Shown: positions 1 through 64,000 of the stretch, one piece after another
Numbering within the stretch: the first letter of the stretch is position 1
Layout: each line of letters opens with the position of its first letter
Notes under the pieces: model-generated
Databases searched by the model: none
Seen by the model: the letters and a program-made list of their open reading frames with translations, nothing else
What the model was told of the DNA's origin: nothing
NCBI RefSeq assembly: GCF_012163135.1
Contig: NZ_JAAVUP010000003.1
Coordinates: 524,283-588,282 of the forward strand
Length of the DNA stretch: 64,000 bases
DNA from: Neoroseomonas oryzicola
GTDB lineage: Bacteria > Pseudomonadota > Alphaproteobacteria > Acetobacterales > Acetobacteraceae
Direction: 5' to 3'
Translations under genes and position numbers: made by a program

Positions 1-1098
1 CAGCGGATGCGCCGCGGAGACTGTCACGCGCGCATCGGCCGCGAGCGGCTGCACCGGCCCGAGGCCCTGCGTCAGCGCCTGGCGCAGCAGCGGCTCGGGC
101 TCGATCACCGTGACATGCGCGGCGCCAAGCTGCAGCACCTCCGCCGCCCGGAAGCCGCCCGCGCCGCCGAGCACCAGCACGCGCGGCCCCTCGATCAGCG
201 CATAGGGCGCGGCATCGAGCGCCGCCGACGCGTGCGCAGCCTCCGGCGCGCCCATCGGCAGCGCGGCGATGCGTGACCCATCGCGATACAGCCCGAAGGA
301 CCGCGGCGGCGCCGGCACGCCCATCGTGCCCGCGTTGTTCGAGACATCCACGTCCAGCCGCTCGGTGAAGTTGTCGAGCAGCTGGTAGACGCCGCGCGGC
401 GAGAGCACCTCCGCCACCACGCGGCTGTCCGGCACGTTCAGCGGCGCGTAGATCGGCTTGAACTCGTTCACCCGCGGCGCGGCGAAACCCAGCACCGCCG
501 CCTCGGTCCCCGCCAGCACCACCAGCGCCGCGATGCGCCAGCGCGTCCCGCCCGAGATCATCGCCGCCACCGCCAGCAGCGGCAGCAGCGCCGGCACCAG
601 CGCAAACGGATGCAGCACGAACATCAGCACCAGCGCGAGCACCGCCCCCGTGCCCGCGCCGAGCAGGTCATAGCCGTAGACCCGCCCGACCTCGCCGGCA
701 TGCACGACGAAGTTCAGCGACACGGCCAGGCCCGCGAGGAAGAAGAACGGAAACAACGCCGCGTAATACAGCGCGATGTTCACCAGCTGCGCCTCGGCCG
801 TCGACGGGTTCTGCAGCTCGAGCGGATTGAACCCGTTCAGCGTCGCGCCGATCCAGCCCGCCCCACCCACCGCCAGCATCGCCACCGGCAATCCCGGCAG
901 CAGCAACCGCGCATGGCGCAGGAAGGCCTCCCGCCCCAACACCATCACCACGCCCGAGACGGCGAACCCCGTCATCGCGATCGAGATGACCCAGTAGCCA
1001 TACTCGGACCAGCTCGCGACGGCGAAGAAGCGGGTGAGCGCGATCTCCACGCCGACGGCCGCGCCGGCGATCAGGAACAGCGGAAACAAGGATTGCAT
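1..1098 (-). CDS. Spermidine synthase-like multi-pass membrane protein (C-terminus beyond window)
   Basis: Translating the minus strand from the ATG at 1098 gives an open frame to the window edge (366 codons, no stop), so the C-terminus is missing. The N-terminal ~200 residues carry several hydrophobic segments, starting MQSLFPLFLIAGAAVG. Further on is a Rossmann-like nucleotide-binding motif, VLVLGGAGGFRAAEVL, followed by HVTVIEPEP, as in polyamine aminopropyltransferase folds. Membrane proteins with a spermine/spermidine-synthase domain of this layout are common in proteobacteria and mostly uncharacterised; true aminopropyltransferase activity is not shown. The start overlaps the stop of the upstream hydrolase as TGATG, which suggests translational coupling. 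Confidence 0.8.
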   Translation of the reverse strand, partial: MQSLFPLFLIAGAAVGVEIALTRFFAVASWSEYGYWVISIAMTGFAVSGVVMVLGREAFLRHARLLLPGLPVAMLAVGGAGWIGATLNGFNPLELQNPSTAEAQLVNIALYYAALFPFFFLAGLAVSLNFVVHAGEVGRVYGYDLLGAGTGAVLALVLMFVLHPFALVPALLPLLAVAAMISGGTRWRIAALVVLAGTEAAVLGFAAPRVNEFKPIYAPLNVPDSRVVAEVLSPRGVYQLLDNFTERLDVDVSNNAGTMGVPAPPRSFGLYRDGSRIAALPMGAPEAAHASAALDAAPYALIEGPRVLVLGGAGGFRAAEVLQLGAAHVTVIEPEPLLRQALTQGLGPVQPLAADARVTVSAAHPL

Positions 1099-1973
1099 CA
1101 GGCCCAGGCCGCCTTGCGTGCGAGGAAATCTTCCATGGACGCATTGAAGCGCGCCGCCTCGTCCACGAACAGCGCATGGCCGGCGCCGTCGAAGACCTCG
1201 ACCGTCGGCTGCGGATGCCGCTGCGCAACCAGCTCCGCCTGGTTCCGCAGCCGCGGCGTCACCGCGTAATAGACCGGCCGCCGCACGGCATAGAGACTTT
1301 CGCGCCAGAACTCCCGCGGCCTGGGATACGACAGCAGCCGGATCGAAGCCTCCACCGGCATGCGCTGCGCCTGGCGCGAGATCTCATCGAGATACGCCTC
1401 GTCCTGCGGCGTCTTGTACATTCCCCGCACGAAGCCCCGCACCGTCTGGTCCCGGCGCTGGCGCAGGTTGGCGAAGAAGGTCGAGGGCCGCGTCCGCGCC
1501 GGCGGCGGCGTGCCCTCACCCACCGAATTGTCGATCAGCACCAGCCCCGCGAGCCGCCCATCCCCGGCCATATCCACATAGGACAGCGCATCCAGCACTC
1601 CGAGCGACCAGCCCGCGAGCACGACACGCCCCCCGCCCAGATGCGCCAACAGGTCCCGGATATCCTGCCCCCGCCGCGTCGGCTCATACCCCCCGCGCGG
1701 CACCTCGCTCTGCCCCTGGCCACGCGGGTCGAGCGACACCACCCGCCACCGCCGCGACAAGACCTCGATCTGCGGCTCGAAAATCCGCGCCGGCATGCAC
1801 CACCCCGGCACGAACACCACCATCCGCCCCGAACCGGCCTCCAGATACCGCAACCGCACCCCGTCACTCGTCGTGAACCAACGCGCGACCTCGGCCGCGC
1901 GCACGGCAGGCGCGGCGAGGACACAGGCGGCGGCGATCAGGGCGAGGCGGCGCGGGATGGGGGATGGCGCGAC
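1098..1973 (-). CDS. Exported alpha/beta hydrolase
   Basis: An alpha/beta hydrolase fold protein. It has an oxyanion-side motif VFVPGWCMP, a nucleophile elbow LAGWSLGVLDAL (GxSxG), and a late histidine in GAGHALFVDEAARF. The residues RRLALIAAACVLAAPAVRAAE look like a signal peptide, so the enzyme is probably periplasmic; its substrate is unknown. The start is unresolved: no good ATG/GTG sits just before the signal peptide, while the frame stays open through the repeat-bearing leader up to 2198. The coordinate given is only where plausible protein sequence begins. Its stop overlaps the next start (TGATG), so it is co-translated with the spermidine-synthase-like gene. Confidence 0.7.
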   Translation of the reverse strand, partial: VAPSPIPRRLALIAAACVLAAPAVRAAEVARWFTTSDGVRLRYLEAGSGRMVVFVPGWCMPARIFEPQIEVLSRRWRVVSLDPRGQGQSEVPRGGYEPTRRGQDIRDLLAHLGGGRVVLAGWSLGVLDALSYVDMAGDGRLAGLVLIDNSVGEGTPPPARTRPSTFFANLRQRRDQTVRGFVRGMYKTPQDEAYLDEISRQAQRMPVEASIRLLSYPRPREFWRESLYAVRRPVYYAVTPRLRNQAELVAQRHPQPTVEVFDGAGHALFVDEAARFNASMEDFLARKAAWA

Positions 1974-1975
1974 GC

Positions 1976-2178
1976 GGGAGGGCTCTGCCCTCCCGCACCC
2001 ACCCGCCAAATGCCTAAGGGCCTCTGGACACCATGAATTGGGCGGTTGGAGGGAGGGGCTCCGCGGCACCGCCGGGCCAAGCGGTCGCTCCGAGCCCCTC
2101 CCTCCAACCGCCCAAGTATCGGGTTCCAAGGGCCTTTCGGCCCTTGGCAGGGGGTGCAGGGGGGCGGCGCCCCCCTGC
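1976..2178. repeat. Mosaic intergenic repeat, copy 1 (AGGCC family, two inverted halves)
   Basis: The right half, read on the minus strand, starts 16 bases after the recR stop. It has a perfect 10-bp G/C stem (2156-2165 with 2169-2178, three-base loop), then a linker, then a 9-bp hairpin CCAAGGGCC/GGCCCTTGG (2126-2147). The left half is inverted: an 8-bp hairpin at 1976-1994 and a degenerate version of the second hairpin around 2008-2029. Between them is a perfect 24-bp inverted repeat, 2038-2061 with 2092-2115, around a 30-base loop. The right half probably terminates recR. The left half lies in the leader of the hydrolase gene. Confidence 0.8.
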
Positions 2179-2194
2179 GGCACAACCTTCCCCA

Positions 2195-2791
2195 TCACAG
2201 CGGCCGCCGTGCCTTGAACGCTGCCGCCAGCGTGCCGTCGTCGAGCACGTCGAGGGCGCCGCCGATGGGCACGCCTTGGGCCAGTCGGGTGACGGTGGTG
2301 CCGGTCGGTTTCAGGCGGTCGGTCAGGTAGTGGGCGGTGGTGGCGCCGTCGACGGTGGCGGGCAGGGCGAGGATCACTTCCTCGACGTGTTCGGCTTCGA
2401 TGCGGCGGAGCAGGGGGGTGATGGAGAGGTCGTCGGGGCCGGTGCCGCCGAGGGCCGAGAGCAGGCCGCCGAGCACGTGGTAGGTGCCGCGGTGCGCGTG
2501 CGCACGTTCGAGGGCCCAGAGGTCCGCCACGCCTTCGACGACGCAGACGAGTTTGTGGTCGCGGTGGCGGTCGGCGCAGATCGCGCAGGGGGAATGGGCG
2601 TCGAGGTTGCCGCAGGTCTCGCAGGGGCGGACGGCTTCGGCGGCGGCGGTCAGCGCGTCCGCGAGCGGCAGCATGCGTTCGGCCGGGTCCATCAGCATCC
2701 GCAGCACGGCGCGGCGCGCGCTGCGCCGGCCGAGGCCGGGCAGGCGGGACAGCAGCGTGATCAGGTGCTCGATGGGGTCGTTCGGGATCAT
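2195..2791 (-). CDS. recR: Recombination mediator RecR
   Basis: RecR (198 aa, normal length) acts with RecO and RecF to load RecA on gapped DNA. The N-terminal helix-hairpin-helix is visible in LITLLSRLPGLGRRSARRAV. The zinc finger uses C57, C60, C69 and C72 (CETCGN...CAIC). A Toprim domain follows, with VVEGVADLWALE and the Walker-B-like stretch ITPLLRRIEAEHVEEVILA. It is the last gene of the conserved ffs-dnaX-ybaB-recR block and is followed by a strong G/C hairpin. Confidence 0.97.
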   Translation of the reverse strand: MIPNDPIEHLITLLSRLPGLGRRSARRAVLRMLMDPAERMLPLADALTAAAEAVRPCETCGNLDAHSPCAICADRHRDHKLVCVVEGVADLWALERAHAHRGTYHVLGGLLSALGGTGPDDLSITPLLRRIEAEHVEEVILALPATVDGATTAHYLTDRLKPTGTTVTRLAQGVPIGGALDVLDDGTLAAAFKARRPL

Positions 2792-2855
2792 CGCGGTCGC
2801 GCGTTCAGGTCGCGCTCGCCGCGCGCAGGCGGGGGCTGCCTGCGCGCGGCGGAAA

Positions 2856-3179
2856 TCAGAACGGCAGCTTCATGCCGGGCGGCAGGGAGAGGCCGGCGGT
2901 GGCCTTCTGCATCTCCTCTGCCATGGTGGCTTCGACCTTCTGCTTCGCGTCGGCGTGGGCGGCGACCAGCAGGTCTTCCAGCACCTCGCGTTCGTCGGCA
3001 TTCATCAGGGAGGGGTCGATGGAGACGCGGCGCAGGTCGCCCTTGCCGGTCAGGCGCACCTTGACCATGCCGCCGCCGGAGGAGCCCTCGACCTCGGTCG
3101 CTTCGAGCTTCGCCTGCATTTCCTGCATGCGCGACTGCATCTGCTGCGCCTGCTTGAGCATGTTGCCGAGATTCTTCAT
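2856..3179 (-). CDS. ybaB: YbaB/EbfC family nucleoid-associated protein
   Basis: A small DNA-binding protein of 107 aa, matching the YbaB/EbfC family in length and pattern. It has an N-terminal coiled-coil helix (MLKQAQQMQSRMQEMQAKL), a central GMVKVRLTGKGDL strand region, the conserved IDPSL turn, and a C-terminal helix. These dimeric proteins coat DNA and affect nucleoid organisation and expression. It lies 19 bases downstream of dnaX and upstream of recR, the order found across bacteria, so it is almost certainly co-transcribed with them. Confidence 0.95.
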   Translation of the reverse strand: MKNLGNMLKQAQQMQSRMQEMQAKLEATEVEGSSGGGMVKVRLTGKGDLRRVSIDPSLMNADEREVLEDLLVAAHADAKQKVEATMAEEMQKATAGLSLPPGMKLPF

Positions 3180-3198
3180 CGGGTCGTCAGCCTCGTCA

Positions 3199-5133
3199 TC
3201 AGTCGTCGGAAGGGGGGTCGTCGGGGTCCCAGGCGGATTCCGCCTCGGGCGGGGCGAAGTCGCGGCCGTCGTCGCCGTCGTCGGGTTCGGCGGTGGCGGC
3301 GGCGGGGGTCAGCGGCAGGCCGTAATCGTCGGCGGTTGCGTCGCGGACCGCTTCGATCGTCGCACCCGGGAAGGCCGCGAGGATGGCCTGCACGAGGGGG
3401 TGGGACTGCGCGGCGGCGCGGCGGTCGTGCTCGGCGCTGCGGCCCTGCTCGGCGAGGGTCGATTCGCCGCCCTCGTTGCTGATGGCGACGGTCCAGCGCG
3501 CGCCGGTGCGCTCGATGAGCAGCGCGGTGAGCTGCGCGGCGAGGTCTCGCGGTGCCGAGGGGCGCGGGCGGATCTCGACGCGGCCCGGGGCGACGCGGAT
3601 GGGGTGCACGTCGTGCAGCAGGTGGGCGTGGAGCAGCGGCTTCACGCCGGAGGCGAGGGCGACCACTTCGCGCCATTCGCGCGGCTGCGGCAGGGCGGGT
3701 TCGGCGACGGGCGCGACCGCCGCGACGGCGCCGCCGCCGGCCATCGCACGCAGCGCGGGGCCGCCGCCACCGCCGCCGGGATTGGGCCGCGGCGCGGCGT
3801 CGGTGCCGCCTTCGGCCATCAGCCGCTTCACGATCTCGCCCGGCGTCGGCAGGTCGGAGACGTGGGCGAGGCGGATCAGCACCATCTCGGCCGCGGCCCG
3901 GCGGTCCACGCCTTCCTGCTGCACCTCGGCGATGCCCTTGAGCAGCATCTGCCAGGCGCGGCCGAGCGTCGGCACCGACAGCCGCATCGCGAGCGCCGAG
4001 CCGCGCGTGCGCTCGGCCTCGGGCAGGGAAAGGTCGTCCTTCAGCGCCGGGGCGGCGCGGAAGCGCGTCAGCAGATGCGTGAGTTCCGCGAGGTCCTGCA
4101 GCACCGCGAGCGGATCCGCGCCGACCTCATGCGTGCGGTCGAGGATGCCGATGGCGGTGGCGATGTCGCCGGCCATCACCGCTTCCATCAGGTCGAAGAC
4201 CATGAAGCGGTCGGCGAGGCCGAGCATGTCGCGCACGCCCTCGGCCGTGACCTTGCCGCCGCCGGCAAGCCCGATCGCCTGGTCGAGCAGCGAGAGCCCG
4301 TCGCGCACCGACCCGTCCGCCGCGCGCGCGACCATGCCGAGCGCCTCGCCCTCGGCCTCGACGGCTTCCTTCTCGGCGATGCGGCCGAAATGGTCGCGCA
4401 GCATGTCGACGGGCACGCGGCGCAGGGAGAAGGTCTGGCAGCGGCTGCGGATGGTGACCGGCACCTTCCGCAGTTCCGTCGTCGCCAGGATGAAGGTGAC
4501 CGACGGCGGCGGTTCCTCGAGCGACTTCAGCAGCGCGTTGAAGGCCTGGTCGGTCAGCATGTGGACCTCGTCCAGGATGAACACCTTCTGGCGTCCCTGG
4601 GCGGGGCGGAAGCGCAGGGCTTCGCGCAGTTCGCGCACGTCGTCGATGCCGCGGTTGGATGCGGCGTCCATCTCGACCACGTCGGGGTGGCGGTCCTTCA
4701 GGATCGCCTGGCATTCGGGGCAGACGCCGCAGGGGTCAGCGGTCGGGCCGCCCTTGCCGTCCGGGCCGATGCAGTTCAGCGCGCGGGCGATGATGCGCGC
4801 GGTGGTGGTCTTGCCCACGCCGCGCACGCCGGTCAGCAGGAAGGCGTGGTGCACGCGCCCCTGGGCGAAGGCGTTGCGCAGGGTGCGGACCAGGGCTTCC
4901 TGGCCGATCAGGTCGTCGAAATTGGTCGGGCGGTATTTCCGCGCCAGCACGCGATAGGGGCCGGTGGCCGCTGCGGCGACGGGCTTCGGTGCGGGGGCGG
5001 GTGGCGGGGCGGCGGCCGGGGCGGGGTCGCCGAACAGGCCCGGGCCTTCGGGGGCAGGGGGCTCCGGCAGGCCTTCCTCGGCTGCCGCGTCGCTGTCGCT
5101 CGATGCGGGGAAGCCAAGGAGATCGGAGGCCAT
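3199..5133 (-). CDS. dnaX: DNA polymerase III subunit gamma/tau
   Basis: DnaX (644 aa) is the clamp-loader ATPase of the replisome. After a Pro/Ala-rich N-terminal extension (residues ~20-55) comes the AAA+ core: YRVLARKYRPTNFDDLIGQ, Walker A GVRGVGKTTTAR, the four-cysteine zinc module (C-CGVCPEC region), Walker B FILDEVHML and SRC sensor RSRCQTFSL. The C-terminal third is a low-complexity linker plus a tau-like domain. I start at the ATG at 5133, because the longer open frame to 5307 would run through the SRP RNA gene. I see no convincing A-rich slippage site for making gamma. Confidence 0.95.
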   Translation of the reverse strand: MASDLLGFPASSDSDAAAEEGLPEPPAPEGPGLFGDPAPAAAPPPAPAPKPVAAAATGPYRVLARKYRPTNFDDLIGQEALVRTLRNAFAQGRVHHAFLLTGVRGVGKTTTARIIARALNCIGPDGKGGPTADPCGVCPECQAILKDRHPDVVEMDAASNRGIDDVRELREALRFRPAQGRQKVFILDEVHMLTDQAFNALLKSLEEPPPSVTFILATTELRKVPVTIRSRCQTFSLRRVPVDMLRDHFGRIAEKEAVEAEGEALGMVARAADGSVRDGLSLLDQAIGLAGGGKVTAEGVRDMLGLADRFMVFDLMEAVMAGDIATAIGILDRTHEVGADPLAVLQDLAELTHLLTRFRAAPALKDDLSLPEAERTRGSALAMRLSVPTLGRAWQMLLKGIAEVQQEGVDRRAAAEMVLIRLAHVSDLPTPGEIVKRLMAEGGTDAAPRPNPGGGGGGPALRAMAGGGAVAAVAPVAEPALPQPREWREVVALASGVKPLLHAHLLHDVHPIRVAPGRVEIRPRPSAPRDLAAQLTALLIERTGARWTVAISNEGGESTLAEQGRSAEHDRRAAAQSHPLVQAILAAFPGATIEAVRDATADDYGLPLTPAAATAEPDDGDDGRDFAPPEAESAWDPDDPPSDD

Positions 5134-5182
5134 TCTGTCCCTGGGGCGGCGCGGCCGCTCCGGGCCGGGGTGGCTGAAGGGT

Positions 5183-5278
5183 GGAAGGCCGGCAAGCGAC
5201 CCGGGCGAGAACCCGTTACGGCTGCTTCCTTCCGGACCTGACCGGGTTGGCGGGGAGCCCGTCCGCCGCCGACCTTCC
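5183..5278 (-). ncRNA. ffs: Small bacterial signal recognition particle RNA (4.5S/SRP RNA)
   Basis: The minus strand contains the invariant SRP RNA core GGTCAGGTCCGGAAGGAA, running on into GCAGCC (5220-5243), with the GGAA tetraloop and the asymmetric loop that binds the Ffh M domain. The ends pair: GGAAGGTCGGC at the 5' side with GCCGGCCTTCC at the 3' side, giving a single ~96-nt hairpin, the usual size of the Alu-less form in Gram-negatives. It lies 49 bases upstream of dnaX, a widely conserved position. End coordinates come from the terminal pairing and are good to a few bases. Confidence 0.96.
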
Positions 5279-5286
5279 GAGGTCAC

Positions 5287-5315
5287 CATATCATGCCCGG
5301 GGGGCATCGCGCCAA
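5287..5315 (-). promoter_or_regulatory. Sigma-70-type promoter of ffs (probably also dnaX-ybaB-recR)
   Basis: On the minus strand, a -35 box TTGGCG (5315-5310) is separated by 17 bases from a -10 box GATATG (5292-5287). The inferred RNA start lies 7-9 bases downstream, right at the paired 5' end of ffs. The spacing is optimal for sigma-70, and this is the only AT-rich stretch in the vicinity. Confidence 0.7.
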
Positions 5316-5375
5316 TGGGGGTGCCGTAACCGTGTCCGGGCGGGGGGCGAAACCCGGGATCGAAGGAGATCCCAC

Positions 5376-5843
5376 ATGGCCCTCAGCCGCCGCACGATGC
5401 TCTGGATGGTCCCTGGCGCCACGCTTGCCGTGCCGATCGGCACCAGGTTGATGGCGCAGGCGCCAGCCCCCGCCGTGAACGCCGAGGACGGCGTCGCGGT
5501 GCGCGGCACCGATGTCGTCGCCTATTTCACCGAAAGGCGCGCCATCGCGGGCAGCCCGGCCTTCACGCATGACTGGCGCGGGGCGACCTGGCGCTTCGCC
5601 TCGGCGGCGAATCGGGACCTGTTCGCCGCCGATCCGGACCGCTACGCCCCGGCCTATGGCGGCTTCTGCGCCTTCGCGGTCAGCGAGGGTTACACCGCCC
5701 CGATCGATCCCCAGGCCTGGCGGATCGTCGATGGGCGGCTGTTCCTGAACTACGACCAGGCGATCAAGCGCCGCTGGGAACGCGACATCCCCGGCCGCGT
5801 CGCGCGCGCCGACGCGAACTGGCCCCGGTTGGCGGCGCGGTAG
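5376..5843 (+). CDS. Exported YHS domain protein
   Basis: A 155-aa protein whose N-terminus, SRRTMLWMVPGATLAVPIG, resembles a twin-arginine signal. The mature part carries the YHS pattern: GVAVRGTDVVAYF, then FAADPDRYAPAYGGFCAFAVSEG. YHS domains have been linked to metal binding, and this one keeps the single cysteine of the YGGxC motif. The ATG at 5376 is preceded by AAGGAG at a good distance. It stands alone, convergent with the next gene. Its partner and substrate are unknown. Confidence 0.85.
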   Translation: MALSRRTMLWMVPGATLAVPIGTRLMAQAPAPAVNAEDGVAVRGTDVVAYFTERRAIAGSPAFTHDWRGATWRFASAANRDLFAADPDRYAPAYGGFCAFAVSEGYTAPIDPQAWRIVDGRLFLNYDQAIKRRWERDIPGRVARADANWPRLAAR

Positions 5844-5857
5844 CGCTCGACCGCGCC

Positions 5858-6427
5858 TCAGAACGGCCGGCCGGCCAGCGGCTGGCCGATCCAGGGGGCG
5901 ACCGCATTGGCCAGGTGGGCAAAGAGCGCGGCGTCGTCGGTCCCGTGCCGCTCGCAGGACAGCACCGCGGTCCACACCACGCGGTTCGAGGACCTCTCCC
6001 GCAGCTCCACCACGCCGCTGACGCGCAGCGTCGGGATCTGCCGGCCGCCCGCGCGCGGCACGTTCTGCGCCCAGGAGATGTCGTCCCCGTCGCGGAAGGT
6101 GCGGTCCTGCATCGTATCGCCGAAGCCGAGCTGCGTGCCGCCTTCCTGCGAGATGCCGCCGCGCCAGGACAGGATGTAGGGCGCATCGGCGTTCACCTGC
6201 CGCCCGGCCGTGCGCAGCGCGGCGAGGACCGAATCGCGCAGCCGCCGCTCGTTGTCGGTGCCGGCGCGGTCGGGCACCGCGATCGCCGCGTTGCGCGGCA
6301 CCGGCGCGAAGGCGTTGGCGGACAGGCGGCCCGGGCAGACGGATTGCGCGACGGCCGGCGCGGCGGCCAGGACGCCCGCCAGCGCCAGCGCGCCGAGGGT
6401 GAGCGAACGGATCGTCGTGGCGGTCAT
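5858..6427 (-). CDS. Exported hypothetical protein, 189 aa
   Basis: I do not recognise the family. The first 27 residues form a clear signal peptide ending AAPAVAQS. The mature protein has two cysteines (SVCPG near the start, VLSCERHG near the end), possibly one disulfide. It reads like a small beta-rich periplasmic or outer-membrane-associated domain, with RVSGVVELRERSSNRVVW typical of LPS-assembly or DUF4136-like lipoproteins, though no lipobox is present. The ATG at 6427 was chosen over one five codons upstream because GAGGAAAG lies at Shine-Dalgarno distance. Confidence 0.75.
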   Translation of the reverse strand: MTATTIRSLTLGALALAGVLAAAPAVAQSVCPGRLSANAFAPVPRNAAIAVPDRAGTDNERRLRDSVLAALRTAGRQVNADAPYILSWRGGISQEGGTQLGFGDTMQDRTFRDGDDISWAQNVPRAGGRQIPTLRVSGVVELRERSSNRVVWTAVLSCERHGTDDAALFAHLANAVAPWIGQPLAGRPF

Positions 6428-6560
6428 GGCTTTCCTCGTCATGCGGTGCGCGGACAGTAGGGCATCTTCCGCCGCGCCGGAATCGGCGCGGGGACAAACG
6501 GCCGCGCTTGACCGTTTCCGTGCCGCTGGCAAATGCTCGCCGCCGTTCGGGAGAACCGCC

Positions 6561-7517
6561 ATGATCCGTCGCAATATCCTGCTCGGCGGGGCCGCGCTGC
6601 TCGCCGCGCCGCGCCTCGCCGCCGCCCAGTCGCGGCCGGTCCGCGTCGTCGTGCCCTTCGCCCCGGGCGGGCAATCCGACACGGTGATGCGCCTGCTGCA
6701 GCCGAAGATGGCGGAATTCCTCGGCACCACCATCGTGGTCGAGAACCGTCCCGGCGCCGGCGGCGCGATCGGCGCGGGCGTGGTCGCGGCATCGCCGCCC
6801 GACGGCACGACGCTGTATTTCGACAGCTTCGGCTTCGTGGTGCAGCCGCTGATCCAGCGCGGCCTGCCCTTCGACTACGCCACCGCCTTCGCCCCGGTCG
6901 CTCAGGTGGTGGCCGCGCCCTACGTGCTGGTGGTCAAGCGCGACTTCCCCGCCACCGACCTCGCCGGCGTCATCGCCGAGGCGAAGCGGCGCTCGGGCAT
7001 TCCCTACGGTTCGCCGGGCATCGGCACGGTGGGGCACCTGGCGGGCGCGCTGCTGGCGCACCGGGCGGGGATCACGCTGGAGCACCTGCCCTATCGCGGT
7101 GGGGCGGATGCGGCGCGCGACCTCGCGGGGGGCAACATCGACGCGGTGATCAGCACGGCGAACAGCCTGCGGCCGCTGGTGCTCGACAACCGGGCGCGCG
7201 GCATCGCGCTGACCTCGGCCGAACGGCGCGGCACCATGGCCGACCTGCCCACCATCGCCGAGAGCGGCTTCCCCGGCTTCGACCTGACGTCGTGGAACGG
7301 CCTCTTCGTCCCGGCGGCGACGCCGCGCGAGGTGATCGCCCGCTTCGAGGCCGCGGCGGCGCATGCGACGAATGACCCGACGACGCGCGAACGCCTGGCC
7401 GCCAGCGGCAACGACCCGATCACGGGCAGCGCGGAGGCCTTCGCCGCGGTGCTGCGCCGCGACGGGGAGATGGTGCGGCGGCTGGTGCAGGAGACCGGCA
7501 TCCGCCTGGATGGGTGA
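6561..7517 (+). CDS. Bug/TctC family periplasmic solute-binding receptor
   Basis: A 318-aa receptor of the tripartite tricarboxylate transporter (Bug) family. After a signal peptide (MIRRNILLGG...LAAAQS) come the family hallmarks: VRVVVPFAPGGQSDTVMRLL, VVENRPGAGGAIG, and a mid-protein LPYRGGADAARDLAGGNID. These proteins bind carboxylates or other small metabolites. No TctA/TctB membrane genes are adjacent, which is usual for the many orphan receptors of Acetobacteraceae and Bordetella-type genomes. GGGAGA precedes the ATG. The ligand cannot be read from sequence. Confidence 0.93.
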   Translation: MIRRNILLGGAALLAAPRLAAAQSRPVRVVVPFAPGGQSDTVMRLLQPKMAEFLGTTIVVENRPGAGGAIGAGVVAASPPDGTTLYFDSFGFVVQPLIQRGLPFDYATAFAPVAQVVAAPYVLVVKRDFPATDLAGVIAEAKRRSGIPYGSPGIGTVGHLAGALLAHRAGITLEHLPYRGGADAARDLAGGNIDAVISTANSLRPLVLDNRARGIALTSAERRGTMADLPTIAESGFPGFDLTSWNGLFVPAATPREVIARFEAAAAHATNDPTTRERLAASGNDPITGSAEAFAAVLRRDGEMVRRLVQETGIRLDG

Positions 7518-7526
7518 CGCCGCGGC

Positions 7527-7973
7527 TCAGCGCCGCCGCCCGCGCCCGCGTCCCGGCGCATCGCCCGGATCGCCATCGCTGATCCCCGAATAGGGCGGCG
7601 TGCCCGGCATCCGGCTCACGCCATGGCCGGGCGTGTCCGAGGTGTCAGCGTCCGTGACGGCGGTATAGGGCGGCGCGCGGCGCGTCCGCCCATGCTGCGG
7701 CGGGTCGCCCGGGTCGCGGTCGGACGTGCCGCTGAAGGGCAGGCCGCGCCCCTTGCCCGGCTGGTCCGATGGGTCGTTGTCCGTCATGCCGGTGATCGCG
7801 GCCTTGCCGCGGCCGCGACCCGGGCCGTCCGCCGGATCGGCGTCGTTGATGCCGGTCCAACCGGGCGGCGGCGCGCAGGCCAGCACCGCGCCGGCCGCGC
7901 CGAGCGGCACCACCAGCAGACGCCTGCGCAGCCACGCCCGGCGCTGCCCCGGCCTGTCGGAACCATCTGCCAT
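7527..7973 (-). CDS. Lipoprotein made of five DxDPxD repeats
   Basis: A 148-aa protein of unrecognised function. An Arg-rich start and a hydrophobic segment end in a lipobox (VLAC, Cys33). The rest is five imperfect ~20-25-residue repeats with the core (T/S)-D-x-D-P-x-D-x-P-G-x-G-R: DADPADGPGRGRG, DNDPSDQPGKGRG, DRDPGDPPQHGR, DADTSDTPGHG and DGDPGDAPGRGRG. The Asp spacing resembles calcium-binding loops, but no EF-hand or dockerin helix is visible. The alternating acidic and Gly/Arg parts suggest a disordered periplasmic tail. From memory, similar short repeat lipoproteins occur in other alphaproteobacteria without known function. Confidence 0.75.
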   Translation of the reverse strand: MADGSDRPGQRRAWLRRRLLVVPLGAAGAVLACAPPPGWTGINDADPADGPGRGRGKAAITGMTDNDPSDQPGKGRGLPFSGTSDRDPGDPPQHGRTRRAPPYTAVTDADTSDTPGHGVSRMPGTPPYSGISDGDPGDAPGRGRGRRR

Positions 7974-8060
7974 GCGCGCCCCCTCGGCACCCGTCGGTGC
8001 GGGCGGTCCCCGGCGCTGCAGGCTATCGCCGCGCCGGCGGCACGGTCACGCAGCATCCGC

Positions 8061-8088
8061 GGGCGGAACGGCCTGCGCCGTCCCGCCC
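8061..8088 (-). terminator. Hairpin terminator after argG
   Basis: A stem of 11 pairs with one A-C mismatch (8061-8072 with 8077-8088) around a CTGC loop lies ten bases beyond the argG stop. There is no T-tract, so termination is probably Rho-assisted or relies on the very stable stem. Confidence 0.5.
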
Positions 8089-8098
8089 GGCGTCGTCC

Positions 8099-9334
<1,236 letters not shown>

Positions 9335-9397
9335 CGGGCGCTCCCAGGTCTTGGAAAACCGGGGGGGTATGGCGCCCGGGGGCGGAGGACGCAAGGC

Positions 9398-9524
9398 GGG
9401 GGGAGAAGAGAACTTCTCCCCCCGGAACCCCCCTCAACCTTCTTTGCGATTTGGTATGACCGCCGGGGGTGGCGCCAGGTGACCAAAGAAGGGAGGGGGC
9501 TCGGGGGAGGTTCCCCTCCCCCGA
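9398..9524. repeat. Mosaic intergenic repeat, CCTTCTTTG family, copy 1
   Basis: Two inverted halves lie between argG and the dismutase gene. The half next to the dismutase stop (read on minus) is a perfect 10-bp hairpin, 9501-9510 with 9515-9524, with a GGAA loop, then a C-rich linker and CCTTCTTTGG. The other half is a perfect 11-bp hairpin, 9398-9408 with 9413-9423, then a C-rich linker and CCTTCTTTG ending at 9446. The stretch 9428-9446 is identical over 19 bases, inverted, to 57442-57460. The dismutase-side half starts 6 bases after a stop codon and probably terminates that gene. Confidence 0.8.
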
Positions 9525-9530
9525 CCTTCC

Positions 9531-10253
9531 TCAGACGCGCAGCGTCCCGTTCTTCGCCGCCTCGTACCGCGCCGCGATCTTCTCCCAGTTCAGCACGTTC
9601 CACCACGCGGTCAGGTAGTCCGCCCGGCGGTTCTGGTAGCGCAGGTAATAGGCGTGTTCCCACACGTCGTTGCCCATCAGCACCCGTCCGCCATCCATCA
9701 GCGGCGTGTCCTGGTTGGGCTTCGACACCAGGGAGAGGTTGCCCCCCGGCGTCACCGCGACGAACACCCAGCCTGACCCGAAAACGCGCGTGCCGGCGGT
9801 GTTGAAGTCGGTGCGGAACTTCTCCATCCCGCCCAGGTCGCGGTCGATCGCGGCCTTGAGGTCGCCGGTCGGCTCGCCGCCTTCCCCGCCCATGATCTCC
9901 CAGAACATGGAATGGTTGGCGTGGCCGCCGCCGTTGTTGCGGATGGCCGTGCGCACCGCCTCGGGCACCTGGGACAGGCGCATCAGGATCTCGTCCACCG
10001 GCATCTGCGCCAGGGCCGAATGGTCTTTCACCGCGGCGTTGAGGTTCGCGACATAGGCCGCGTGGTGCCGCCCGTGGTGGATCTCCATCGTCATCGCGTC
10101 GATGGCGCGCTCATTGGCGTTGGGCGCGTAGGGCAGGGCCGGCAGGGTGAAAGGGCCGGCGGGCGCCTGGGCGTAGGCCGGGCGGCGCGTGGCCGCCATC
10201 GCCGCGAGGCCGGCGGCCCCGAACAGGAGGCCGCGGCGGTGCATCGTCGTCAT
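9531..10253 (-). CDS. Exported Fe/Mn superoxide dismutase
   Basis: A 240-aa Fe/Mn-type dismutase that removes superoxide. Metal ligands are visible: His59 in MEIHHGRHHAAYV, the histidine in HANHSMFW, and Asp/His in DVWEHAYYLRYQN. Unlike the usual ~200-aa cytoplasmic enzyme it carries an extra leader with a twin-arginine motif (HRRGLLFGAAGLAAMAA) ending near AYAQA, so it should be exported folded, with its metal, to the periplasm. The ATG at 10253 follows a GGGGAA-like site. Iron versus manganese cannot be decided from what I see. Confidence 0.93.
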   Translation of the reverse strand: MTTMHRRGLLFGAAGLAAMAATRRPAYAQAPAGPFTLPALPYAPNANERAIDAMTMEIHHGRHHAAYVANLNAAVKDHSALAQMPVDEILMRLSQVPEAVRTAIRNNGGGHANHSMFWEIMGGEGGEPTGDLKAAIDRDLGGMEKFRTDFNTAGTRVFGSGWVFVAVTPGGNLSLVSKPNQDTPLMDGGRVLMGNDVWEHAYYLRYQNRRADYLTAWWNVLNWEKIAARYEAAKNGTLRV

Positions 10254-10431
10254 TGTCGTTCCCCGTGAAGCTGGGCGACGGACAATGGGGCCTGGGCCGG
10301 GCGGCGGCAACCACGCTCTGGCGGCGCAACGACGGCCCGGAAACGCAACCGGCCCGCAGCCTCGGCCCGGGCCCCGCGATGGGGCACCTGGCCGGGGCCG
10401 CGGGCCCGGATGGCGGCCGCGGGGGAAGGGT

Positions 10432-10758
10432 TCAGCCTTCCTCGTCGCGGTCGGCTTCGACCTCGATGTCCTCGCCCAGGCCCTCGGCGTCGTCCTCGAG
10501 CTCCTCGGCGTCCTCGATCGCCTCGTCGCCCTCGACGTCCTCCACCTCCAGGTCCTCGGTCTCGGCCTCCGGGCTCGCGGCGCGCTTCTTCAGCTTCTCG
10601 TCCGGGATCGGGGCTGCCGGCGCACGGCGCAGGCGCGGCTGCTCGGCCGGCTGCTCGGTGCCGCATTTCGGGCAGACCGCGGGGGTGCGGGTCAGGTCGT
10701 AGAAACGCGTGCCGCACGCGACGCAGGTGCGCTTCAGGCCGAGTTCAGGCTTCGCCAT
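10432..10758 (-). CDS. FYDLN-acid / TIGR02300 family protein
   Basis: A 108-aa protein. The N-terminal 35 residues form a zinc-ribbon-like module with CxxC pairs ([22 protein letters not shown]), including the FYDL signature that names the family. A basic stretch follows, then a very acidic tail of about 45 residues rich in Glu/Asp. The family is widespread in alphaproteobacteria and has no established function. It is divergent from aroA with a 106-base gap, a conserved neighbourhood in alphaproteobacteria. Confidence 0.92.
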
Positions 10759-10864
10759 GGGTCCTGTCCGTCTCGCGCGCATCGCCCGCCGGGGACACGC
10801 GCCGTCTGCAAAGGGTCGGGCGCATTGCCACGCGATGCCGGGCCATGTCAAACGCGGCCCCGCC

Positions 10865-12211
10865 ATGTCCCATCCCGATCCCCGGCCGCTCCACGCCTCC
10901 GCCCCTTCCGCCCCGCTCGCCGGCCGGCTCGGCGTGCCCGGGGACAAGTCCATCAGCCACCGCGCCCTGATGTTCGGCGCGGTCGCCGTCGGCACCACCG
11001 AGATCAGCGGCCTGCTGGAAGGGGAGGACGTGCTGCGCACCGCCGCGGCCATGCGCGCCCTGGGCGCGACGGTGGACAAGACCGGCCCCGGCGCCTGGCG
11101 CGTCTCGGGCCGCGGCGTGGGCGGCCTCGTGGAACCGGCCGACGTGCTCGACATGGGCAATTCGGGCACCGCGGCGCGGCTGCTGCTCGGGCTGATCTCG
11201 GGCCATCCCATCTTCGCGGTGATGACGGGCGACGCCTCCCTCCGCCGCCGCCCCATGAAGCGCGTGACCGACCCGCTCTCGGCCACCGGCGCCCAGTTCT
11301 GGACGCGGGACGGGGGGCGGCTGCCGCTTGCCGTCCGGGGTGCTGCCGACCCGCTGCCGATCGACTACGTGCTGCCCGTCGCCTCGGCCCAGGTGAAGTC
11401 CGCCTGCCTCCTCGCCGGCCTCTGCGCCCCGGGGACCACCCGCGTGGTGGAAAAGGAGCCGACCCGCGACCACACCGAGAACATGCTCCGCCACTTCGGG
11501 GCGACCGTCTCGGTCGAGGACACCGCCGAAGGCCGCGTCATCCGCCTCGAAGGGCAGCCGGAACTGGTCGCCGCGCCGGTCCTCGTGCCCGGCGACCCGT
11601 CCTCCGCCGCCTTCCCGATCGTCGCCGCGCTGCTGGTGCCCGGGTCGCGCGTCGTGGTCGAGAATGTCGGCCTCAACCCGCTGCGCACCGGCCTGTTCAC
11701 CACGCTGCGGGAGATGGGCGCGGCCCTGCGCGTCGAGAACGAACGCATCTCCGGCGGCGAGCCGGTGGGCGACATCGTCGCCGAATACACCGAGCTGTCC
11801 GGCGTGACGGTGCCGCCGCACCGCGCGCCGTCGATGATCGACGAATACCCGGTCCTCGCGGTGGCCGCGGCCGCCGCGCGCGGCACGACGCGCATGAAGG
11901 GCCTGGCGGAACTGCGGGTGAAGGAGAGCGACCGCCTGGCCGCCACCGCGGCGCTGCTCGCCGGCAACGGCATCAAGGCCGAGATCGAGGGCGACGACCT
12001 CATCGTCCACGGCACCGGCGGCGCCATTCCCGGCGGCGGCACGGTCGAGACGCACATGGACCACCGCATCGCCATGTCCGCCCTCGTCATGGGCCTCGCC
12101 GCCCGCGCGCCGGTGACGGCCGACGACGCGGCCTTCATCGACACATCCTTCCCCGGCTTCGCGGCGCTGATGAACGGGCTGACGACCGGCACGCCGCTCG
12201 CCGCGCCGTGA
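10865..12211 (+). CDS. aroA: 3-phosphoshikimate 1-carboxyvinyltransferase (EPSP synthase, class II)
   Basis: AroA (448 aa) makes EPSP from shikimate-3-phosphate and PEP in aromatic biosynthesis. It aligns with the CP4-like class II group in its start (MSH...), [16 protein letters not shown] and [19 protein letters not shown]. The PEP-site loop reads [11 protein letters not shown], with glycine at the position where CP4 enzyme has alanine, so the known glyphosate-tolerance change is absent. The ATG at 10865 fits family N-termini. Its stop overlaps the cmk start (GTGA), indicating translational coupling. Confidence 0.96.
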
Positions 12212-12837
12212 CGGGCATCGTCGTTGCCGTCGACGGCCCCGCCGCGGCGGGCAAGGGCACCCTCGCCCGCCGCCTCGCCGCCGCGCTGGACCTGCCCTAC
12301 CTCGACACCGGGCTGCTTTACCGAGCCGTCGGGCGCCGCGTGCTCGACGCGGATGCCGACCCGCGCGATGCGGCCATCGCCGAAGCCGCCGCCCGCGCCC
12401 TCACACCCGCCGACCTCGACCGCACCGACCTGCGCGGCCCGATGGCCGACATGGCCGCCAGCGCGGTCGCCGCGATTCCGGCCGTGCGCGCCGCGCTGCT
12501 CGACTTCCAGCGCGCCTTCGGGCGCGACCGCGGCGCCGTCCTCGACGGCCGCGACATCGGGACCGTCGTCTTCCCGGACGCGCGGGCGAAGCTCTACGTC
12601 ACCGCCAGCGTCGAGGAACGCGCCCGCCGCCGCTTCCTCGAACTCCAGGCCCGCGGCGTCGCCGCCGACCGCAGCCAGGTCGAAGCCGAGATCCGCGACC
12701 GCGACGCCCAGGACGCGAACCGCCCCGTCGCCCCCCTGAAACCCGCCCCGGACGCGATGCTGCTCGACACGACGAGCCTCGACGCGGAAGCAGCCTTCGC
12801 GGCCGCGCTGGACCTGGTGCGCGGCAGGCTCGGCTGA
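12208..12837 (+). CDS. cmk: Cytidylate kinase
   Basis: Cmk (209 aa) phosphorylates CMP/dCMP. Visible motifs are the P-loop [43 protein letters not shown], and the lid with [16 protein letters not shown]. It starts at a GTG that overlaps the aroA stop by four bases; no better start lies downstream before the P-loop. The aroA-cmk pair is conserved, and rpsA, which often follows, is not here. A perfect hairpin begins six bases after the stop. Confidence 0.95.
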
Positions 12838-12843
12838 CGGAAG

Positions 12844-13067
12844 CCGGGGGAGGGCGCTGCCCTCCCCCGGACCCCCCCACCCGCCAGAGGCCGAAAGGCC
12901 TCTGGACACCAGGACTTTATCGGGGGGTTTGGGGGGGGGGGTGGGGCGGGGGGCGCGGCGGGGGCACCCCTGGTGGCCCCCCCCCCAAACCCCCCAGGAT
13001 ATCATGGTTTCCAAAGGCCCTTAGGCCTTTGGTGGGGAGAGGTCCGGAGAGGGGCAAGGCCCCTCTC
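12844..13067. repeat. Mosaic intergenic repeat, copy 2 (AGGCC family, complete)
   Basis: The best-preserved copy, between convergent cmk and a methyltransferase gene. On the cmk side are a 12-bp stem (12844-12855 with 12859-12870), then the hairpin CCAGAGGCC-GAAA-GGCCTCTGG (12884-12905). On the other side, read on minus, are a 9-bp stem (13047-13055 with 13059-13067), then CCAAAGGCC-TAAG-GGCCTTTGG (13011-13032). The centre has a perfect 19-bp inverted repeat of G and T tracts (12922-12940 with 12977-12995). Each half begins 6 and 12 bases after the respective stop codon, so both genes probably end in it. Confidence 0.85.
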
Positions 13068-13079
13068 TGGCCTTCCCCG

Positions 13080-14321
13080 TCACCGCGCCTTCAGCAGCAT
13101 CCGGTTCACCCGCTCCAGCGCGGTGGCGGTCGCGGCGTAGTCGCGGGCGAAGGCGTCGGGGGCGATGCCGAGTTCGGTCAGTTCGTCGCGGATGTCGCCC
13201 ATGGTGCGGGTGCCGTCGATGCGCGCGACGATGGCGCCGGCGAGGCGTGGCAGGGTGATGGGCACGGTCAGCCCGTCGGCCGAGACGCGCAGCACGCCGT
13301 CGCGCGGGATCTGGGCGGCGAGTTTCGGGCCTTCGAGCTCCCGCAGGATGGGGATGCTGTCGGGGTCGTCCCAGCCGGGCAGGGGCGGGCCTTCGCCCTT
13401 GCGGACGCAGTAGGCGATGTGGATGCCCATGTTGCCGGCGGCGGCTTCGGCGAGGGCCGCGCGTTCGATGAAGGACAGGCGTGCGGTGCGTTCGCGCAGG
13501 CGCGGGTCCGAGAGGAAACTGTCGGGGTCGTAGCGGAAGGGTTCGACCAGGCAGCGGATCTCGAGCCCCGCGGCGTCGACCAGGGCGGCGAGCGCGGGCA
13601 CGGTGAAGGCGACGTCGCGCGGGTTCAGCAGCAGGTCGTAGATGCCGGCGTCGCCGCCCTTCACGTGGTCGGTGATCCAGGGGTTGCGGCGCAGCCAGGC
13701 GGTCTCGGGCATCTGGCGCCACAGGCGCTTGGCGACGTCGACGCGCTGGGCGGGGGCCTCGCCGGGCGGGGCGATCAGGCGCAGCGCGTCCTGCATCATG
13801 TAGACGCCGGTGCGTCCGTGCGGGGCGTAGACCATCAGGCCGAGGCCGCCGCCGGGGGCGAGGACGGAGACGAGCGCGCGCAGGCCCTCGAGCGGGTCGG
13901 GCAGGTGGTGCAGCACGCCGCAGCAATCGATGTAGTCGAAGGGCCCGAGGCCCGATCCGGGCAGTTCGAGGATCGAGGCTTCCCGGAACGCCACGTTGCC
14001 GAGTCCGCGCGCCGCGACGCGCGCCTCGGCGACCTTCCGCGCGGCGGCGGAACGGTCGAGCCAGGTGACCTCGCCCTCCCGCCCGGCGGTGGCCATCTGC
14101 TGGGCCAGCATCACGGTCGCGTCACCGGATCCGCCCCCGGCGACGAGGGCGCGCAGCGGCGCCGCGGCCGGCCGGCGGCCGGCGAAGATCCAGTGGTCGA
14201 CCTCCCGCAGATGGCTGGGACTGCCGACAATGAGGCGTTTCGCCTCGTCGCGCGGGTCCCGCTGCGGGTAGGGGTAGGCTTCGTACTGCTCGGCCAGGGC
14301 GGCGTCGGCGGCATCCGTCAT
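13080..14321 (-). CDS. Class I SAM-dependent methyltransferase
   Basis: A 413-aa protein. The SAM-binding core has a glycine-rich motif I (ALVAGGGSGDATVMLA), acidic WLDRSAAARKVA, and motif IV-like FDYIDCCGVLHHLPDP. The N-terminus YEAYPYPQRDPRDEA recurs in methyltransferases of this group. The C-terminal ~90 residues (RLAGAIVARIDGTRTMGDIRDEL) look like a PqqD-like winged-helix module, which in other families binds peptide substrates. The substrate is unknown. It is a single gene convergent with cmk. Confidence 0.85.
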   Translation of the reverse strand: MTDAADAALAEQYEAYPYPQRDPRDEAKRLIVGSPSHLREVDHWIFAGRRPAAAPLRALVAGGGSGDATVMLAQQMATAGREGEVTWLDRSAAARKVAEARVAARGLGNVAFREASILELPGSGLGPFDYIDCCGVLHHLPDPLEGLRALVSVLAPGGGLGLMVYAPHGRTGVYMMQDALRLIAPPGEAPAQRVDVAKRLWRQMPETAWLRRNPWITDHVKGGDAGIYDLLLNPRDVAFTVPALAALVDAAGLEIRCLVEPFRYDPDSFLSDPRLRERTARLSFIERAALAEAAAGNMGIHIAYCVRKGEGPPLPGWDDPDSIPILRELEGPKLAAQIPRDGVLRVSADGLTVPITLPRLAGAIVARIDGTRTMGDIRDELTELGIAPDAFARDYAATATALERVNRMLLKAR

Positions 14322-14407
14322 GGGCGCCTGTCTACCGCCGGGATGGGGGACAGGACCAGAAGGCGCGCGGTTGCCCCGGCGCCCCCGGCTTCGTATCTAG
14401 ATGGACC

Positions 14408-14917
14408 ATGCGAGCCGTATTCCTCACCGCCGCCCTGGCGGCCCTCGTCGCCGTCCCGGCCATCGCCCAGCAGCGCGCCCAGCAGGGCCCGCAGAAGCTC
14501 GGCGATTTCCAGGACTGGACGGCGGCCGTCCACCACGAGAACGGGCAGAAGGTCTGCTACGCCTTCACCCGGGCCTCGCGGACCGATCCGCAACGGGACG
14601 GGGTGATCCTGACGGTGACGCACCGGTCGCAGAGCCGCGACCAGGTGGCGCTGACGGCGCGCTATGCCTATCCGCGCAATGCGGCGGTGGTGGTGGCGGT
14701 CGGCCAGACCCAGCTGCAATTCTACACCAGCGGCGAATCGGCCTTCGCGCGGGACGGGCGCGCTTCGGTGGCGGCCTTCCGCAACGGGGCGAACGCCACC
14801 GCCCGCGGGCCGCGCGCCGGCGGCCGCGGCACGGCGACGGACACCTTCAGCCTGTCGGGCTTCTCCTCGGCCTACGACGCCATCAGCCGCGAGTGTCCGG
14901 CCCCCGGCCGCCGATGA
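14408..14917 (+). CDS. Exported IalB-family (invasion-associated locus B) protein
   Basis: A 169-aa protein with a signal peptide ([22 protein letters not shown]), then the IalB pattern: [32 protein letters not shown], and a late cysteine (SRECPAPG). The name comes from Bartonella; in free-living alphaproteobacteria these are common periplasmic proteins of unknown role and do not imply virulence. Its stop overlaps the rlmN start (ATGA), so the two are translated together. Confidence 0.85.
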
Positions 14918-16095
14918 CCGACGCGGCCACCACCGACGGGCTGGCCGAGGCGGAACGCGCACGGATCCTCGCCAAGGCGGCGATCTTCGCGCCGCCGCCG
15001 GCGACGCTGGCCGATGGCCGCCGCGACCTGGTCGGCCTGTCGCGCGAGGAACTCGCCGCCGAGATGGCCGCGATCGGCGAGAAGCCCTTCCGCGCCAAGC
15101 AGCTCTGGCACTGGATCTACCACCAGGGCGAGACCGACTTCGCGAAGATGACGACCATCGCGAAGCCGATGCAGGCGAAGCTCGCCGAACGCTTCGTGGT
15201 CGGCCGGCCAGGTGTGGCGACGCAGCAGGACAGCGCGGATTCGACCCGGAAATGGGTCTTCGCCTTCCGCGACGACCAGCGGGTCGAGACGGTCTACATC
15301 CCCTCGGCGGATGAGGATCGCGGCGCGGTCTGCATCTCGACGCAGGTGGGCTGCACGCTGTCCTGCCGGTTCTGCCACACCGGCACGCAGAAGCTGGTGC
15401 GCAACCTGGGCGCGGCCGAGATCGTCGGCCAGTTCATGGCGGCGCGCGATTCCTATGGCGAATGGCCGTCCCCCAAGGACGGCACGGCGCGGCACCTGTC
15501 GAACATCGTCGTCATGGGCATGGGCGAGCCGCTCTACAACTACGAGAACGTCGCCAAGGCCCTGAAGATCGTGATGGACCACGAGGGCATCGGCCTGAGC
15601 CGCCGGCGCATCACGCTGTCTACCTCGGGCGTCGTGCCGATGATGGACCGTTGCGGGGCGGAGCTCGGCGTGGGCCTCGCGGTGTCGCTGCATGCGGTGA
15701 CGAACGAGCTGCGCGACGAGATCGTGCCGCTGAACCGCAAGTACCCGATCGAGGAGCTGATGGCGGCCTGCCGGCGCTATCCCGGCGCGTCCAACGCGCG
15801 GCGCATCACCTTCGAATACGTGATGCTGCGCGGGGTGAACGACAGCGAGGCCGAGGCGCGCGAGCTGGTGCGCCTGATCAAGGGCCTGCCGGCCAAGGTG
15901 AACCTGATCCCGTTCAACCCCTGGCCGGGCAGCCCGTACAAGACGTCCACCAGCGAGGCGATCCAGCGCTTCGCGCAGATCGTGAACGATGCGGGCTATG
16001 CGAGCCCGATCCGCCGGCCGCGCGGGCGGGACATCCTCGCGGCCTGCGGGCAGCTCAAGACCGAGAGCGAGCGGAAGAAGCGCGACGCGGCGTGA
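14914..16095 (+). CDS. rlmN: Dual-specificity rRNA/tRNA adenine-C2 methyltransferase RlmN
   Basis: RlmN (393 aa) is a radical-SAM enzyme that methylates A2503 of 23S rRNA and A37 of some tRNAs. The iron-sulfur cluster motif is CTLSCRFC (C147, C151, C154). The [10 protein letters not shown] box is present, and the methyl-carrying cysteine is C378 in ILAACGQL. The N-terminal RNA-binding part ([18 protein letters not shown]) is also typical. It overlaps the preceding IalB-family gene by four bases. Confidence 0.97.
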
Positions 16096-16108
16096 TGCCG
16101 GGCACCGG

Positions 16109-17128
16109 TCAGCGCCACAGGCCCCGCGCCGCGAGCCAGTCCTGCACCAGCGCGGCCACCGCATCCGAGTTGCGGTCCATCATCAGCATGTGGCTGTTGC
16201 CGCGGATGCCGCGGGCGGGAAGGTCGACATCCTCGACGCTTCCGCCGGCGGCGCGCACCGCGTCGGAGAAGGCGCGGGCATTGCGGCGGATCACCGACCA
16301 GCGGGGGTCGGCGTCCACGTAGTCGCCATAGACCAGCAGGGTCGGGACCTCCCGCAGCTTCGCCGCCTCGGCGGCGATGCCGGTGCCGGCGGGCTCGACG
16401 AGGACCAGCGCGCGGAACAGGTCGGGCCGCCGCTGCGCCACCTGCCAGGCGAAGGCGCCGCCCTGGGAATGCGCGATCACCACCGAGGGCCCTACGCGCT
16501 CGAGTAGCGCGACATAGGCGGCGATGACGTCGTCATCGGTGCCGAGGTAGCGCGCCACAACCTGGCGCATGAAGGCAAGATACTGCCCGCGCTCGGCGGG
16601 GAACTGGTTGCCCGGCAGGACCGACCCCCGTGCGAAGGAACCGGCGCCGTCGCCGATGCGGAAGCGCTCCCAGGGGTTCACGGTCGGCAGGTGGATGGCC
16701 TGGCCGTAGATCTCGGGTGACATCGCGGCACCGCTGCGGCCGCGCTCGACGGCGTCGGTGACGTAGGTCGCCCAGCCGCGGCGAAGGAAGAAATGTTCCC
16801 AGCCCTCGCGCCCGTCCGGCGTCGTCTCCCAGGTCACGCCCGTGAGGTAGGCGCCGTGCCACAGCATCAAGGGCGCCGCGCCGCGCCGCGGCGATGGCAC
16901 TATGAAGCGGGCATACATCTGGCCCACCATGTAGGTGCCGTTGGGATCGATGCGCAGCGGCGCGCCGCCGACGGTCGGCGTGTATTCGACGACGGGCTTG
17001 CCGGTGACCTCGACCAGCCGGCCGCCGACATGGAACGAGCCGAACTGTTCGATTGTCAGGGGCTGGGCGGCGGCCATGCCGGCCCAGAGCGCGACGATGA
17101 GGCCCGCCAAGACGTGACGCAGGCGCAT
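16109..17128 (-). CDS. Exported alpha/beta hydrolase (esterase-like)
   Basis: A 339-aa protein with signal peptide MRLRHVLAGLIVALWAGMAAAQ. Features of the fold are PLMLWHGAYLTGVTWE (oxyanion region), the nucleophile elbow VVIAHSQGGAFAWQ, and a late RGNSHMLMMDRNSD that supplies the histidine. Similar periplasmic proteins are annotated as esterases or hydrolases in Burkholderia-like and Acetobacteraceae genomes; the substrate is unknown. It is downstream of ahcY on the same strand but separated by a strong hairpin, and convergent with rlmN. Confidence 0.85.
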   Translation of the reverse strand: MRLRHVLAGLIVALWAGMAAAQPLTIEQFGSFHVGGRLVEVTGKPVVEYTPTVGGAPLRIDPNGTYMVGQMYARFIVPSPRRGAAPLMLWHGAYLTGVTWETTPDGREGWEHFFLRRGWATYVTDAVERGRSGAAMSPEIYGQAIHLPTVNPWERFRIGDGAGSFARGSVLPGNQFPAERGQYLAFMRQVVARYLGTDDDVIAAYVALLERVGPSVVIAHSQGGAFAWQVAQRRPDLFRALVLVEPAGTGIAAEAAKLREVPTLLVYGDYVDADPRWSVIRRNARAFSDAVRAAGGSVEDVDLPARGIRGNSHMLMMDRNSDAVAALVQDWLAARGLWR

Positions 17129-17218
17129 GTTTCCGTCCCTGGTTCCTTGCGCGAAAGCGTGGCGCGGGTGGCGCGCCCTGGCAAGGTCCGAAAGGACAGG
17201 CTTATGGCCTATGGGGGC

Positions 17219-17239
17219 GGGGCGGCACGTGGCCGCCCC
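17219..17239 (-). terminator. Hairpin terminator after ahcY
   Basis: A perfect 8-bp stem GGGGCGGC/GCCGCCCC (17219-17226 with 17232-17239) with a five-base loop lies 7 bases past the ahcY stop. No T-tract follows. Confidence 0.55.
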
Positions 17240-17246
17240 GCGCCGG

Positions 17247-18641
17247 TCAGTAGCGGTACTGCTCCGCCTTGAACGGCCCCTGCGGCGACACGCCGATGTA
17301 GTCCGCCTGTGCCTTGGACATCTTCGTCAGCGTCGCGCCGACCTTGGCCAGGTGCAGCGAGGCCACCTTCTCGTCCAGGTGCTTCGGCAGCACGTAGACC
17401 TTCTTCTCGTACTTGCCGGGGTTCGTCCAAAGCTCGATCTGCGCGAGCGTCTGGTTGGTGAAGGACGCCGACATCACGAAGGACGGGTGCCCCGTCGCGT
17501 TGCCGAGGTTCACCAGGCGCCCTTCGGAGAGCAGGATGATGCGCTTGCCGTCGGGGAACTCGACCTCGTCCACCTGCGGCTTCACGTTGTCCCACTTGAA
17601 GTTGCGCAGGCCGGCGACCTGGATCTCGCTGTCGAAGTGGCCGATGTTGCACACGATCGCGCGGTGCTTCATCGCGCGCATGTGGTCCACGGTGATGACG
17701 TCGACATTGCCGGTGGCGGTGACGAAGATGTCCGCGGCGGGCGCGGCCTGTTCCATCGTCACGACCTGGTAGCCTTCCATCGCGGCCTGCAGGGCGCAGA
17801 TCGGGTCGACCTCGCTGACCATGACGCGGCAGCCGGCCTGGCGCAGCGAGGCGGCGGAACCCTTGCCCACGTCGCCGAAGCCGCAGACCATCGCGACCTT
17901 GCCGGCCATCATCACGTCGGTGCCGCGGCGGATCGCGTCCACCAGCGATTCACGGCAACCATAGAGGTTGTCGAACTTCGACTTGGTGACGCTGTCGTTC
18001 ACGTTGATGGCGGGAAAGAGCAGCTTGCCCTCCTTCGCCATGTTGTAGAGGCGGTGGACGCCCGTCGTCGTCTCCTCGGACACGCCGACGATGGCCTTCG
18101 CGAGCTGCGCGAACCAGCCCGGCTTGGTCTTCAGGCAGTCCTTGATCAGCGCGAAGAAGACTTCCTCTTCCTCGTTCGTCGGCTTGTCGAGGAAGGCGGT
18201 GTCGCCGTTCTCGGCGCGCAGGCCGTAATGGACCAGCAGCGTCATGTCGCCGCCGTCGTCGAGCAGCACGTTCGGCGTGCCGCCATCGCCCCATTCCAGG
18301 GTGCGCTTCACGTACTGCCAGTATTCGGGAAGCGTCTCGCCCTTCACGGCGAAGACCGGCGTGCCGGTCGCCGCGATCGCGGCCGCGGCGTGGTCCTGGG
18401 TCGAGAAGATGTTGCACGACGACCAGCGGACATCGGCGCCGAGCGCCTTCAGCGTCTCGATCAGCACGGCGGTCTGGATGGTCATGTGCAGGCAGCCGGC
18501 GATGCGCGCGCCCTTGAGCGGCTGCTGCTTGCCGTATTCGGCGCGGGTCGCCATCAGGCCGGGCATCTCGTCCTCGGCCATCGAGATCTCCTTGCGGCCC
18601 CAATCGGCCAGGGAGAGGTCCTTCACGACATAGTCGGCCAT
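17247..18641 (-). CDS. ahcY: Adenosylhomocysteinase (SAH hydrolase)
   Basis: AhcY (464 aa) reversibly splits S-adenosylhomocysteine into adenosine and homocysteine, relieving product inhibition of methyltransferases. Family features are [24 protein letters not shown] (start), [13 protein letters not shown], the NAD-binding [16 protein letters not shown], and the C-terminal [17 protein letters not shown] with its conserved Lys/Tyr. The insertion around [16 protein letters not shown] is typical of bacterial long forms. It sits behind a palindromic site that may tie its expression to the methionine cycle. metK lies 20 kb away. Confidence 0.97.
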
Positions 18642-18724
18642 GCGCGCTGTCTCGCTTCTTCGGTCTTCGGGTGTGGCGGGCCGGTAGCACGCCCGGACCG
18701 GGGAGGCCAGAGCGGACGATCACT

Positions 18725-18742
18725 CATAAGGATATCTTTATG
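18725..18742. promoter_or_regulatory. 18-bp palindrome, candidate SAH/SAM-responsive repressor site
   Basis: CATAAGGATATCTTTATG is a palindrome with a single mismatched pair, in the only AT-rich patch of the 152-base divergent region between ahcY and addA, 83 bases before ahcY. It resembles the ATAAAGATATCTTTAT-type operator that, from memory, is reported for ArsR-family SahR/SamR regulators of methionine-cycle genes. No such regulator gene is in the window. Confidence 0.6.
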
Positions 18743-18793
18743 CGTTCGCTGGCCGTGCCCCCGACTCCGGGGCCGGGGTAGGATGGCGCGCCG

Positions 18794-21700
18794 ATGACCG
18801 AGACCCCCCGCCAGCGCGCCGAACACGCCCAGTCCCGCGCCTCCGATCCCGCCGCCTCGGCCTGGGTGGAGGCCTCGGCGGGGTCGGGAAAGACCAAGCT
18901 GCTGACCGACCGCGTGCTGCGCCTGCTGCTGGCGGGCGTGGAACCGGGGCGGATCCTGTGCCTGACCTTCACCAAGGCCGCGGCGGCGGAGATGGCGACG
19001 CGGCTCGCCAAGGCGCTCGGCGCCTGGGCGACGGCGGAGGATGCGGCGCTGGCGGCGACGCTCGCGGGCCTGACCGGCCGGGCGCCGGGGCCGGAGGAAC
19101 TGCGCGCCGCGCGGGCGCTGTTCGTCCGGGTGCTCGAGCAGCCGGGCGGGATGCGGATCTCGACCATTCATGCCTTCGCGCAGTCCCTGCTGCGCGCCTT
19201 CCCCCTGGAAGCCGGCCTCGCCCCGCAATTCGCGGTGGTCGAGGACCAGGAGGCCAAGGCGATGCTGGCGCGCGAGCGCGAGGCGGTGCTGGCCGGCACG
19301 CCGGACCGCGAAGCGCTGACGCAACTCGCCCGCCTCACCCCGCCGGCGCGCTTCGCGGAGACGCTCGGCACGCTGTCCAATGCGCGGACGCGGCTGCTCG
19401 CCGCGGTGGATGCGCGGCAGGGCCTGGCGGGATTCGAGCGCGCCCTGGCGCGGGTTCTCGGCCTGCCGCCGGGGGCCGCGAGCGAGGACGCCGTCCTGCG
19501 CGACGCGTGCGACTTCGACGCGACCGAGGTCGCCCGCGCCGGCGCCGGGCTGCGCGGATCGGGCAATGCGAACGACCAGGCGCGTGGCGCGGCCATCGCC
19601 GCCTGGCTCGCGCTGGACATCGAGGCCCGCATCGCCCGCTGGGAGGACTGGCGGTCCATCCTGCTGACCGACAAGAACGCGGTCCGCAAGCAGTTCGCCA
19701 CCAAGCAGGCCGGCGCCAATGCGGGCTTCATCCAGGACGCGCTGACGGCCGAGGGCGACCGCGTGCTGGAAGCCGAGAACACCCGCGCCGCCGCGCGCGT
19801 CCTCGCCGCGACCATGGCGCTGCTCGCCATCGGCACGCCCGTGCTGCGCCGCTACGAGGCCGCCAAGGCGCGGGCGGGGATGCTCGACTACGACGACCTC
19901 ATCGCAGGCGCCGAGCGCCTGCTGGACGACCCGGGCAGCGCGTGGGTGCTGTTCAAGCTGGATGGCGGCCTGGATCACGTCCTGCTGGACGAGGCGCAGG
20001 ATTCCAATCCGGACCAATGGGGCATTGTCCGCGCGCTGACGTCCGAGTTCTTCGCCGGCGAGGGTGCGCGCGAGAAGGGCCGCACCATCTTCGCGGTCGG
20101 CGACGTGAAGCAGTCGATCTACGGCTTCCAGGGCGCGGACGCCGCGGGCTTCGTGCGCGAACGCGCCCATTACGCCCAGGCGGTGCGCGACGCGGAACTC
20201 GATTTCCGTCCCGTCCCGCTCGACGTCTCCTTCCGTTCAACCGCGCCGGTGCTCGCCCTGGTCGACGCGGTCTTCGAGGCCGGCGCGGCGCGCGACGGCG
20301 TGGTTCCGGAAGGGACCACGCTGCGCCACTATGCCGACCGCGCGGGCCAGGCCGGCAGCGTGGAGCTCTGGCCCCTGCTGCAGGTCGCCGAAGCCGAGGC
20401 CCCGCCCGCCTGGGCCCCGCCCGACCGGCCGGTGGATGGCGAGGGCGCGGCCCAGCGCCTCGCGACGCTGATCGCTGCGCGCATCCGCCACATGCTCGAT
20501 CACGCGACGCTGCCCGCGCGCGTGGAGAAGGGCCGCGACCAGCCGCATGGCCGCCCGGTCCGGCCGGGCGACATCCTGGTGCTGGTCCGCGCCCGCGCCC
20601 GCGGCGGCTTCGTCGCATCCCTGGTGCGCGCGCTGAAGGATCTCCGCATCCCGGTCGGCGGCGTCGACCGCATGGTGCTCGCCGAGCAGATCGCCGTGCA
20701 GGACCTGCTCGCGCTGGCCGACGTGCTGCTGCTGCCGGAGGACGACCTCTCGCTGGCCGCGCTGCTGAAGTCGCCGCTGGTCGGCCTCGACGAGGAGGAG
20801 CTCTTCGCCCTCGCCCATGCGCGGGAAGGATCGCTCTGGTCGGCGCTGGCCGCGCATCGCGGTGCGGACAGCCGCTTCGGGCGCGTCGCGGACTGGCTCG
20901 CGCGGCTGATGGCCCAGGCGGACTACGCGACGCCGCACGCGCTCTACGCCGCGGTGCTCGGCGCGCCCGGGCCGCTTGATCCGCGCGCGGGGCGGGCGCG
21001 GATGCTGGCGCGCCTCGGCCCCGATGCGGCCGACCCGATGGACGAGTTCCTCGCGGCCGCGCTCGAGCACGAACGCCGCCACCCGCCCTCGCTCCAGGCC
21101 TTCGTCCACGGGCTGCGACAGGGCGGCGCCGAGGTGAAGCGCGAGGCCGAGGGCGCGGGCGATGCCGTGCGCATCATGACCGTCCACGGCGCGAAGGGGC
21201 TGCAGGCACCGATCGTCATCCTGCCGGACACCACCGGCGCGCCGCCCGACCGCACCACGCTGCGCTGGCTGGATGGCGACCTGCCGGCCTGGGCGCCGAA
21301 GCAGGAGGGCTTCGCCGCGCCGCCGCTGACCGCCCAGCGCCAGGCCGACCAGGCGCGGGAGGCGGCCGAGCAGCACCGTCTGCTCTACGTCGCCCTGACC
21401 CGCGCCGAGGACCGCCTGATCGTCTGCGGCTGGCAGGGCAAGCGCGCCGCGCCCGATGGCTGCTGGTACCGCCTGGTCGAGGAGGGCTTCACCCGCCTGC
21501 CGGGCGCCGAGGACGTCCCCTTCGACGGCCCCCGCGAGCCCTTCGGGGAGGAGGCGCGCATCCGCCGCCTGGCCGCGCCCCAGGCCGTGGCCCCGAAGCA
21601 GGAAGACCCGCCGCGCGCGCCCACCGCCGCCGCGACGCTGCCCGCCTGGGCCCGCATCCCCGCCCCCCAGGAAGCGCCCGAGGGCGCCGTCGCCCCATCT

Positions 21701-22258
21701 GCCCTGCCCGGCGAGGAGGAAACCCCCGCCGCCCCGCCGCGCCCGACCGACGACCCGCGCGGCCTGCGCTTCCGCCGCGGCCGCCTGGTCCATGCCCTGC
21801 TGCAGCACCTGCCCGATCACGATCCCGCCGCGCGGGAGGATGTCGCGCGCCGCTTCCTCGCCCGCCCCGGCCACGGGTTGGACGCGCAGGAACAGGCGGC
21901 CGTGCTGGCCGAGGTGCTGGCCCTGCTCGGCGAGCCCCTGGTCGCCGCCGCCCTCGGCCCCGACAGCCTGGCCGAGGCGCCGCTGGCCGGCCGCGTGAAC
22001 GGCCGCCTGATCGCCGGCCAGGTCGACCGCCTGCTGGTCGCACCCGGCCGCGTGCTGGTGCTGGACTACAAGACCAACCGCCCGCCGCCGGCCGAGGTCG
22101 CGCAGGTCGCGCCGCTCTACCTGCGGCAGATGGCCGCCTATCGCGCCCTGCTGCGCGCCGCCTTCCCCGGTCGCCGCGTCGACTGCGCCCTGGTCTGGAC
22201 CTATGGCGCGCGGGTCATGGCGCTGCCGGACGACCTGCTCGACCGCCACGCGCCCTGA
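18794..22258 (+). CDS. addA: Double-strand break repair helicase-nuclease AddA
   Basis: AddA (1154 aa) is the UvrD-like helicase plus RecB-family nuclease of the AddAB recombination complex. Motifs in order: Walker A EASAGSGKTKLL (residues ~27-34), LDEAQDSNPDQWGI (~397), GDVKQSIYGFQGAD, VRIMTVHGAKGLQAPIVIL, YVALTRAEDRL, and the C-terminal nuclease core VLVLDYKTNRPPP (~1090). The usual alphaproteobacterial neighbours, addB upstream and trxA downstream, are both absent here, so addB must lie elsewhere if the complex is intact. Confidence 0.96.
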   Translation: MTETPRQRAEHAQSRASDPAASAWVEASAGSGKTKLLTDRVLRLLLAGVEPGRILCLTFTKAAAAEMATRLAKALGAWATAEDAALAATLAGLTGRAPGPEELRAARALFVRVLEQPGGMRISTIHAFAQSLLRAFPLEAGLAPQFAVVEDQEAKAMLAREREAVLAGTPDREALTQLARLTPPARFAETLGTLSNARTRLLAAVDARQGLAGFERALARVLGLPPGAASEDAVLRDACDFDATEVARAGAGLRGSGNANDQARGAAIAAWLALDIEARIARWEDWRSILLTDKNAVRKQFATKQAGANAGFIQDALTAEGDRVLEAENTRAAARVLAATMALLAIGTPVLRRYEAAKARAGMLDYDDLIAGAERLLDDPGSAWVLFKLDGGLDHVLLDEAQDSNPDQWGIVRALTSEFFAGEGAREKGRTIFAVGDVKQSIYGFQGADAAGFVRERAHYAQAVRDAELDFRPVPLDVSFRSTAPVLALVDAVFEAGAARDGVVPEGTTLRHYADRAGQAGSVELWPLLQVAEAEAPPAWAPPDRPVDGEGAAQRLATLIAARIRHMLDHATLPARVEKGRDQPHGRPVRPGDILVLVRARARGGFVASLVRALKDLRIPVGGVDRMVLAEQIAVQDLLALADVLLLPEDDLSLAALLKSPLVGLDEEELFALAHAREGSLWSALAAHRGADSRFGRVADWLARLMAQADYATPHALYAAVLGAPGPLDPRAGRARMLARLGPDAADPMDEFLAAALEHERRHPPSLQAFVHGLRQGGAEVKREAEGAGDAVRIMTVHGAKGLQAPIVILPDTTGAPPDRTTLRWLDGDLPAWAPKQEGFAAPPLTAQRQADQAREAAEQHRLLYVALTRAEDRLIVCGWQGKRAAPDGCWYRLVEEGFTRLPGAEDVPFDGPREPFGEEARIRRLAAPQAVAPKQEDPPRAPTAAATLPAWARIPAPQEAPEGAVAPSALPGEEETPAAPPRPTDDPRGLRFRRGRLVHALLQHLPDHDPAAREDVARRFLARPGHGLDAQEQAAVLAEVLALLGEPLVAAALGPDSLAEAPLAGRVNGRLIAGQVDRLLVAPGRVLVLDYKTNRPPPAEVAQVAPLYLRQMAAYRALLRAAFPGRRVDCALVWTYGARVMALPDDLLDRHAP

Positions 22259-22267
22259 ACCGCGCGG

Positions 22268-22918
22268 TCACGCCGCCAGCCAGCGGCGGAACCAGCCGGC
22301 GGCGAGCTGCGCGACCTCCTCCAGCGCGCCGGGTTCCTCGAACAGGTGGGTCGCGCCGGGCACCACCTCGATCGACACCGGGCAGGTCATCAGCCCCGCG
22401 GCGGAGCGGTTGAGCGCGAGGACTTCGCGATCCTCCCCGCCCACGATCAGCAGCGTCGGCGCGGTGACGCGGGAGAGCGCCCCGCCGCCCGCGAGGTCCG
22501 GCCGCCCGCCGCGCGAGACCACCGCGCGCACCGCCGCGCCGCGCGCCGCCGCCGCCCGCAGCGCCGCCGCCGCGCCGGTGCTGGCGCCGAACAGCCCGAC
22601 CGGCAGCGCCGCACTCGCCGGCCGCGCGGCCAGCGCGTCCATCGCGGCCGCGAGCCGGTCGGCGAGCAGCGGGATGTCGAAGACCTTGTGCCGGTCCTGG
22701 GCCTCGGCCTCGGTCAGCAGGTCGAAGAGCAGCGTTGCCAGCCCGGCCTCGCGCAGGGCGCGCGCGACCTGGCGGTTGCGCGGGCTGAGGCGGCTCGACC
22801 CGCTGCCATGGGCGAAGAGGACCAGGCCCACCGGCGCGGGGGGCGAGGCCAGCAGCCCCTCCATCCCCGCCGGCGGCAGGATGAGGCGTTCGTCGGGGAT
22901 CGGCGGTGGCGGGGACAT
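22268..22918 (-). CDS. Dienelactone hydrolase-like alpha/beta hydrolase
   Basis: A 216-aa cytoplasmic hydrolase. It has GLVLFAHGSGSSRLSPRNR at the oxyanion loop, the elbow VGLFGASTGAAAAL (GxSxG), and the acid/histidine part LIVGGEDREVLALN...GATHLFEEPGALE. These are typical of the small DLH/phosphoribosyltransferase-associated hydrolase group. I start at the ATG at 22918; a longer open frame upstream is Arg-rich and not protein-like. It converges with addA. The substrate is unknown. Confidence 0.85.
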   Translation of the reverse strand: MSPPPPIPDERLILPPAGMEGLLASPPAPVGLVLFAHGSGSSRLSPRNRQVARALREAGLATLLFDLLTEAEAQDRHKVFDIPLLADRLAAAMDALAARPASAALPVGLFGASTGAAAALRAAAARGAAVRAVVSRGGRPDLAGGGALSRVTAPTLLIVGGEDREVLALNRSAAGLMTCPVSIEVVPGATHLFEEPGALEEVAQLAAGWFRRWLAA

Positions 22919-22975
22919 GCGGGACGCTCCTGCCGGGCCTGACTGGCGCGGCGACCATGCCATCCGGCCCCGCCT

Positions 22976-23003
22976 GCGCGCCTTGCGCCGCCGCAAGGCG
23001 CGC
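22976..23003. promoter_or_regulatory. Perfect 12-bp hairpin in divergent region
   Basis: GCGCGCCTTGCG pairs exactly with CGCAAGGCGCGC around a four-base loop. It lies in the 265-base gap between the hydrolase and the HPF/cold-shock gene. It could be a leader structure of either gene. Apart from this hairpin I find no clear promoter in the gap. Confidence 0.4.
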
Positions 23004-23183
23004 TGGCGCCGGGTCCGGGAAGCACCACCCGTCACGGCGCCACCCGCACCGGCCTTGCGCGACATGGTGGATGGCGACCGGCGACGACCAGCGCGGCGGC
23101 GTCATGGCGTGCGGTTGCGCTCCCTCAAGGCCGCCCGCGTCGCGCGGCGCGATACAGGCGCGACCACGGACGGAGGAACCGCC

Positions 23184-23753
23184 ATGACCATACCCCTCCA
23201 GGTCGCCTTCAAGGGCATGGAGCCGTCCCCGGCGCTCGAGGACCGCATCCGCGAGCGCGCCGCCCGCCTCGAACGCTTCGCCGACCGCATCCTGCGCTGC
23301 CATGTCACCGTCGAGGCGCCGCACCGTCGCCACCACCAGGGCAACCTGTTCGCCGTGCGCGTCGCGATCGACGTGCCGGGCGGCCAGGTCGTCGTCACCC
23401 ACGACAACCCGCAGGACCATGCGCATGAGGACGCGCACGTCGCCGTGCGCGACGCCTTCGCCGCCGCGGTCCGGCGGCTCGAGGACCATGTCCGCCGCCT
23501 CGACGGCGATGTGAAGCAGCACGACCCGGCCATGCTGCGCGGCCAGGTGACGCGCTTCGTCGCCGGGGAGGACTATGGCTTCATCCGGACCCAGGACGGG
23601 CGCGAGGTCTATTTCCACCGCAACGCCGTCGCCCAGGGCGGCTTCGACCGTCTGCGCGTCGGCGACCACGTCCATGCGACCGTCGCCGAGGGCGAGAAGG
23701 GCCCGCAGGCCACCACGGTCCGTCCCGTCGGCGAGGGCCACGCCGGGGGCTGA
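23184..23753 (+). CDS. HPF/RaiA-type ribosome-associated protein fused to a cold-shock domain
   Basis: A 189-aa two-domain protein. Residues 1-~105 have the ribosome hibernation factor pattern (IPLQVAFKGMEPSPALEDRIRERAARLERF, HVTVE, AVRVAIDVPGGQ, HAHEDAHVAVRDAF, basic helix VRRLEDHVRR). Residues ~119-182 are a cold-shock OB domain with RNP-like motifs (GEDYGFIRTQDGREVYFH). Both halves bind RNA or ribosomes, so the protein may act on ribosomes under stress or cold. It differs from long HPF, whose C-terminal domain is a dimerisation module. GGAGG precedes the ATG. The next gene follows after four bases. Confidence 0.88.
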   Translation: MTIPLQVAFKGMEPSPALEDRIRERAARLERFADRILRCHVTVEAPHRRHHQGNLFAVRVAIDVPGGQVVVTHDNPQDHAHEDAHVAVRDAFAAAVRRLEDHVRRLDGDVKQHDPAMLRGQVTRFVAGEDYGFIRTQDGREVYFHRNAVAQGGFDRLRVGDHVHATVAEGEKGPQATTVRPVGEGHAGG

Positions 23754-23757
23754 CCCG

Positions 23758-24600
23758 ATGCGCCCGACCGGCGCCAATGCGCAGGTGGCCACGCGGCTGC
23801 GCCAGGCCGCGGAGTTGCTGCTCGCGCAGGGGGGCAACCCGTTCCGCGCCGCGGCCTATCGCCGCGCGGCGGAGACCGTCGCTTCGCTGCCGCGGGATCT
23901 CGCGGAGATCGTCGCGGGGCCCGACGCGCGCGCCGCGCTGGATGCGTTGCCGGGCATCGGGCCATCCATCGCCGCGGCGATCGCGGAGATGGTCGCGACC
24001 GGCCGCTGGGGCTTCCTCGAGCGCCTGCAGGGCGACGCCGATCCCGAGACGGTGCTCCGCACCGTGCCCGGCATCGGCCCCGAACTCGCCCATCGCGTGC
24101 ACGAGGCACTGCATGTCGGGACGCTCGAGGCACTGGAGATCGCCGCGCATGACGGGCGCCTCGCGGCCGTGCGCGGCTTCGGGCCGCGCCGGGCGGAGGC
24201 GGTGCGGGCCGCGCTCGCCGCCATGCTCGCCCGGCTGCGCCCGCATCTGCCCGCCGTGGCGGGGGAGGAGCCGCCGGTCGCGCTGCTTCTCGACCTCGAC
24301 CGCGAATACCGCGAGCGCGCGGAGCGCGGCGAGTTGCGTCGCATCGCGCCCCGCCGCTTCAACCCGACCGGCGAGGCCTGGCTGCCCGTGTTGCACGAGA
24401 CGCGCGGGCCGTGGCACCTGACGGCGCTGTTCTCCAACACCGCGACGGCGCACCGGCTGGGCCGGGTGCGCGACTGGGTGGTGATCTATTTCCAGCACGG
24501 CGATGGCCCGGAAGGCCGCCGCACGGTGGTGACGGAGACGACCGGGGCGCAGCGCGGCCGGCGCGTGGTGCGCGGCCGGGAGAGCGAAGGGGCGCGGTAG
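23758..24600 (+). CDS. Helix-hairpin-helix protein related to the N-terminus of PolX/Pol beta
   Basis: A 280-aa protein. Residues ~1-75 resemble the 8-kDa Pol beta domain (NAQVATRLRQAAELLLAQGGNPFRAAAYRRAAETVASL). Successive HhH motifs follow: LDALPGIGPSIAAAIAEM, LRTVPGIGPELAHRVHEAL and AVRGFGPRRAEAVRAAL. The C-terminal ~130 residues (WLPVLHETRGPWHLTALFSNTATAH) form a separate domain I do not recognise. The polymerase palm and PHP nuclease domains of PolX are missing, so it is a DNA-binding protein, not a polymerase. It lies directly after the HPF/CSD gene. Confidence 0.8.
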   Translation: MRPTGANAQVATRLRQAAELLLAQGGNPFRAAAYRRAAETVASLPRDLAEIVAGPDARAALDALPGIGPSIAAAIAEMVATGRWGFLERLQGDADPETVLRTVPGIGPELAHRVHEALHVGTLEALEIAAHDGRLAAVRGFGPRRAEAVRAALAAMLARLRPHLPAVAGEEPPVALLLDLDREYRERAERGELRRIAPRRFNPTGEAWLPVLHETRGPWHLTALFSNTATAHRLGRVRDWVVIYFQHGDGPEGRRTVVTETTGAQRGRRVVRGRESEGAR

Positions 24601-24627
24601 GCCGGCACGCCTACGCGTTCTGATCTG

Positions 24628-24739
24628 CGGCCCGCAGGGCCGAGCGCCCGAACGGGCGCCGCGGCAAGTGCCGCGAAGCCAAGGGCCGCGGAGGCGGCCC
24701 GCCCGGCGTCTGAGGGGCACGAAGGTGGAACCTTCGTGC
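24628..24739. repeat. Array of five consecutive hairpins
   Basis: Between two convergent genes lie five perfect stem-loops in 112 bases: CGGCCC/GGGCCG (24628-24642), GCGCCCG/CGGGCGC (24644-24659), GCGGCA/TGCCGC (24661-24674), GGGCCGC/GCGGCCC (24683-24700) and a 10-bp GCACGAAGGT/ACCTTCGTGC (24717-24739). Loops are 2-4 bases. The stems differ in sequence, so this is not a tandem repeat. The last one is 8 bases from the M20 gene stop and could be its terminator. Confidence 0.75.
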
Positions 24740-24747
24740 ACGCGACA

Positions 24748-25920
24748 TCACTCCCGCGACAATTCCTGTTCGGCCAGCCGCGCGAAGAGCGAGGAGCCGA
24801 GCGGGATCAGGTCGTCGTTGAAGTCGTAGCGCGGGTTGTGCAGCGAGACGGAGTGCTTCCCGCCATCGCCCTGCCCGATGCCGATGAAGCAGCCCGGCCG
24901 CGCGATCAGCATGTAGGAGAAATCCTCCGCCCCCATGCGCGGCACCGGCTTGCGGTGGACCTTCGGTTCCCCGAGCACCGCGACGGCGGCGAGTGCTGCG
25001 CGCTCGGCCTGCTCCGCGTGGTTCACGGTGGGCGGATAGCCGCGCTGATAGGAGAGTTCCGCCTTGGCGCCATGCGCCTCGGCCGTGGCGCGTACGACCT
25101 CGTGTAGCCGGCGCTCGATCATGTCCTGCACCTCGGGCTTGAAGGTGCGGACGGTGCCGCGCAGTTCCGCGGTCTCGGGGATGACGTTGGAGGCCTCCCC
25201 GGCATGGAACTGGCAGATGCTGACAACCGCGGTGTCGATCGGGTCCATCGACCGCGCGACGATGGATTGCGTCGCCACCACGATGTGGGAGGCGACCAGC
25301 ACCGGATCGACGCATTGCTGCGGGCGGGAGGCATGGCCGCCCTTGCCGTGCACCGTGATGGTGATGCGGTCCGCCGCGGCGAGTGCGGGTCCGGCGAAGA
25401 TGCGCGCCTCGCCCAGCGGCAGTTCGGGCGAGTTGTGCATGCCGTAGACGGCATCGCAGGGGAAGCGGTCGAACAGGCCTTCCTCGACCATGACGCGGCC
25501 GCCGCCGCCGCCTTCCTCGGCGGGCTGGAAGATGAAGTTCACCGTGCCGTCGAAGTTGCGCGTCTCCGCCAGGTAGCGCGCCGCGCCGAGCAGCATGGTG
25601 GTGTGCCCGTCATGCCCGCAGGCATGCATCCTGCCCGGGTTGGTCGAGCGATGGCCGAAGTCGTTGGTCTCGGTCATCGGCAGGCAGTCCATGTCGGCGC
25701 GGAAGCCGATCGACCGCTTCGAGGTGCCGTTGCGCAGCACGCCGACCAGGCCCGTGCCGGCAATGCCGCGATGCACCTCGATCCCCCAGGATTCGAGCGC
25801 CTTCGCGACCAGGTCCGAGGTGCGGTGCTCCTCGAACCCAAGTTCCGGATGGGCATGGATGTCGCGGCGCGTGGCCGTCAGCTCGGGCTGGAATTCGGCG
25901 ATGCGGTTGATGATGGGCAC
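24748..25920 (-). CDS. M20-family amidohydrolase (hippurate hydrolase type)
   Basis: A 390-aa metallopeptidase-fold enzyme of the M20D group, which hydrolyses N-acyl amino acids or similar amides. Metal and catalytic motifs: RRDIHAHPELGFEEHRTS, FRADMDCLP, MHACGHDGHTTMLLGAA, FQPAEEGGGGGRVM (catalytic Glu and metal Glu), and the dimerisation-domain HGKGGHASRPQQCVDPV. The late HNPRYDFNDD supplies a ligand. It is the last gene of a minus-strand run behind a class III aminotransferase, which hints at shared amino-acid or amide catabolism. Confidence 0.92.
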   Translation of the reverse strand: MPIINRIAEFQPELTATRRDIHAHPELGFEEHRTSDLVAKALESWGIEVHRGIAGTGLVGVLRNGTSKRSIGFRADMDCLPMTETNDFGHRSTNPGRMHACGHDGHTTMLLGAARYLAETRNFDGTVNFIFQPAEEGGGGGRVMVEEGLFDRFPCDAVYGMHNSPELPLGEARIFAGPALAAADRITITVHGKGGHASRPQQCVDPVLVASHIVVATQSIVARSMDPIDTAVVSICQFHAGEASNVIPETAELRGTVRTFKPEVQDMIERRLHEVVRATAEAHGAKAELSYQRGYPPTVNHAEQAERAALAAVAVLGEPKVHRKPVPRMGAEDFSYMLIARPGCFIGIGQGDGGKHSVSLHNPRYDFNDDLIPLGSSLFARLAEQELSRE

Positions 25921-26028
25921 GGTGTCGGTTCCCGTCGGTCGCTGGCGTTCAGGGGGCGGACCATGCCACCGATGCCGCGGCAGGATTGCGGCATGGGCGG
26001 GTCACGATGGCGCGCGCGGTGAGGCGCC

Positions 26029-27360
26029 TCACAGCCCGGCGACGGCGGCGTCCACCGCGTCCCCAAAGCGTTCCACGATCATGCCGATCTCCTCCGCCGT
26101 GCAGACATAGGGCGGGGCGAGGATGACGTGGTCGCCATGCTTGCCGTCGATGGTCCCGCCCATGGGGTAGCAGGCGAGGCCGCGGGCGAAGGCTTCCTTC
26201 TTCACACGCTCGTTCACCGCCAGCGCGGGGTCGAAGGTGGCCTTGGAGGCGCGGTCGGTCACCAATTCCACCGCCCAGAACAGCCCCCGCCCGCGGATGT
26301 CGCCGACATTGGCGTGGTTGCCGAGGCGTTCCGTCAGCCCCTGTTCCAGCAGCGCGCCCATCGCCTGGACGTTGTCGAGCAGGTTCTCGTCGCGGATCAC
26401 TTCCTGCACCGCGAGCGCCGCGGCGCAGGCGACCGGGTGCGCCTGGTAGGTGTGGCCGTGCTTGAAGGTGCCCGATCCCTTCGTCAGCGCCTCGATCACG
26501 CGGCCATGGACCAGGATGCCGCCGATCGGCTGGTAGCCGCCGCCGAGGCCCTTCGCGATGACCTGGATGTCCGGCGTGATGCCTTCCTGTTCCCAGGCGT
26601 GCAGCGTGCCGGACCGGCCCATGCCGGACATCACCTCATCGAGGATGAGCAGCGCGCCGTGGCGCTCGCAGACCGCCTTCATGGCCGGGAAGTATCCCGG
26701 CAGCGCGGTGGCGCAGCCGAGCGTCGCGCCGACGATCGTCTCGGCGCAGAAGGCGATGACGTTCTGCGGGCCGAGGCGCTGGAACTCCGCCTCCAGTTCG
26801 GCGGCGAGGCGCGCGACGTAGTCCGCGTCGGTCTCCCCGTCGCGCCGGTCGCGATAGGAGTAGCAGGGCGAGACGTGGCTGAAGGCGTCCGACAGGATCG
26901 GCGCGTAGGGCGCGCGGCGCATGGCGTTGCCGCCCGCCGCCAGCGCGCCGAGCGTGTTGCCATGGTAGGATTGCCGCCGCGCGATGAACTTCGTGCGCTG
27001 CGGCTGGCCGGCCTCGATCGCCCATTGCCGGGCGATCTTCAGCGCCGCTTCCATCCCTTCCGAACCGGACGACACGAAATAGGCGTGCGTCAGCCCGCCC
27101 GGCGCGTGGCCGACCAGCATGTCCGCCAGCCGCTCGGCGCTTTCGGCCGTGAACAGTGCGGTATGCGCGTAGCAGAGCCGGTCGATCTGCGCCTTCATCG
27201 CCGCGACGACATGCGGGTGGCCATGGCCGAGGCAGGCCACCGCGGCGCCCCCGGAACCGTCGATCACCTCATGCCCCGAGGCGTCGCGCAGCCAGATTCC
27301 CCGCCCGGAGGCGGCGATCGGCGGGGCTTCGCGCAGGTTGCGGTGGACGATGTGGGTCAT
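26029..27360 (-). CDS. Class III PLP-dependent aminotransferase
   Basis: A 443-aa fold-type I transaminase of the omega-aminotransferase/BioA-like group. Seen are YFVSSGSEGMEAALKIARQ, RRQSYHGNTLGALAAGG, LLILDEVMSGMGRSG, the PLP lysine in IQVIAKGLGGGYQPIGG, and GTFKHGHTYQAHPVACAAAL. The amine donor cannot be inferred. It lies between the nucleoside transporter and M20 genes on the same strand (gaps 38 and 108 bases), so a small catabolic unit is plausible but unproven. Confidence 0.9.
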   Translation of the reverse strand: MTHIVHRNLREAPPIAASGRGIWLRDASGHEVIDGSGGAAVACLGHGHPHVVAAMKAQIDRLCYAHTALFTAESAERLADMLVGHAPGGLTHAYFVSSGSEGMEAALKIARQWAIEAGQPQRTKFIARRQSYHGNTLGALAAGGNAMRRAPYAPILSDAFSHVSPCYSYRDRRDGETDADYVARLAAELEAEFQRLGPQNVIAFCAETIVGATLGCATALPGYFPAMKAVCERHGALLILDEVMSGMGRSGTLHAWEQEGITPDIQVIAKGLGGGYQPIGGILVHGRVIEALTKGSGTFKHGHTYQAHPVACAAALAVQEVIRDENLLDNVQAMGALLEQGLTERLGNHANVGDIRGRGLFWAVELVTDRASKATFDPALAVNERVKKEAFARGLACYPMGGTIDGKHGDHVILAPPYVCTAEEIGMIVERFGDAVDAAVAGL

Positions 27361-27398
27361 GGGACGGGGCTCCTTCGGCCCCGCATCCTGCCCCGCGT

Positions 27399-28649
27399 TC
27401 AGGGCGGAGTCAGCACCCCGACAACCGCCCCGGTCATGCAGCAGGCGATGGTCCCCGAAATCAGCGAGGGAAGGCCGAGCTTCACGATGTCCGTCCGTCG
27501 TTCCGGGCACATCGCCGTCATGCCGCCCACCATGATCCCGACCGAGCCCAGATTGGTGAAGCCGCACAGCGCATAGGTCAGCACCAGGCGCGAGCGTTCC
27601 GACAGCCCCGCCCCGCCCGAGGCGGCGAGTTCCAGGTACGAGACGAATTCGTTGATGATCATCTTCACGCCGAGCGAGGAGGCGACGGTCGCCGCCTCGC
27701 TGGCCGGCACGCCCATCGACCAGGCGACCGGCCAGAGCAGCCAGCCCGCGATCTTCTGCAGCGTCAGCCCCGTGAGCGGTTCCAGCGCCAGGTTCACCAG
27801 CGCCACCAGCGAGACGAAGACGATCAGCGCCGCCATGATGCCGAGCAGCAGGTCGAGCCCATCCTTGGTGCCCTGCACCAGCGCATCCATGGTGCTGTCG
27901 TAGAGCTTCTCGGGGATGCCCGTGGTGCCGTCGGTCGCGACCTCGCCATCCGCCGGTGGCATCATCAGCACGGCGGCGAGGATCGAGGCGGGGGCGGCGA
28001 TCAGGCTCGCCGTCAGCAACTGCCCCGCCGCATCGGGCACGACGGGGGAAATGATCAGCGCATAGACTACCAGCGTATTGCCGCTGATGGTCGCGAGGCC
28101 CGCGGTCATCACCACGAACATCTCGGACCGCGTGAGGCGCGCGAGCCAGGCGCGGATCATCAGCGGCGCCTCGACCATGCCGACGAAGACGTTGGCCGCC
28201 ACGCTGAATCCCGTGGCGCCGCCGATGCCGAACAGCCGCGTCAGCACGCCTGCCATGTGCCGCACCACCCAGGGCAGCGCGCCCCAATGGAACAGCACCG
28301 CCGAGAGCGCGCCGACCACGAGCACCAGCGGCAGCGCCTGGAAGAACAGGATGAAGGAGGAACCGGGGCGGTTCTCGGTGAAGGGCAGCGGCCCGCCGCC
28401 GAGATAGCCGAAGACCAGCGAGGTTCCCGCCCGCGTCGCCGTCGCCAGCGCGTCCACCGCGTCGCCGAGGAGGAAGAAGCTCGCCCGCACCGGCGGCACG
28501 TTCAGCAGCACGGCGGCGAGCAGCAGCTGCAGCCCGATCCCCGCGACGATGACGCGCGCCTTCACGCCCGGCCGGAACCCGCCCAGCGCCCAGGCAAGGG
28601 CGCAGAGCAGCAGCAGCCCCGCTGCCGATTGGAGCTGAAGCAGGCTCAC
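27399..28649 (-). CDS. Concentrative nucleoside transporter (CNT/NupC family)
   Basis: A 416-aa inner-membrane transporter that imports nucleosides with H+ or Na+. It is strongly hydrophobic with repeated helices. The family motifs VFGYLGGG, ATGFSVAANVFVGMVEAPLMIRA (GQxEAP-like), TAGLATISGNTLVVYALI, KMIINEFVSYLEL and CGFTNLGSVGIMVGG are clear. It starts at GTG overlapping the rmuC stop by four bases, an unexpected partner. A nucleoside role fits with purH further upstream, but that may be coincidence. Confidence 0.92.
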   Translation of the reverse strand: MSLLQLQSAAGLLLLCALAWALGGFRPGVKARVIVAGIGLQLLLAAVLLNVPPVRASFFLLGDAVDALATATRAGTSLVFGYLGGGPLPFTENRPGSSFILFFQALPLVLVVGALSAVLFHWGALPWVVRHMAGVLTRLFGIGGATGFSVAANVFVGMVEAPLMIRAWLARLTRSEMFVVMTAGLATISGNTLVVYALIISPVVPDAAGQLLTASLIAAPASILAAVLMMPPADGEVATDGTTGIPEKLYDSTMDALVQGTKDGLDLLLGIMAALIVFVSLVALVNLALEPLTGLTLQKIAGWLLWPVAWSMGVPASEAATVASSLGVKMIINEFVSYLELAASGGAGLSERSRLVLTYALCGFTNLGSVGIMVGGMTAMCPERRTDIVKLGLPSLISGTIACCMTGAVVGVLTPP

Positions 28650-30136
28650 GATTCATCCCCCTCGCCGGGCGGTTCCTCGGCTTCGGCCTCGAGCTCGAGC
28701 AATGCCGCCGCGCGCGATCCGTCCACCGCATCCACCGTGCGCAGCTTGCGCGCCACCGCCCGCGTGCGGACCTGCGCCGCGTCGATGGTATTGCCCACCG
28801 CCGTCACCTGCTTGCGGAGCCTTGCCAGCACCTCGTCCATCCTGCCCATCTCGGCCTTGGTGGCGCCGAGCAATTCGCGGACCAGATCGGCCTTCTCCCC
28901 CAGGGCGATGGTCACATGGCCCATCTGGATGGTGCGCAGCATGGCCGGCAGAAGCGAAGGGCCGAGCACCATCACGCGGTTCACCCGGCCGATCTCCTCG
29001 ATCGCCCCGGGGATGCGGGCGATCTCGGCGTAGAGCCCCTCGGTCGGCAGGTAGAGCACGGCGAATTCCACCGTCAGCGGCGGGCGGATGTATTTCGCGG
29101 CGATCTTCGCCGCTTCCGCGCGCACCCGCTGCTCCAGCGCCCGCCGCGCGGCCTTCTCCGCCTCGGTGTCGCCGGCGTCGGAGGCGATGACCAGACGGTC
29201 CCAGTCCTCGGTCGGGAATTTCGCATCGACGGCGAGGAAGACCTCGCGGCCCTTCTCGTTCGGCATGCGGATGGCGAATTCCACCGCCTCGGCGCTGTCC
29301 TCCGACAGCTTCTTGTTCGTCTCGTAGGAGCCGGGCGGGAGGATGTCGTCGAGCAGCGCGCGTACCTGCGCCTCGCCCCAGCCGCCGCGCGTCTTCACAT
29401 TCGAGAAGAGCCGCTTGATGTCGACGATCTGCGTGGTGACCGCCTGCACATCGCCCATCGCCTTCTGCACCGCGGCGAACTGGTCGATGACGCGCGCGAA
29501 GCTCTCGTTCATCTGCTTCTCGACGGCCGACTGCAGCTGCTCGTTCACCGTCTTCTGGATCTCGGCCAGGCGCGCCTCGTTGCCCTCGCGCAGTTCCTTC
29601 AGCCGCGCGTCCAGAAGGTCGCGCGCGCGGGTGTTCTCCGCCGCCAGCACCTCCTGCAGCTTCGCCAGCCCCTCGGCGAAGGCGAGGCGTATCTCGGCGA
29701 TGCCCTGCGTGACGTCGCGCCGCAGCAGCGCCGTATCGTCCTTGTGCTCGGTCAGCGCCTTCACCACGCTCGCGCGCTGCTCGGCCATCGCGTCGCGCGC
29801 GGCCTGGGCATCAGCCGCCAGGCGTTCGAGCAGCGCCGTCTCCAGCGCGCCGAGCCGGTCGGCGATGCGCGTCATGCCCTCGCCCAGCGCCCGCGTCTGG
29901 TCGATGGCGCCGGCGGCGACGCGCTCCCCGATCGCCGCGGCCTCCCGCGCCAGGCCGCGCTCGAATTCCGCCGGCAGGGCGGCGATGCGCTCGCCCTGGC
30001 GGTCGAGGACCGATTGCAGGTCGGTCAGCCGCTGCGCCAGCACCGGGTCCGTCGCCGGCCGGCGCAGCAGCAGCACGAGCACCAGCACCGCCACGAGTGC
30101 GATGCCGCCGAGCAGCGCCAGGCTTTCCGTCGCCAT
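28646..30136 (-). CDS. rmuC: DNA recombination protein RmuC
   Basis: A 496-aa RmuC-family protein. An N-terminal membrane anchor (ALLGGIALVAVLVLVLLL) is followed by a long coiled coil of about 200 residues, then the conserved nuclease-like domain: KTRGGWGEAQVRALLDDILPPGSY, VFLAVDAKFPTEDWDRL and ILYLPTEGLYAEI-type sequence. RmuC limits DNA inversions and acts against short inverted repeats in E. coli; its biochemistry is unsettled. The ATG at 30136 was chosen since it precedes the anchor directly. Confidence 0.94.
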   Translation of the reverse strand: MATESLALLGGIALVAVLVLVLLLRRPATDPVLAQRLTDLQSVLDRQGERIAALPAEFERGLAREAAAIGERVAAGAIDQTRALGEGMTRIADRLGALETALLERLAADAQAARDAMAEQRASVVKALTEHKDDTALLRRDVTQGIAEIRLAFAEGLAKLQEVLAAENTRARDLLDARLKELREGNEARLAEIQKTVNEQLQSAVEKQMNESFARVIDQFAAVQKAMGDVQAVTTQIVDIKRLFSNVKTRGGWGEAQVRALLDDILPPGSYETNKKLSEDSAEAVEFAIRMPNEKGREVFLAVDAKFPTEDWDRLVIASDAGDTEAEKAARRALEQRVRAEAAKIAAKYIRPPLTVEFAVLYLPTEGLYAEIARIPGAIEEIGRVNRVMVLGPSLLPAMLRTIQMGHVTIALGEKADLVRELLGATKAEMGRMDEVLARLRKQVTAVGNTIDAAQVRTRAVARKLRTVDAVDGSRAAALLELEAEAEEPPGEGDES

Positions 30137-30204
30137 GAGGACCCCCCGAATCGAGGCCCCGAGTCTCGCACCCCGCCCCGCGCGCTGGCGAGGCCCGCCG
30201 TGGA

Positions 30205-30816
30205 TCAGCCCTCCGCGCTGGCGGGCCCCTCGGCCGGGACCAGGACCAGCCGGCCGGTCGCGACGCCGAAATGGGCGCCGTGCAGGCCAAGCCGCCCTGC
30301 GGCCACCGCCTCGGCCACCCAGGGAAAGGTCATGAGGTTCGCGAGCGAGATCCGCACAGCCTCGTGCTCGCCGGTCTCCTGGCGGTCCTCCGGCGCGTCG
30401 CAGCGCAGTGCGACCTCGCGCGCGCGCTGGGCGATGCTGATCCAGCCCTGGACGAAGTCGCGCGCCTCGGGCGGCGTGCCCTCGATCAGCGCGCGGATGC
30501 CGCCGCACAGCGCATGGCCCATCACGACGATGCGCTTCACCTGCAGGACGCGCACGGCGAATTCCACCGCCGCGCTGGTGCCGTGGAACAGTGCATCCGG
30601 CATGTAGGGCGGGACGAGATTGGCGACGTTGCGCACGACGAACAGCTCGCCCGGGCCTGCCGAGAAGATCATCTGCGGATCGACGCGGCTGTCCGAACAG
30701 GCGACGACCATGGTGTGCGGGCGCTGGCCCTGGGCGGCCAGCTCCTCGAAGCGCGCGCGCTGCTGGGGCCAGGTTTCCTGTCGGAAGCGACGGTAGCCGG
30801 CGACGAGCTCGTCCAT
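30205..30816 (-). CDS. Beta-class carbonic anhydrase
   Basis: A 203-aa zinc enzyme interconverting CO2 and bicarbonate. The ligands and dyad are visible: C40-x-D42-x-R44 in ACSDSRVDPQ, and H101/C104 in VMGHALCGG. GELFVVRNVANLVPP is also typical. No signal peptide is seen, so it is cytoplasmic and supplies bicarbonate for carboxylases. It lies between rmuC and purH on the minus strand with a repeat element on its upstream side. Confidence 0.95.
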   Translation of the reverse strand: MDELVAGYRRFRQETWPQQRARFEELAAQGQRPHTMVVACSDSRVDPQMIFSAGPGELFVVRNVANLVPPYMPDALFHGTSAAVEFAVRVLQVKRIVVMGHALCGGIRALIEGTPPEARDFVQGWISIAQRAREVALRCDAPEDRQETGEHEAVRISLANLMTFPWVAEAVAAGRLGLHGAHFGVATGRLVLVPAEGPASAEG

Positions 30817-30832
30817 GATCCGCGTTCCCCGA

Positions 30833-30989
30833 CCGGAGGGTCCCTGCCCCTCCGGGCCACCCCGCCAGAGGCCGAAGGGCCTCTGGACACCGTTACCGCG
30901 CCACCCCCTTCAGGGCGGCACAAAATGATGGTTCCCAAAGGCCTTTCGGCCTTTGGCAGGGTGGGTCCGGGAGGGGCGGCGCCCCTCCC
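30833..30989. repeat. Mosaic intergenic repeat, copy 3 (AGGCC family)
   Basis: The half next to purH (read on minus) begins five bases after its stop: a perfect 9-bp stem (30969-30977 with 30981-30989), a linker, then CCAAAGGCC-GAAA-GGCCTTTGG (30935-30956). The inverted half has an imperfect stem at 30833-30855 and the hairpin CCAGAGGCC-GAAG-GGCCTCTGG (30865-30886). The middle 40 bases have no long inverted repeat. Confidence 0.82.
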
Positions 30990-30994
30990 GCCCA

Positions 30995-32572
30995 TCAATG
31001 CCGGAAGTGCCGCATCCCGGTGAGGACCATCGCCAACCCTGCCTTGTCCGCCGCCGCGATCACCTCGGCGTCGCGCATCGACCCGCCGGGCTGGATCACC
31101 GCCGTCGCGCCCGCGGCGACCGAGGCCTCGAGCCCGTCGGCAAAGGGGAAGAAGGCGTCCGACGCCACCACGCTGCCGCGCGCGAGCGGTTCCGCCAGGC
31201 CCGCGGCCTTGGCCGCCTCCTCGCTCTTCCAGCCCGCGATGCGCGCGCTGTCGACGCGGTTGGGCTGGCCGCCGCCGATGCCGACCGTCGCCTCGCCCTT
31301 CGCATAGACGATGGCGTTCGACTTCACGTGCTTGCAGACGCGGAAGGCGAAGAGCAGGTCGCGCAGCTCGGCGGCCGAGGGCGCGCGCTGCGTCACCACC
31401 TTCAGCGCCGATGCCGCGACATGGCCGGCATCGCGCGACTGCGCGAGGAACCCGCCCGAGACCGACTTGAAGGTCATCCCCGGCGCCGCCGGGTCCGGCA
31501 TGGCGCCGGTCAGCAGTAGGCGCAGGTTCTTCTTCCGCGCGAAGATGGCGCGCGCCGCCTCGTCCGCGTCAGGGGCGATCACCACCTCGGTGAAGATGGC
31601 GGCGATCTTCTCCGCCGCCGCGGCATCCAGCACGCGGTTCGCCGCGACGATGCCGCCGAAGGGCGAGACCGGGTCGCACAGGAAGGCGCGGTCCCAGGCG
31701 GTCACTAGGTCCTCGGCCACCGCGACGCCGCAGGGGGTGGCGTGCTTGATGATGGCGATGGCCGGGCGGTCGAACTCGGCGACGCATTCGAAGGCCGCGT
31801 CGGTGTCGTTGATGTTGTTGTAGGACAGTTCCTTGCCCTGCACCTGCGTCGCCGTGGCGATGCCGGGGCGGTTGGTGGCGTCCACGTAGAAGGCAGCGGA
31901 CTGGTGCGGGTTCTCGCCGTAGCGCAGGCCCTGGCGCAGCACGCCCGGCAGCGACAGCCGCGGGGGGAAGTCCTGGCCCTCCTGCCGCGCGAACCAGGCC
32001 GAGATCGCCGCGTCATAGGCCGCCGTGCGCGCATAGGCCGCGGCCGCGAGGCGCCGGCGCGTCGCGCGCGTCGTGCCGCCCTGCGCCTCGATCTCCGCCT
32101 GCACCTCGGCGAAGTGCTGCGGTTCGGTCAGCACCGCGACGCCGTCGTGGTTCTTCGCGGCGGAGCGGATCATCGCCGGGCCGCCGATGTCGATGTTCTC
32201 GATGCAGTCCTCGAAGCCCGCGCCCTTCGCGACCGTCGCCTCGAAGGGGTAGAGGTTGACCGCCACAAGGTCGATCGGCGCGATGGCGTGCTTGTCCATC
32301 TGCGCGAGGTGTTCGGGAAGGTCGCGCCGGCCGAGGATGCCGCCATGGACCTGCGGCACCAGCGTCTTCACCCGCCCGTCCAGGATCTCGGGGAAGCCGG
32401 TGTGGTCCGAGACGTCCTTCACCGGCACGCCGGCCTCCCGCAGGGTGCGGGCGGTCCCGCCGGTGGACAGGATCTCGACCCCGCGGGCGGCGAGGAAGCG
32501 GCCGAAGTCGATCAGCCCGGTCTTGTCCGAGACGGAGAGCAGGGCGCGGCGGATGGGGAGGATGTCGCTCAT
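30995..32572 (-). CDS. purH: Bifunctional AICAR formyltransferase/IMP cyclohydrolase
   Basis: PurH (525 aa) performs the last two steps of de novo IMP synthesis. The N-terminal cyclohydrolase domain shows [46 protein letters not shown] and [13 protein letters not shown]-like sequence. The formyltransferase domain has [40 protein letters not shown] and the end motif [28 protein letters not shown]. It is full length and bounded downstream by repeat copy 3. Confidence 0.97.
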
Positions 32573-32618
32573 GGGCCGGGCGCATAGACCCGGGCGGGCC
32601 GGGGGGCAATCCGGCGGA

Positions 32619-32879
32619 TCAATCCCCGCCGCGTGCCGCCCGGATGGCCCGCCGCAGCTTCGCGACGCCGGTCCGCGTGTGGCCCGTCTCGCACAGGTGG
32701 ATGCCGTCGGCCGCGAGGCTGCGCGCCGGTTCCTCCCGCGATCCGGGCAGGGCGGCGAGGCGGACGGCCAGCTCGGTGCAGTATTCCTTGCTGTCCGAGG
32801 TCACGCGGGCGGGAGGTTCGACCCCACCCAGCGCGGCCGGCGTGCCGAGCATGACGAGGCCTGCAAGCAGGATGCGCAT
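32619..32879 (-). CDS. Small exported protein, 86 aa
   Basis: I do not recognise a family. [19 protein letters not shown] is a plausible signal peptide. The mature ~67 residues are mostly helical and Arg/Ala-rich with two cysteines (EYCTEL and IHLCETGH) about 29 residues apart, which could form a disulfide. The pattern CxELAxRLAALP...[27 protein letters not shown] suggests a small four-helix periplasmic protein. It lies 58 bases downstream of the histidine kinase gene on the same strand, so it may belong to that envelope-sensing operon. Confidence 0.7.
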
Positions 32880-32937
32880 CGATCCTGCACTGCCACAGCA
32901 CGTCCTGCCGCCCCGTGGCGTGCCGATGACCTTGCGT

Positions 32938-34335
32938 TCATGCGGGCCCGATGCGGATCGTCGCGCGCAACCCCGGCGTGCCGCCGAGCTCCTCCGGCGC
33001 GTCCTCGAGCACCAGGTCGCCGCCATGCAGCCGCGCCACCGCCTGCACGAGGGACAGGCCAAGCCCCGAGCCCGGCGTGGCGCGCGAGGAATCGGCGCGG
33101 AAGAAGCGCGTCCCGGCGCGGGCGCGGTCCTCGGGCGCGAGGCCCGGCCCGCTGTCCTCGACCGCGATCTCGATGCGTTCGCGCGGCAGGGCGCGGGCCG
33201 TGAGGCGCACGCGGCCGCCCTCGGGGGCGAATTTCAGCGCGTTGTCGATCAGGTTGCCCGCCGCCTGGGCCAGCAGGTCGCGGTCGCCCACGGTCTCGAG
33301 CGCGGCCGGCAGGTCGGTCTCCAGCGACTGGCCGCGCGATTCCGCCACCACGCCGTAGAATTCGGCGACGTCGGCGAGCACCGGCGCGAGGTCGATCGGC
33401 GCGAAGGCGGCGCGGCGCGAGCCGGCCTCGGCTTCCGCGATGCGCAGCAGCGCCTCGAAGACGCGGGTGATGTTGTCGAGGTCGGTGATCCCGCGCTCCA
33501 TCGCCGCGCGCAGCGTCTCGGGGTCGTCCGGGCCGACCACCGCTTCCTCGAGCTTCGCCCGCGCGCGGGCGATCGGCGTGCGCAGGTCGTGCGCGATGGA
33601 ATCCGAGACGCCCCGGATGCCTTCCATCAGCCGGTCGATGCGGTCGAGCATGGCGTTCATGCTCTGCCCCAGCCGGTCGAACTCGTCGTTGCGCGGGGAC
33701 AGCGGCACGCGGTGCGAGAGGTCGCCCGAAGCGATCGCCTCGGCGGTCTGCGCGGCGGGCAGCAGGCGCTGTTCCAGGGCGCGGCGCAGCACCGCCGCCC
33801 CGGTGACGGCGAAGATCAGCGCCGCGAAGGCCGACCAGGCGATGCCTTCGGCCAGCAGGTCGCGCAGGCGCTGCTTCTCCGTCACGTCGCGCCCGACCGC
33901 GAGGCGGTAGCCGTTGCCGAGCTCCATGACGTTGAGCCGCGCCTCGGTCGTGAGGCCGTCGCGCTGCACCGTGTCGAAGGCCCAGTCCGTCCCCGCCGGC
34001 ACGCCCTGCGGCCAGCGGTCGAGATTCCCCGCGAGGCGCCGCCCCTCGGGGTTGATCAGCAGGTAGATCGAGTTGCCCTCGACATCCGAGGCGAGGCGCT
34101 CGCCGATGGCTTCCGCGACGGCGGCCGACCCGGCCTCGCGCCAGCGTTCCACCAGGCTCAGCGCATCCGTGCGCAGCGCCGCGTCGGTCTGCCGGTCAAG
34201 CGAGCCGGCGGTGGCGTACCAGAAGACCAGCGCGAAGACCGCGGTGGCGCCGATGAAGATCAGCGCGAAGCGGACGGCGAAGCGGAAGCCGGCGCTGCGC
34301 AGGAAGCGCAGCAGCGCCTCGAGCGTGCCGGGCAT
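32938..34335 (-). CDS. Membrane sensor histidine kinase (EnvZ/CusS-like)
   Basis: A 465-aa two-component sensor. TM1 is at ~20-44 and TM2 at ~165-185, bounding a ~120-residue periplasmic domain. A HAMP linker follows (LLPAAQTAEAIASGDLSHRVPL), then the H-box VSDSIAHDLRTPIARAR with phospho-acceptor His249. The ATP lid has N-box GNLIDNALKFAP, G1 VEDSGPGLAP and G2 PGSGLGLSLVQAV. The cognate regulator is encoded just upstream (gap 40 bases) and an HtrA-type protease before that, suggesting an envelope-stress circuit. The signal sensed is unknown. Confidence 0.93.
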   Translation of the reverse strand: MPGTLEALLRFLRSAGFRFAVRFALIFIGATAVFALVFWYATAGSLDRQTDAALRTDALSLVERWREAGSAAVAEAIGERLASDVEGNSIYLLINPEGRRLAGNLDRWPQGVPAGTDWAFDTVQRDGLTTEARLNVMELGNGYRLAVGRDVTEKQRLRDLLAEGIAWSAFAALIFAVTGAAVLRRALEQRLLPAAQTAEAIASGDLSHRVPLSPRNDEFDRLGQSMNAMLDRIDRLMEGIRGVSDSIAHDLRTPIARARAKLEEAVVGPDDPETLRAAMERGITDLDNITRVFEALLRIAEAEAGSRRAAFAPIDLAPVLADVAEFYGVVAESRGQSLETDLPAALETVGDRDLLAQAAGNLIDNALKFAPEGGRVRLTARALPRERIEIAVEDSGPGLAPEDRARAGTRFFRADSSRATPGSGLGLSLVQAVARLHGGDLVLEDAPEELGGTPGLRATIRIGPA

Positions 34336-34375
34336 GCCGGGCGCGGGAAGGGGCGGGGCGGTGATGGCGCCCCCC

Positions 34376-35056
34376 TCAGCCCTCGGCGCGGATCATGTAG
34401 CCGGCGTTGCGCACCGTGTGGATCAGCGGCTTGTCGAAGCCCTTGTCCACCTTCTGCCGGAGCCGGCTGACATGGACGTCGATGACGTTGGTCTGCGGGT
34501 CGAAATGGTAGTCCCACACCTTCTCGAGCAGCATGGTCCGCGTCACGACCTGGCCCGCGTGCCGCATCAGGTGCTCGAGCAGGCGGAACTCGCGCGGCTG
34601 GATCTCGAGCCGCTTGCCCCCGCGCGTGACGGTGCGCGAGAGCAGGTCCATCTCGAGGTCCGCGATCTTGAGCCGCGTCGCGGGGGCTTCCACCGTCGGG
34701 CGGCGGCCCAGCGCCTCGACGCGCGCGAGCAGCTCGGCGAAGGCGAAGGGCTTGACCAGGTAGTCGTCGCCGCCCGCCTTCAGCCCCTTCACGCGTTCGT
34801 CGACCGCGCTCAGCGCCGAGAGGAACAGCACCGGCGTGCGGTTGCCCTGGCCCCGCAGGGTCTCCACCAGCCGCACCCCGTCCACCCCGCCGGGCAGCAT
34901 GCGGTCCAGCACGAGGATGTCGAACTGCTCCGATGCCGCGAGGAACAGCCCGTCGCGTCCGTTCGCCGCGTGCTCGACATTGTGGCCGGCTTCCTGGAGG
35001 CCCTTGCGCACGAAGCGCGCGACCTCCGCATCGTCCTCGACCAGCAGGATGCGCAT
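34376..35056 (-). CDS. OmpR-family response regulator
   Basis: A 226-aa regulator. The receiver domain has the acidic pocket VEDD, phospho-acceptor Asp51 in ILVLDRMLPGG, and the conserved lysine in GGDDYLVKPFAFAEL. The C-terminal winged helix contains LEIQPREFRLLEHLMRHAGQVVTRTMLLEKVW and VDVHVSRLRQKVDKGF. It lies 6 bases downstream of the HtrA protease gene and upstream of the kinase, so protease, regulator and kinase should share one transcript. Confidence 0.95.
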   Translation of the reverse strand: MRILLVEDDAEVARFVRKGLQEAGHNVEHAANGRDGLFLAASEQFDILVLDRMLPGGVDGVRLVETLRGQGNRTPVLFLSALSAVDERVKGLKAGGDDYLVKPFAFAELLARVEALGRRPTVEAPATRLKIADLEMDLLSRTVTRGGKRLEIQPREFRLLEHLMRHAGQVVTRTMLLEKVWDYHFDPQTNVIDVHVSRLRQKVDKGFDKPLIHTVRNAGYMIRAEG

Positions 35057-35062
35057 GACGTT

Positions 35063-36124
35063 TCAGCCTTGATTGTCGTTGGGGCGGCGCCCGATCTGCA
35101 CCGCGATGTCCTGCTGGCGCCCGCCACGCGTGAGGGTGAGGCGGACCGTCTCGCCCGGCGGCAGGCCCGCCACCCCGCGCACCAGCGCGCGGGAGGTCGC
35201 GATCGGCTGCCCGTTCAGCGCGGTGACGAGGTCGCCCTGGCGCAGCCCGGCGCGCGCGGCGGGGCTGCCGCGCTCGACGCCCATGATGAGCGCGCCGCGC
35301 TGCCGCCGGCCCTGTTCCTCGGCATCCGCCACCGACACGCCGAGCCAGCCGCGGTCGACACGCCCGTCCTTGATCAGCGCTTCCACCACCGGCCGCGCGA
35401 GGTCCGAGGGCACCGCGAAGCCGATGCCGGCCGAGGCGCCGGAGGGCGAGTAGATGGCCGTGTTGATGCCGATCACCTCGCCCGCCATGTTGAACAGCGG
35501 CCCGCCGGAATTGCCCGGGTTGATCGGCGCGTCGGTCTGGATGAAGTCGTCGAACGGCCCGGCGCCGATGTCGCGCCCGCGCGCCGAGATGATCCCGCTG
35601 GTGACGGACCCGCCGAGGCCGAAGGGGTTGCCCGCCGCCATCACCCACTGCCCGACCCGCACATTGGCCGACACACCGAGCGACACGGCCGAGAGCGGCC
35701 CGCGCGGCGTGATCTTGAGCAGCGCGATGTCGGTGAGCTCGTCCACGCCGACGACGCGGGCGGGGTATTCGGTGCCGTCCTGGGTCGTGACCGTCACGCG
35801 CGTCGCGTTGCCGACGACATGGCCGTTGGTGACGATGATGCCCGAGGGCTCGATGATGAAGCCCGATCCCGCCCCCTGGACCAGCTGCCCGCGCCGCCCG
35901 CGGTCGAGCGGCGTGCCGCGCAGTTCCGTGGCGGGCGGCTGCTCGCGGCTGGTGACCTGGATGCTGACGACCGCCGGCAGGACGCGCTCGGCGAGGTCGG
36001 CGAAGTCCGGCAGCCCCCGTTGCGCGCTGGCGGGGCCGGAGCAGGCGGCGAGGGCGGCCGGCAGCAGCAGCGCGAGGCGCCGGGGCAGGCGGGTCGAGTC
36101 GGGGCGAAGGGCGTTCACGGTCAC
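35063..36124 (-). CDS. HtrA/DegP-like trypsin protease with one PDZ domain
   Basis: A 353-aa S1C protease. The N-terminus has a basic stretch, a hydrophobic core and a lipobox-like LAAC (Cys28), so it may be a lipoprotein. The catalytic triad is His102 (TNGHVV), Asp132 (LTDIALLKI) and Ser206 (NPGNSGGPLF). A single C-terminal PDZ domain (RGWLGVSVADAEE...GLRQGDLVTALNGQPI) makes it DegS-like in layout. GTG at 36124 is the most likely start, with GTG at 36118 possible. It heads the protease-regulator-kinase set and probably degrades misfolded envelope proteins. Confidence 0.92.
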   Translation of the reverse strand: MTVNALRPDSTRLPRRLALLLPAALAACSGPASAQRGLPDFADLAERVLPAVVSIQVTSREQPPATELRGTPLDRGRRGQLVQGAGSGFIIEPSGIIVTNGHVVGNATRVTVTTQDGTEYPARVVGVDELTDIALLKITPRGPLSAVSLGVSANVRVGQWVMAAGNPFGLGGSVTSGIISARGRDIGAGPFDDFIQTDAPINPGNSGGPLFNMAGEVIGINTAIYSPSGASAGIGFAVPSDLARPVVEALIKDGRVDRGWLGVSVADAEEQGRRQRGALIMGVERGSPAARAGLRQGDLVTALNGQPIATSRALVRGVAGLPPGETVRLTLTRGGRQQDIAVQIGRRPNDNQG

Positions 36125-36156
36125 GTCGGGCAATCTGCGATGGCGCGGGGCGGGGT

Positions 36157-38610
36157 TCAACCGGAAGCCGCCGCCGGGTCCTCCGGCCAGGGGTGCCGGG
36201 GGTAACGGCCGCGCATCTCCTTGCGCACCTCGGACCAGGCGCCCTTCCAGAAGCCGGCGAGGTCCCCGGTGACCGCGATCGGCCGTCCGGCGGGGGAGAG
36301 CAGCGCCACCTGCAGCGGCACCTTCCCGCCGGCGAGCGGCGGCAGCCCCGCGAGGCCGAACAGGTGCTGGGCGCGGGCCTCGAGCGTCGGGACCTCCCGC
36401 GCATAGTCGATCGCCGCCGACCGGCCGCCGGGCAGGGCCAGCCGCGCGGGCAGGGCGGCGTCGAGGGCGCGGCGCTTCTCCCAGGGCAGAGCGTCGAGCA
36501 GCAGGCTCGTCGCGTCCAGCGCGCCCAGCTCCGTCAGCCGCGACCGGCCGTGCAGGTGCGGGGCGAGCCATGCCGCGGCCGTGGCGGCGAGCGTGGCATC
36601 GGAGACATCCGGCCAGGCCTCGCCCTCGACCTTGCGCATCCAGCCGATGCGCGCCTGGGCCTGGCGGGCGGCGTCGGTCCAGTTCAGGTCGCGCAGGGAC
36701 CGTTCCGCCGCCGCTTCCGCCAGCGCGGCCGCGACGGCCGCCGGGTCGGCATGCGCGAGCGGCGCTTCCTCGAGCACCAGCGGGCCGAACATCAGCCGCC
36801 GCCGGGCGACCACGGCGCCCGCCCGCGCGTCGAAGGCCGCGCCCTCCTCGCGCCGCAGGCGTTCGGGGAAGCGCTGTTCCAGCACGGCGCGCTCGATCGG
36901 CGCGGCCATGCGGATGCGCGTCTCGGTGCCCTGCAGTTCGAGGTCGGCGACCGCCAGCAGCGGCTTCTTCGCCAGTGGATCGGTCGCCGGCAGTCGCGCC
37001 CCCTGGCCCGAGGCCAGCCGGAAGGCGCCGTCCATCGCGCCGCGCTTGGCTGCGATCCGGTCCGGGAAGCCTGCGGCCAGCAGGGCGCCCGCATCGCCGT
37101 CCGGCGCCACGGCGCCGTGCACCCGCAGCCGCCGCCGGTGCAGCGCTGCGGCCCGGCGGATGCGGTGGATCGTCCCATGGTCGGCATCCGCCCGGTCCCG
37201 CCCATGCAGCAGGTCGAGCCGCAGATGCACGTCGGACGGGGCCTCCCGCCCCCGGATCGGGTCCCGTTCCTCGAGCAGCGCGGCGAGGTCCGCGGCCATC
37301 GCCCGTTCCCCGTCATCGGCCGCCGCGATCAGCATCCGCGCGAGCCGCGGATGGGTGCCGAGCCGCGCCATGCGCCGCCCCGTCTCGGTGATGCGCCCCT
37401 CGCCGTCCAGCGCATCGAGGTCCCGCAGCAGGGCGCGCGCCGCCTTCACCGTCCCGGCCGGCGGCGGGTCGAGGAAGGCGAGCGTCCCCGGCTCCGCCCC
37501 CCAGGCCGCGCAGTCCAGCACCAGGGACGACAGTTCCGCCTCCAGCATCTCCGGCCGGTCCGCCAGCGGCAGGCCCCGATGCAGCGCCTCGGTCCAGAGC
37601 CGGATCGCCACCCCCGGCGCCTGGCGGCCCGCACGGCCGGCCCGCTGTTCCGCGGCCGCCTTGCCGATGCGCAGCGTCATCAGGCGCGACAACCCGCTCG
37701 CTGGGTCCAGTCGCGGCGCCCGCCGGAACCCGCCATCCACCACGATCCGCACCCCGGGCACGGTCAGCGAGGTCTCGGCGATCGAGGTCGCCAGCACCAC
37801 CTTCCGTCGCCCGCCGGGGGCGGGGTTCAGCGCGATGTCCTGTTCGGCCGGCGGCAATTCGCCATGCAGCGGCACCACCAGCGCGTCTAGGCCCGACAGC
37901 CGTTCCTGGGTGCGGCGGATCTCCCCCCAACCGGGCAGGAAGGCGAGCACGTCGCCGGGATGCTCGCGCAGCGCGTCGCGGATCGCCCCGGCCATGGCCT
38001 CGGGCAGTTCCCGGCTCTCCTTGAGGTCGCGGGCACGATACTTCAGCTCGACCGGGTATGCGCGGCCGAGGCTCTCGATCACCGGGCAGCCGCCGAGCAG
38101 CCCCGCGAAGGCCGCGCCGTCCAGCGTCGCGGACATCGCCAGCAGCCGCAGTTCCGGGCGCAGATTGGCCTGCAGGTCGAGGCACAGCGCCAGCGCCAGG
38201 TCGGTGTCGAGGTTGCGCTCATGCGCCTCGTCGAACAGCACCGCGGCGACGCCATCGAGGCCCGGATCGGATTGCAGGCGGCGGACCAGCAGGCCCTCGG
38301 TGACGACCTCGACCCGCGTGCGGTCCGAGACCATGCGGTCGAGACGCGTGGCGAGGCCCACCGTTCCGCCGGGCTGCGCCTCGCCGACCATCTCGGCCAT
38401 GCGGCGCGCGGCGGCGCGGGCGGCGACGCGCCGGGGTTCCAGCACCAGGATGCGGCCGCCTTCGGCCCAGGGCTCGTCCTTCAGCACCAGCGGCACCAGC
38501 GTGGTCTTGCCGGCGCCGGGCGGGGCGACCAGGACGGCGTTCGAGCCGTCGCGCAGGGCGGCGGTGAGGGCCGGCAGGGCCTCGGAGACAGGAAGGTCAG
38601 GGGCGATCAC
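36157..38610 (-). CDS. hrpB: ATP-dependent RNA helicase HrpB
   Basis: HrpB (817 aa, normal length) is a DEAH-box helicase of uncertain role in bacteria. Motifs: Walker [16 protein letters not shown], Ia [20 protein letters not shown] box in [19 protein letters not shown] in LAMSATLDG, and [17 protein letters not shown]. The C-terminal HrpB-specific domain ends near [12 protein letters not shown]. It starts at GTG 38610, where family proteins begin shortly before [10 protein letters not shown]; a longer upstream frame is non-coding repeat. The HtrA gene starts 32 bases after the stop. Confidence 0.95.
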
Positions 38611-38628
38611 GCCGGGCGTGTAGCCGAA

Positions 38629-38792
38629 TGGGGGCTCCGCCCCCAAACCCCCGCCGAGGGCCGAAAGGCCCTCGGAACCCAATTTTCCGCCCATCGGGGG
38701 AAGCGCGTTCTCCTTCAGGGCTGGCGCCCGGAAACGGGTTCCGAGGGCCTTTCGGCCCTCGGCGGGGTGGTCCGGAGGGGCGGCGCCCCTCC
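38629..38792. repeat. Mosaic intergenic repeat, copy 4 (AGGCC family) in the 306-bp hrpB/metK gap
   Basis: Left half: TGGGGGC/GCCCCCA hairpin (38629-38645), then CCGAGGGCC-GAAA-GGCCCTCGG (38654-38675). Right half, inverted: 8-bp stem (38774-38781 with 38785-38792), then the hairpin at 38741-38762. This is the one copy between divergent genes, so neither half follows a stop codon. The remaining 38793-38916 leader of metK is GC-rich. I see GAGG near the metK start but no recognisable SAM riboswitch or clear promoter. Confidence 0.8.
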
Positions 38793-38916
38793 GCGAACCC
38801 CCTGCCTTGACCCCGCCACACCCCCTTGCGATACGCCCCCGTCCCGGATTCCCCGGGCCCAGCCTGCCGGGGCGCCCCGCGGGCGTTTCCCCCGCGACAA
38901 GAGGCCGAACCAAGCC

Positions 38917-40104
38917 ATGCGCGATACCGGCGAGTACCTGTTCACCTCCGAGTCCGTCTCGGAAGGCCACCCCGACAAGGTGGCGGACCGCATCTCGGAT
39001 ACGGTCCTCGATGCCTTCCTCACGGCCGATCCCTATTCGCGCGTGGCCTGCGAGACGCTGGTGACGACCAACCGCGTCGTCCTCGCCGGCGAGGTCCGCG
39101 GCCCCGGCTCCGTCACGCCCGAGTACCTGATGCATCTCGCCCGCATGGCGATCCATGACATCGGCTACGAGCAGGACGGCTTCCACTGGCAGCACGCCGA
39201 CATCGCCTGCCACCTGCACGCCCAGTCCGCGCACATCGCGCAGGGCGTGGACGCCGCCGGCAACAAGGACGAAGGCGCCGGCGACCAGGGCATCATGTTC
39301 GGCTACGCCTGCACCGAGACGCCGGACCTCATGCCCGCGCCGCTGTACTACGCGCACATGATCCTGCGCCGCATCAGCGAGATGCGCCGCAACGGCGACG
39401 TCGCGGTGAAGGGCCTGCTGCCCGACGCCAAGTCCCAGGTCACGCTCAAGTACGTGGACGGCAAGCCGGTCGCCGCGACCTCGGTCGTCGTCTCGACCCA
39501 GCATGTCGAGGGCATGGAGCAGGCCGAGATCAAGCGCCTGCTGCACCCGATCGTCGCCAGCACGCTGCCCAAGGGCTGGATGTGCCCGGACAACGAGTTC
39601 TACGTGAACCCGACCGGCCAGTTCGTGATCGGCGGGCCGGACGGCGATTGCGGCCTGACCGGGCGCAAGATCATCGTCGACACCTATGGCGGCGCGGCCC
39701 CGCATGGCGGCGGCGCCTTCTCGGGCAAGGACCCGACGAAGGTGGACCGCTCGGCCGCCTATGCCGCGCGCTACGTCGCGAAGAACGTCGTCGCCGCTGG
39801 CCTCGCGGACAAGTGCACCATCCAGGTGTCCTACGCGATCGGCGTGTCCAAGCCGCTGTCGGTCTATTTCGACCTGCATGGCACCGGGCGCGACGTCGAC
39901 GAGGTGAAGCTCGCCAAGGTCGTGGACGGCTTGGTGAACCTCTCCCCGCGCGGCATCCGGGAGCACCTGCACCTCAACCGCCCGATCTACGTCCCGACCT
40001 CCGCCTACGGCCATTTCGGCCGCACGCCGGATGCCGAGAAGGGCACCTTCACCTGGGAGAAGACCGACCTGGTGGAGGAGCTCAAGCGCGCCTTCGGCCG
40101 CTGA
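38917..40104 (+). CDS. metK: Methionine adenosyltransferase (SAM synthetase)
   Basis: MetK (395 aa) makes S-adenosylmethionine from methionine and ATP. Seen are the N-terminal [28 protein letters not shown], the [12 protein letters not shown] hexapeptide loop, the phosphate loop [25 protein letters not shown], and the tail GHFGRT...[12 protein letters not shown]. Two methyltransferases, one of them TrmB, follow closely on the same strand, so SAM supply and use may be co-transcribed. Confidence 0.97.
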
Positions 40105-40108
40105 GACC

Positions 40109-40765
40109 ATGGACGTCGCCGAGGCCTTCCGTTCCATCGGGATCACGAAGGACTACGGCGGCCTCGACCTGTCCGCCCTGCCGGTCGACTGGCAGGGCTG
40201 GAACTCCGAGCACGGCATCTTCCGCACCGTGCTCGACCAGACCCGGGCCGGCCTCGTCATCGAGGTCGGCACCTGGAAGGGCGCCTCGGTGCGGCACATG
40301 CACCAGGTCTCCCGCCGCCTCGGCCTCGCGACGCAGTTCATCTGCATCGACACCTGGCTGGGGTCGAATGTCGAGCATTGGCTCGAGCCCGAATTGCGGA
40401 AGAGCCTGAACCTGCGCCACGGCTACCCGGACATGTTCCCGCAGTTCCTGCGCAACATGGCGGCCGCCGGCATCATCGACGACGTCTTCCCGCTGCCGAT
40501 GACGACGACGGGCGCGGCCTACCTGCTCAAGCGGCTCGGCATCGTCGCGGATGCGATCTATGTCGATGCGGGGCATGAGGAGGAGGAGGTCGCTCTCGAC
40601 CTGCGCCTCTATCACGACCTGCTGAGGCCGGGTGGCGTCCTGTTCGGCGACGACTACGATTCCTCCTGGCCCGGCGTGGTGTCCGCGGTGAACCGCTTCG
40701 CTGCCGACCACCGCTACATGCTGCAGACCGCCTGGCCGAAGTTCATGATGGTGAAGCGCGCCTGA
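40109..40765 (+). CDS. Class I SAM-dependent methyltransferase (Methyltransf_24-like)
   Basis: A 218-aa protein with a Rossmann methyltransferase core: VIEVGTWKGASVRHMHQVSRRL (motif I), FICIDTWLGSNVEHW, AIYVDAGHEEEEVALDLRLYHDLLRPGGVLFGDDYDSSWPGV. The DAGHEEEEV and GGDD-type motifs match small-molecule or glycan methyltransferases of the CmcI/Methyltransf_24 type. The substrate is not evident. It starts four bases after metK and its stop overlaps trmB (TGATG), so it is embedded in the metK-trmB unit, an insertion relative to the usual order. Confidence 0.82.
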   Translation: MDVAEAFRSIGITKDYGGLDLSALPVDWQGWNSEHGIFRTVLDQTRAGLVIEVGTWKGASVRHMHQVSRRLGLATQFICIDTWLGSNVEHWLEPELRKSLNLRHGYPDMFPQFLRNMAAAGIIDDVFPLPMTTTGAAYLLKRLGIVADAIYVDAGHEEEEVALDLRLYHDLLRPGGVLFGDDYDSSWPGVVSAVNRFAADHRYMLQTAWPKFMMVKRA

Positions 40766-41505
40766 TGCACGGAACCGCCACCGGCCCCGACCGTCCGCCC
40801 CTCGCCGAGGGCGTCCCCGACCGCCTCTATGGCCGCCGGCGCGGCCACCCGCTGCGCCCGCGCCAGGAACGCCTGCTGAACGAGGCGCTGCCCCGCTTCC
40901 GCCTGACCGTCGCGGAGGCCGTGGCGTGCCGCAACCTGTTCCCCGGCGCCGCCGATCTGTGGCTCGAGGTCGGCTTCGGCGGCGGCGAGCACGCCCTCGC
41001 GCTGGCCGAGGCGAATCCCGCCGTCGCGCTGATCGCCTCCGAGGTGTTCGAGAACGGGCTCTGCTCCCTGCTCACGCGCATCGTGCCGGAGGGCGAGGAA
41101 GCCACCGCCCCGGTGCCCGAGCGCCTGCGCCTCTGGCCCGAGGATGCGCGCCACCTGCTGACGGCGCTGCCGGAAGGCGCGCTCGGGCGGCTATATTTGA
41201 TGTTCCCCGACCCCTGGCCGAAGGCGCGGCACGCCAAGCGGCGCTTCGTGCATCCCGCCATGCTGCCGGTCGTCGCCCGCGCGCTGCGCCCCGGCGCCGA
41301 ATGGCGCATCGCCAGCGACGACCCGACCTACCAGGGCTGGGTGGAGGAGGTCCTGGCCGACCAGACCTTCTTCCTGCGCCGCGACCTCGCGACCGGCACG
41401 CGGCCCGCGGGCTGGCACCCGACGCGCTACGAGGCGAAGGCGATCCGCGAGGGCCGCACGCCGCACTACTGGACCTTCGTCAGGAGCGAGGTGCCATGCA
41501 GCTGA
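40765..41505 (+). CDS. trmB: tRNA (guanine-N7-)-methyltransferase
   Basis: TrmB (246 aa) methylates G46 in the tRNA variable loop. Typical features are RLYGRRRGHPLRPRQ at the start, LWLEVGFGGGEHALALAEANP (SAM motif), YLMFPDPWPKARHAKRRFVHP (the catalytic PDPWxKxRHxKRR block) and EWRIASDDPTYQ. It is normal length, begins in a TGATG overlap with the preceding methyltransferase, and its 3' end overlaps the SDR gene by ten bases. Confidence 0.96.
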   Translation: MHGTATGPDRPPLAEGVPDRLYGRRRGHPLRPRQERLLNEALPRFRLTVAEAVACRNLFPGAADLWLEVGFGGGEHALALAEANPAVALIASEVFENGLCSLLTRIVPEGEEATAPVPERLRLWPEDARHLLTALPEGALGRLYLMFPDPWPKARHAKRRFVHPAMLPVVARALRPGAEWRIASDDPTYQGWVEEVLADQTFFLRRDLATGTRPAGWHPTRYEAKAIREGRTPHYWTFVRSEVPCS

Positions 41506-42254
41506 ACGGTGCGGTCGCGCTGGTCACCGGCGCGGGATCGGGCCTCGGCGCCGCGACGGCCGAGGCGCTCCTCGCCGCCGGCGCGCAGGTTGTCGCGATG
41601 GACCTGAATGCGGAGGGCCTCGCCGCGCTCGCCGCGCGCTGCGACGCGACGCCCGTGGTCGGCGACGTGACGAGCGAGACGGATGTGTCGGCCGCGCTGG
41701 AAGCCGCGAAGGGCCTCGGCCCGCTGCGCCTCGCGGTGAATTGCGCGGGCATCGCGCCGGCCGCGCGCGTCGTCGGTCGCGGCGGCGCGCATGACCTCGC
41801 GCTGTTCGAGAAGACGCTGCGGGTGAACCTGGTCGGCACCTTCAACGTGCTGCGGCTCGCCGCGCAGCGGATGCAGGCGCTGGACCCGACCACACCGGAC
41901 AACGAGCGCGGCGTGATCGTGAACACCGCCTCCATCGCCGCCGAGGACGGGCAGGTCGGGCAATGCGCCTATGCCGCCTCCAAGGCCGGGGTGATGGGGC
42001 TGACGCTGCCGGCGGCCCGCGAACTCGCGAAGTCCGGCATCCGCGTCGTGACCATCGCGCCGGGGCTGTTCGAGACGCCGATGCTCGCCGGCCTGCCCGA
42101 GGCCGCACAGGCCGCGATCCGCGCCCTGCCGCCCTTCCCCGCGCGGCTCGGCAAGCCGGAGGAATTCGCCGCAATGGTGCTGGCGATCTGCGCCAATCCG
42201 CTGCTGAACGGCACCACGCTGCGCTTCGATTCCGCGCTGCGCCTGCCGCCCTGA
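41496..42254 (+). CDS. Short-chain dehydrogenase/reductase (HSD17B10-like)
   Basis: A 252-aa classical SDR. NAD-binding VTGAGSGLGAATAEALLAAG, NCAGIAPAARVVGRGG, the catalytic Ser region VIVNTASIAAEDGQVGQ and YAASKAG (YxxxK) are intact. The inserts around LDPTTPDNERGVIVNTAS and APGLFETPML resemble type-2 3-hydroxyacyl-CoA / 3-hydroxy-2-methylbutyryl-CoA dehydrogenases, so a role in branched-chain or fatty acid oxidation is likely. It is the last gene of the metK-trmB set by overlap. Confidence 0.9.
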   Translation: MQLNGAVALVTGAGSGLGAATAEALLAAGAQVVAMDLNAEGLAALAARCDATPVVGDVTSETDVSAALEAAKGLGPLRLAVNCAGIAPAARVVGRGGAHDLALFEKTLRVNLVGTFNVLRLAAQRMQALDPTTPDNERGVIVNTASIAAEDGQVGQCAYAASKAGVMGLTLPAARELAKSGIRVVTIAPGLFETPMLAGLPEAAQAAIRALPPFPARLGKPEEFAAMVLAICANPLLNGTTLRFDSALRLPP

Positions 42255-42257
42255 GGC

Positions 42258-42815
42258 TCAGCGCCCGAGCATCGCCCGCAGCACCCGCCGCCCCTTGAGG
42301 TGATGGTGTATAGCCGCCGCCGCATGCCCCGTGGCGAGCAGCACCAGCGACCAGGCCGCGACCTCGTGCACCGGGCGGATCATCTTGTAGAGCGCCTCAT
42401 CGGCCGGCAGCAGGTGGGGCACGGGGATGAGCAGGAAGAGCGTCGTCTCGATCTCCCCCGGCGCCGTGCTGGCGGACAGGTAGCCGAGCACCGGCACCGC
42501 GATCAGCAGCAGGTACAGCACGATGTGCCCCGCGGCCGCCAGGCGGTGCTGCCAGGGCGGGATCGTCGGATCCTCGGCCGGGCGCCCGCGCCGCGCCCAC
42601 AGCCAGAGCCGCCACAGCACCAGCGGCGGCACCAGCAGCCCCAGCGTCTTGTGCACCTGGTAGGCGATGATCTTCTCGAGCAGCCGTGTCAGCGGCAGCG
42701 CGACCATCACCAGCCCGATCGCGAAGGCCGCGAGGACCAGCCCGGCGACGATCCAGTGCAGCCGGCGCTGCGCCCCGGACCAGCCGTCAGACGAGGAGGC
42801 GGACACGCACGGCAA
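42258..42815 (-). CDS. Cytochrome b561-type membrane protein
   Basis: A 185-aa inner-membrane di-heme protein. There are four hydrophobic helices with heme-ligand histidines: [15 protein letters not shown] (TM1), [20 protein letters not shown] (TM2), [19 protein letters not shown] (TM3) and [25 protein letters not shown] (TM4). Proteins of this group pass electrons from quinol to periplasmic acceptors. Its start lies inside the end of the yceI-like gene (29-base overlap), the well-known b561/YceI pairing, suggesting a joint role in periplasmic redox or lipid-isoprenoid handling. Confidence 0.92.
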
Positions 42816-43374
42816 GGCGGATGGTGTCCGAGATCGCCGCCTGGTCGGCCGTCATGCCGAACTCGGAGCGCTTCATGTCGCCGGCGGCGGAGAATTCCGC
42901 GACCTCCCGCCCCAGCGCCGGGTCCATCTTGCGCTCGAGCAGCCGCGCCTCCATCCGGTGCGGCCGGGTGATGCCGCGGATCGTCAGGTTCCCGGCGAGG
43001 AAGAAGCGCGCGAGCGTGCCTTCGCCGGTCGCCGCGCCGTCGAAGGTCGCCTCGGGGTATTTCTCCACGTCGAAGAAGGCGGGGGAGCGCAGCAGGTCGA
43101 CCGCGCCGGGATAGGCGAGTGCGACGGCCCCGGTGCGGACGGTGACCTCGACATTGGTGGTCAGCGGCCGGTCCGGATCGATGAGGAGTTCGCAGGAGAA
43201 ATCCTCGAACCGCCCGGTGGAACTGAGCACGCCGAGATGCCGGGCGACGAATTCCAGCCGGCCGACATTCTGGTCGAAGACGTAGCGGGTGCGGGCCGCC
43301 GCCGGGCGGATGAGGGGCAGGGTGCCGAGCACGCCCGCCACCAGGGTCCGCCGCCGCATCGGGATATGCGCCAT
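42787..43374 (-). CDS. Exported YceI-family lipid-binding protein
   Basis: A 195-aa periplasmic lipocalin-like protein. The N-terminus [16 protein letters not shown] looks like a twin-arginine signal. The mature barrel has [46 protein letters not shown] and [17 protein letters not shown], all YceI hallmarks. Family members bind long polyprenoid or fatty chains. It overlaps the cytochrome b561 gene. Upstream, the divergent region carries three TTCGGTCCG boxes that may regulate it. Confidence 0.92.
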
Positions 43375-43400
43375 GACAGGCCTCCTCCGGCGGCGATCAT

Positions 43401-43486
43401 TTCGGTCCGCGGCGCGCCGGTGCAAGCCCGCTTGCATGTTTCGGTCCGAAATGTCATGAAGCGGCCAACATCTCATCCGGACCGAA
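43401..43486. promoter_or_regulatory. Three evenly spaced TTCGGTCCG boxes
   Basis: TTCGGTCCG occurs at 43401-43409 and 43440-43448 on the plus strand and at 43478-43486 on the minus strand, with centres 38-39 bp apart. The middle copy extends to a full palindrome TTTCGGTCCGAAA. A TGCAAGC/GCTTGCA hairpin (43421-43436) lies between the first two. All sit in the 150-base divergent gap between yceI and rimP. They look like operator sites of an unidentified regulator. Confidence 0.55.
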
Positions 43487-43491
43487 CGGGG

Positions 43492-43519
43492 GGTGGCCTT
43501 GCAAGGGGCCGCCTTTTTT
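43492..43519 (+). terminator. Intrinsic terminator / attenuator just before rimP
   Basis: GGTGGCC pairs with GGCCGCC (one G-T wobble) around an eight-base loop that can itself pair, and is followed at once by six T residues (43514-43519). This is the only classical T-tracted terminator I find in the window. No plus-strand gene ends upstream (yceI runs the other way), so it can only act on a leader transcript of the rimP operon. It ends six bases before the presumed rimP start codon. Confidence 0.7.
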
Positions 43520-43524
43520 GTTGC

Positions 43525-44052
43525 TTGAACGACACCGCCGACCTGCCGCGGCATGACGGGCTCGAAGCCCGCATCGCCGAGGCCATCCTGCCCACCCTGA
43601 CGCATCTGGGCTACGAGCTCGTGCGCGTGCAGGTGTCGGGCAAGGAGACGCCGACCGTGCAGATCATGGCCGACCGCGCCGACGGCGCCATCTTCACCGT
43701 CGACGATTGCGAGGCGATCAGCCACGCGGTCGGCGCGGTGCTGGACGTGGCCGACCCAATCAAGTCCGAATGGACGCTCGAGGTCTCCTCGGCGGGCATC
43801 GACCGGCCGCTGACGCGCGCCAAGGACTGGAACCGCTTCGCCGGGCATGTCGCGACGCTCGAACTCGCCATCCCGCAGGACGGACGCAAGCGCTACCGCG
43901 GCATCGCGCTCGGCGCGGATGCCGAGGTCGCGCGGATGCGCCTCGACGACGGGACCGAGGTCGCGTTCCGCCGCGACAACATCCGCAAGGCCAAGCTGGT
44001 CCTGACCGACGAACTGATCGCCGCCACCGCGGCACCCCAGACGCCCAACTGA
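43525..44052 (+). CDS. rimP: Ribosome maturation factor RimP
   Basis: RimP (175 aa) assists 30S subunit assembly. Family signatures: [69 protein letters not shown] and the SH3-like C-terminal half [21 protein letters not shown]. The start is taken as TTG at 43525, matching family N-termini; there is no good Shine-Dalgarno, and the terminator-like hairpin directly before it makes initiation unusual. It heads the rimP-nusA-ylxR-infB operon. Confidence 0.93.
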
Positions 44053-44065
44053 GAGGATAGGCATC

Positions 44066-45596
<1,531 letters not shown>

Positions 45597-45613
<17 letters not shown>

Positions 45614-46223
45614 TCACGACCCGGCGGACGAGGAGGAGGCGCCGGAGACCGGCCCCCTCCGCCGCTGCATCGCCACGCGCGAGGTCGGTCCGAAGGAACG
45701 GATGATCCGTTTCGTCCTTGGGCCGGAGCGCGTGCTGGTGCCGGATCTGGCAGGGAAACTGCCGGGCCGGGGAATGTGGTTGAGCGCGCGGGGCGATGTG
45801 CTAGAAGGCGCGGTGAGCCGCGGGGCCTTCAATCGGGCCGCGCGCGGGCCCGTGACGCTTCCCTCCGACCTTCGTGCGCGGATCGAGGACGGTCTTCGCG
45901 CCCGCGTCCGCGACCTGCTGGGCCTGGCCCGGCGGGCGGGACAGGCGGTTTCGGGGTGGCAGGCCGCGCGCGAATGGCTGCAGGCCGGCCGCGCGGGACT
46001 GCTGGTCCAGGCTTCGGATGGGAGCCCGGCGGAGCGCGAGCGCTTCGGGGGGCGGCACCTTCCGGCGGTGACGCCGCTGACGGCGGCGGAACTCGGCGTG
46101 GTCTTCGGGCGCGACCACGCGGTGCATGTGGTGGTGGCGCCCGGCCGGCTGGCGGAAGCCATCCGGGTCGAGGCGGAGAGGCTGGCGGGCATCGCCGTCA
46201 CTCGGCCGGAGCATGGGATTTGA
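45597..46223 (+). CDS. YlxR (DUF448) fused to L7Ae-like RNA-binding domain
   Basis: A 208-aa protein. Residues ~20-90 are YlxR-like ([44 protein letters not shown]). Residues ~105-200 resemble an L7Ae/L30e-type domain ([35 protein letters not shown]). This two-domain form sits between nusA and infB in many alphaproteobacteria, where the gene is often just called RNA-binding protein. GTG at 45597 overlaps the end of nusA by 17 bases, so translation is coupled. Confidence 0.93.
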
Positions 46224-46284
46224 GGGTCGTGCGCTGGGCACGGCCCTGTCGTTGTGTTGTTTGGGATCGGGTTCGGATCGGCGA

Positions 46285-49014
46285 ATGAGCGACCAGAACG
46301 AGCAGGACGCGGGCAAGAGCAGGCTGAGCCTTCGGCCCGGCGGACGACTCGAACTCGGCAAGACCGTGGATGCTGGCAGCGTGCGCCAGTCGTTCAGCCA
46401 CGGCCGCACCAAGACCGTGCAGGTCGAGGTGGTGAAGAAGCGCGTCGTCGCACCCCCGGCGAAGCCCGGCGGGCCCGCCACGGGCACGCGCCAGGCCCCG
46501 GCCGCGGCGCCGTCGGGCGGCAACGCGCCGTCCGGCCAGCAGCAGGCACGTCCGTCCGGCCAGGCCCAGGGCCCCGCCGCGCGCGGCCCGGTCGCCGGTC
46601 GCCCGCTGACCCAGGCCGAAATCGCGGTCCGCCAGCGCGTGCTGGAGGAGAACCGCCGTGTCGAGGCGCAGCGCCAGCGCGAGGAGCGCGAGCGCCAGGC
46701 CCTGATGGTGCGCTCCGCCGCCGAGGAAGCCGCCCGCAAGGCGGAAGAGGAACGCCGCGCCGCCGAGGAGGCCGCCCGCCGCGCCGAGGAGGACGCCCGC
46801 AACGCCGCCGAGGCCGCCGCGCGCGCCAAGGTCGAGGCCGAGGCCCGCAAGTCCGCCGAGGCCGCCTCGGTCGTGACCGCCGCCGCCGCGAAGCAGGCCG
46901 GCCGCCCCGCGGGGGCGCCCGCTGCCCCGGCCGCGCGCAAGCCCGACGCTGCCGCCCCGGCCGAGCGCCTGACGCTCAAGGCCCGCCCGGCCGAGGAAGA
47001 GGATGAGGGCGCGCGTCGCCCGATGGTCCGCCGCCCGGGCGGCCCGCCGGGCGCGCCCGGTCGCCGGCCGATGCCGGTGCCGGTAAAGAAGGCGACCCCG
47101 TCGCCGGATCGCCGCCGCGAAGGCCGCATCGACGTCCAGGCCGCCATCGAGGGCGAGGACGAGCGCAGCCGTTCCATCGCCTCGCTGCGCCGCGCGCGTG
47201 ACCGCGAGCGGCGGCAGCAGGAACTCGCGCGCCTGCGTTCGGGTGCCGAGCGCGTCGTGCGCGACGTCGTGGTGCCGGAAGCGATCACCGTGCAGGAACT
47301 CGCCAATCGCATGGCCGCCCGTGGCGGCGAGGTGGTGAAGGCGCTGTTCCGCATGGGCGTGATGGCGACGCTGACGCAGTCGATCGATGCCGACACCGCG
47401 GAGCTGGTGGTCCAGGAATTCGGCCACCGCGTGAAGCGCGTGAGCGAGTCCGACGTCGAGATCGGCCTGGAGGGTGCGGAGGATACCGACACCGACCTGC
47501 AGCCGCGCCCGCCGGTCGTGACCATCATGGGCCATGTCGACCACGGCAAGACCAGCCTGCTCGACGCCCTGCGCAAGACCGATGTCGCGGCCCACGAGGC
47601 CGGCGGCATCACGCAGCACATCGGCGCCTACCAGATCACCGTGCCCGACGGGTCCAAGGTGACCTTCATCGACACGCCGGGCCACGAGGCCTTCACCGCC
47701 ATGCGCGCCCGCGGCGCGTCCGTGACGGACATGGTCGTGCTGGTGGTCGCCGCCGATGACGGCGTCATGCCCCAGACGGTCGAAGCGATCCGCCACGCCA
47801 AGGCGGCGGGCGTGCCGCTCATCGTCGCGGTGAACAAGATCGACAAGCCCGGCGTGAAGCCCGAGCGCGTGAAGCAGGAACTTCTGCAGCACGAGATCGT
47901 GGTGGAATCGCTCGGCGGCGACACGCAGGAGATCGAGGTCTCCGCGACGCAGCGCATCAACCTCGACAAGCTGCTCGAGGCGATCTCGCTGCAGGCCGAG
48001 GTGCTGGACCTCAAGGCCAACCCGGAGCGCGCGGCGGAAGGCACGGTGATCGAGTCCAAGCTCGATCGCGGTCGTGGCCCCGTGGCGACGGTGCTGGTCC
48101 AGAAGGGCACGCTGCGCCAGGGCGACATCGTGGTGGCCGGCGCCGAATGGGGCCGCGTGCGCGCGATGCTCGACGACAAGGGCCGCCAGCTGAAGGACGC
48201 CCCGCCGTCGCTCCCGGTCGAGATCCTCGGCCTGTCCGGCGTGCCGGCGGCCGGCGACAACTTCATCGCCGTCGAGAACGAGGCCCGCGCCCGCGAGGTC
48301 TCCGAGTTCCGTCAGCGCCGGGCGCGCGACAAGGCGGCGGCTGCGGCCGGCGCCGGCCGCGGCAACCTGACCGACATGCTGGCCCGCATCCAGGCGGGCG
48401 AGCAGAAGGAAGTCGCCGTCGTCGTGAAGGCCGACGTGCAGGGCTCCGCCGAGGCGATCGGCGTGACGCTCGGCAAGCTCGGCAACGACGAGGTGAAGGT
48501 CCGCGTGCTGCACAGCGCGGTGGGCCAGATCACCGAATCCGACATCCAGCTCGCCAAGGCGTCGGACGCCGTCATCGTCGCCTTCAACGTCCGCGCCACG
48601 TCCCAGGCGCGCGACCTGGCGGCGAAGGAAGGCGTGGACATCCGCTACTACTCGATCATCTACGAAGTCGCCGACGACATCGAGAAGCTCTACAAGGGCA
48701 AGCTCGCGCCGGTGCAGCGCGAGAAGTTCCTCGGCTACGCGCAGATCCTGCAGGTCTTCGAGGTCAAGAAGATCGGCAAGGTGGCGGGCTGCCGCGTGAC
48801 GGAAGGCACGGTGAAGCGCGGCGCGGGCGTGCGCCTGCTGCGCGACGGCGTCGTCATCCACCAGGGCGAGCTGTCCACCCTGCGCCGCTTCAAGGACGAC
48901 GTGCGCGAGGTCAACAACGGCTTCGAATGCGGCATGTCCTTCGCGAACTACGACGACATCCGCGTCGGCGACCAGATCGAGTGCTATGAGGTGGAGACCG
49001 TCGCGGCGGCGTAA
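46285..49014 (+). CDS. infB: Translation initiation factor IF-2
   Basis: IF-2 (909 aa) positions initiator tRNA on the ribosome using GTP. The first ~360 residues are the long variable domain: a conserved [28 protein letters not shown] start, then Pro/Ala-rich and Arg/Glu-rich helical stretches. The GTPase core has G1 [25 protein letters not shown] and NKIDKPG. The C-terminal domains end with [23 protein letters not shown]. The ATG at 46285 gives the typical alphaproteobacterial N-terminus. Later in-frame starts for a shorter isoform are possible but not proven. Confidence 0.97.
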
Positions 49015-49052
49015 GCCGCCGCGACGGATTTCATGTGCCCTCAGGCGCCGGG

Positions 49053-49160
49053 CGCGCGCATCCGCGCGCGTGGCTTGCGCGCCCTGCGCTGTCGCAGCGG
49101 CGGCGAAGGGCGGTCTGGGCGCGGTCGCGCTTTGCGCTCCCGGCGCGGCTCCGCCGCGCC
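49053..49160. repeat. Hairpin-rich gap between infB and rbfA
   Basis: The 181-base gap, long for this operon, holds a 7-bp stem CGCGCGC/GCGCGCG (49053-49070) and an 8-bp stem GGCGCGGC-TCC-GCCGCGCC (49142-49160) among weaker self-complementary stretches. It has no T-tract and could be a partial terminator or RNA processing site. No small open frame looks real. Confidence 0.5.
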
Positions 49161-49195
49161 GAAGGTTGCGCCCGAGTTGAACGGGTAGGTTCCCG

Positions 49196-49612
49196 ATGAG
49201 CAAGCAACACCACCGCGGCCAGGCCGAAGGCCCCTCCCAGCGGCAGCTCCGCGTCGCCGAGGAAGTGCGCCACGCGCTGTCCGCGGTCTTCACACGCGAG
49301 GAATTCCGCGACCCCGACCTGCACGGCGTGCACGTCACGGTCACCGAGGTCCGCGCCTCCCCCGACCTCAAGCACATGACGGCCTTCGTCTCCGCCCTCG
49401 GCAGGGACCTGACGAAGGAACAACTCGCGGCGCTGAAGCGCGTCTCCCCCTTCCTGCGGCGGGAGGTGGCGCATGCCGTGCGGCTGAAATTCGCCCCCGA
49501 CCTCCATTTCCAGCCCGACACCGCGCTCAACTACGCCATGCACATCAACGAGGTGATGCATCGTCCGGAGGTGCAGCGCGACCTCGCGACGAAGAAGGAT
49601 GGCGAGGAATGA
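49196..49612 (+). CDS. rbfA: 30S ribosome-binding factor RbfA
   Basis: RbfA (138 aa) is a KH-fold assembly factor that acts on the 5' end of 16S rRNA, important at low temperature. Its family pattern is clear: SQRQLRVAEEVRHALSAVFTREEF, VTVTEVRASPDLKHMTAFVSALG, LKRVSPFLRREVAHAVRLKFAPDLHFQPD. Its stop overlaps the next start (ATGA), coupling a thioesterase into the operon between rbfA and truB. Confidence 0.96.
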   Translation: MSKQHHRGQAEGPSQRQLRVAEEVRHALSAVFTREEFRDPDLHGVHVTVTEVRASPDLKHMTAFVSALGRDLTKEQLAALKRVSPFLRREVAHAVRLKFAPDLHFQPDTALNYAMHINEVMHRPEVQRDLATKKDGEE

Positions 49613-49989
49613 CCGCGACCCCGCCCGAGGGCGCGCCGCAGGTCCGCGTCATCGCCATGCCGGCCGATGCCAACCCCGCCGGGGACATCTTCGGCGGCTG
49701 GCTGATGGCGCATATGGACCAGGCCGGCGCCTCGGTCGCGCTGCGCCGCGCCCGCGGCCGCGTCGCGACCGTGGCGGTCGAGGCGATGACCTTCCACCTG
49801 CCGGTGCGCGTCGGCGACGAGGTCAGCCTCTACGGCACGCTGCTCTCGGTGGGTCGCACCTCGATTCGCGTGCACGTCGAGGCCTGGCGCCGCGACCGCA
49901 CCGCCGAGGACGACGCCCGCGTGACCGAGGCGACCTTCACCTTCGTCGCCCTGGACGAGACCGGCCGCCCGCGCCCCGTGCCGCAATGA
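49609..49989 (+). CDS. Hotdog-fold acyl-CoA thioesterase (YciA-like)
   Basis: A 126-aa protein with the hotdog signature of YciA/BACH thioesterases: MPADANPAGDIFGGWLMAHMDQAGASVALRRARG, VAVEAMTFHLPVRVGDEVSLYGTLLSVGRTS, VTEATFTFVALDETGRPRPVP. The Asn-Pro-x-Gly-Asp segment contains the catalytic Asp. These enzymes hydrolyse a range of acyl-CoAs. It overlaps rbfA by four bases, an unusual location within the ribosome-assembly operon, and faces the small membrane protein gene tail to tail. Confidence 0.9.
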   Translation: MTATPPEGAPQVRVIAMPADANPAGDIFGGWLMAHMDQAGASVALRRARGRVATVAVEAMTFHLPVRVGDEVSLYGTLLSVGRTSIRVHVEAWRRDRTAEDDARVTEATFTFVALDETGRPRPVPQ

Positions 49990-50211
49990 TCAGGAGGCGC
50001 AGCTGAACACCTGGATCACGGCCATGACCCAGCCCAGCGCAGCGGGGGCGGCAAACCCCAGCAGCGCGACGGGCGCGGCGAGGATCGTGCCCCACAGCGC
50101 GCCCATCCAGCTTTCCGCGATCAACCCGCCGGCCATGGCGCCCAGCCCCAGCACCGTCGCGGCGATCAGGATGCGGCCCCAGAGCGGGTATTCCGGATCC
50201 TCCTCCTCCAC
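49990..50211 (-). CDS. Small two-helix membrane protein, 73 aa
   Basis: I do not recognise a family. From a GTG at 50211 preceded by a strong AAGGAGG (six-base spacing), the product is an acidic start (EEEDPEYPLWGR) then two hydrophobic helices, ILIAATVLGLGAMAGGLIA and ILAAPVALLGFAAPAALGW, ending VFSCAS. The longer open frame to 50280 would start on top of the truB start codon and lacks a ribosome site, so I reject it. The gene runs against the operon between the thioesterase and truB. It resembles other uncharacterised small inner-membrane proteins. Confidence 0.7.
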   Translation of the reverse strand: MEEEDPEYPLWGRILIAATVLGLGAMAGGLIAESWMGALWGTILAAPVALLGFAAPAALGWVMAVIQVFSCAS

Positions 50212-50278
50212 CTGCAGCCTCCTTCGCTGACCGGCCGATCCTCTCGCCGCCGGCACCGACCAGACTACGGAACGCTTC

Positions 50279-51235
50279 ATGGCCCAGCAGCGCCAACGCC
50301 ACCGCAAGCCGAAAGGCCGGCCGATCGACGGCTGGCTGATCATCGACAAGCCGACGGGGATCGGGTCGACCGACGTCGTCGCCATCTGCAAGCGCGCCTT
50401 CCAGGCGCAGAAATGCGGGCATGGCGGGACGCTGGATCCGCTGGCCACCGGCGTGCTGCCGATCGCCTTCGGCGCGGCGACCAAGACCGTGCCCTATGTC
50501 ATGGACGGCACGAAGCAGTACCGCTTCACGCTGAAGATGGGCGAGGCGCGGGATTCCGACGACGCCGACGGCAACGTCATCGCCACCAGCGATGTCCGGC
50601 CGACCGACGAGCAGATCCGCGCCGCCCTGCCCGCCTTCATCGGCGACATCATGCAGGTCCCGCCGATCTTCTCGGCCATCAAGGTGGCCGGCGAACGCGC
50701 CTATGACCTGGCCCGCGCGGGGGAGGCCGTCGAGCTCGCCGCCCGCCCCGCCCGCGTCGACCGCTTCGAGCTGATCGAGCGCCCCGACGCCGACACCGCC
50801 ATCTTCTTCGTCGAGAGCGGCAAGGGCGTCTACATGCGCTCGCTCGCCCGGGACATCGCCAAGGCCTGTGGCACCGTGGGCCATATCGCAGCCCTGCGCC
50901 GGATGCGGGTCGGCCCCTTCCTCGAGAAGGATGCGGTTCCGCTGGACAGGATCGCGGTTTCCGGCGATACCCCGCCCCCTTCCCCGGATCTTCTGCTTCC
51001 GGTGACGACCGCGCTGGCCGACATCCCGGCGCTGGCCCTCACCGAGGCCGAGACCGCCCGCCTTTCCTTTGGCCAGCCCATCCCGCTGGTCGAGCTGATG
51101 GGCCGGGTTCCGCGCGAGGCCAACCCCGATGGGGGCCTGGCCAGGGCGATGGCGGGGGGGCGCCTGATGGGTCTCGCCCGCTTCGAGGACGGCTTGCTGA
51201 AGCCGGAGCGGTGGCTGGGCCAGGGCGGTTCCTGA
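50279..51235 (+). CDS. truB: tRNA pseudouridine-55 synthase TruB
   Basis: TruB (318 aa) makes pseudouridine 55 in the T-loop of tRNAs. Motifs: [21 protein letters not shown], the catalytic Asp53 in [37 protein letters not shown], and [35 protein letters not shown]. Its start is separated from the operon upstream only by the antisense small membrane gene, so it may have its own promoter within 50212-50278, though none is obvious. rpsO follows after 25 bases. Confidence 0.96.
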
Positions 51236-51260
51236 ACCTCTACCCACAAGGAATACGACG

Positions 51261-51530
51261 ATGTCGATCACTGCGGAGCGCCGCCAGGCGCTCATCAAGG
51301 ACTATGCGACCGGCCCGAACGACACGGGCAGCCCCGAGGTCCAGGTCGCGATCCTCTCCGAACGCATCTCCAACCTGACCGAGCACCTCAAGACCCACGC
51401 GAAGGACTTCCATTCGCGCCGCGGCCTGCTCGTGCTGGTCGGCCAGCGCCGTGGCCTGCTGGACTACCTGAAGCGCAAGAGCCAGAAGCGCTACGAGACG
51501 CTGATCGGGCGCCTCAACCTGCGCCGCTGA
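51261..51530 (+). CDS. rpsO: 30S ribosomal protein S15 (uS15)
   Basis: An 89-aa protein of exactly the usual length. The family pattern is complete: [81 protein letters not shown]. It binds the central domain of 16S rRNA. pnp, which usually follows, is not here: a hairpin terminator and a Bug receptor on the opposite strand come next. Confidence 0.98.
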
Positions 51531-51538
51531 CGGCAACC

Positions 51539-51558
51539 GGGGCGGCGCGCGTCGCCCC
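51539..51558 (+). terminator. Hairpin terminator after rpsO
   Basis: An 8-bp stem (51539-51546 with 51551-51558, one G-T wobble) with a GCGC loop starts eight bases after the rpsO stop. There is no T-tract. Confidence 0.5.
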
Positions 51559-51627
51559 GCCTGCCCTCGCACGGATCGCCGCCCCGCCAGGATGCTGGCG
51601 CCGGGCGGCGTTGCCGTTTCTGGGCGC

Positions 51628-52593
51628 TCACAACTCGATGTTCAGCCGCCGCAGCAGCGGGCCCCAGCGCTCGGCCTCCCGGTTCAGGAAGGCCTGGAAG
51701 TCGGCGGGGCTGCCGCCGGCGGCGAGGATCCCCTCGTTCAGCAGCCGTTCGCGCACCGTCGAATCCGCGCTCGCCGCCGCGCCGGCCGCATTCAGCCGCG
51801 CGATCGCCGCGGGCGGCGTCTGCGCCGGGGCCAGCAGCCCGAACCAGGTCACCGCCACCAGGCCCGGCCAGCGCTCGTTGAAGGTCGGCTGGTTCGGCAG
51901 GTTCGGCAGCCGCGTCTCCCCGGTCCAGCCGACGATCTTCGCGCGGCCCGAGCGTTCGACCTGCAGCCCCGTCGCGCCGCCCACCAGGATGGAATCGATG
52001 GTGCCGGCCAGCAGGTCGTTCATCTGGTTGGCGTCGCCGCGGTAGCCGACATCCTGCCAGTCGAGCTGCAGCCTCTCCTGTATCAGCGCGCCGGCGATGT
52101 GGTTGAACGACCCCCGCCCATTGTGCCCCCAGGTCACCTTGCCGGGATTGGCGCGCACATGCGCGACGAAGCCTTCCAGCGTGTCGGGGATGCCCGGCTT
52201 CACCGCGATGCAGAAGGGCAGCGTCGCGACATGCACGACCGGCGCGAAGTCGGATGGCCGGTAGGGCAGGTTGCGCCCGATCAGCGGGTTGATGGTCAGC
52301 GTGGTGCCCGAGGACATCAGCAGCGTGTGGCCGTCCGGCGCGGCGCGGGCGACCGCCTCCGCGCCGATCACGGTCTGCGCGCCCGGCTTGTTGTCGATCA
52401 CCACGTTCTGGCCCAGCAGCGGCGCCATGCGTTCGGCGACCAGCCGCGCGGTGACGTCGGTCGATCCGCCCGGGGGGAAGGGCACGACGATGGTCACGGG
52501 GCGCGTCGGGTTCCAGGCCGGCTGGGCGCGGGCGGCGCCGGCGGCGGCGAGGCCGAGCGCGGGCAGCGCCCGGCGGCCTGTCACGAATGGCAT
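51628..52593 (-). CDS. Bug/TctC family periplasmic solute-binding receptor
   Basis: A second orphan tripartite-tricarboxylate receptor (321 aa) in this window. It has a signal peptide (VTGRRALPALGLAAAGAARAQ), PVTIVVPFPPGGSTDVTARLVAERM, NVVIDNKPGAQTVIGAEAVA, and VTWGHNGRGSFNHIAGALI. It is only distantly similar to the copy at 6561. GGGAGGACACC precedes the ATG at 52593. An XRE-cupin regulator gene lies 60 bases upstream on the same strand and may control it, a frequent arrangement for transport genes. The ligand is unknown. Confidence 0.93.
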   Translation of the reverse strand: MPFVTGRRALPALGLAAAGAARAQPAWNPTRPVTIVVPFPPGGSTDVTARLVAERMAPLLGQNVVIDNKPGAQTVIGAEAVARAAPDGHTLLMSSGTTLTINPLIGRNLPYRPSDFAPVVHVATLPFCIAVKPGIPDTLEGFVAHVRANPGKVTWGHNGRGSFNHIAGALIQERLQLDWQDVGYRGDANQMNDLLAGTIDSILVGGATGLQVERSGRAKIVGWTGETRLPNLPNQPTFNERWPGLVAVTWFGLLAPAQTPPAAIARLNAAGAAASADSTVRERLLNEGILAAGGSPADFQAFLNREAERWGPLLRRLNIEL

Positions 52594-52653
52594 GGTGTCC
52601 TCCCTGGTTCTTGGCGGGAAGCCTGCCATCGCCGCTGCCGCGGCGCCACGGAA

Positions 52654-53250
52654 TCAGCGCCGCGACAGCGCCACCAGGTAGCGGCAGGGCTCGTCCGCCG
52701 AGGGGTTGCGGAAGGCGTGGCCCTTCGGCGCCTCGAGGTCGAAGGCGAGGCAGTCGCCGGGCTCGAGCAGGGCCTCCTCGCTGCCTTCCTCGACCGCCAG
52801 CCGGCCCGAGAGCACCCGCACCACCTGCCCCCGCAGGAAGGCGAAGGAGGTGCCGGGATAGGCCACGCGCGCGCCGGGCGGCAGATCTACCTCGACCAGC
52901 TCGGGCTCCGCGCCGGGGGGCGAGACGGCGCGGCGGAGGTAGCCCGTCGCCGGGTCCGTCCACAGCGCCTGGTCCGCCGCGCGGGCGATGCGCTGCGGGC
53001 CGGCATCGGCCTCGGCGCGGGCGAGCAGGGTCGAGATCGTCATCCGCAGCGCGCCCGAAAGGCGGCCCAGCAGGGCGGCGGTGGGGCTCGCCTCGGCGCG
53101 CTCGATCTTGCTGATCATGGCGCGCGAGACGCCCGAGGCGGCGGCGAGCTCGGCGATCGACCAGCCGCGCGCCTCCCGCTCCCGCCGCAGGCGGCGGGCG
53201 ATCAGCAGGTCGAGCGGCGCGGGCGCATTTTGATCCAACATGATAGACAT
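52654..53250 (-). CDS. XRE-family regulator with C-terminal cupin domain
   Basis: A 198-aa regulator. The N-terminal helix-turn-helix is LIARRLRREREARGWSIAELAAASGVSRAMISKIERAEASPT. Residues ~110-198 form a cupin barrel (VEVDLPPGARVAYPG, GQVVRVLSGRLAVEEGSEEALLEPGDCLAFDLEAPKGHAFRNPS). Such PuuR-like proteins sense small ligands through the cupin. Starts at 53250 or 53241 are both possible, neither with a Shine-Dalgarno. It diverges from the small-protein/GNAT pair across only 28 bases, so one operator could govern both sides. Confidence 0.9.
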   Translation of the reverse strand: MSIMLDQNAPAPLDLLIARRLRREREARGWSIAELAAASGVSRAMISKIERAEASPTAALLGRLSGALRMTISTLLARAEADAGPQRIARAADQALWTDPATGYLRRAVSPPGAEPELVEVDLPPGARVAYPGTSFAFLRGQVVRVLSGRLAVEEGSEEALLEPGDCLAFDLEAPKGHAFRNPSADEPCRYLVALSRR

Positions 53251-53268
53251 GCATCCAAGATAGTGGAT
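53233..53268. promoter_or_regulatory. Candidate operator of the XRE-cupin regulator
   Basis: ATCCAA is repeated directly at 53233-53238 and 53253-53258, exactly 20 bp (two helical turns) apart, each followed by an ATAG, with a GTGGAT further on. The block is AT-rich against a GC-rich background, overlaps the regulator's start codon and abuts the divergent gene. Confidence 0.45.
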
Positions 53269-53278
53269 ACTGACCTCC

Positions 53279-53500
53279 ATGACCATGCCTGCACCGCCCG
53301 GCCACAATGGTGGCCCGCCCCTCGAGGACGAGGACGACGATCCCGCCGGCTGGCGGCTGTGGTGCTGGCGCCGCGCGCGCAAGAAGGCCTGGAAGGCACC
53401 GCCCGAGATCGCGCTGCGCCGGCTCGCGCGCGCCGAGGAACTCGGCATGACCTATCGCGAATACACGCTCGAGATCCTCGAGCGGGGTCACTACCAGTGA
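53279..53500 (+). CDS. Small GHNGGPPL-motif protein, 73 aa
   Basis: A short protein with a Gly/Pro-rich start (GHNGGPPLEDEDDD) and a Trp/Arg-rich middle (WRLWCWRRARKKAWKAP). It ends in a helix (PEIALRRLARAEELGMTYREYTLEILERGHY). From memory, proteins with HNGGPPL plus a C-terminal LGLTYEEYTLEIL-like helix are widespread in alphaproteobacteria, including near phage genes, and have no known function. The stop overlaps the GNAT gene (GTGA), so the two are translated together. A second ATG lies two codons in. Confidence 0.75.
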   Translation: MTMPAPPGHNGGPPLEDEDDDPAGWRLWCWRRARKKAWKAPPEIALRRLARAEELGMTYREYTLEILERGHYQ

Positions 53501-53961
53501 CCGTGACGATCACCGAGGGCGGGCTCGACGATCCGCGCGTGCAGGCGCTGCTCGGCATTCACCTCGCCAAGGCGCGGGCGGCGACGGCGGAAGGCTTTGC
53601 ATTTGCGCTCGACCTCTCGGGGCTGCGGGTGCCGGAGATCCGCTTCTTCACCGCCTGGGACGGCGACGAGGTGCTGGCGACCGGCGCGTTGAAGCGCATG
53701 GCGCCGGACCATGGCGAGGTGAAGTCGATGCACACGGCCGAGGCCGCGCGCCGGCACGGCGTGGGGCGCGCGATGTTGCGGCGCCTGGTCGATGAGGCGC
53801 GCGCAGCCGGCATGACGCGCGTCAGCCTCGAGACCGGGACCAGCGCCTATTTCCAGCCCGCGGTGGCGATGTACCTGGCCGAGGGCTTCACGCCGTGCGG
53901 CCCCTTCGGCGACTACGCGGCGAGCGCGGAGAACCGCTTCCTGACGCTCGCCCTGGCCTGA
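53497..53961 (+). CDS. GNAT family N-acetyltransferase
   Basis: A 154-aa acetyltransferase fold. It has the acetyl-CoA loop ARRHGVGRAMLRRLVDEARAAGMTRVSLETGTSAYFQPAVAMYLAEGFTPCG and strand FFTAWDGDEVLATGALKRM. The wording GEVKSMHTAEAARRHGVG and SLETG...YLAEGF resembles the YedL/PaiA-like group acting on small molecules, rather than the ribosomal-tRNA toxins. It starts at GTG within the stop of the 73-aa gene. A second GTG two codons in is possible. The substrate is unknown. Confidence 0.88.
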   Translation: MTVTITEGGLDDPRVQALLGIHLAKARAATAEGFAFALDLSGLRVPEIRFFTAWDGDEVLATGALKRMAPDHGEVKSMHTAEAARRHGVGRAMLRRLVDEARAAGMTRVSLETGTSAYFQPAVAMYLAEGFTPCGPFGDYAASAENRFLTLALA

Positions 53962-53963
53962 GA

Positions 53964-54080
53964 GACCGTTCGAGAATGGCGGCGCCGGCCCGCTCCCCCA
54001 CCCAGGATACTGTCGTTGGGTGGGGGAGCTTGCCGGCGCCGGACTGCAGGATGCGCCGAACGGCGCATTCCCGAACGGTC
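53964..54080. mobile_element. 117-bp element with terminal inverted repeats (MITE-like or large bidirectional terminator)
   Basis: Starting three bases after the GNAT stop, the ends GACCGTTCGAGAATG (53964-53978) and CATTCCCGAACGGTC (54066-54080) match inverted in 14 of 15 bases. Inside is a second inverted repeat, CTCCCCCACCCA (53993-54004) with TGGGTGGGGGAG (54017-54028), plus GGCGCCGGC/GCCGGCGCC flanks. There is no open frame and no clear target duplication. It lies between convergent genes, so it could equally serve as a terminator for both. Confidence 0.55.
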
Positions 54081-54087
54081 GCTGGGA

Positions 54088-54828
54088 TCAGGGCGTCGCG
54101 GGCAGGCCGAGCAGGGAGTCGACCCGGTCCACCACGGCACCGCTGAGCGGCTTGTTCGCCGCCGCGCTGAGCTGGTTCGCCCGCGCCGCGGCGACAGCCT
54201 GGGACCGGGCGACGGGGTCGCTGATCGCCAGCGCCTGGATCATGGCGAGTTCGTAGCTCGCGATCATGCCGACGCGCGAATTGGGGGAGGCGCGATCCCG
54301 CGCCCGTGCCGAGGCATGGGCCGCGTTGAGCGCCCCGAGGGCGCTGGCGAGGGAGCCGCGGTCCGTGCCGGGGCCGCCCCGGTCGCTGGCCGACCCGCGG
54401 CCGGTCGCATTGCCCGGCCCACCGCGTCCGGCCGAGGCGCTGCCGCCGCGCCCGGCGCCCGCATCGGCGGAGTTCCCGGGACCGACGCCGCCGCCATGGC
54501 CCTGGCCCTGACCGCCGGCCGAGGCGCTGGCGCCGCCACCGTTACCACCGCCATTGCCGCCGCCGGGACCACCGGCGCCAGCCGAGCCGCCGCCACCGCC
54601 GGCGCCACCGCCGCCTCCGGCGCCGCCGCCACCGCCGCCTCCACCTCCACCACCGCCACCGCCGCCTCCGCCGCCTCCGCCACCACCACCACCGCCTCCG
54701 CCACCACCACCGGCGGCGTGGGCGAGGCCGCCGAGGTCAGGCGGCAGGATGGGCAGGACGGTGAAGGCCAGCGCGCCGCTCAGGAGCAGCAGGCGGGCAT
54801 GGGGACGGAACAGATCGGGACGACGCAT
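54088..54828 (-). CDS. Exported protein with a long poly-glycine tract
   Basis: A 246-aa protein. A signal peptide (RLLLLSGALAFTVLPI...GLAHA) is followed by about 30 uninterrupted glycines, then Gly-rich segments with Ala, Asn and Ser to residue ~165. The last ~85 residues form a normal helical domain (LASALGALNAAHASARARDRASPNSRVGMIASYELAMIQAL, then VARSQAVAAARANQLSAAANKPLSGAVVDRVDSLL). The tract is coded by a GGN microsatellite, so its length is probably unstable. ATG 54828 with AAAGGA is preferred over GTG 54843. The function is unknown; a flexible surface linker is an inference. Confidence 0.8.
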   Translation of the reverse strand: MRRPDLFRPHARLLLLSGALAFTVLPILPPDLGGLAHAAGGGGGGGGGGGGGGGGGGGGGGGGGGGGGGAGGGGGAGGGGGSAGAGGPGGGNGGGNGGGASASAGGQGQGHGGGVGPGNSADAGAGRGGSASAGRGGPGNATGRGSASDRGGPGTDRGSLASALGALNAAHASARARDRASPNSRVGMIASYELAMIQALAISDPVARSQAVAAARANQLSAAANKPLSGAVVDRVDSLLGLPATP

Positions 54829-54999
54829 CGGACATCCTTTCACCGGCCGGGCCGGATGACGGGATCGGCATGACGCCCGGAATTTAGCTCAGCCGAGGGC
54901 CGCCTGGTCCGTCCAATCCGTCATGAATATCACAATTTCCTGATAAAGAGTCGCCGCTCCGGCCACGCGCGGCGGCCCCGAACGGGGCCCGCGCCCGAT

Positions 55000-55707
55000 T
55001 CAGCGCCCCTTTTCCTTCCGCCAGGCCTCGAACAGCGGCCGGTTGGCGGGGTCCGTCATCGGATAGAGGCCGCGGATCGTGTGCCCGGCGGCGACGCGCT
55101 CCTGGACGAAATCCTCGAAGACCGTCTGCTCGAAGGCCTCCTCGGCGACGTCGTCGGCGATATGGGCGGGGATGCAGACCACGCCCTCCCCGTCGCCCAC
55201 CATGATGTCCCCCGGATGCACGCCGACGCCCGCGCAGGCCACCGGCACGTTGAGGTCCACGCAATGGTGGTGGATCAGGTTGGTCGGCGCCGAGGGCTGC
55301 GCGTGATAGGCCGGCCAGCCCATCGCCGCGATCTCCGGGCTGTCGCGGAAGCCGCCATCGGTGACGGCACCGGCCACGCCGCGCGCCTTCAGCCGGGTGA
55401 TCAGGATGCCGCCCGCGCTCGCCGCGCGCGCATCGCCGCGGCTATCGATGACGAAGACGGCGCCGGGCGGGCATTCCTCCACGCCCTTGCGCTGCGGATG
55501 CTCGGGGTCCTTGAAGACCTCGAGGTGATCGAGGTCCTCGCGCGCCGGGATGGTCCGCAGCGTATAGGCCGGGCCGACCATGTTCGGTGCATCCGGATCG
55601 AGCGCCTGCAGCGACAGGAAGACGTTGCGGAAGCCCCGCTTGAACAGCACGGTCGTCAGCGTGGCGGTGGAGACGGCGGCGAGCTTCGCGCGCGTGGCGT
55701 CCTTCAT
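55000..55707 (-). CDS. RraA family protein (HMG aldolase / demethylmenaquinone methyltransferase-like)
   Basis: A 235-aa protein of the RraA/DlpA fold. Seen are STATLTTVLFKRGFRNVF, GPAYTLRTIPAREDL, GAVFVIDSRGDARAASAGGILITRLKARGVAGAVTDGGFRD (with the D-G-x-x-R-D metal site) and NVPVACAGVGVHPGDIMVGDGEGVVCIP. Members range from the RNase E inhibitor RraA to 4-hydroxy-4-methyl-2-oxoglutarate aldolases. The DGGFRD and GDGEGVV motifs favour an aldolase or oxaloacetate decarboxylase. It is a single gene, divergent from the LOG-family gene. Confidence 0.9.
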   Translation of the reverse strand: MKDATRAKLAAVSTATLTTVLFKRGFRNVFLSLQALDPDAPNMVGPAYTLRTIPAREDLDHLEVFKDPEHPQRKGVEECPPGAVFVIDSRGDARAASAGGILITRLKARGVAGAVTDGGFRDSPEIAAMGWPAYHAQPSAPTNLIHHHCVDLNVPVACAGVGVHPGDIMVGDGEGVVCIPAHIADDVAEEAFEQTVFEDFVQERVAAGHTIRGLYPMTDPANRPLFEAWRKEKGR

Positions 55708-55763
55708 GGCGGATTCCCCCCAGGGTGTCGCCTGAGGCATACCGCGGGGAAGCGCGGCGGACC

Positions 55764-56684
55764 ATGGCCGCGCCGGAGGATCACGACGCCATGCCCGACA
55801 ACGGCGCCCAGAAGCGCTCCCGCTCCTTCCTCCTCGCGGTCGAGGACCAGGATTTCCTCCTGCGCGACGAGATGCGTCCCTTCCGGTTCGGCATGGAATA
55901 CGCCAAGGCGGAACTCGCGCTGCGCGACTGGGGCGTGCGCTCCACCGTCGTGGTCTTCGGCTCCGCCCGCGTGCCGAGCCCCGAGCAGGCCGAGGCGATG
56001 ACCGCCGCGGCGAAGACCGCCGCCGAGAAGCGCGCCGCGAAGCAGGCGATCGAACGCAGCCGCATGTACGAGGAGGCGCGCGCCTTCGCGCGCATCGTCT
56101 CGCTGCGCGGCGGTGCGCTCGCCGTCACCGGCGCGCCGCGCGACAACGTAATCGCGACCGGCGGCGGGCCGGGCATCATGGAGGCGGCGAACCGCGGCGC
56201 CGCCGAGGCCGGCGCGCCGTCGATCGGCTTCAACATCACCCTGCCGCACGAACAGAACCCCAACGCCTGGTCCACCCCGGCGCTGACCTTCCGCTTCCAC
56301 TACTTCGCGATGCGCAAGATGCACCTCGCGATGCGCGCCAATGCGCTGGCCGTCTTCCCCGGCGGCTTCGGCACCTTCGACGAGCTGTTCGAGCTGCTGA
56401 CCCTGGTGCAGACCAGCAAGGCGACGCCGCGGCCGATCGTCCTGTTCGGCCGGCGCTACTGGGAGAACGCGGTGAACTTCCCCTTCCTGGTGGAGGAAGG
56501 GATGATCGACGCGAAGGACCTCTCGCTGTTCGAGATCGTCGACACGCCGGAGGAAGCCTGGGCCAGCCTGGTGCGACGCGGGCTGCAGGCGGCACCGCCA
56601 CCGATCATCCCGGCCGCACCGCTCGCGCCGCGGGTGCGGCGGCGCAAGCCGGAGGAGGAGCGGATGAAGAAGCCGGGGCCGTGA
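55764..56684 (+). CDS. LOG-family protein (TIGR00730, nucleotide 5'-monophosphate phosphoribohydrolase type)
   Basis: A 306-aa protein with the LOG/lysine-decarboxylase-like fold: VVVFGSARVPSPEQ, VIATGGGPGIMEAANRGAAEAGAPSIGFNITLPHEQ, and the active-site block LAVFPGGFGTFDELFELLTLVQT (PGGxGTxxE). It is larger than plant-type LOG (~190 aa) because of an N-terminal helical part (residues 1-50) and an Arg/Pro-rich tail. Such proteins cleave AMP-type nucleotides to base and ribose-5-phosphate. The start at 55764 is tentative; 55791 is also possible. A terminator-like hairpin follows after six bases. Confidence 0.88.
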   Translation: MAAPEDHDAMPDNGAQKRSRSFLLAVEDQDFLLRDEMRPFRFGMEYAKAELALRDWGVRSTVVVFGSARVPSPEQAEAMTAAAKTAAEKRAAKQAIERSRMYEEARAFARIVSLRGGALAVTGAPRDNVIATGGGPGIMEAANRGAAEAGAPSIGFNITLPHEQNPNAWSTPALTFRFHYFAMRKMHLAMRANALAVFPGGFGTFDELFELLTLVQTSKATPRPIVLFGRRYWENAVNFPFLVEEGMIDAKDLSLFEIVDTPEEAWASLVRRGLQAAPPPIIPAAPLAPRVRRRKPEEERMKKPGP

Positions 56685-56690
56685 CGGAGC

Positions 56691-56790
56691 GGAGGGGCGT
56701 CGCCCCTCCGGACCACCCCACCACGGGATCCCACGGAGGTTGCGTTGCAACCTCCGTGGGCGCCCATCGGCCGAAAGGCCTTTGGGAACC
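56691..56790. repeat. Mosaic intergenic repeat, copy 5 (single half with insertion)
   Basis: Six bases after the LOG-gene stop comes GGAGGGGC-GTC-GCCCCTCC (56691-56709), then the usual CCACCCC linker. A perfect 14-bp hairpin (56730-56743 with 56747-56760, GTT loop) is inserted, and then an imperfect family hairpin with a GAAA loop (56763-56786). No inverted partner half lies on the rdgB side. Confidence 0.75.
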
Positions 56791-56796
56791 GTGACT

Positions 56797-57423
56797 TCAG
56801 GCGGGCGCCGGCAGGCAGGCCGCCGATAGCAGACCAAACGCCTTCGCGCGGTGGCTGATGCGGTGCTTTTCGGCGGGATCGATCTCGCCGAAGGTGTCCT
56901 CGCGGCGGTCGGGGACGAACATCGGATCGTAGCCGAAGCCGTGCGACCCGCGCGGCGGCCAGACCCAATGGCCCAGGGCGCGGCCCTCGAAGGCTTCCAC
57001 ATGTCCGTCGGGCCAGGCGAGGACCAGGGCGCAGGAGAACCAGGCCGTGCGGTCCTCGAAATCCTGCGCGGCTTCCATCACCTTGCGCATGGCGTCGGCG
57101 TAGTCGCGCGACCCGTCCGGCTGCATCGCCCAGTCGGCGGTGCGCACGCCCGGCGCGCCCGCGAGCGCCGCGACCGAGAAGCCGGAATCGTCCGCGAGCG
57201 CCGGCAGTCGCGCGGCGCGCGCCGCTGCCGTCGCCTTGATGGTGGCGTTGCCGATGAAGGAGTCCTCGGTCTCGTCGGGTTCGGGCAGGCCGAGTTCGCC
57301 CGCGCTCACCGTCTCGATGCCGAAGGGCGCGAGCAGCGCCGCCACTTCCCGCAGCTTCCCCTTGTTGTGGGTGGCGATGACGATGCGTTCCCCGCGCGCC
57401 AGCCTGCGGTGCCCTTGCGTCAT
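56797..57423 (-). CDS. rdgB: Non-canonical purine NTP pyrophosphatase RdgB/HAM1
   Basis: RdgB (208 aa) hydrolyses dITP, XTP and related damaged nucleotides. Motifs: [18 protein letters not shown], the [17 protein letters not shown] segment, [23 protein letters not shown] and the C-terminal [38 protein letters not shown] 57423 was chosen over 57444 because family proteins start shortly before the THNxGK motif. It follows rph on the same strand, a conserved pair, with a hairpin repeat between. Confidence 0.96.
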
Positions 57424-57441
57424 GCGGCTCGTCCCATGTCC

Positions 57442-57489
57442 CAAAGAAGGTTGAGGGGGGTTTGGGGGGAGAAGTTCCCTTCTCCCCCC
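57442..57489 (-). repeat. Mosaic intergenic repeat, CCTTCTTTG family, copy 2 (single half)
   Basis: Read on the minus strand, four bases after the rph stop, there is a perfect 11-bp stem (57464-57474 with 57479-57489) with a GGAA loop, then a C-rich linker and CCCCCCTCAACCTTCTTTG (57460-57442). That 19-base motif is identical to 9428-9446. It probably terminates or attenuates transcription between rph and rdgB. Confidence 0.8.
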
Positions 57490-57493
57490 GACA

Positions 57494-58210
57494 TCACAGC
57501 CCCACCGCGTCCCGCTGCTTCTGGAACAGCGCGGCGGTCCCAGTCTTCGCGAGCCCTAGCAGCGCGTTCAGGTCGGCTTCCGTGAACGGCGCTCCCTCGG
57601 CGGTGCCCTGCACTTCCACGATCCCGCCCGCCCCGGTCAGCACGAAGTTCGCGTCCGCGTCGGCCTTGCTGTCCTCGGCGTAGTCGAGGTCGAGCACCGG
57701 CGTGCCCTGCCACACCCCGCAGGACACGGCCGCGACCTGGTCCTTCAGCGGGTTGCGGGTGAGGATGTTCATCCGCCGGCAATGCTCGAAGGCCAGGTGC
57801 AGGGCGACCCAGGCGCCGGTGATCGACGCGCAGCGGGTGCCGCCATCGGCGGTCAGCACGTCGCAGTCGATCAGCACCGACATCTCGCCCATCGCCTTCA
57901 TGTCGGTGACGGCGCGCAGCGACCGGCCGATCAGGCGCTGGATTTCCTGGGTGCGGCCGGACTGCTTGCCGCGGGCGGCCTCGCGGTCGCCGCGGGTGTG
58001 GGTGGCGCGCGGCAGCATGCCGTATTCGGCGGTGACCCACCCCTGGCCCTGGCCGCGCAGGAAGGGCGGCACCTTGCCTTCGACCGAGGCGGTGCAGAGC
58101 ACCTCGGTCTGGCCCATGCGGATAAGGCAGGAGCCCTCGGCATGGCGGGCGAAGCCCGGTTCGAGGCTGACGGTGCGGAGGGCGTCGGCGGCGCGGCCGG
58201 AGGGGCGCAT
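57494..58210 (-). CDS. rph: Ribonuclease PH
   Basis: RNase PH (238 aa) is a phosphorolytic 3'-5' exonuclease trimming tRNA ends. It has the typical [42 protein letters not shown] opening, [35 protein letters not shown] with the phosphate-binding Arg cluster, and [39 protein letters not shown]. It starts at ATG 58210; the longer frame upstream overlaps hrcA's promoter region. It diverges from hrcA, as in many alphaproteobacteria. Confidence 0.97.
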
Positions 58211-58277
58211 GGGCAGTGTCCTGGAAGGCTGGGAGGGCCGGTGTCTACACCGGCGGGGCCCGCCATGCACCCCGCCG

Positions 58278-58306
58278 TTGACCCGGGCCGGGGGCGTCCA
58301 TACCTT
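58278..58306 (+). promoter_or_regulatory. Promoter of hrcA
   Basis: TTGACC (58278-58283), a 17-base spacer and TACCTT (58301-58306) precede hrcA. The expected RNA start at about 58313-58315 is only a few bases from the ATG at 58318, so the mRNA would be nearly leaderless. No CIRCE inverted repeat is present here, so autoregulation through CIRCE is not supported. Confidence 0.6.
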
Positions 58307-58317
58307 CATCCCAGGCA

Positions 58318-59397
58318 ATGAAGATGGGTCCCACCGCAAAGTCCGAGGGGCTGGTGCCTGGCCTCAGTCTCTCGGGTCTCGACAACCGCAGCGCGGTGAT
58401 CCTGCGCGAGCTGGTGGAGACGTATGTCCAGACCGGCGAGCCGGTCGGGTCGCGCACCCTGTCGCGGCGCCTGCCGCTGGGCCTGTCGCCGGCGACGATC
58501 CGCAACGCCATGGCCGACCTCGAGGATGCGGGGCTGCTCTATGCGCCGCACACCTCGGCCGGGCGGCTGCCGACCGAACGCGGGCTGCGCCTGTTCGTCG
58601 ACGGCCTGCTGGAATTCGGCGCGCTGGGGGAGGAGGAGCGGGACGCGATCTCCGCCCGCTGCGCCGCCTCCGGCCGGTCGTTGCAGGAAACGCTGGGCGA
58701 GGCGGGGCAGATGCTCTCGGGCCTCGCGGGGGCGGCGGGGCTGGTGGTCGCGCCCACCGCCGAGGGCGCGCTGCGGCATATCGAGTTCGTCGCCCTCGGC
58801 CCCGGCCGGGCGCTGGTGGTGCTGGTGCATGACGACGGCCAGGTCGAGAACCGCGTCATCGAGGTTCCTGCCGGCCTGCCGCCATCGGCCCTGCAGCAGG
58901 CGTCGAACTACCTGAATGCGCGGCTCGCGGGCCGCACGATCGAGGATGCGCGCGGCATCATCGCCGGGGAGATCGCGACGAACCGCACCGCGCTCGATGC
59001 GCTGACGCAGCAGGTGATCGAGGCCGGGCTCGCCACCTGGTCGGGCGGCCAGGGCGGGTCGCTGATCGTTCGCGGCCAGGCCCGCCTGCTCGAGACGATC
59101 GACCAGGCCGCACGGGTGGGCGAGATCAAGCGTCTGTTCGAACGGCTGGAGCAGCAGGAGACGATGCTGCGGCTGCTCGACCTCGCGCAGCGGGGCGAGG
59201 GCGTGCAGATCTTCATCGGCGCCGAGAGCGGGCTGTTCGACAGCGCCGGCCTGTCGATGGTGGTGGCACCCTTCCGCAACGGACAGGAACGCATCGTGGG
59301 CGCGATCGGCGTGATCGGGCCGACGCGCATCAACTACGGCAAGGTGATCCCGGTGGTGGACTACACCGCGCGGGTGATCGGGCGGCTGCTGGGCTAG
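58318..59397 (+). CDS. hrcA: Heat-inducible transcriptional repressor HrcA
   Basis: HrcA (359 aa) represses groESL/dnaK by binding CIRCE, with GroEL as co-factor. The winged helix is [69 protein letters not shown]; the C-terminal dimerisation domain ends [29 protein letters not shown]. The ATG at 58318 has no Shine-Dalgarno, and another ATG lies two codons on. grpE, commonly the next gene, is missing here: a Crp/Fnr gene converges instead. Confidence 0.96.
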
Positions 59398-59404
59398 GCC
59401 GCGC

Positions 59405-60100
59405 CTAGTCTGGCGGCGTGGCGAAGGCGGCGAGCGCGGCCGCGTCGCGGATCGCGATGCGCTGGTAGCCGGAAGCGATCCAGCCCTGCCGCGCGAAGCC
59501 CGCCAGGGTGCGGTTGACCACTTGGCGGGAGGCATTCGCCATGTCCGCCAGCTCGGCCTGGGTCAGGCGGTAGCCCTCGGCATCCGTGGGCGGGACGCCC
59601 TGCGCGGCGCCGGTCGCGCGCAGCAGCACCGCGGCGATCCGCCGGTCGGCGCGGGCGATCAGCAGGTCCGAGACGGTCGCGATGGCCACGCCCATGTTGG
59701 CATTGGCCAGCACGGCGAGGCTGCGCGCCCCCTCCAGGCTCGCGCGTGACAACTCGTCGAGGGCCGCGAGCGGTATGTGCAGCGTGACCGAGGGCTCCAT
59801 GGCCCGGAAGCCGAGCGCGCGACGCCCGCCGGTCATCAGCGGACCATGCCCGAACCAGGCGCCCTGGCGCAGGATATGCGCGAGGCGCGGCGCGCGTCCC
59901 CCGGTCGCGACCAGGATGCCGATCGCGCCGGCAGCGATCCCGTAGATGCCGCCCGGCGCGTCGTCGGCGTGGAACACGTGCTCGCCAGCCTGGAAGGGCA
60001 CGGGCCGCGCGCGGCGCATCACGGCGGCGCTGACGGCCGGCGGCTGGCGCGCGAGCCAGCCGCTTGCCAGCAGGATCCGCCCGGCTTCGTCACGCTCCAT
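59405..60100 (-). CDS. Crp/Fnr-family transcriptional regulator
   Basis: A 231-aa regulator. The cyclic-nucleotide-binding-like barrel spans ~25-125 (VPFQAGEHVFHADDAPGGIYGIAAGAIGI) and the helix-turn-helix ~170-215 (RLTQAELADMANASRQVVNRTLAGFARQGWIASGY). The protein has no cysteines, so it cannot carry an FNR iron-sulfur cluster, and the PGGIYGIAAGAIGI segment departs from the cAMP-binding RGE-x-SA consensus. The effector is unknown. It diverges from the amidohydrolase-CobW pair over 156 bases and may regulate it. Confidence 0.9.
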   Translation of the reverse strand: MERDEAGRILLASGWLARQPPAVSAAVMRRARPVPFQAGEHVFHADDAPGGIYGIAAGAIGILVATGGRAPRLAHILRQGAWFGHGPLMTGGRRALGFRAMEPSVTLHIPLAALDELSRASLEGARSLAVLANANMGVAIATVSDLLIARADRRIAAVLLRATGAAQGVPPTDAEGYRLTQAELADMANASRQVVNRTLAGFARQGWIASGYQRIAIRDAAALAAFATPPD

Positions 60101-60256
60101 GGTTGGCCCCTGATCGCTTCCGCCAGGTCCTGCCCGCACGGCCGCGGCGCCGAGGCTCAGCCGGCCCGCGCGACTACGATTGTACCGAACGCGACAGTCT
60201 CACGGCCGACGCTGCGTCACAATCATGTGCCTCGTGCGCAGGGAAAGCCCCGTCCC

Positions 60257-62020
60257 ATGACAACGTCGCGTCGCTCGCTCACCGCCGCCGCCCTCGTCGC
60301 GCCACTGGCTGCCGTCGGCCACGCCCCGCCGGCCGCCGCGCAGGCGGCCGGGCCGGAGAAGATCTTCCGCGGCGGCACCATCCGCACCATGCGCGACGCG
60401 CAGCCGGTGGTTCAGGCGGTGGCGATCGGGGGTGGGCGCATCATCGCCGCCGGCACCGAGGCCGAGGTGATGGCTCTGCGCACGCCGCAAACCGAGGTCG
60501 TGGACCTGCGTGGCGCGACCCTGATGCCATCCTTCATCGACGGTCACGGCCACTTCGCCAACGCCCCGCAGATCGTGCAATGGGCGAACGTCTCGGGCGT
60601 GCCGGCGGGCCCCGTGACGAAGATCGCCGACGTGATCGAGGTGCTGAAGGCGCACCAGGCACGGCTGCGCCCGGCGCCCGGCGCCTGGATCATCGCCTAT
60701 GGCTACGACCGCACCAACCTCGCCGAGCAGCGCGAGATGACGCGCGACGACCTCGACCCGCATTTCCCCGACAACCCGGTGATGCTGATCCACAGTTCCA
60801 ACCATGGGGCGGTGCTGAATTCGGCCGGCTTCCGCGCGGTGAACGTCGATGCCTCGACGCCGACGCCGCCTGGCGGGCTGATCCTGCGCCGGGAGGGATC
60901 GCAGGAACCGGCCGGCCTGCTGATGGAAACCGCGTTCCTGCCGATCTTCGGCGCCATGCCGCAGCCATCCGAGGCGGAACTGCTGGACGCCTTCGACGCC
61001 GCGCAGCGCATCTATGCGAGCGTCGGCGTCACCACCGCGCAGGAAGGGGCGACCCATGCGCACGACCTGCGGCTGATCCGCAAGGCGGCGGAGGAAGGCC
61101 GGCTCTACATCGACGTCGTCGCCATACCGATCGTCATGGAAGTCCCGAAGCTGGTGCGGGAGTACTTCCCCGATTTCCGTGGCGGCCCGGCGCAACTGCC
61201 GGACACGGTCTCGGAATCCTTCGGCACCTATCGCAACCGTCTCAAGCTCGGCGGCGTGAAGCTGGCGCTGGACGGCTCGCCGCAGGGCAAGACGGCGTTC
61301 TGGACGCAGCCGCTGCTGACGCCGGGACCCGCGGGCGAGGCCAACTGGCGCGGCGCGCCGCTGTTCCCGCCCGAGATGGTGAACCGCGCGGTCGCCGAGC
61401 TCTACGCCAAGGGCGTGCAGGTCTTCTGCCACTGCAACGGCGACGCGGCGATCGACATGATGATCGACGCGGCGCGCGCCGCCGGCGTGACCGCGGCGCA
61501 GGACCGGCGCACGGTGATCATCCATTCCCAGTTCATGCGGCCGGACCAGCTGGACGCCTATGTCGCGCTCGGCTTCTCGCCGTCCTTCTTCACGGTGCAC
61601 GCCTTCTTCTGGGGCGACGTCCATGTCGAGAACCTGGGCGAGCAGCGCGCCTTCTTCCTGAGCCCGATGGCCTCGGCCAAGGCGAAGGGCATCCGCTTCT
61701 CGAACCACAACGACTTCTCGGTCACGCCGATGGACCCGATGCGCATGGTGTGGAGCGCGGTCACCCGCCGGTCGCGCTCGGGCAAGGTGATCGGCCCGAA
61801 CGAAAGGGTGGACGTGATGACCGCGCTGCGCGCGCTCACCGTGGATGCCGCCTGGCAGATCCGCGAGGAGGACCGGAAGGGCGCGATCGCGCCGGGCATG
61901 CTGGCGGACCTGGTGATCCTCGACGCCGATCCCGTCACCGTCGCGACCGACGCGATCCTCGACATCAAGACGGTCGAGACCTTCAAGGAGGGGCGCAGCG
62001 TCTACCGGCGCGCGGCATGA
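60257..62020 (+). CDS. Exported amidohydrolase (YtcJ-like, amidohydrolase family 3)
   Basis: A 587-aa metal-dependent hydrolase. The N-terminus MTTSRRSLTAAALVAPLAAVG is a twin-arginine signal, so it is exported folded. Metal and family motifs: ATLMPSFIDGHGHFAN (HxH), KLALDGSPQGKTAFWTQPLL, VFCHCNGDAAIDMMIDAA, VIIHSQFMRPDQLDAY, SNHNDFSVTPMDPMRMVWSAVTR, and the C-terminal GAIAPGMLADLVILDADPV. Substrates of this family are N-acyl or formamide-like amides, here unknown. Its stop overlaps the CobW GTPase start (ATGA). Confidence 0.92.
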   Translation: MTTSRRSLTAAALVAPLAAVGHAPPAAAQAAGPEKIFRGGTIRTMRDAQPVVQAVAIGGGRIIAAGTEAEVMALRTPQTEVVDLRGATLMPSFIDGHGHFANAPQIVQWANVSGVPAGPVTKIADVIEVLKAHQARLRPAPGAWIIAYGYDRTNLAEQREMTRDDLDPHFPDNPVMLIHSSNHGAVLNSAGFRAVNVDASTPTPPGGLILRREGSQEPAGLLMETAFLPIFGAMPQPSEAELLDAFDAAQRIYASVGVTTAQEGATHAHDLRLIRKAAEEGRLYIDVVAIPIVMEVPKLVREYFPDFRGGPAQLPDTVSESFGTYRNRLKLGGVKLALDGSPQGKTAFWTQPLLTPGPAGEANWRGAPLFPPEMVNRAVAELYAKGVQVFCHCNGDAAIDMMIDAARAAGVTAAQDRRTVIIHSQFMRPDQLDAYVALGFSPSFFTVHAFFWGDVHVENLGEQRAFFLSPMASAKAKGIRFSNHNDFSVTPMDPMRMVWSAVTRRSRSGKVIGPNERVDVMTALRALTVDAAWQIREEDRKGAIAPGMLADLVILDADPVTVATDAILDIKTVETFKEGRSVYRRAA

Positions 62021-62991
62021 CGGCACGGCCCCCGGTCACGGTGATCGGCGGCTATCTCGGCGCCGGCAAGACCACCCTGCTCAACGCCATCCTCGCGCAG
62101 GGGACCGGCCTGCGCGTCGCCGTGCTGGTGAACGATTTCGGCGAGGTCAACATCGACGAATCACTCGTCGTCGCGCATGACGGCGAGACGATGAGCCTCG
62201 CCAATGGCTGCATCTGCTGCTCCGTCGCCGGCGGCTTCGGCAGCGCCATCGGCGCGGTGCTCAGGCGCGCCGGCGAGATCGACGCTATCGTGATCGAGGC
62301 GAGCGGCGTCGCCGAGCCCGGCAAGGTGGCCGAGATCGCCGCCGCCTTCCGCCTGCGGGTGGACGGCGTGCTGGTCGTGGCCGATGCGGAGCAGGTGCGC
62401 AGCCAGGCGGCGAACACCTATGTCGGGGAGAGCGTGCTGCGCCAGCTCGCCCAGGCGGACCTGATCCTCGTCAACAAGACGGACCTCGTCGACACGGCCA
62501 CGCTCGGCGCGCTGCGCGATTGGCTGGACACAGCGGCACCGGGAACGAAGCGGATCGAGACGGTGCGTGGAGACGCGCCGCTGGCGGTGCTGCTCGGGAT
62601 CGCGAAGGGGCGGCCGCGCCTCGTCGCGGATGACGGCCCGGGGCCGGACCACGCGCGGGTCTATCGCAGCTGGACGATCGCCCGGTCTGAGCCGTTGACA
62701 GATGAGGCGTTCGATCGGCTGGCCGCGCGCCTGTCGCGCGAGGCGATCCGCGCCAAAGGGTTCGTGCGCATGGCGGCGGCGCCGGGGGTGCGGCTGCTCT
62801 ACCAGCAGGTCGGTGGGCGCTGGACGCTGACGGAGGAAGGCGCCTGGCCGGCATCGGGCGGGCGGACGCGGATCGTCGCGATCGGACTCTCCGTCGCGGC
62901 GCCAGCGCAACGGACGAAGGGAAGGGGGACGGGTCTGCCGGAAAGGCCGGCAAGCTCGCGGATTCCGTCGTGCTCTCGGACAATCCGATGA
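62017..62991 (+). CDS. CobW/COG0523-family GTP-binding metallochaperone (aberrant C-terminus)
   Basis: A 324-aa G3E GTPase: Walker A GYLGAGKTTLLN (residues 12-19), LVNDFGEVNIDESL, the metal-binding NGCICCSV (C65, C67, C68), DAIVIEASGVAEPGKV and VNKTDLVD. These proteins deliver metals, often zinc, to partner enzymes; the overlap with the amidohydrolase makes that enzyme a likely client. The core runs to RTRIVAIGL (~residue 291). The last ~33 residues (SVAAPAQRTKGRGTG...) are not CobW-like and are read out of frame through a decayed amidohydrolase tail. Confidence 0.9.
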   Translation: MTARPPVTVIGGYLGAGKTTLLNAILAQGTGLRVAVLVNDFGEVNIDESLVVAHDGETMSLANGCICCSVAGGFGSAIGAVLRRAGEIDAIVIEASGVAEPGKVAEIAAAFRLRVDGVLVVADAEQVRSQAANTYVGESVLRQLAQADLILVNKTDLVDTATLGALRDWLDTAAPGTKRIETVRGDAPLAVLLGIAKGRPRLVADDGPGPDHARVYRSWTIARSEPLTDEAFDRLAARLSREAIRAKGFVRMAAAPGVRLLYQQVGGRWTLTEEGAWPASGGRTRIVAIGLSVAAPAQRTKGRGTGLPERPASSRIPSCSRTIR

Positions 62992-63068
62992 CGGAGGACT
63001 CGGAAAACCCCATGGCATTGAAGGGCATGGGGACGATCGCGGAGGGGATGAGCGTCGATTGCGCCTGA
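62886..63068 (+). pseudogene. Remnant of a second amidohydrolase (C-terminal tail)
   Basis: In a frame different from the CobW gene, 62913-63068 translates to ...DEGKGDGSAGKAGKLADSVV then LSDNPMTEDSENPM... ending GMSVDCA and a stop. GKLADxVVLSDNP near the end of an open frame is the hallmark C-terminus of YtcJ-type amidohydrolases (the intact one next door has GAIAPGMLADLVILDADPV at the same place). The rest of that gene is gone. The remnant begins about where CobW homology stops, suggesting a deletion that joined the two. Confidence 0.65.
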
Positions 63069-63084
63069 AGGCGCGGCGTCGGCT

Positions 63085-64000
63085 TCAGGCCTTCTCCGCC
63101 GCTGCCCGCGGCCCCACGCCGCCACCGCCCGGCGCCTCCGCGCTTTCCAGCGCCTTCTCCAGCGCCTTGCGCAGCGTGCCGAGCTTGCGCTCGTTCTCGA
63201 CCTTCAGGCCGAAGACGTCCTTCACGTAGAAGACGTCGACCGCGCGCACGCCATAGGTGGTGATGTGCGCCGAGGCGATCTGCAGCCCCTGGTCGCTGAT
63301 CGCCGCCGTGACGTCGTGCAGCAGGCCCGGCCGGTCGCGCCCGTTCACCTCGATGACGGTGTGGGTGTTGGATGCGTGGTTGTCGATCACGACGCGCGGC
63401 GGGACGGTCACGGCGCGCAGCCGCGCGGGTTCGCGCTTCAGCTTGCGGATCTCGTCGCGCAGCCGCAGCCGGCCCGACAGCGCCTGCTCGATCAGCACGG
63501 ACAGCCGCGCGAGGCGGTGCGGTGCCTCGAAGGCGCCGCCCTGGGCGTCCTGCACCCAGAAGGTGTCGAGCGCCATGCCGTCGGTCATGGTGTGGATGCG
63601 CGCATCGACGATCGATGCGCCCGCGACCGCGAGCGCGCCCGCGATCTTGCTGAACAGGCCCGGATGGTCGGTGCAGTAGACCGTCACCTCGGTCACCGCG
63701 CGGCTGTCGAGGACGCGGGTGCGGACCGTGAGCGGCGCCTTCTCCTCCTTCGCCTCCTGGATCATGGCGGCGTGGCGGGCATGGGTCTCGGGGTCGAAGG
63801 ACAGCCAGTAGCCGGGGTAGCCGAGCTCGAGGAAGGCATCGACCTCGGCCTTGGGCCGGTCGGCGAGCAGAAGTGCCGCGGCTTCCTTGGCGCGGGCGAC
63901 GCGCACGTCGCGCTCGGGCACCGAGAGCCCACCGGCGAGCACTTCGGCCACGCGCCAGTACAGCTCGCGCAGCAGCGTCGCCTTCCAGTTGTTCCACACC
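63085..64000 (-). CDS. glnD: [Protein-PII] uridylyltransferase/uridylyl-removing enzyme, C-terminal part
   Basis: The C-terminal ~305 residues of GlnD, which modifies PII proteins in response to glutamine; the nucleotidyltransferase and HD domains lie beyond the window end. Visible is the segment WRVAEVLAGG...FLELGYPGYWLSFDPETHARHA that follows the HD domain in GlnD. Two ACT domains follow: VTEVTVYCTDHPGLFSKIAGALAVAGASIVDARIHTM and HTVIEVNGRDRPGLLHDVTAAISDQGLQIASAHITTYG. The tail after the second ACT is a Gly/Ala-rich extension. It converges with the CobW/amidohydrolase remnant. Confidence 0.95.
   Translation of the reverse strand, partial: VWNNWKATLLRELYWRVAEVLAGGLSVPERDVRVARAKEAAALLLADRPKAEVDAFLELGYPGYWLSFDPETHARHAAMIQEAKEEKAPLTVRTRVLDSRAVTEVTVYCTDHPGLFSKIAGALAVAGASIVDARIHTMTDGMALDTFWVQDAQGGAFEAPHRLARLSVLIEQALSGRLRLRDEIRKLKREPARLRAVTVPPRVVIDNHASNTHTVIEVNGRDRPGLLHDVTAAISDQGLQIASAHITTYGVRAVDVFYVKDVFGLKVENERKLGTLRKALEKALESAEAPGGGGVGPRAAAEKA

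Follow-up and report, generated by a model that had tools for sequence, protein, structure and literature searches.

What is a terminator-like hairpin doing directly before the TTG start codon of rimP, where no plus-strand gene lies directly upstream? In the window analysed here, a stretch of 64,000 nucleotides from Neoroseomonas oryzicola, the two genes directly 5' of the hairpin encode a YceI-like protein and cytochrome b561, and Pfam places both on the minus strand. This bears out the earlier note's claim that there is no plus-strand gene upstream in need of a terminator. It had also placed nusA next after rimP, and Pfam confirms both RimP and NusA. Judged by RimP, the nearest named relative is Neoroseomonas marina (99% identity). 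The features of the locus are as follows.

42787-43374, minus strand: divergent YceI-like gene (Pfam)
43432-43437, plus strand: -35 element TTGCAT (motif found in relatives, position in the window read from the sequence)
43455-43460, plus strand: -10 element CATGAA, a weak match (often CATAAG or CATAAC in the genus, TATAT in the family)
43471-43479, plus strand: conserved leader strand TCTCATCCG (family consensus CATCNTCCG), complementary to the 5' arm of the hairpin; possible antiterminator
43488-43492, plus strand: G-run GGGGG (GGRGG in the family), the outer 5' arm and the sole Shine-Dalgarno-like sequence near the start
43493-43512, plus strand: core hairpin GTGGCC-TTGCAAGG-GGCCGC (fold, alignment and shuffle control)
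43514-43519, plus strand: U-tract of the intrinsic terminator, six T (sequence read and consensus scan)
43525-44052, plus strand: rimP with TTG start (Pfam RimP_N and RimP C-terminal domain; start position conserved)
44066-45613, plus strand: nusA, the candidate regulator (Pfam NusA_N, S1, KH_5, KH_2 and HHH_5, above cut-off)

The hairpin in the window

From 43488 to 43519 the sequence reads GGGGG-GTGGCC-TTGCAAGG-GGCCGC-C-TTTTTT, followed by GTTGC and then the rimP TTG at 43525. Beyond the core hairpin, the G-run (43488-43492) lies opposite C43513 and the T-run (43514-43519) and lengthens the stem. The stem-loop with a six-T tail described in the earlier note is indeed present, but its stem starts at 43488-43490 rather than at 43492, and five bases (GTTGC) separate the T-run from the TTG (43525-43527). 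The minimum free energy fold of 56 nt is a hairpin with a GCAA loop at -21.9 kcal/mol (z -2.03), and 8 of 200 shuffles are equally stable. A terminator consensus scan of 4 kb found 2 sites against 1.3 expected, so the lone sequence does not stand clearly above chance and the case rests on comparison with relatives. A 31-base hairpin pattern with up to three mismatches allowed occurs once in the 5.3-Mb genome, with no mismatch, and its backwards-read control also occurs once. Near the hairpin, an Rfam search gave no family above gathering; the window's sole match above that threshold is a small signal recognition particle RNA (RF00169, 5183-5275, minus strand, 57.8 bits). A leader peptide was considered and rejected: a short frame does begin at the GTG of GTGG in the window, but differing loop lengths change its frame from one relative to the next.

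Conservation and kinship of the leader

Our Acetobacteraceae leader set comprises 182 loci, from 80 genomes of other genera, 22 genomes of the genus (including this one) and 80 named contigs that overlap with the other family sets. Of these leaders, 153 are distinct and 152 could be anchored, with L059, L087, L090 and L094 anchored by hand; L129 was left out, its finder match lying far upstream and its leader not being located. The partial L023 was likewise left out, and L024-L030, from other families, were inspected only and stand outside the counts. The 80 genomes from other genera cover 75 genera, five of which are represented by genome pairs. Because anchoring itself requires the hairpin, finding it in 152 of 152 leaders is no result, and the fair test is the automatic finder run on the set of 80. 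There, a hairpin was found in all 80 leaders and a hairpin with a U-tract in 72, while five rounds of dinucleotide shuffles of the same set gave 13-19 and 0-1, respectively. The hairpin and U-tract before rimP are thus real, and almost letter-for-letter constant in most sampled Acetobacteraceae.

In an alignment of 81 leaders, 97.9% of stem cells are paired, compared with 49-72% when the arms are slid, though this set was anchored on GTGG and is therefore partly selected for pairing. Two-sided changes occur in three cells only and covariation is slightly beyond that of shuffles, so the stem is conserved chiefly as sequence. Among the 152 anchored leaders, 138 carry a U-tract (at least 5 T in eight). 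The other 14 have the hairpin alone (L042, L050, L057, L080, L103, L104, L138, L144, L162, L171, L172, L176, L179 and L182), and termination is therefore not kept in every leader. L171, L172, L176, L179 and L182, from Roseococcus and MAGs, have GAGGTG, a six-base anti-Shine-Dalgarno match, 5' of the hairpin.

The leader also appears to have its own promoter. In a search seeded with CTTGC and CTATAT words and confined to the region before the hairpin, the motif CTTGC-17-CTATAT has a spacer of 17 in 75 of 80 relatives, and its -10 element ends 30-40 nt before the core hairpin in 76 of 80. Transcription in the window would then start at about 43466-43468, leaving only about 50 nt up to the end of the U-tract, which is probably too short for a riboswitch-sized part. 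The same region holds TTTCGGTCCG twice and its complement CGGACCGAA once, within 43398-43453 and 43478-43486, with one copy forming the palindrome TTTCGGTCCGAAA. These repeats may serve the divergent YceI gene as an operator. We did not retain the palindrome, which lies between the rimP -35 and -10 elements, as part of the feature; it is degenerate in the closest relative and was not seen in the other genus members compared.

The genes upstream of the hairpin vary. The nearest tested gene is a minus-strand YceI in 33 of the 152 leaders and a plus-strand trmB in 31 (at 80-1409 nt), and in 88 it is none of those tested. Since the hairpin is kept next to differing upstream genes and beside minus-strand neighbours, it is part of the rimP leader and does not serve as the terminator of a preceding gene. 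A dedicated terminator for trmB was rejected in view of the promoter motif before the hairpin together with the varying upstream gene. A broader version of this idea is that the hairpin is a plain, constitutive terminator that damps transcription without regulation, conserved only to insulate rimP. Transcripts could arrive from trmB where it is the nearest tested gene, but most relatives have the promoter motif in the interval from the upstream gene to the hairpin, so that the leader's own transcripts meet the hairpin. With the hairpin also kept behind the minus-strand YceI, and its sequence conserved far past the needs of a terminator, we regard plain insulation as improbable.

Similar hairpins occur outside of the family. 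Of 101 matched genomes, we set aside the window's own, another from its family and a third whose match was weak, leaving 98 alphaproteobacterial regions, one per family, of which four stretches are short. In 74 of the 98, a terminator-like hairpin lies no more than 260 nt from where the RimP_N domain starts. With slightly shorter stretches the count is 72 of 98, against 6-14 in shuffles, and 53 with a GTGG-type motif, against 0-1. The commonest form in the other families is GTGGGCC-loop-GGCCC-U-tract. The searched stem motif is present in 56 of the 74 terminators, mostly as TGGGC..GCCC, and the window's GTGGCC..GGCCGC is related, but not identical, to the published GGGc(...)gCCC. At one stem position these other families retain U in the 5' arm opposite either A or G (U-A 26, U-G 29 and C-G 5 of 60), a pattern suggesting that the 5' strand is constrained by more than this one pairing. 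The Acetobacteraceae leader differs in having a G-run where other alphaproteobacteria carry A or G. In an uncounted reading, CCCATAGGG was seen shortly 5' of the rimP terminator in three other alphaproteobacterial leaders (L201, L232 and L252).

A rimP-leader terminator was published in 2010, in a survey in which rimP topped the attenuated genes, and its authors could do no more than suspect that a protein, for instance NusA, accounts for the conserved stem (Naville and Gautheret, PMC2965389). As described there, that leader shares with ours a G-rich 5' arm, a C-rich 3' arm, a T-stretch, conserved sequence and a place before rimP-nusA-infB. Its distance to the gene start, 4-130 nt, includes the 5 nt between T-run and TTG in the window. 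The published description names Firmicutes and Gammaproteobacteria, whereas the Acetobacteraceae form is GGRGGGUGGCC..GGCCGCC with a TTG start mostly 9-13 nt past the core. By structure and position, we take the window's hairpin to be the alphaproteobacterial form of the rimP-leader. The earlier note's assertion that the terminator acts on the rimP operon leader gains support from this likeness, from the promoter motif before the hairpin in relatives and from the constancy of the hairpin beside differing upstream genes.

Existing Rfam models do not capture this form. RF01770 (rimP), listed as gammaproteobacterial (PMC5955585), describes a leader of the same gene, and its model has no match to the window. 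At its gathering cut-off of 47 bits the covariance model found 0 of 58 alphaproteobacterial genomes, the window's own included; weak matches of 32-34 bits in 3 of the 58 are on contigs other than that of rimP, and of 14 controls only E. coli was positive. With RF02353 (BjrC68) the window shares two tandem hairpins that line up along the whole model; the second of them has a GCAA loop and a T-tail. Membership in it was rejected at 13.4 bits against a gathering threshold of 39 (E 2.5).

A start codon against the terminator

In 123 of the 152 leaders, an in-frame rimP start lies 9-13 nt past the core hairpin (119 TTG, 4 ATG). Within the set of 80, a start codon at this distance is in the rimP frame in 68 leaders (67 TTG, 1 ATG); the two remaining frames have one in 5 and 2 leaders. 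By the same criterion, the other alphaproteobacterial families have 5 of 55 in frame and open, with 3 and 9 out of frame, which is background; we use this figure because an earlier class-wide count of start distances, 0 of 56, favoured ATG/GTG starts. Conservation of the adjacent codon suggests that ribosomes use it. In 20 leaders it is the only possible start in frame from the last stop to the conserved part, and several leaders offer other in-frame starts too. Variant leaders from Falsiroseomonas, Roseomonas and MAGs (L134, L139, L143, L160, L183, L188 and L189) carry CGGGAGGTGGCCCC, with 52-69 nt from the core hairpin to the first in-frame ATG.

In Gluconobacter, of the same family, TTG accounts for 29 of 973 starts and the GGAG Shine-Dalgarno motif averages 7.9 nt from the start (PMC5756330), so a start site like that of rimP would be exceptional there. 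A term search of the main texts of the Gluconobacter RNA papers PMC5756330 and PMC6191907 found neither rimP nor nusA, and among openly licensed PMC papers we found no family-wide fusion of terminator and start site. What appears to be new here is an Acetobacteraceae terminator fused to a translation start, mostly UUG, at a nearly fixed position.

The earlier note had further proposed that the hairpin buries the ribosome-binding region. This holds for the Shine-Dalgarno-like G-run, which forms the outer 5' arm, and not for the start codon, which lies outside the hairpin. Indeed, the hairpin may aid initiation instead of blocking it. Of the 123 leaders with an adjacent start, 1 has anti-Shine-Dalgarno pairing of -4 kcal/mol or stronger between hairpin and start, whereas 122 have it directly 5' of the core (median -8.0). 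The sequence immediately before the hairpin is GGRGG in 115 of these 123 and in 7 of the 29 others; in the set of 80 the figures are 63 of 68 and 6 of 12 (Fisher p 0.001 without correction for relatedness). Leaders from other families have GGRGG in 0 of 55, and pairing at the same threshold in 10 of 55. GGRGG varies mainly by A or G at its middle position, a change that pairing with the U of CCUCC would tolerate. The 16S 3' end was found in three of four relatives searched, and not in the window's own genome.

The family leaders therefore carry their Shine-Dalgarno-like sequence immediately before the hairpin, lack one in the stretch from hairpin to start, and have a short spacing once the hairpin is bridged: 26-32 nt in linear sequence become 9-13 nt across the hairpin, and in the window 32 become 12. 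These are the marks of a split Shine-Dalgarno site. A review gives the corresponding change in phage T4 as 27 to 11 nt for gene 25 and 22 to 5 nt for gene 38 (PMC3014915), and E. coli thrS likewise has a hairpin between a Shine-Dalgarno-like sequence and the start in its split ribosome-binding site (PMC3936740). The rimP leader resembles all three in its long linear and short bridged spacing, but in those accounts the bridge is not described as a terminator. By this analogy the terminator hairpin could bridge GGRGG and the start codon, a reading that we put forward tentatively and lean slightly against. In the window's equilibrium fold most of 43488-43492 is base-paired, in part through G-U pairs, so the G-run would be hidden from the ribosome; bridging would require that these outer G-U pairs open or that the ribosome competes for the G-run.

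Could the hairpin then be mainly a translational element, through a bridged split site or a protein binding site, with termination as a by-product? The hairpin is kept in the 14 leaders that lack a U-tract, 6 of which still have a start at 10-11 nt, and both the restriction of GGRGG largely to adjacent-start leaders and the placement of the anti-Shine-Dalgarno pairing fit such a role. Yet the U-tract is retained in the great majority of leaders, the 5' flank of the core is also G-rich in family leaders without an adjacent start (24 of 29 at -4 kcal/mol or stronger), and the mostly paired G-run of the window again speaks against it. A mainly translational role thus seems unlikely, though it has more to recommend it than plain insulation.

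Probable attenuation and its candidate regulators

We consider it likely, from the sequence comparisons, that the rimP operon is attenuated by its leader terminator. RNA polymerase would start near 43467 at the leader's own promoter and yield about 50 nt of RNA; the hairpin would fold, and the U-tract would free some polymerases before rimP-nusA-infB. The poor match of the window's -10 element (CATGAA) weighs against this account. NusA, the product of the second gene, could promote folding of the hairpin in the exit channel, so that high NusA would bring more termination, a negative feedback. In B. subtilis, nusA autoregulation is described in a review as NusA-stimulated intrinsic termination in the leader (PMC12288461), and our leader is alike in having a terminator in the leader of a NusA-encoding operon. 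In E. coli, terminators t1 and t2 are reported before rimP along with self-regulation by NusA (PMC6511841). On these analogies we lean narrowly towards NusA feedback on leader termination; RimP, S1 or Rho could take the place of NusA, or there might be no regulator. In RNA that is read through, the hairpin would sit between the G-rich Shine-Dalgarno-like run and the UUG and may set their distance, so that termination and the layout of the start site would come from one hairpin.

A different switch could be built into the leader itself. The conserved strand CATCNTCCG, which closely follows the predicted transcription start, might pair with the G-rich 5' arm as soon as that arm is made. The choice between this antiterminator and the terminator would then fall to some factor, or to how fast polymerase or ribosome moves. 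The consensus is complementary to CGGRGGGUG over nine positions, and this register is the best one, with 85% of cells paired against 48-60% when slid (80% against 57-69% in a second test). Across 80 leaders the pairing energy has a mean z of -0.75 (standard error 0.13), a small excess over the -0.06 of a control region. However, covariation is absent: shuffles match the strand in 86 of 500 cases by cells paired, 305 of 500 by covariation score and 493 of 500 by pairs with two-sided changes, and another covariation test gave 533 observed against a shuffled mean of 526.7 (sd 3.3). Lineages with CACCATCCG have a mismatch in the middle of the strand, the match is weaker in the window itself, and the complementarity is absent from 55 other families (mean z -0.06). 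Among the family leaders we thus found no alternative pairing backed by covariation, as an antitermination switch would have, and a built-in antiterminator is doubtful, less probable still than a mainly translational hairpin.

Our preferred explanation, held with moderate confidence, remains an attenuator in an Acetobacteraceae-specific form of the rimP-leader, combined with NusA feedback and the start-site layout. The attenuator of the earlier note is the best reading because the hairpin matches the published rimP-leader and because NusA-stimulated leader termination is stated for B. subtilis nusA. Attenuation with NusA feedback is of an already known kind, and the terminator probably helps to set the amount of the ribosome-making and transcription proteins encoded by rimP and nusA. 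A more speculative proposal is that the Acetobacteraceae hairpin does two things, terminating the rimP-nusA-infB leader under NusA control and bridging a split Shine-Dalgarno to a weak UUG; we hold this only as a conjecture, rather more probably wrong than right. If it is true, termination and translation start would be set by one fold, giving a two-level feedback on NusA, RimP and IF2, which are themselves factors of hairpin-dependent termination and of the 30S start. In this respect the family is a natural variant: its terminator abuts the start, the position of its UUG is nearly fixed, and 14 of its leaders have the hairpin without the U-tract. It opens to direct experiment whether NusA, the ribosome or both account for the conservation of the stem.
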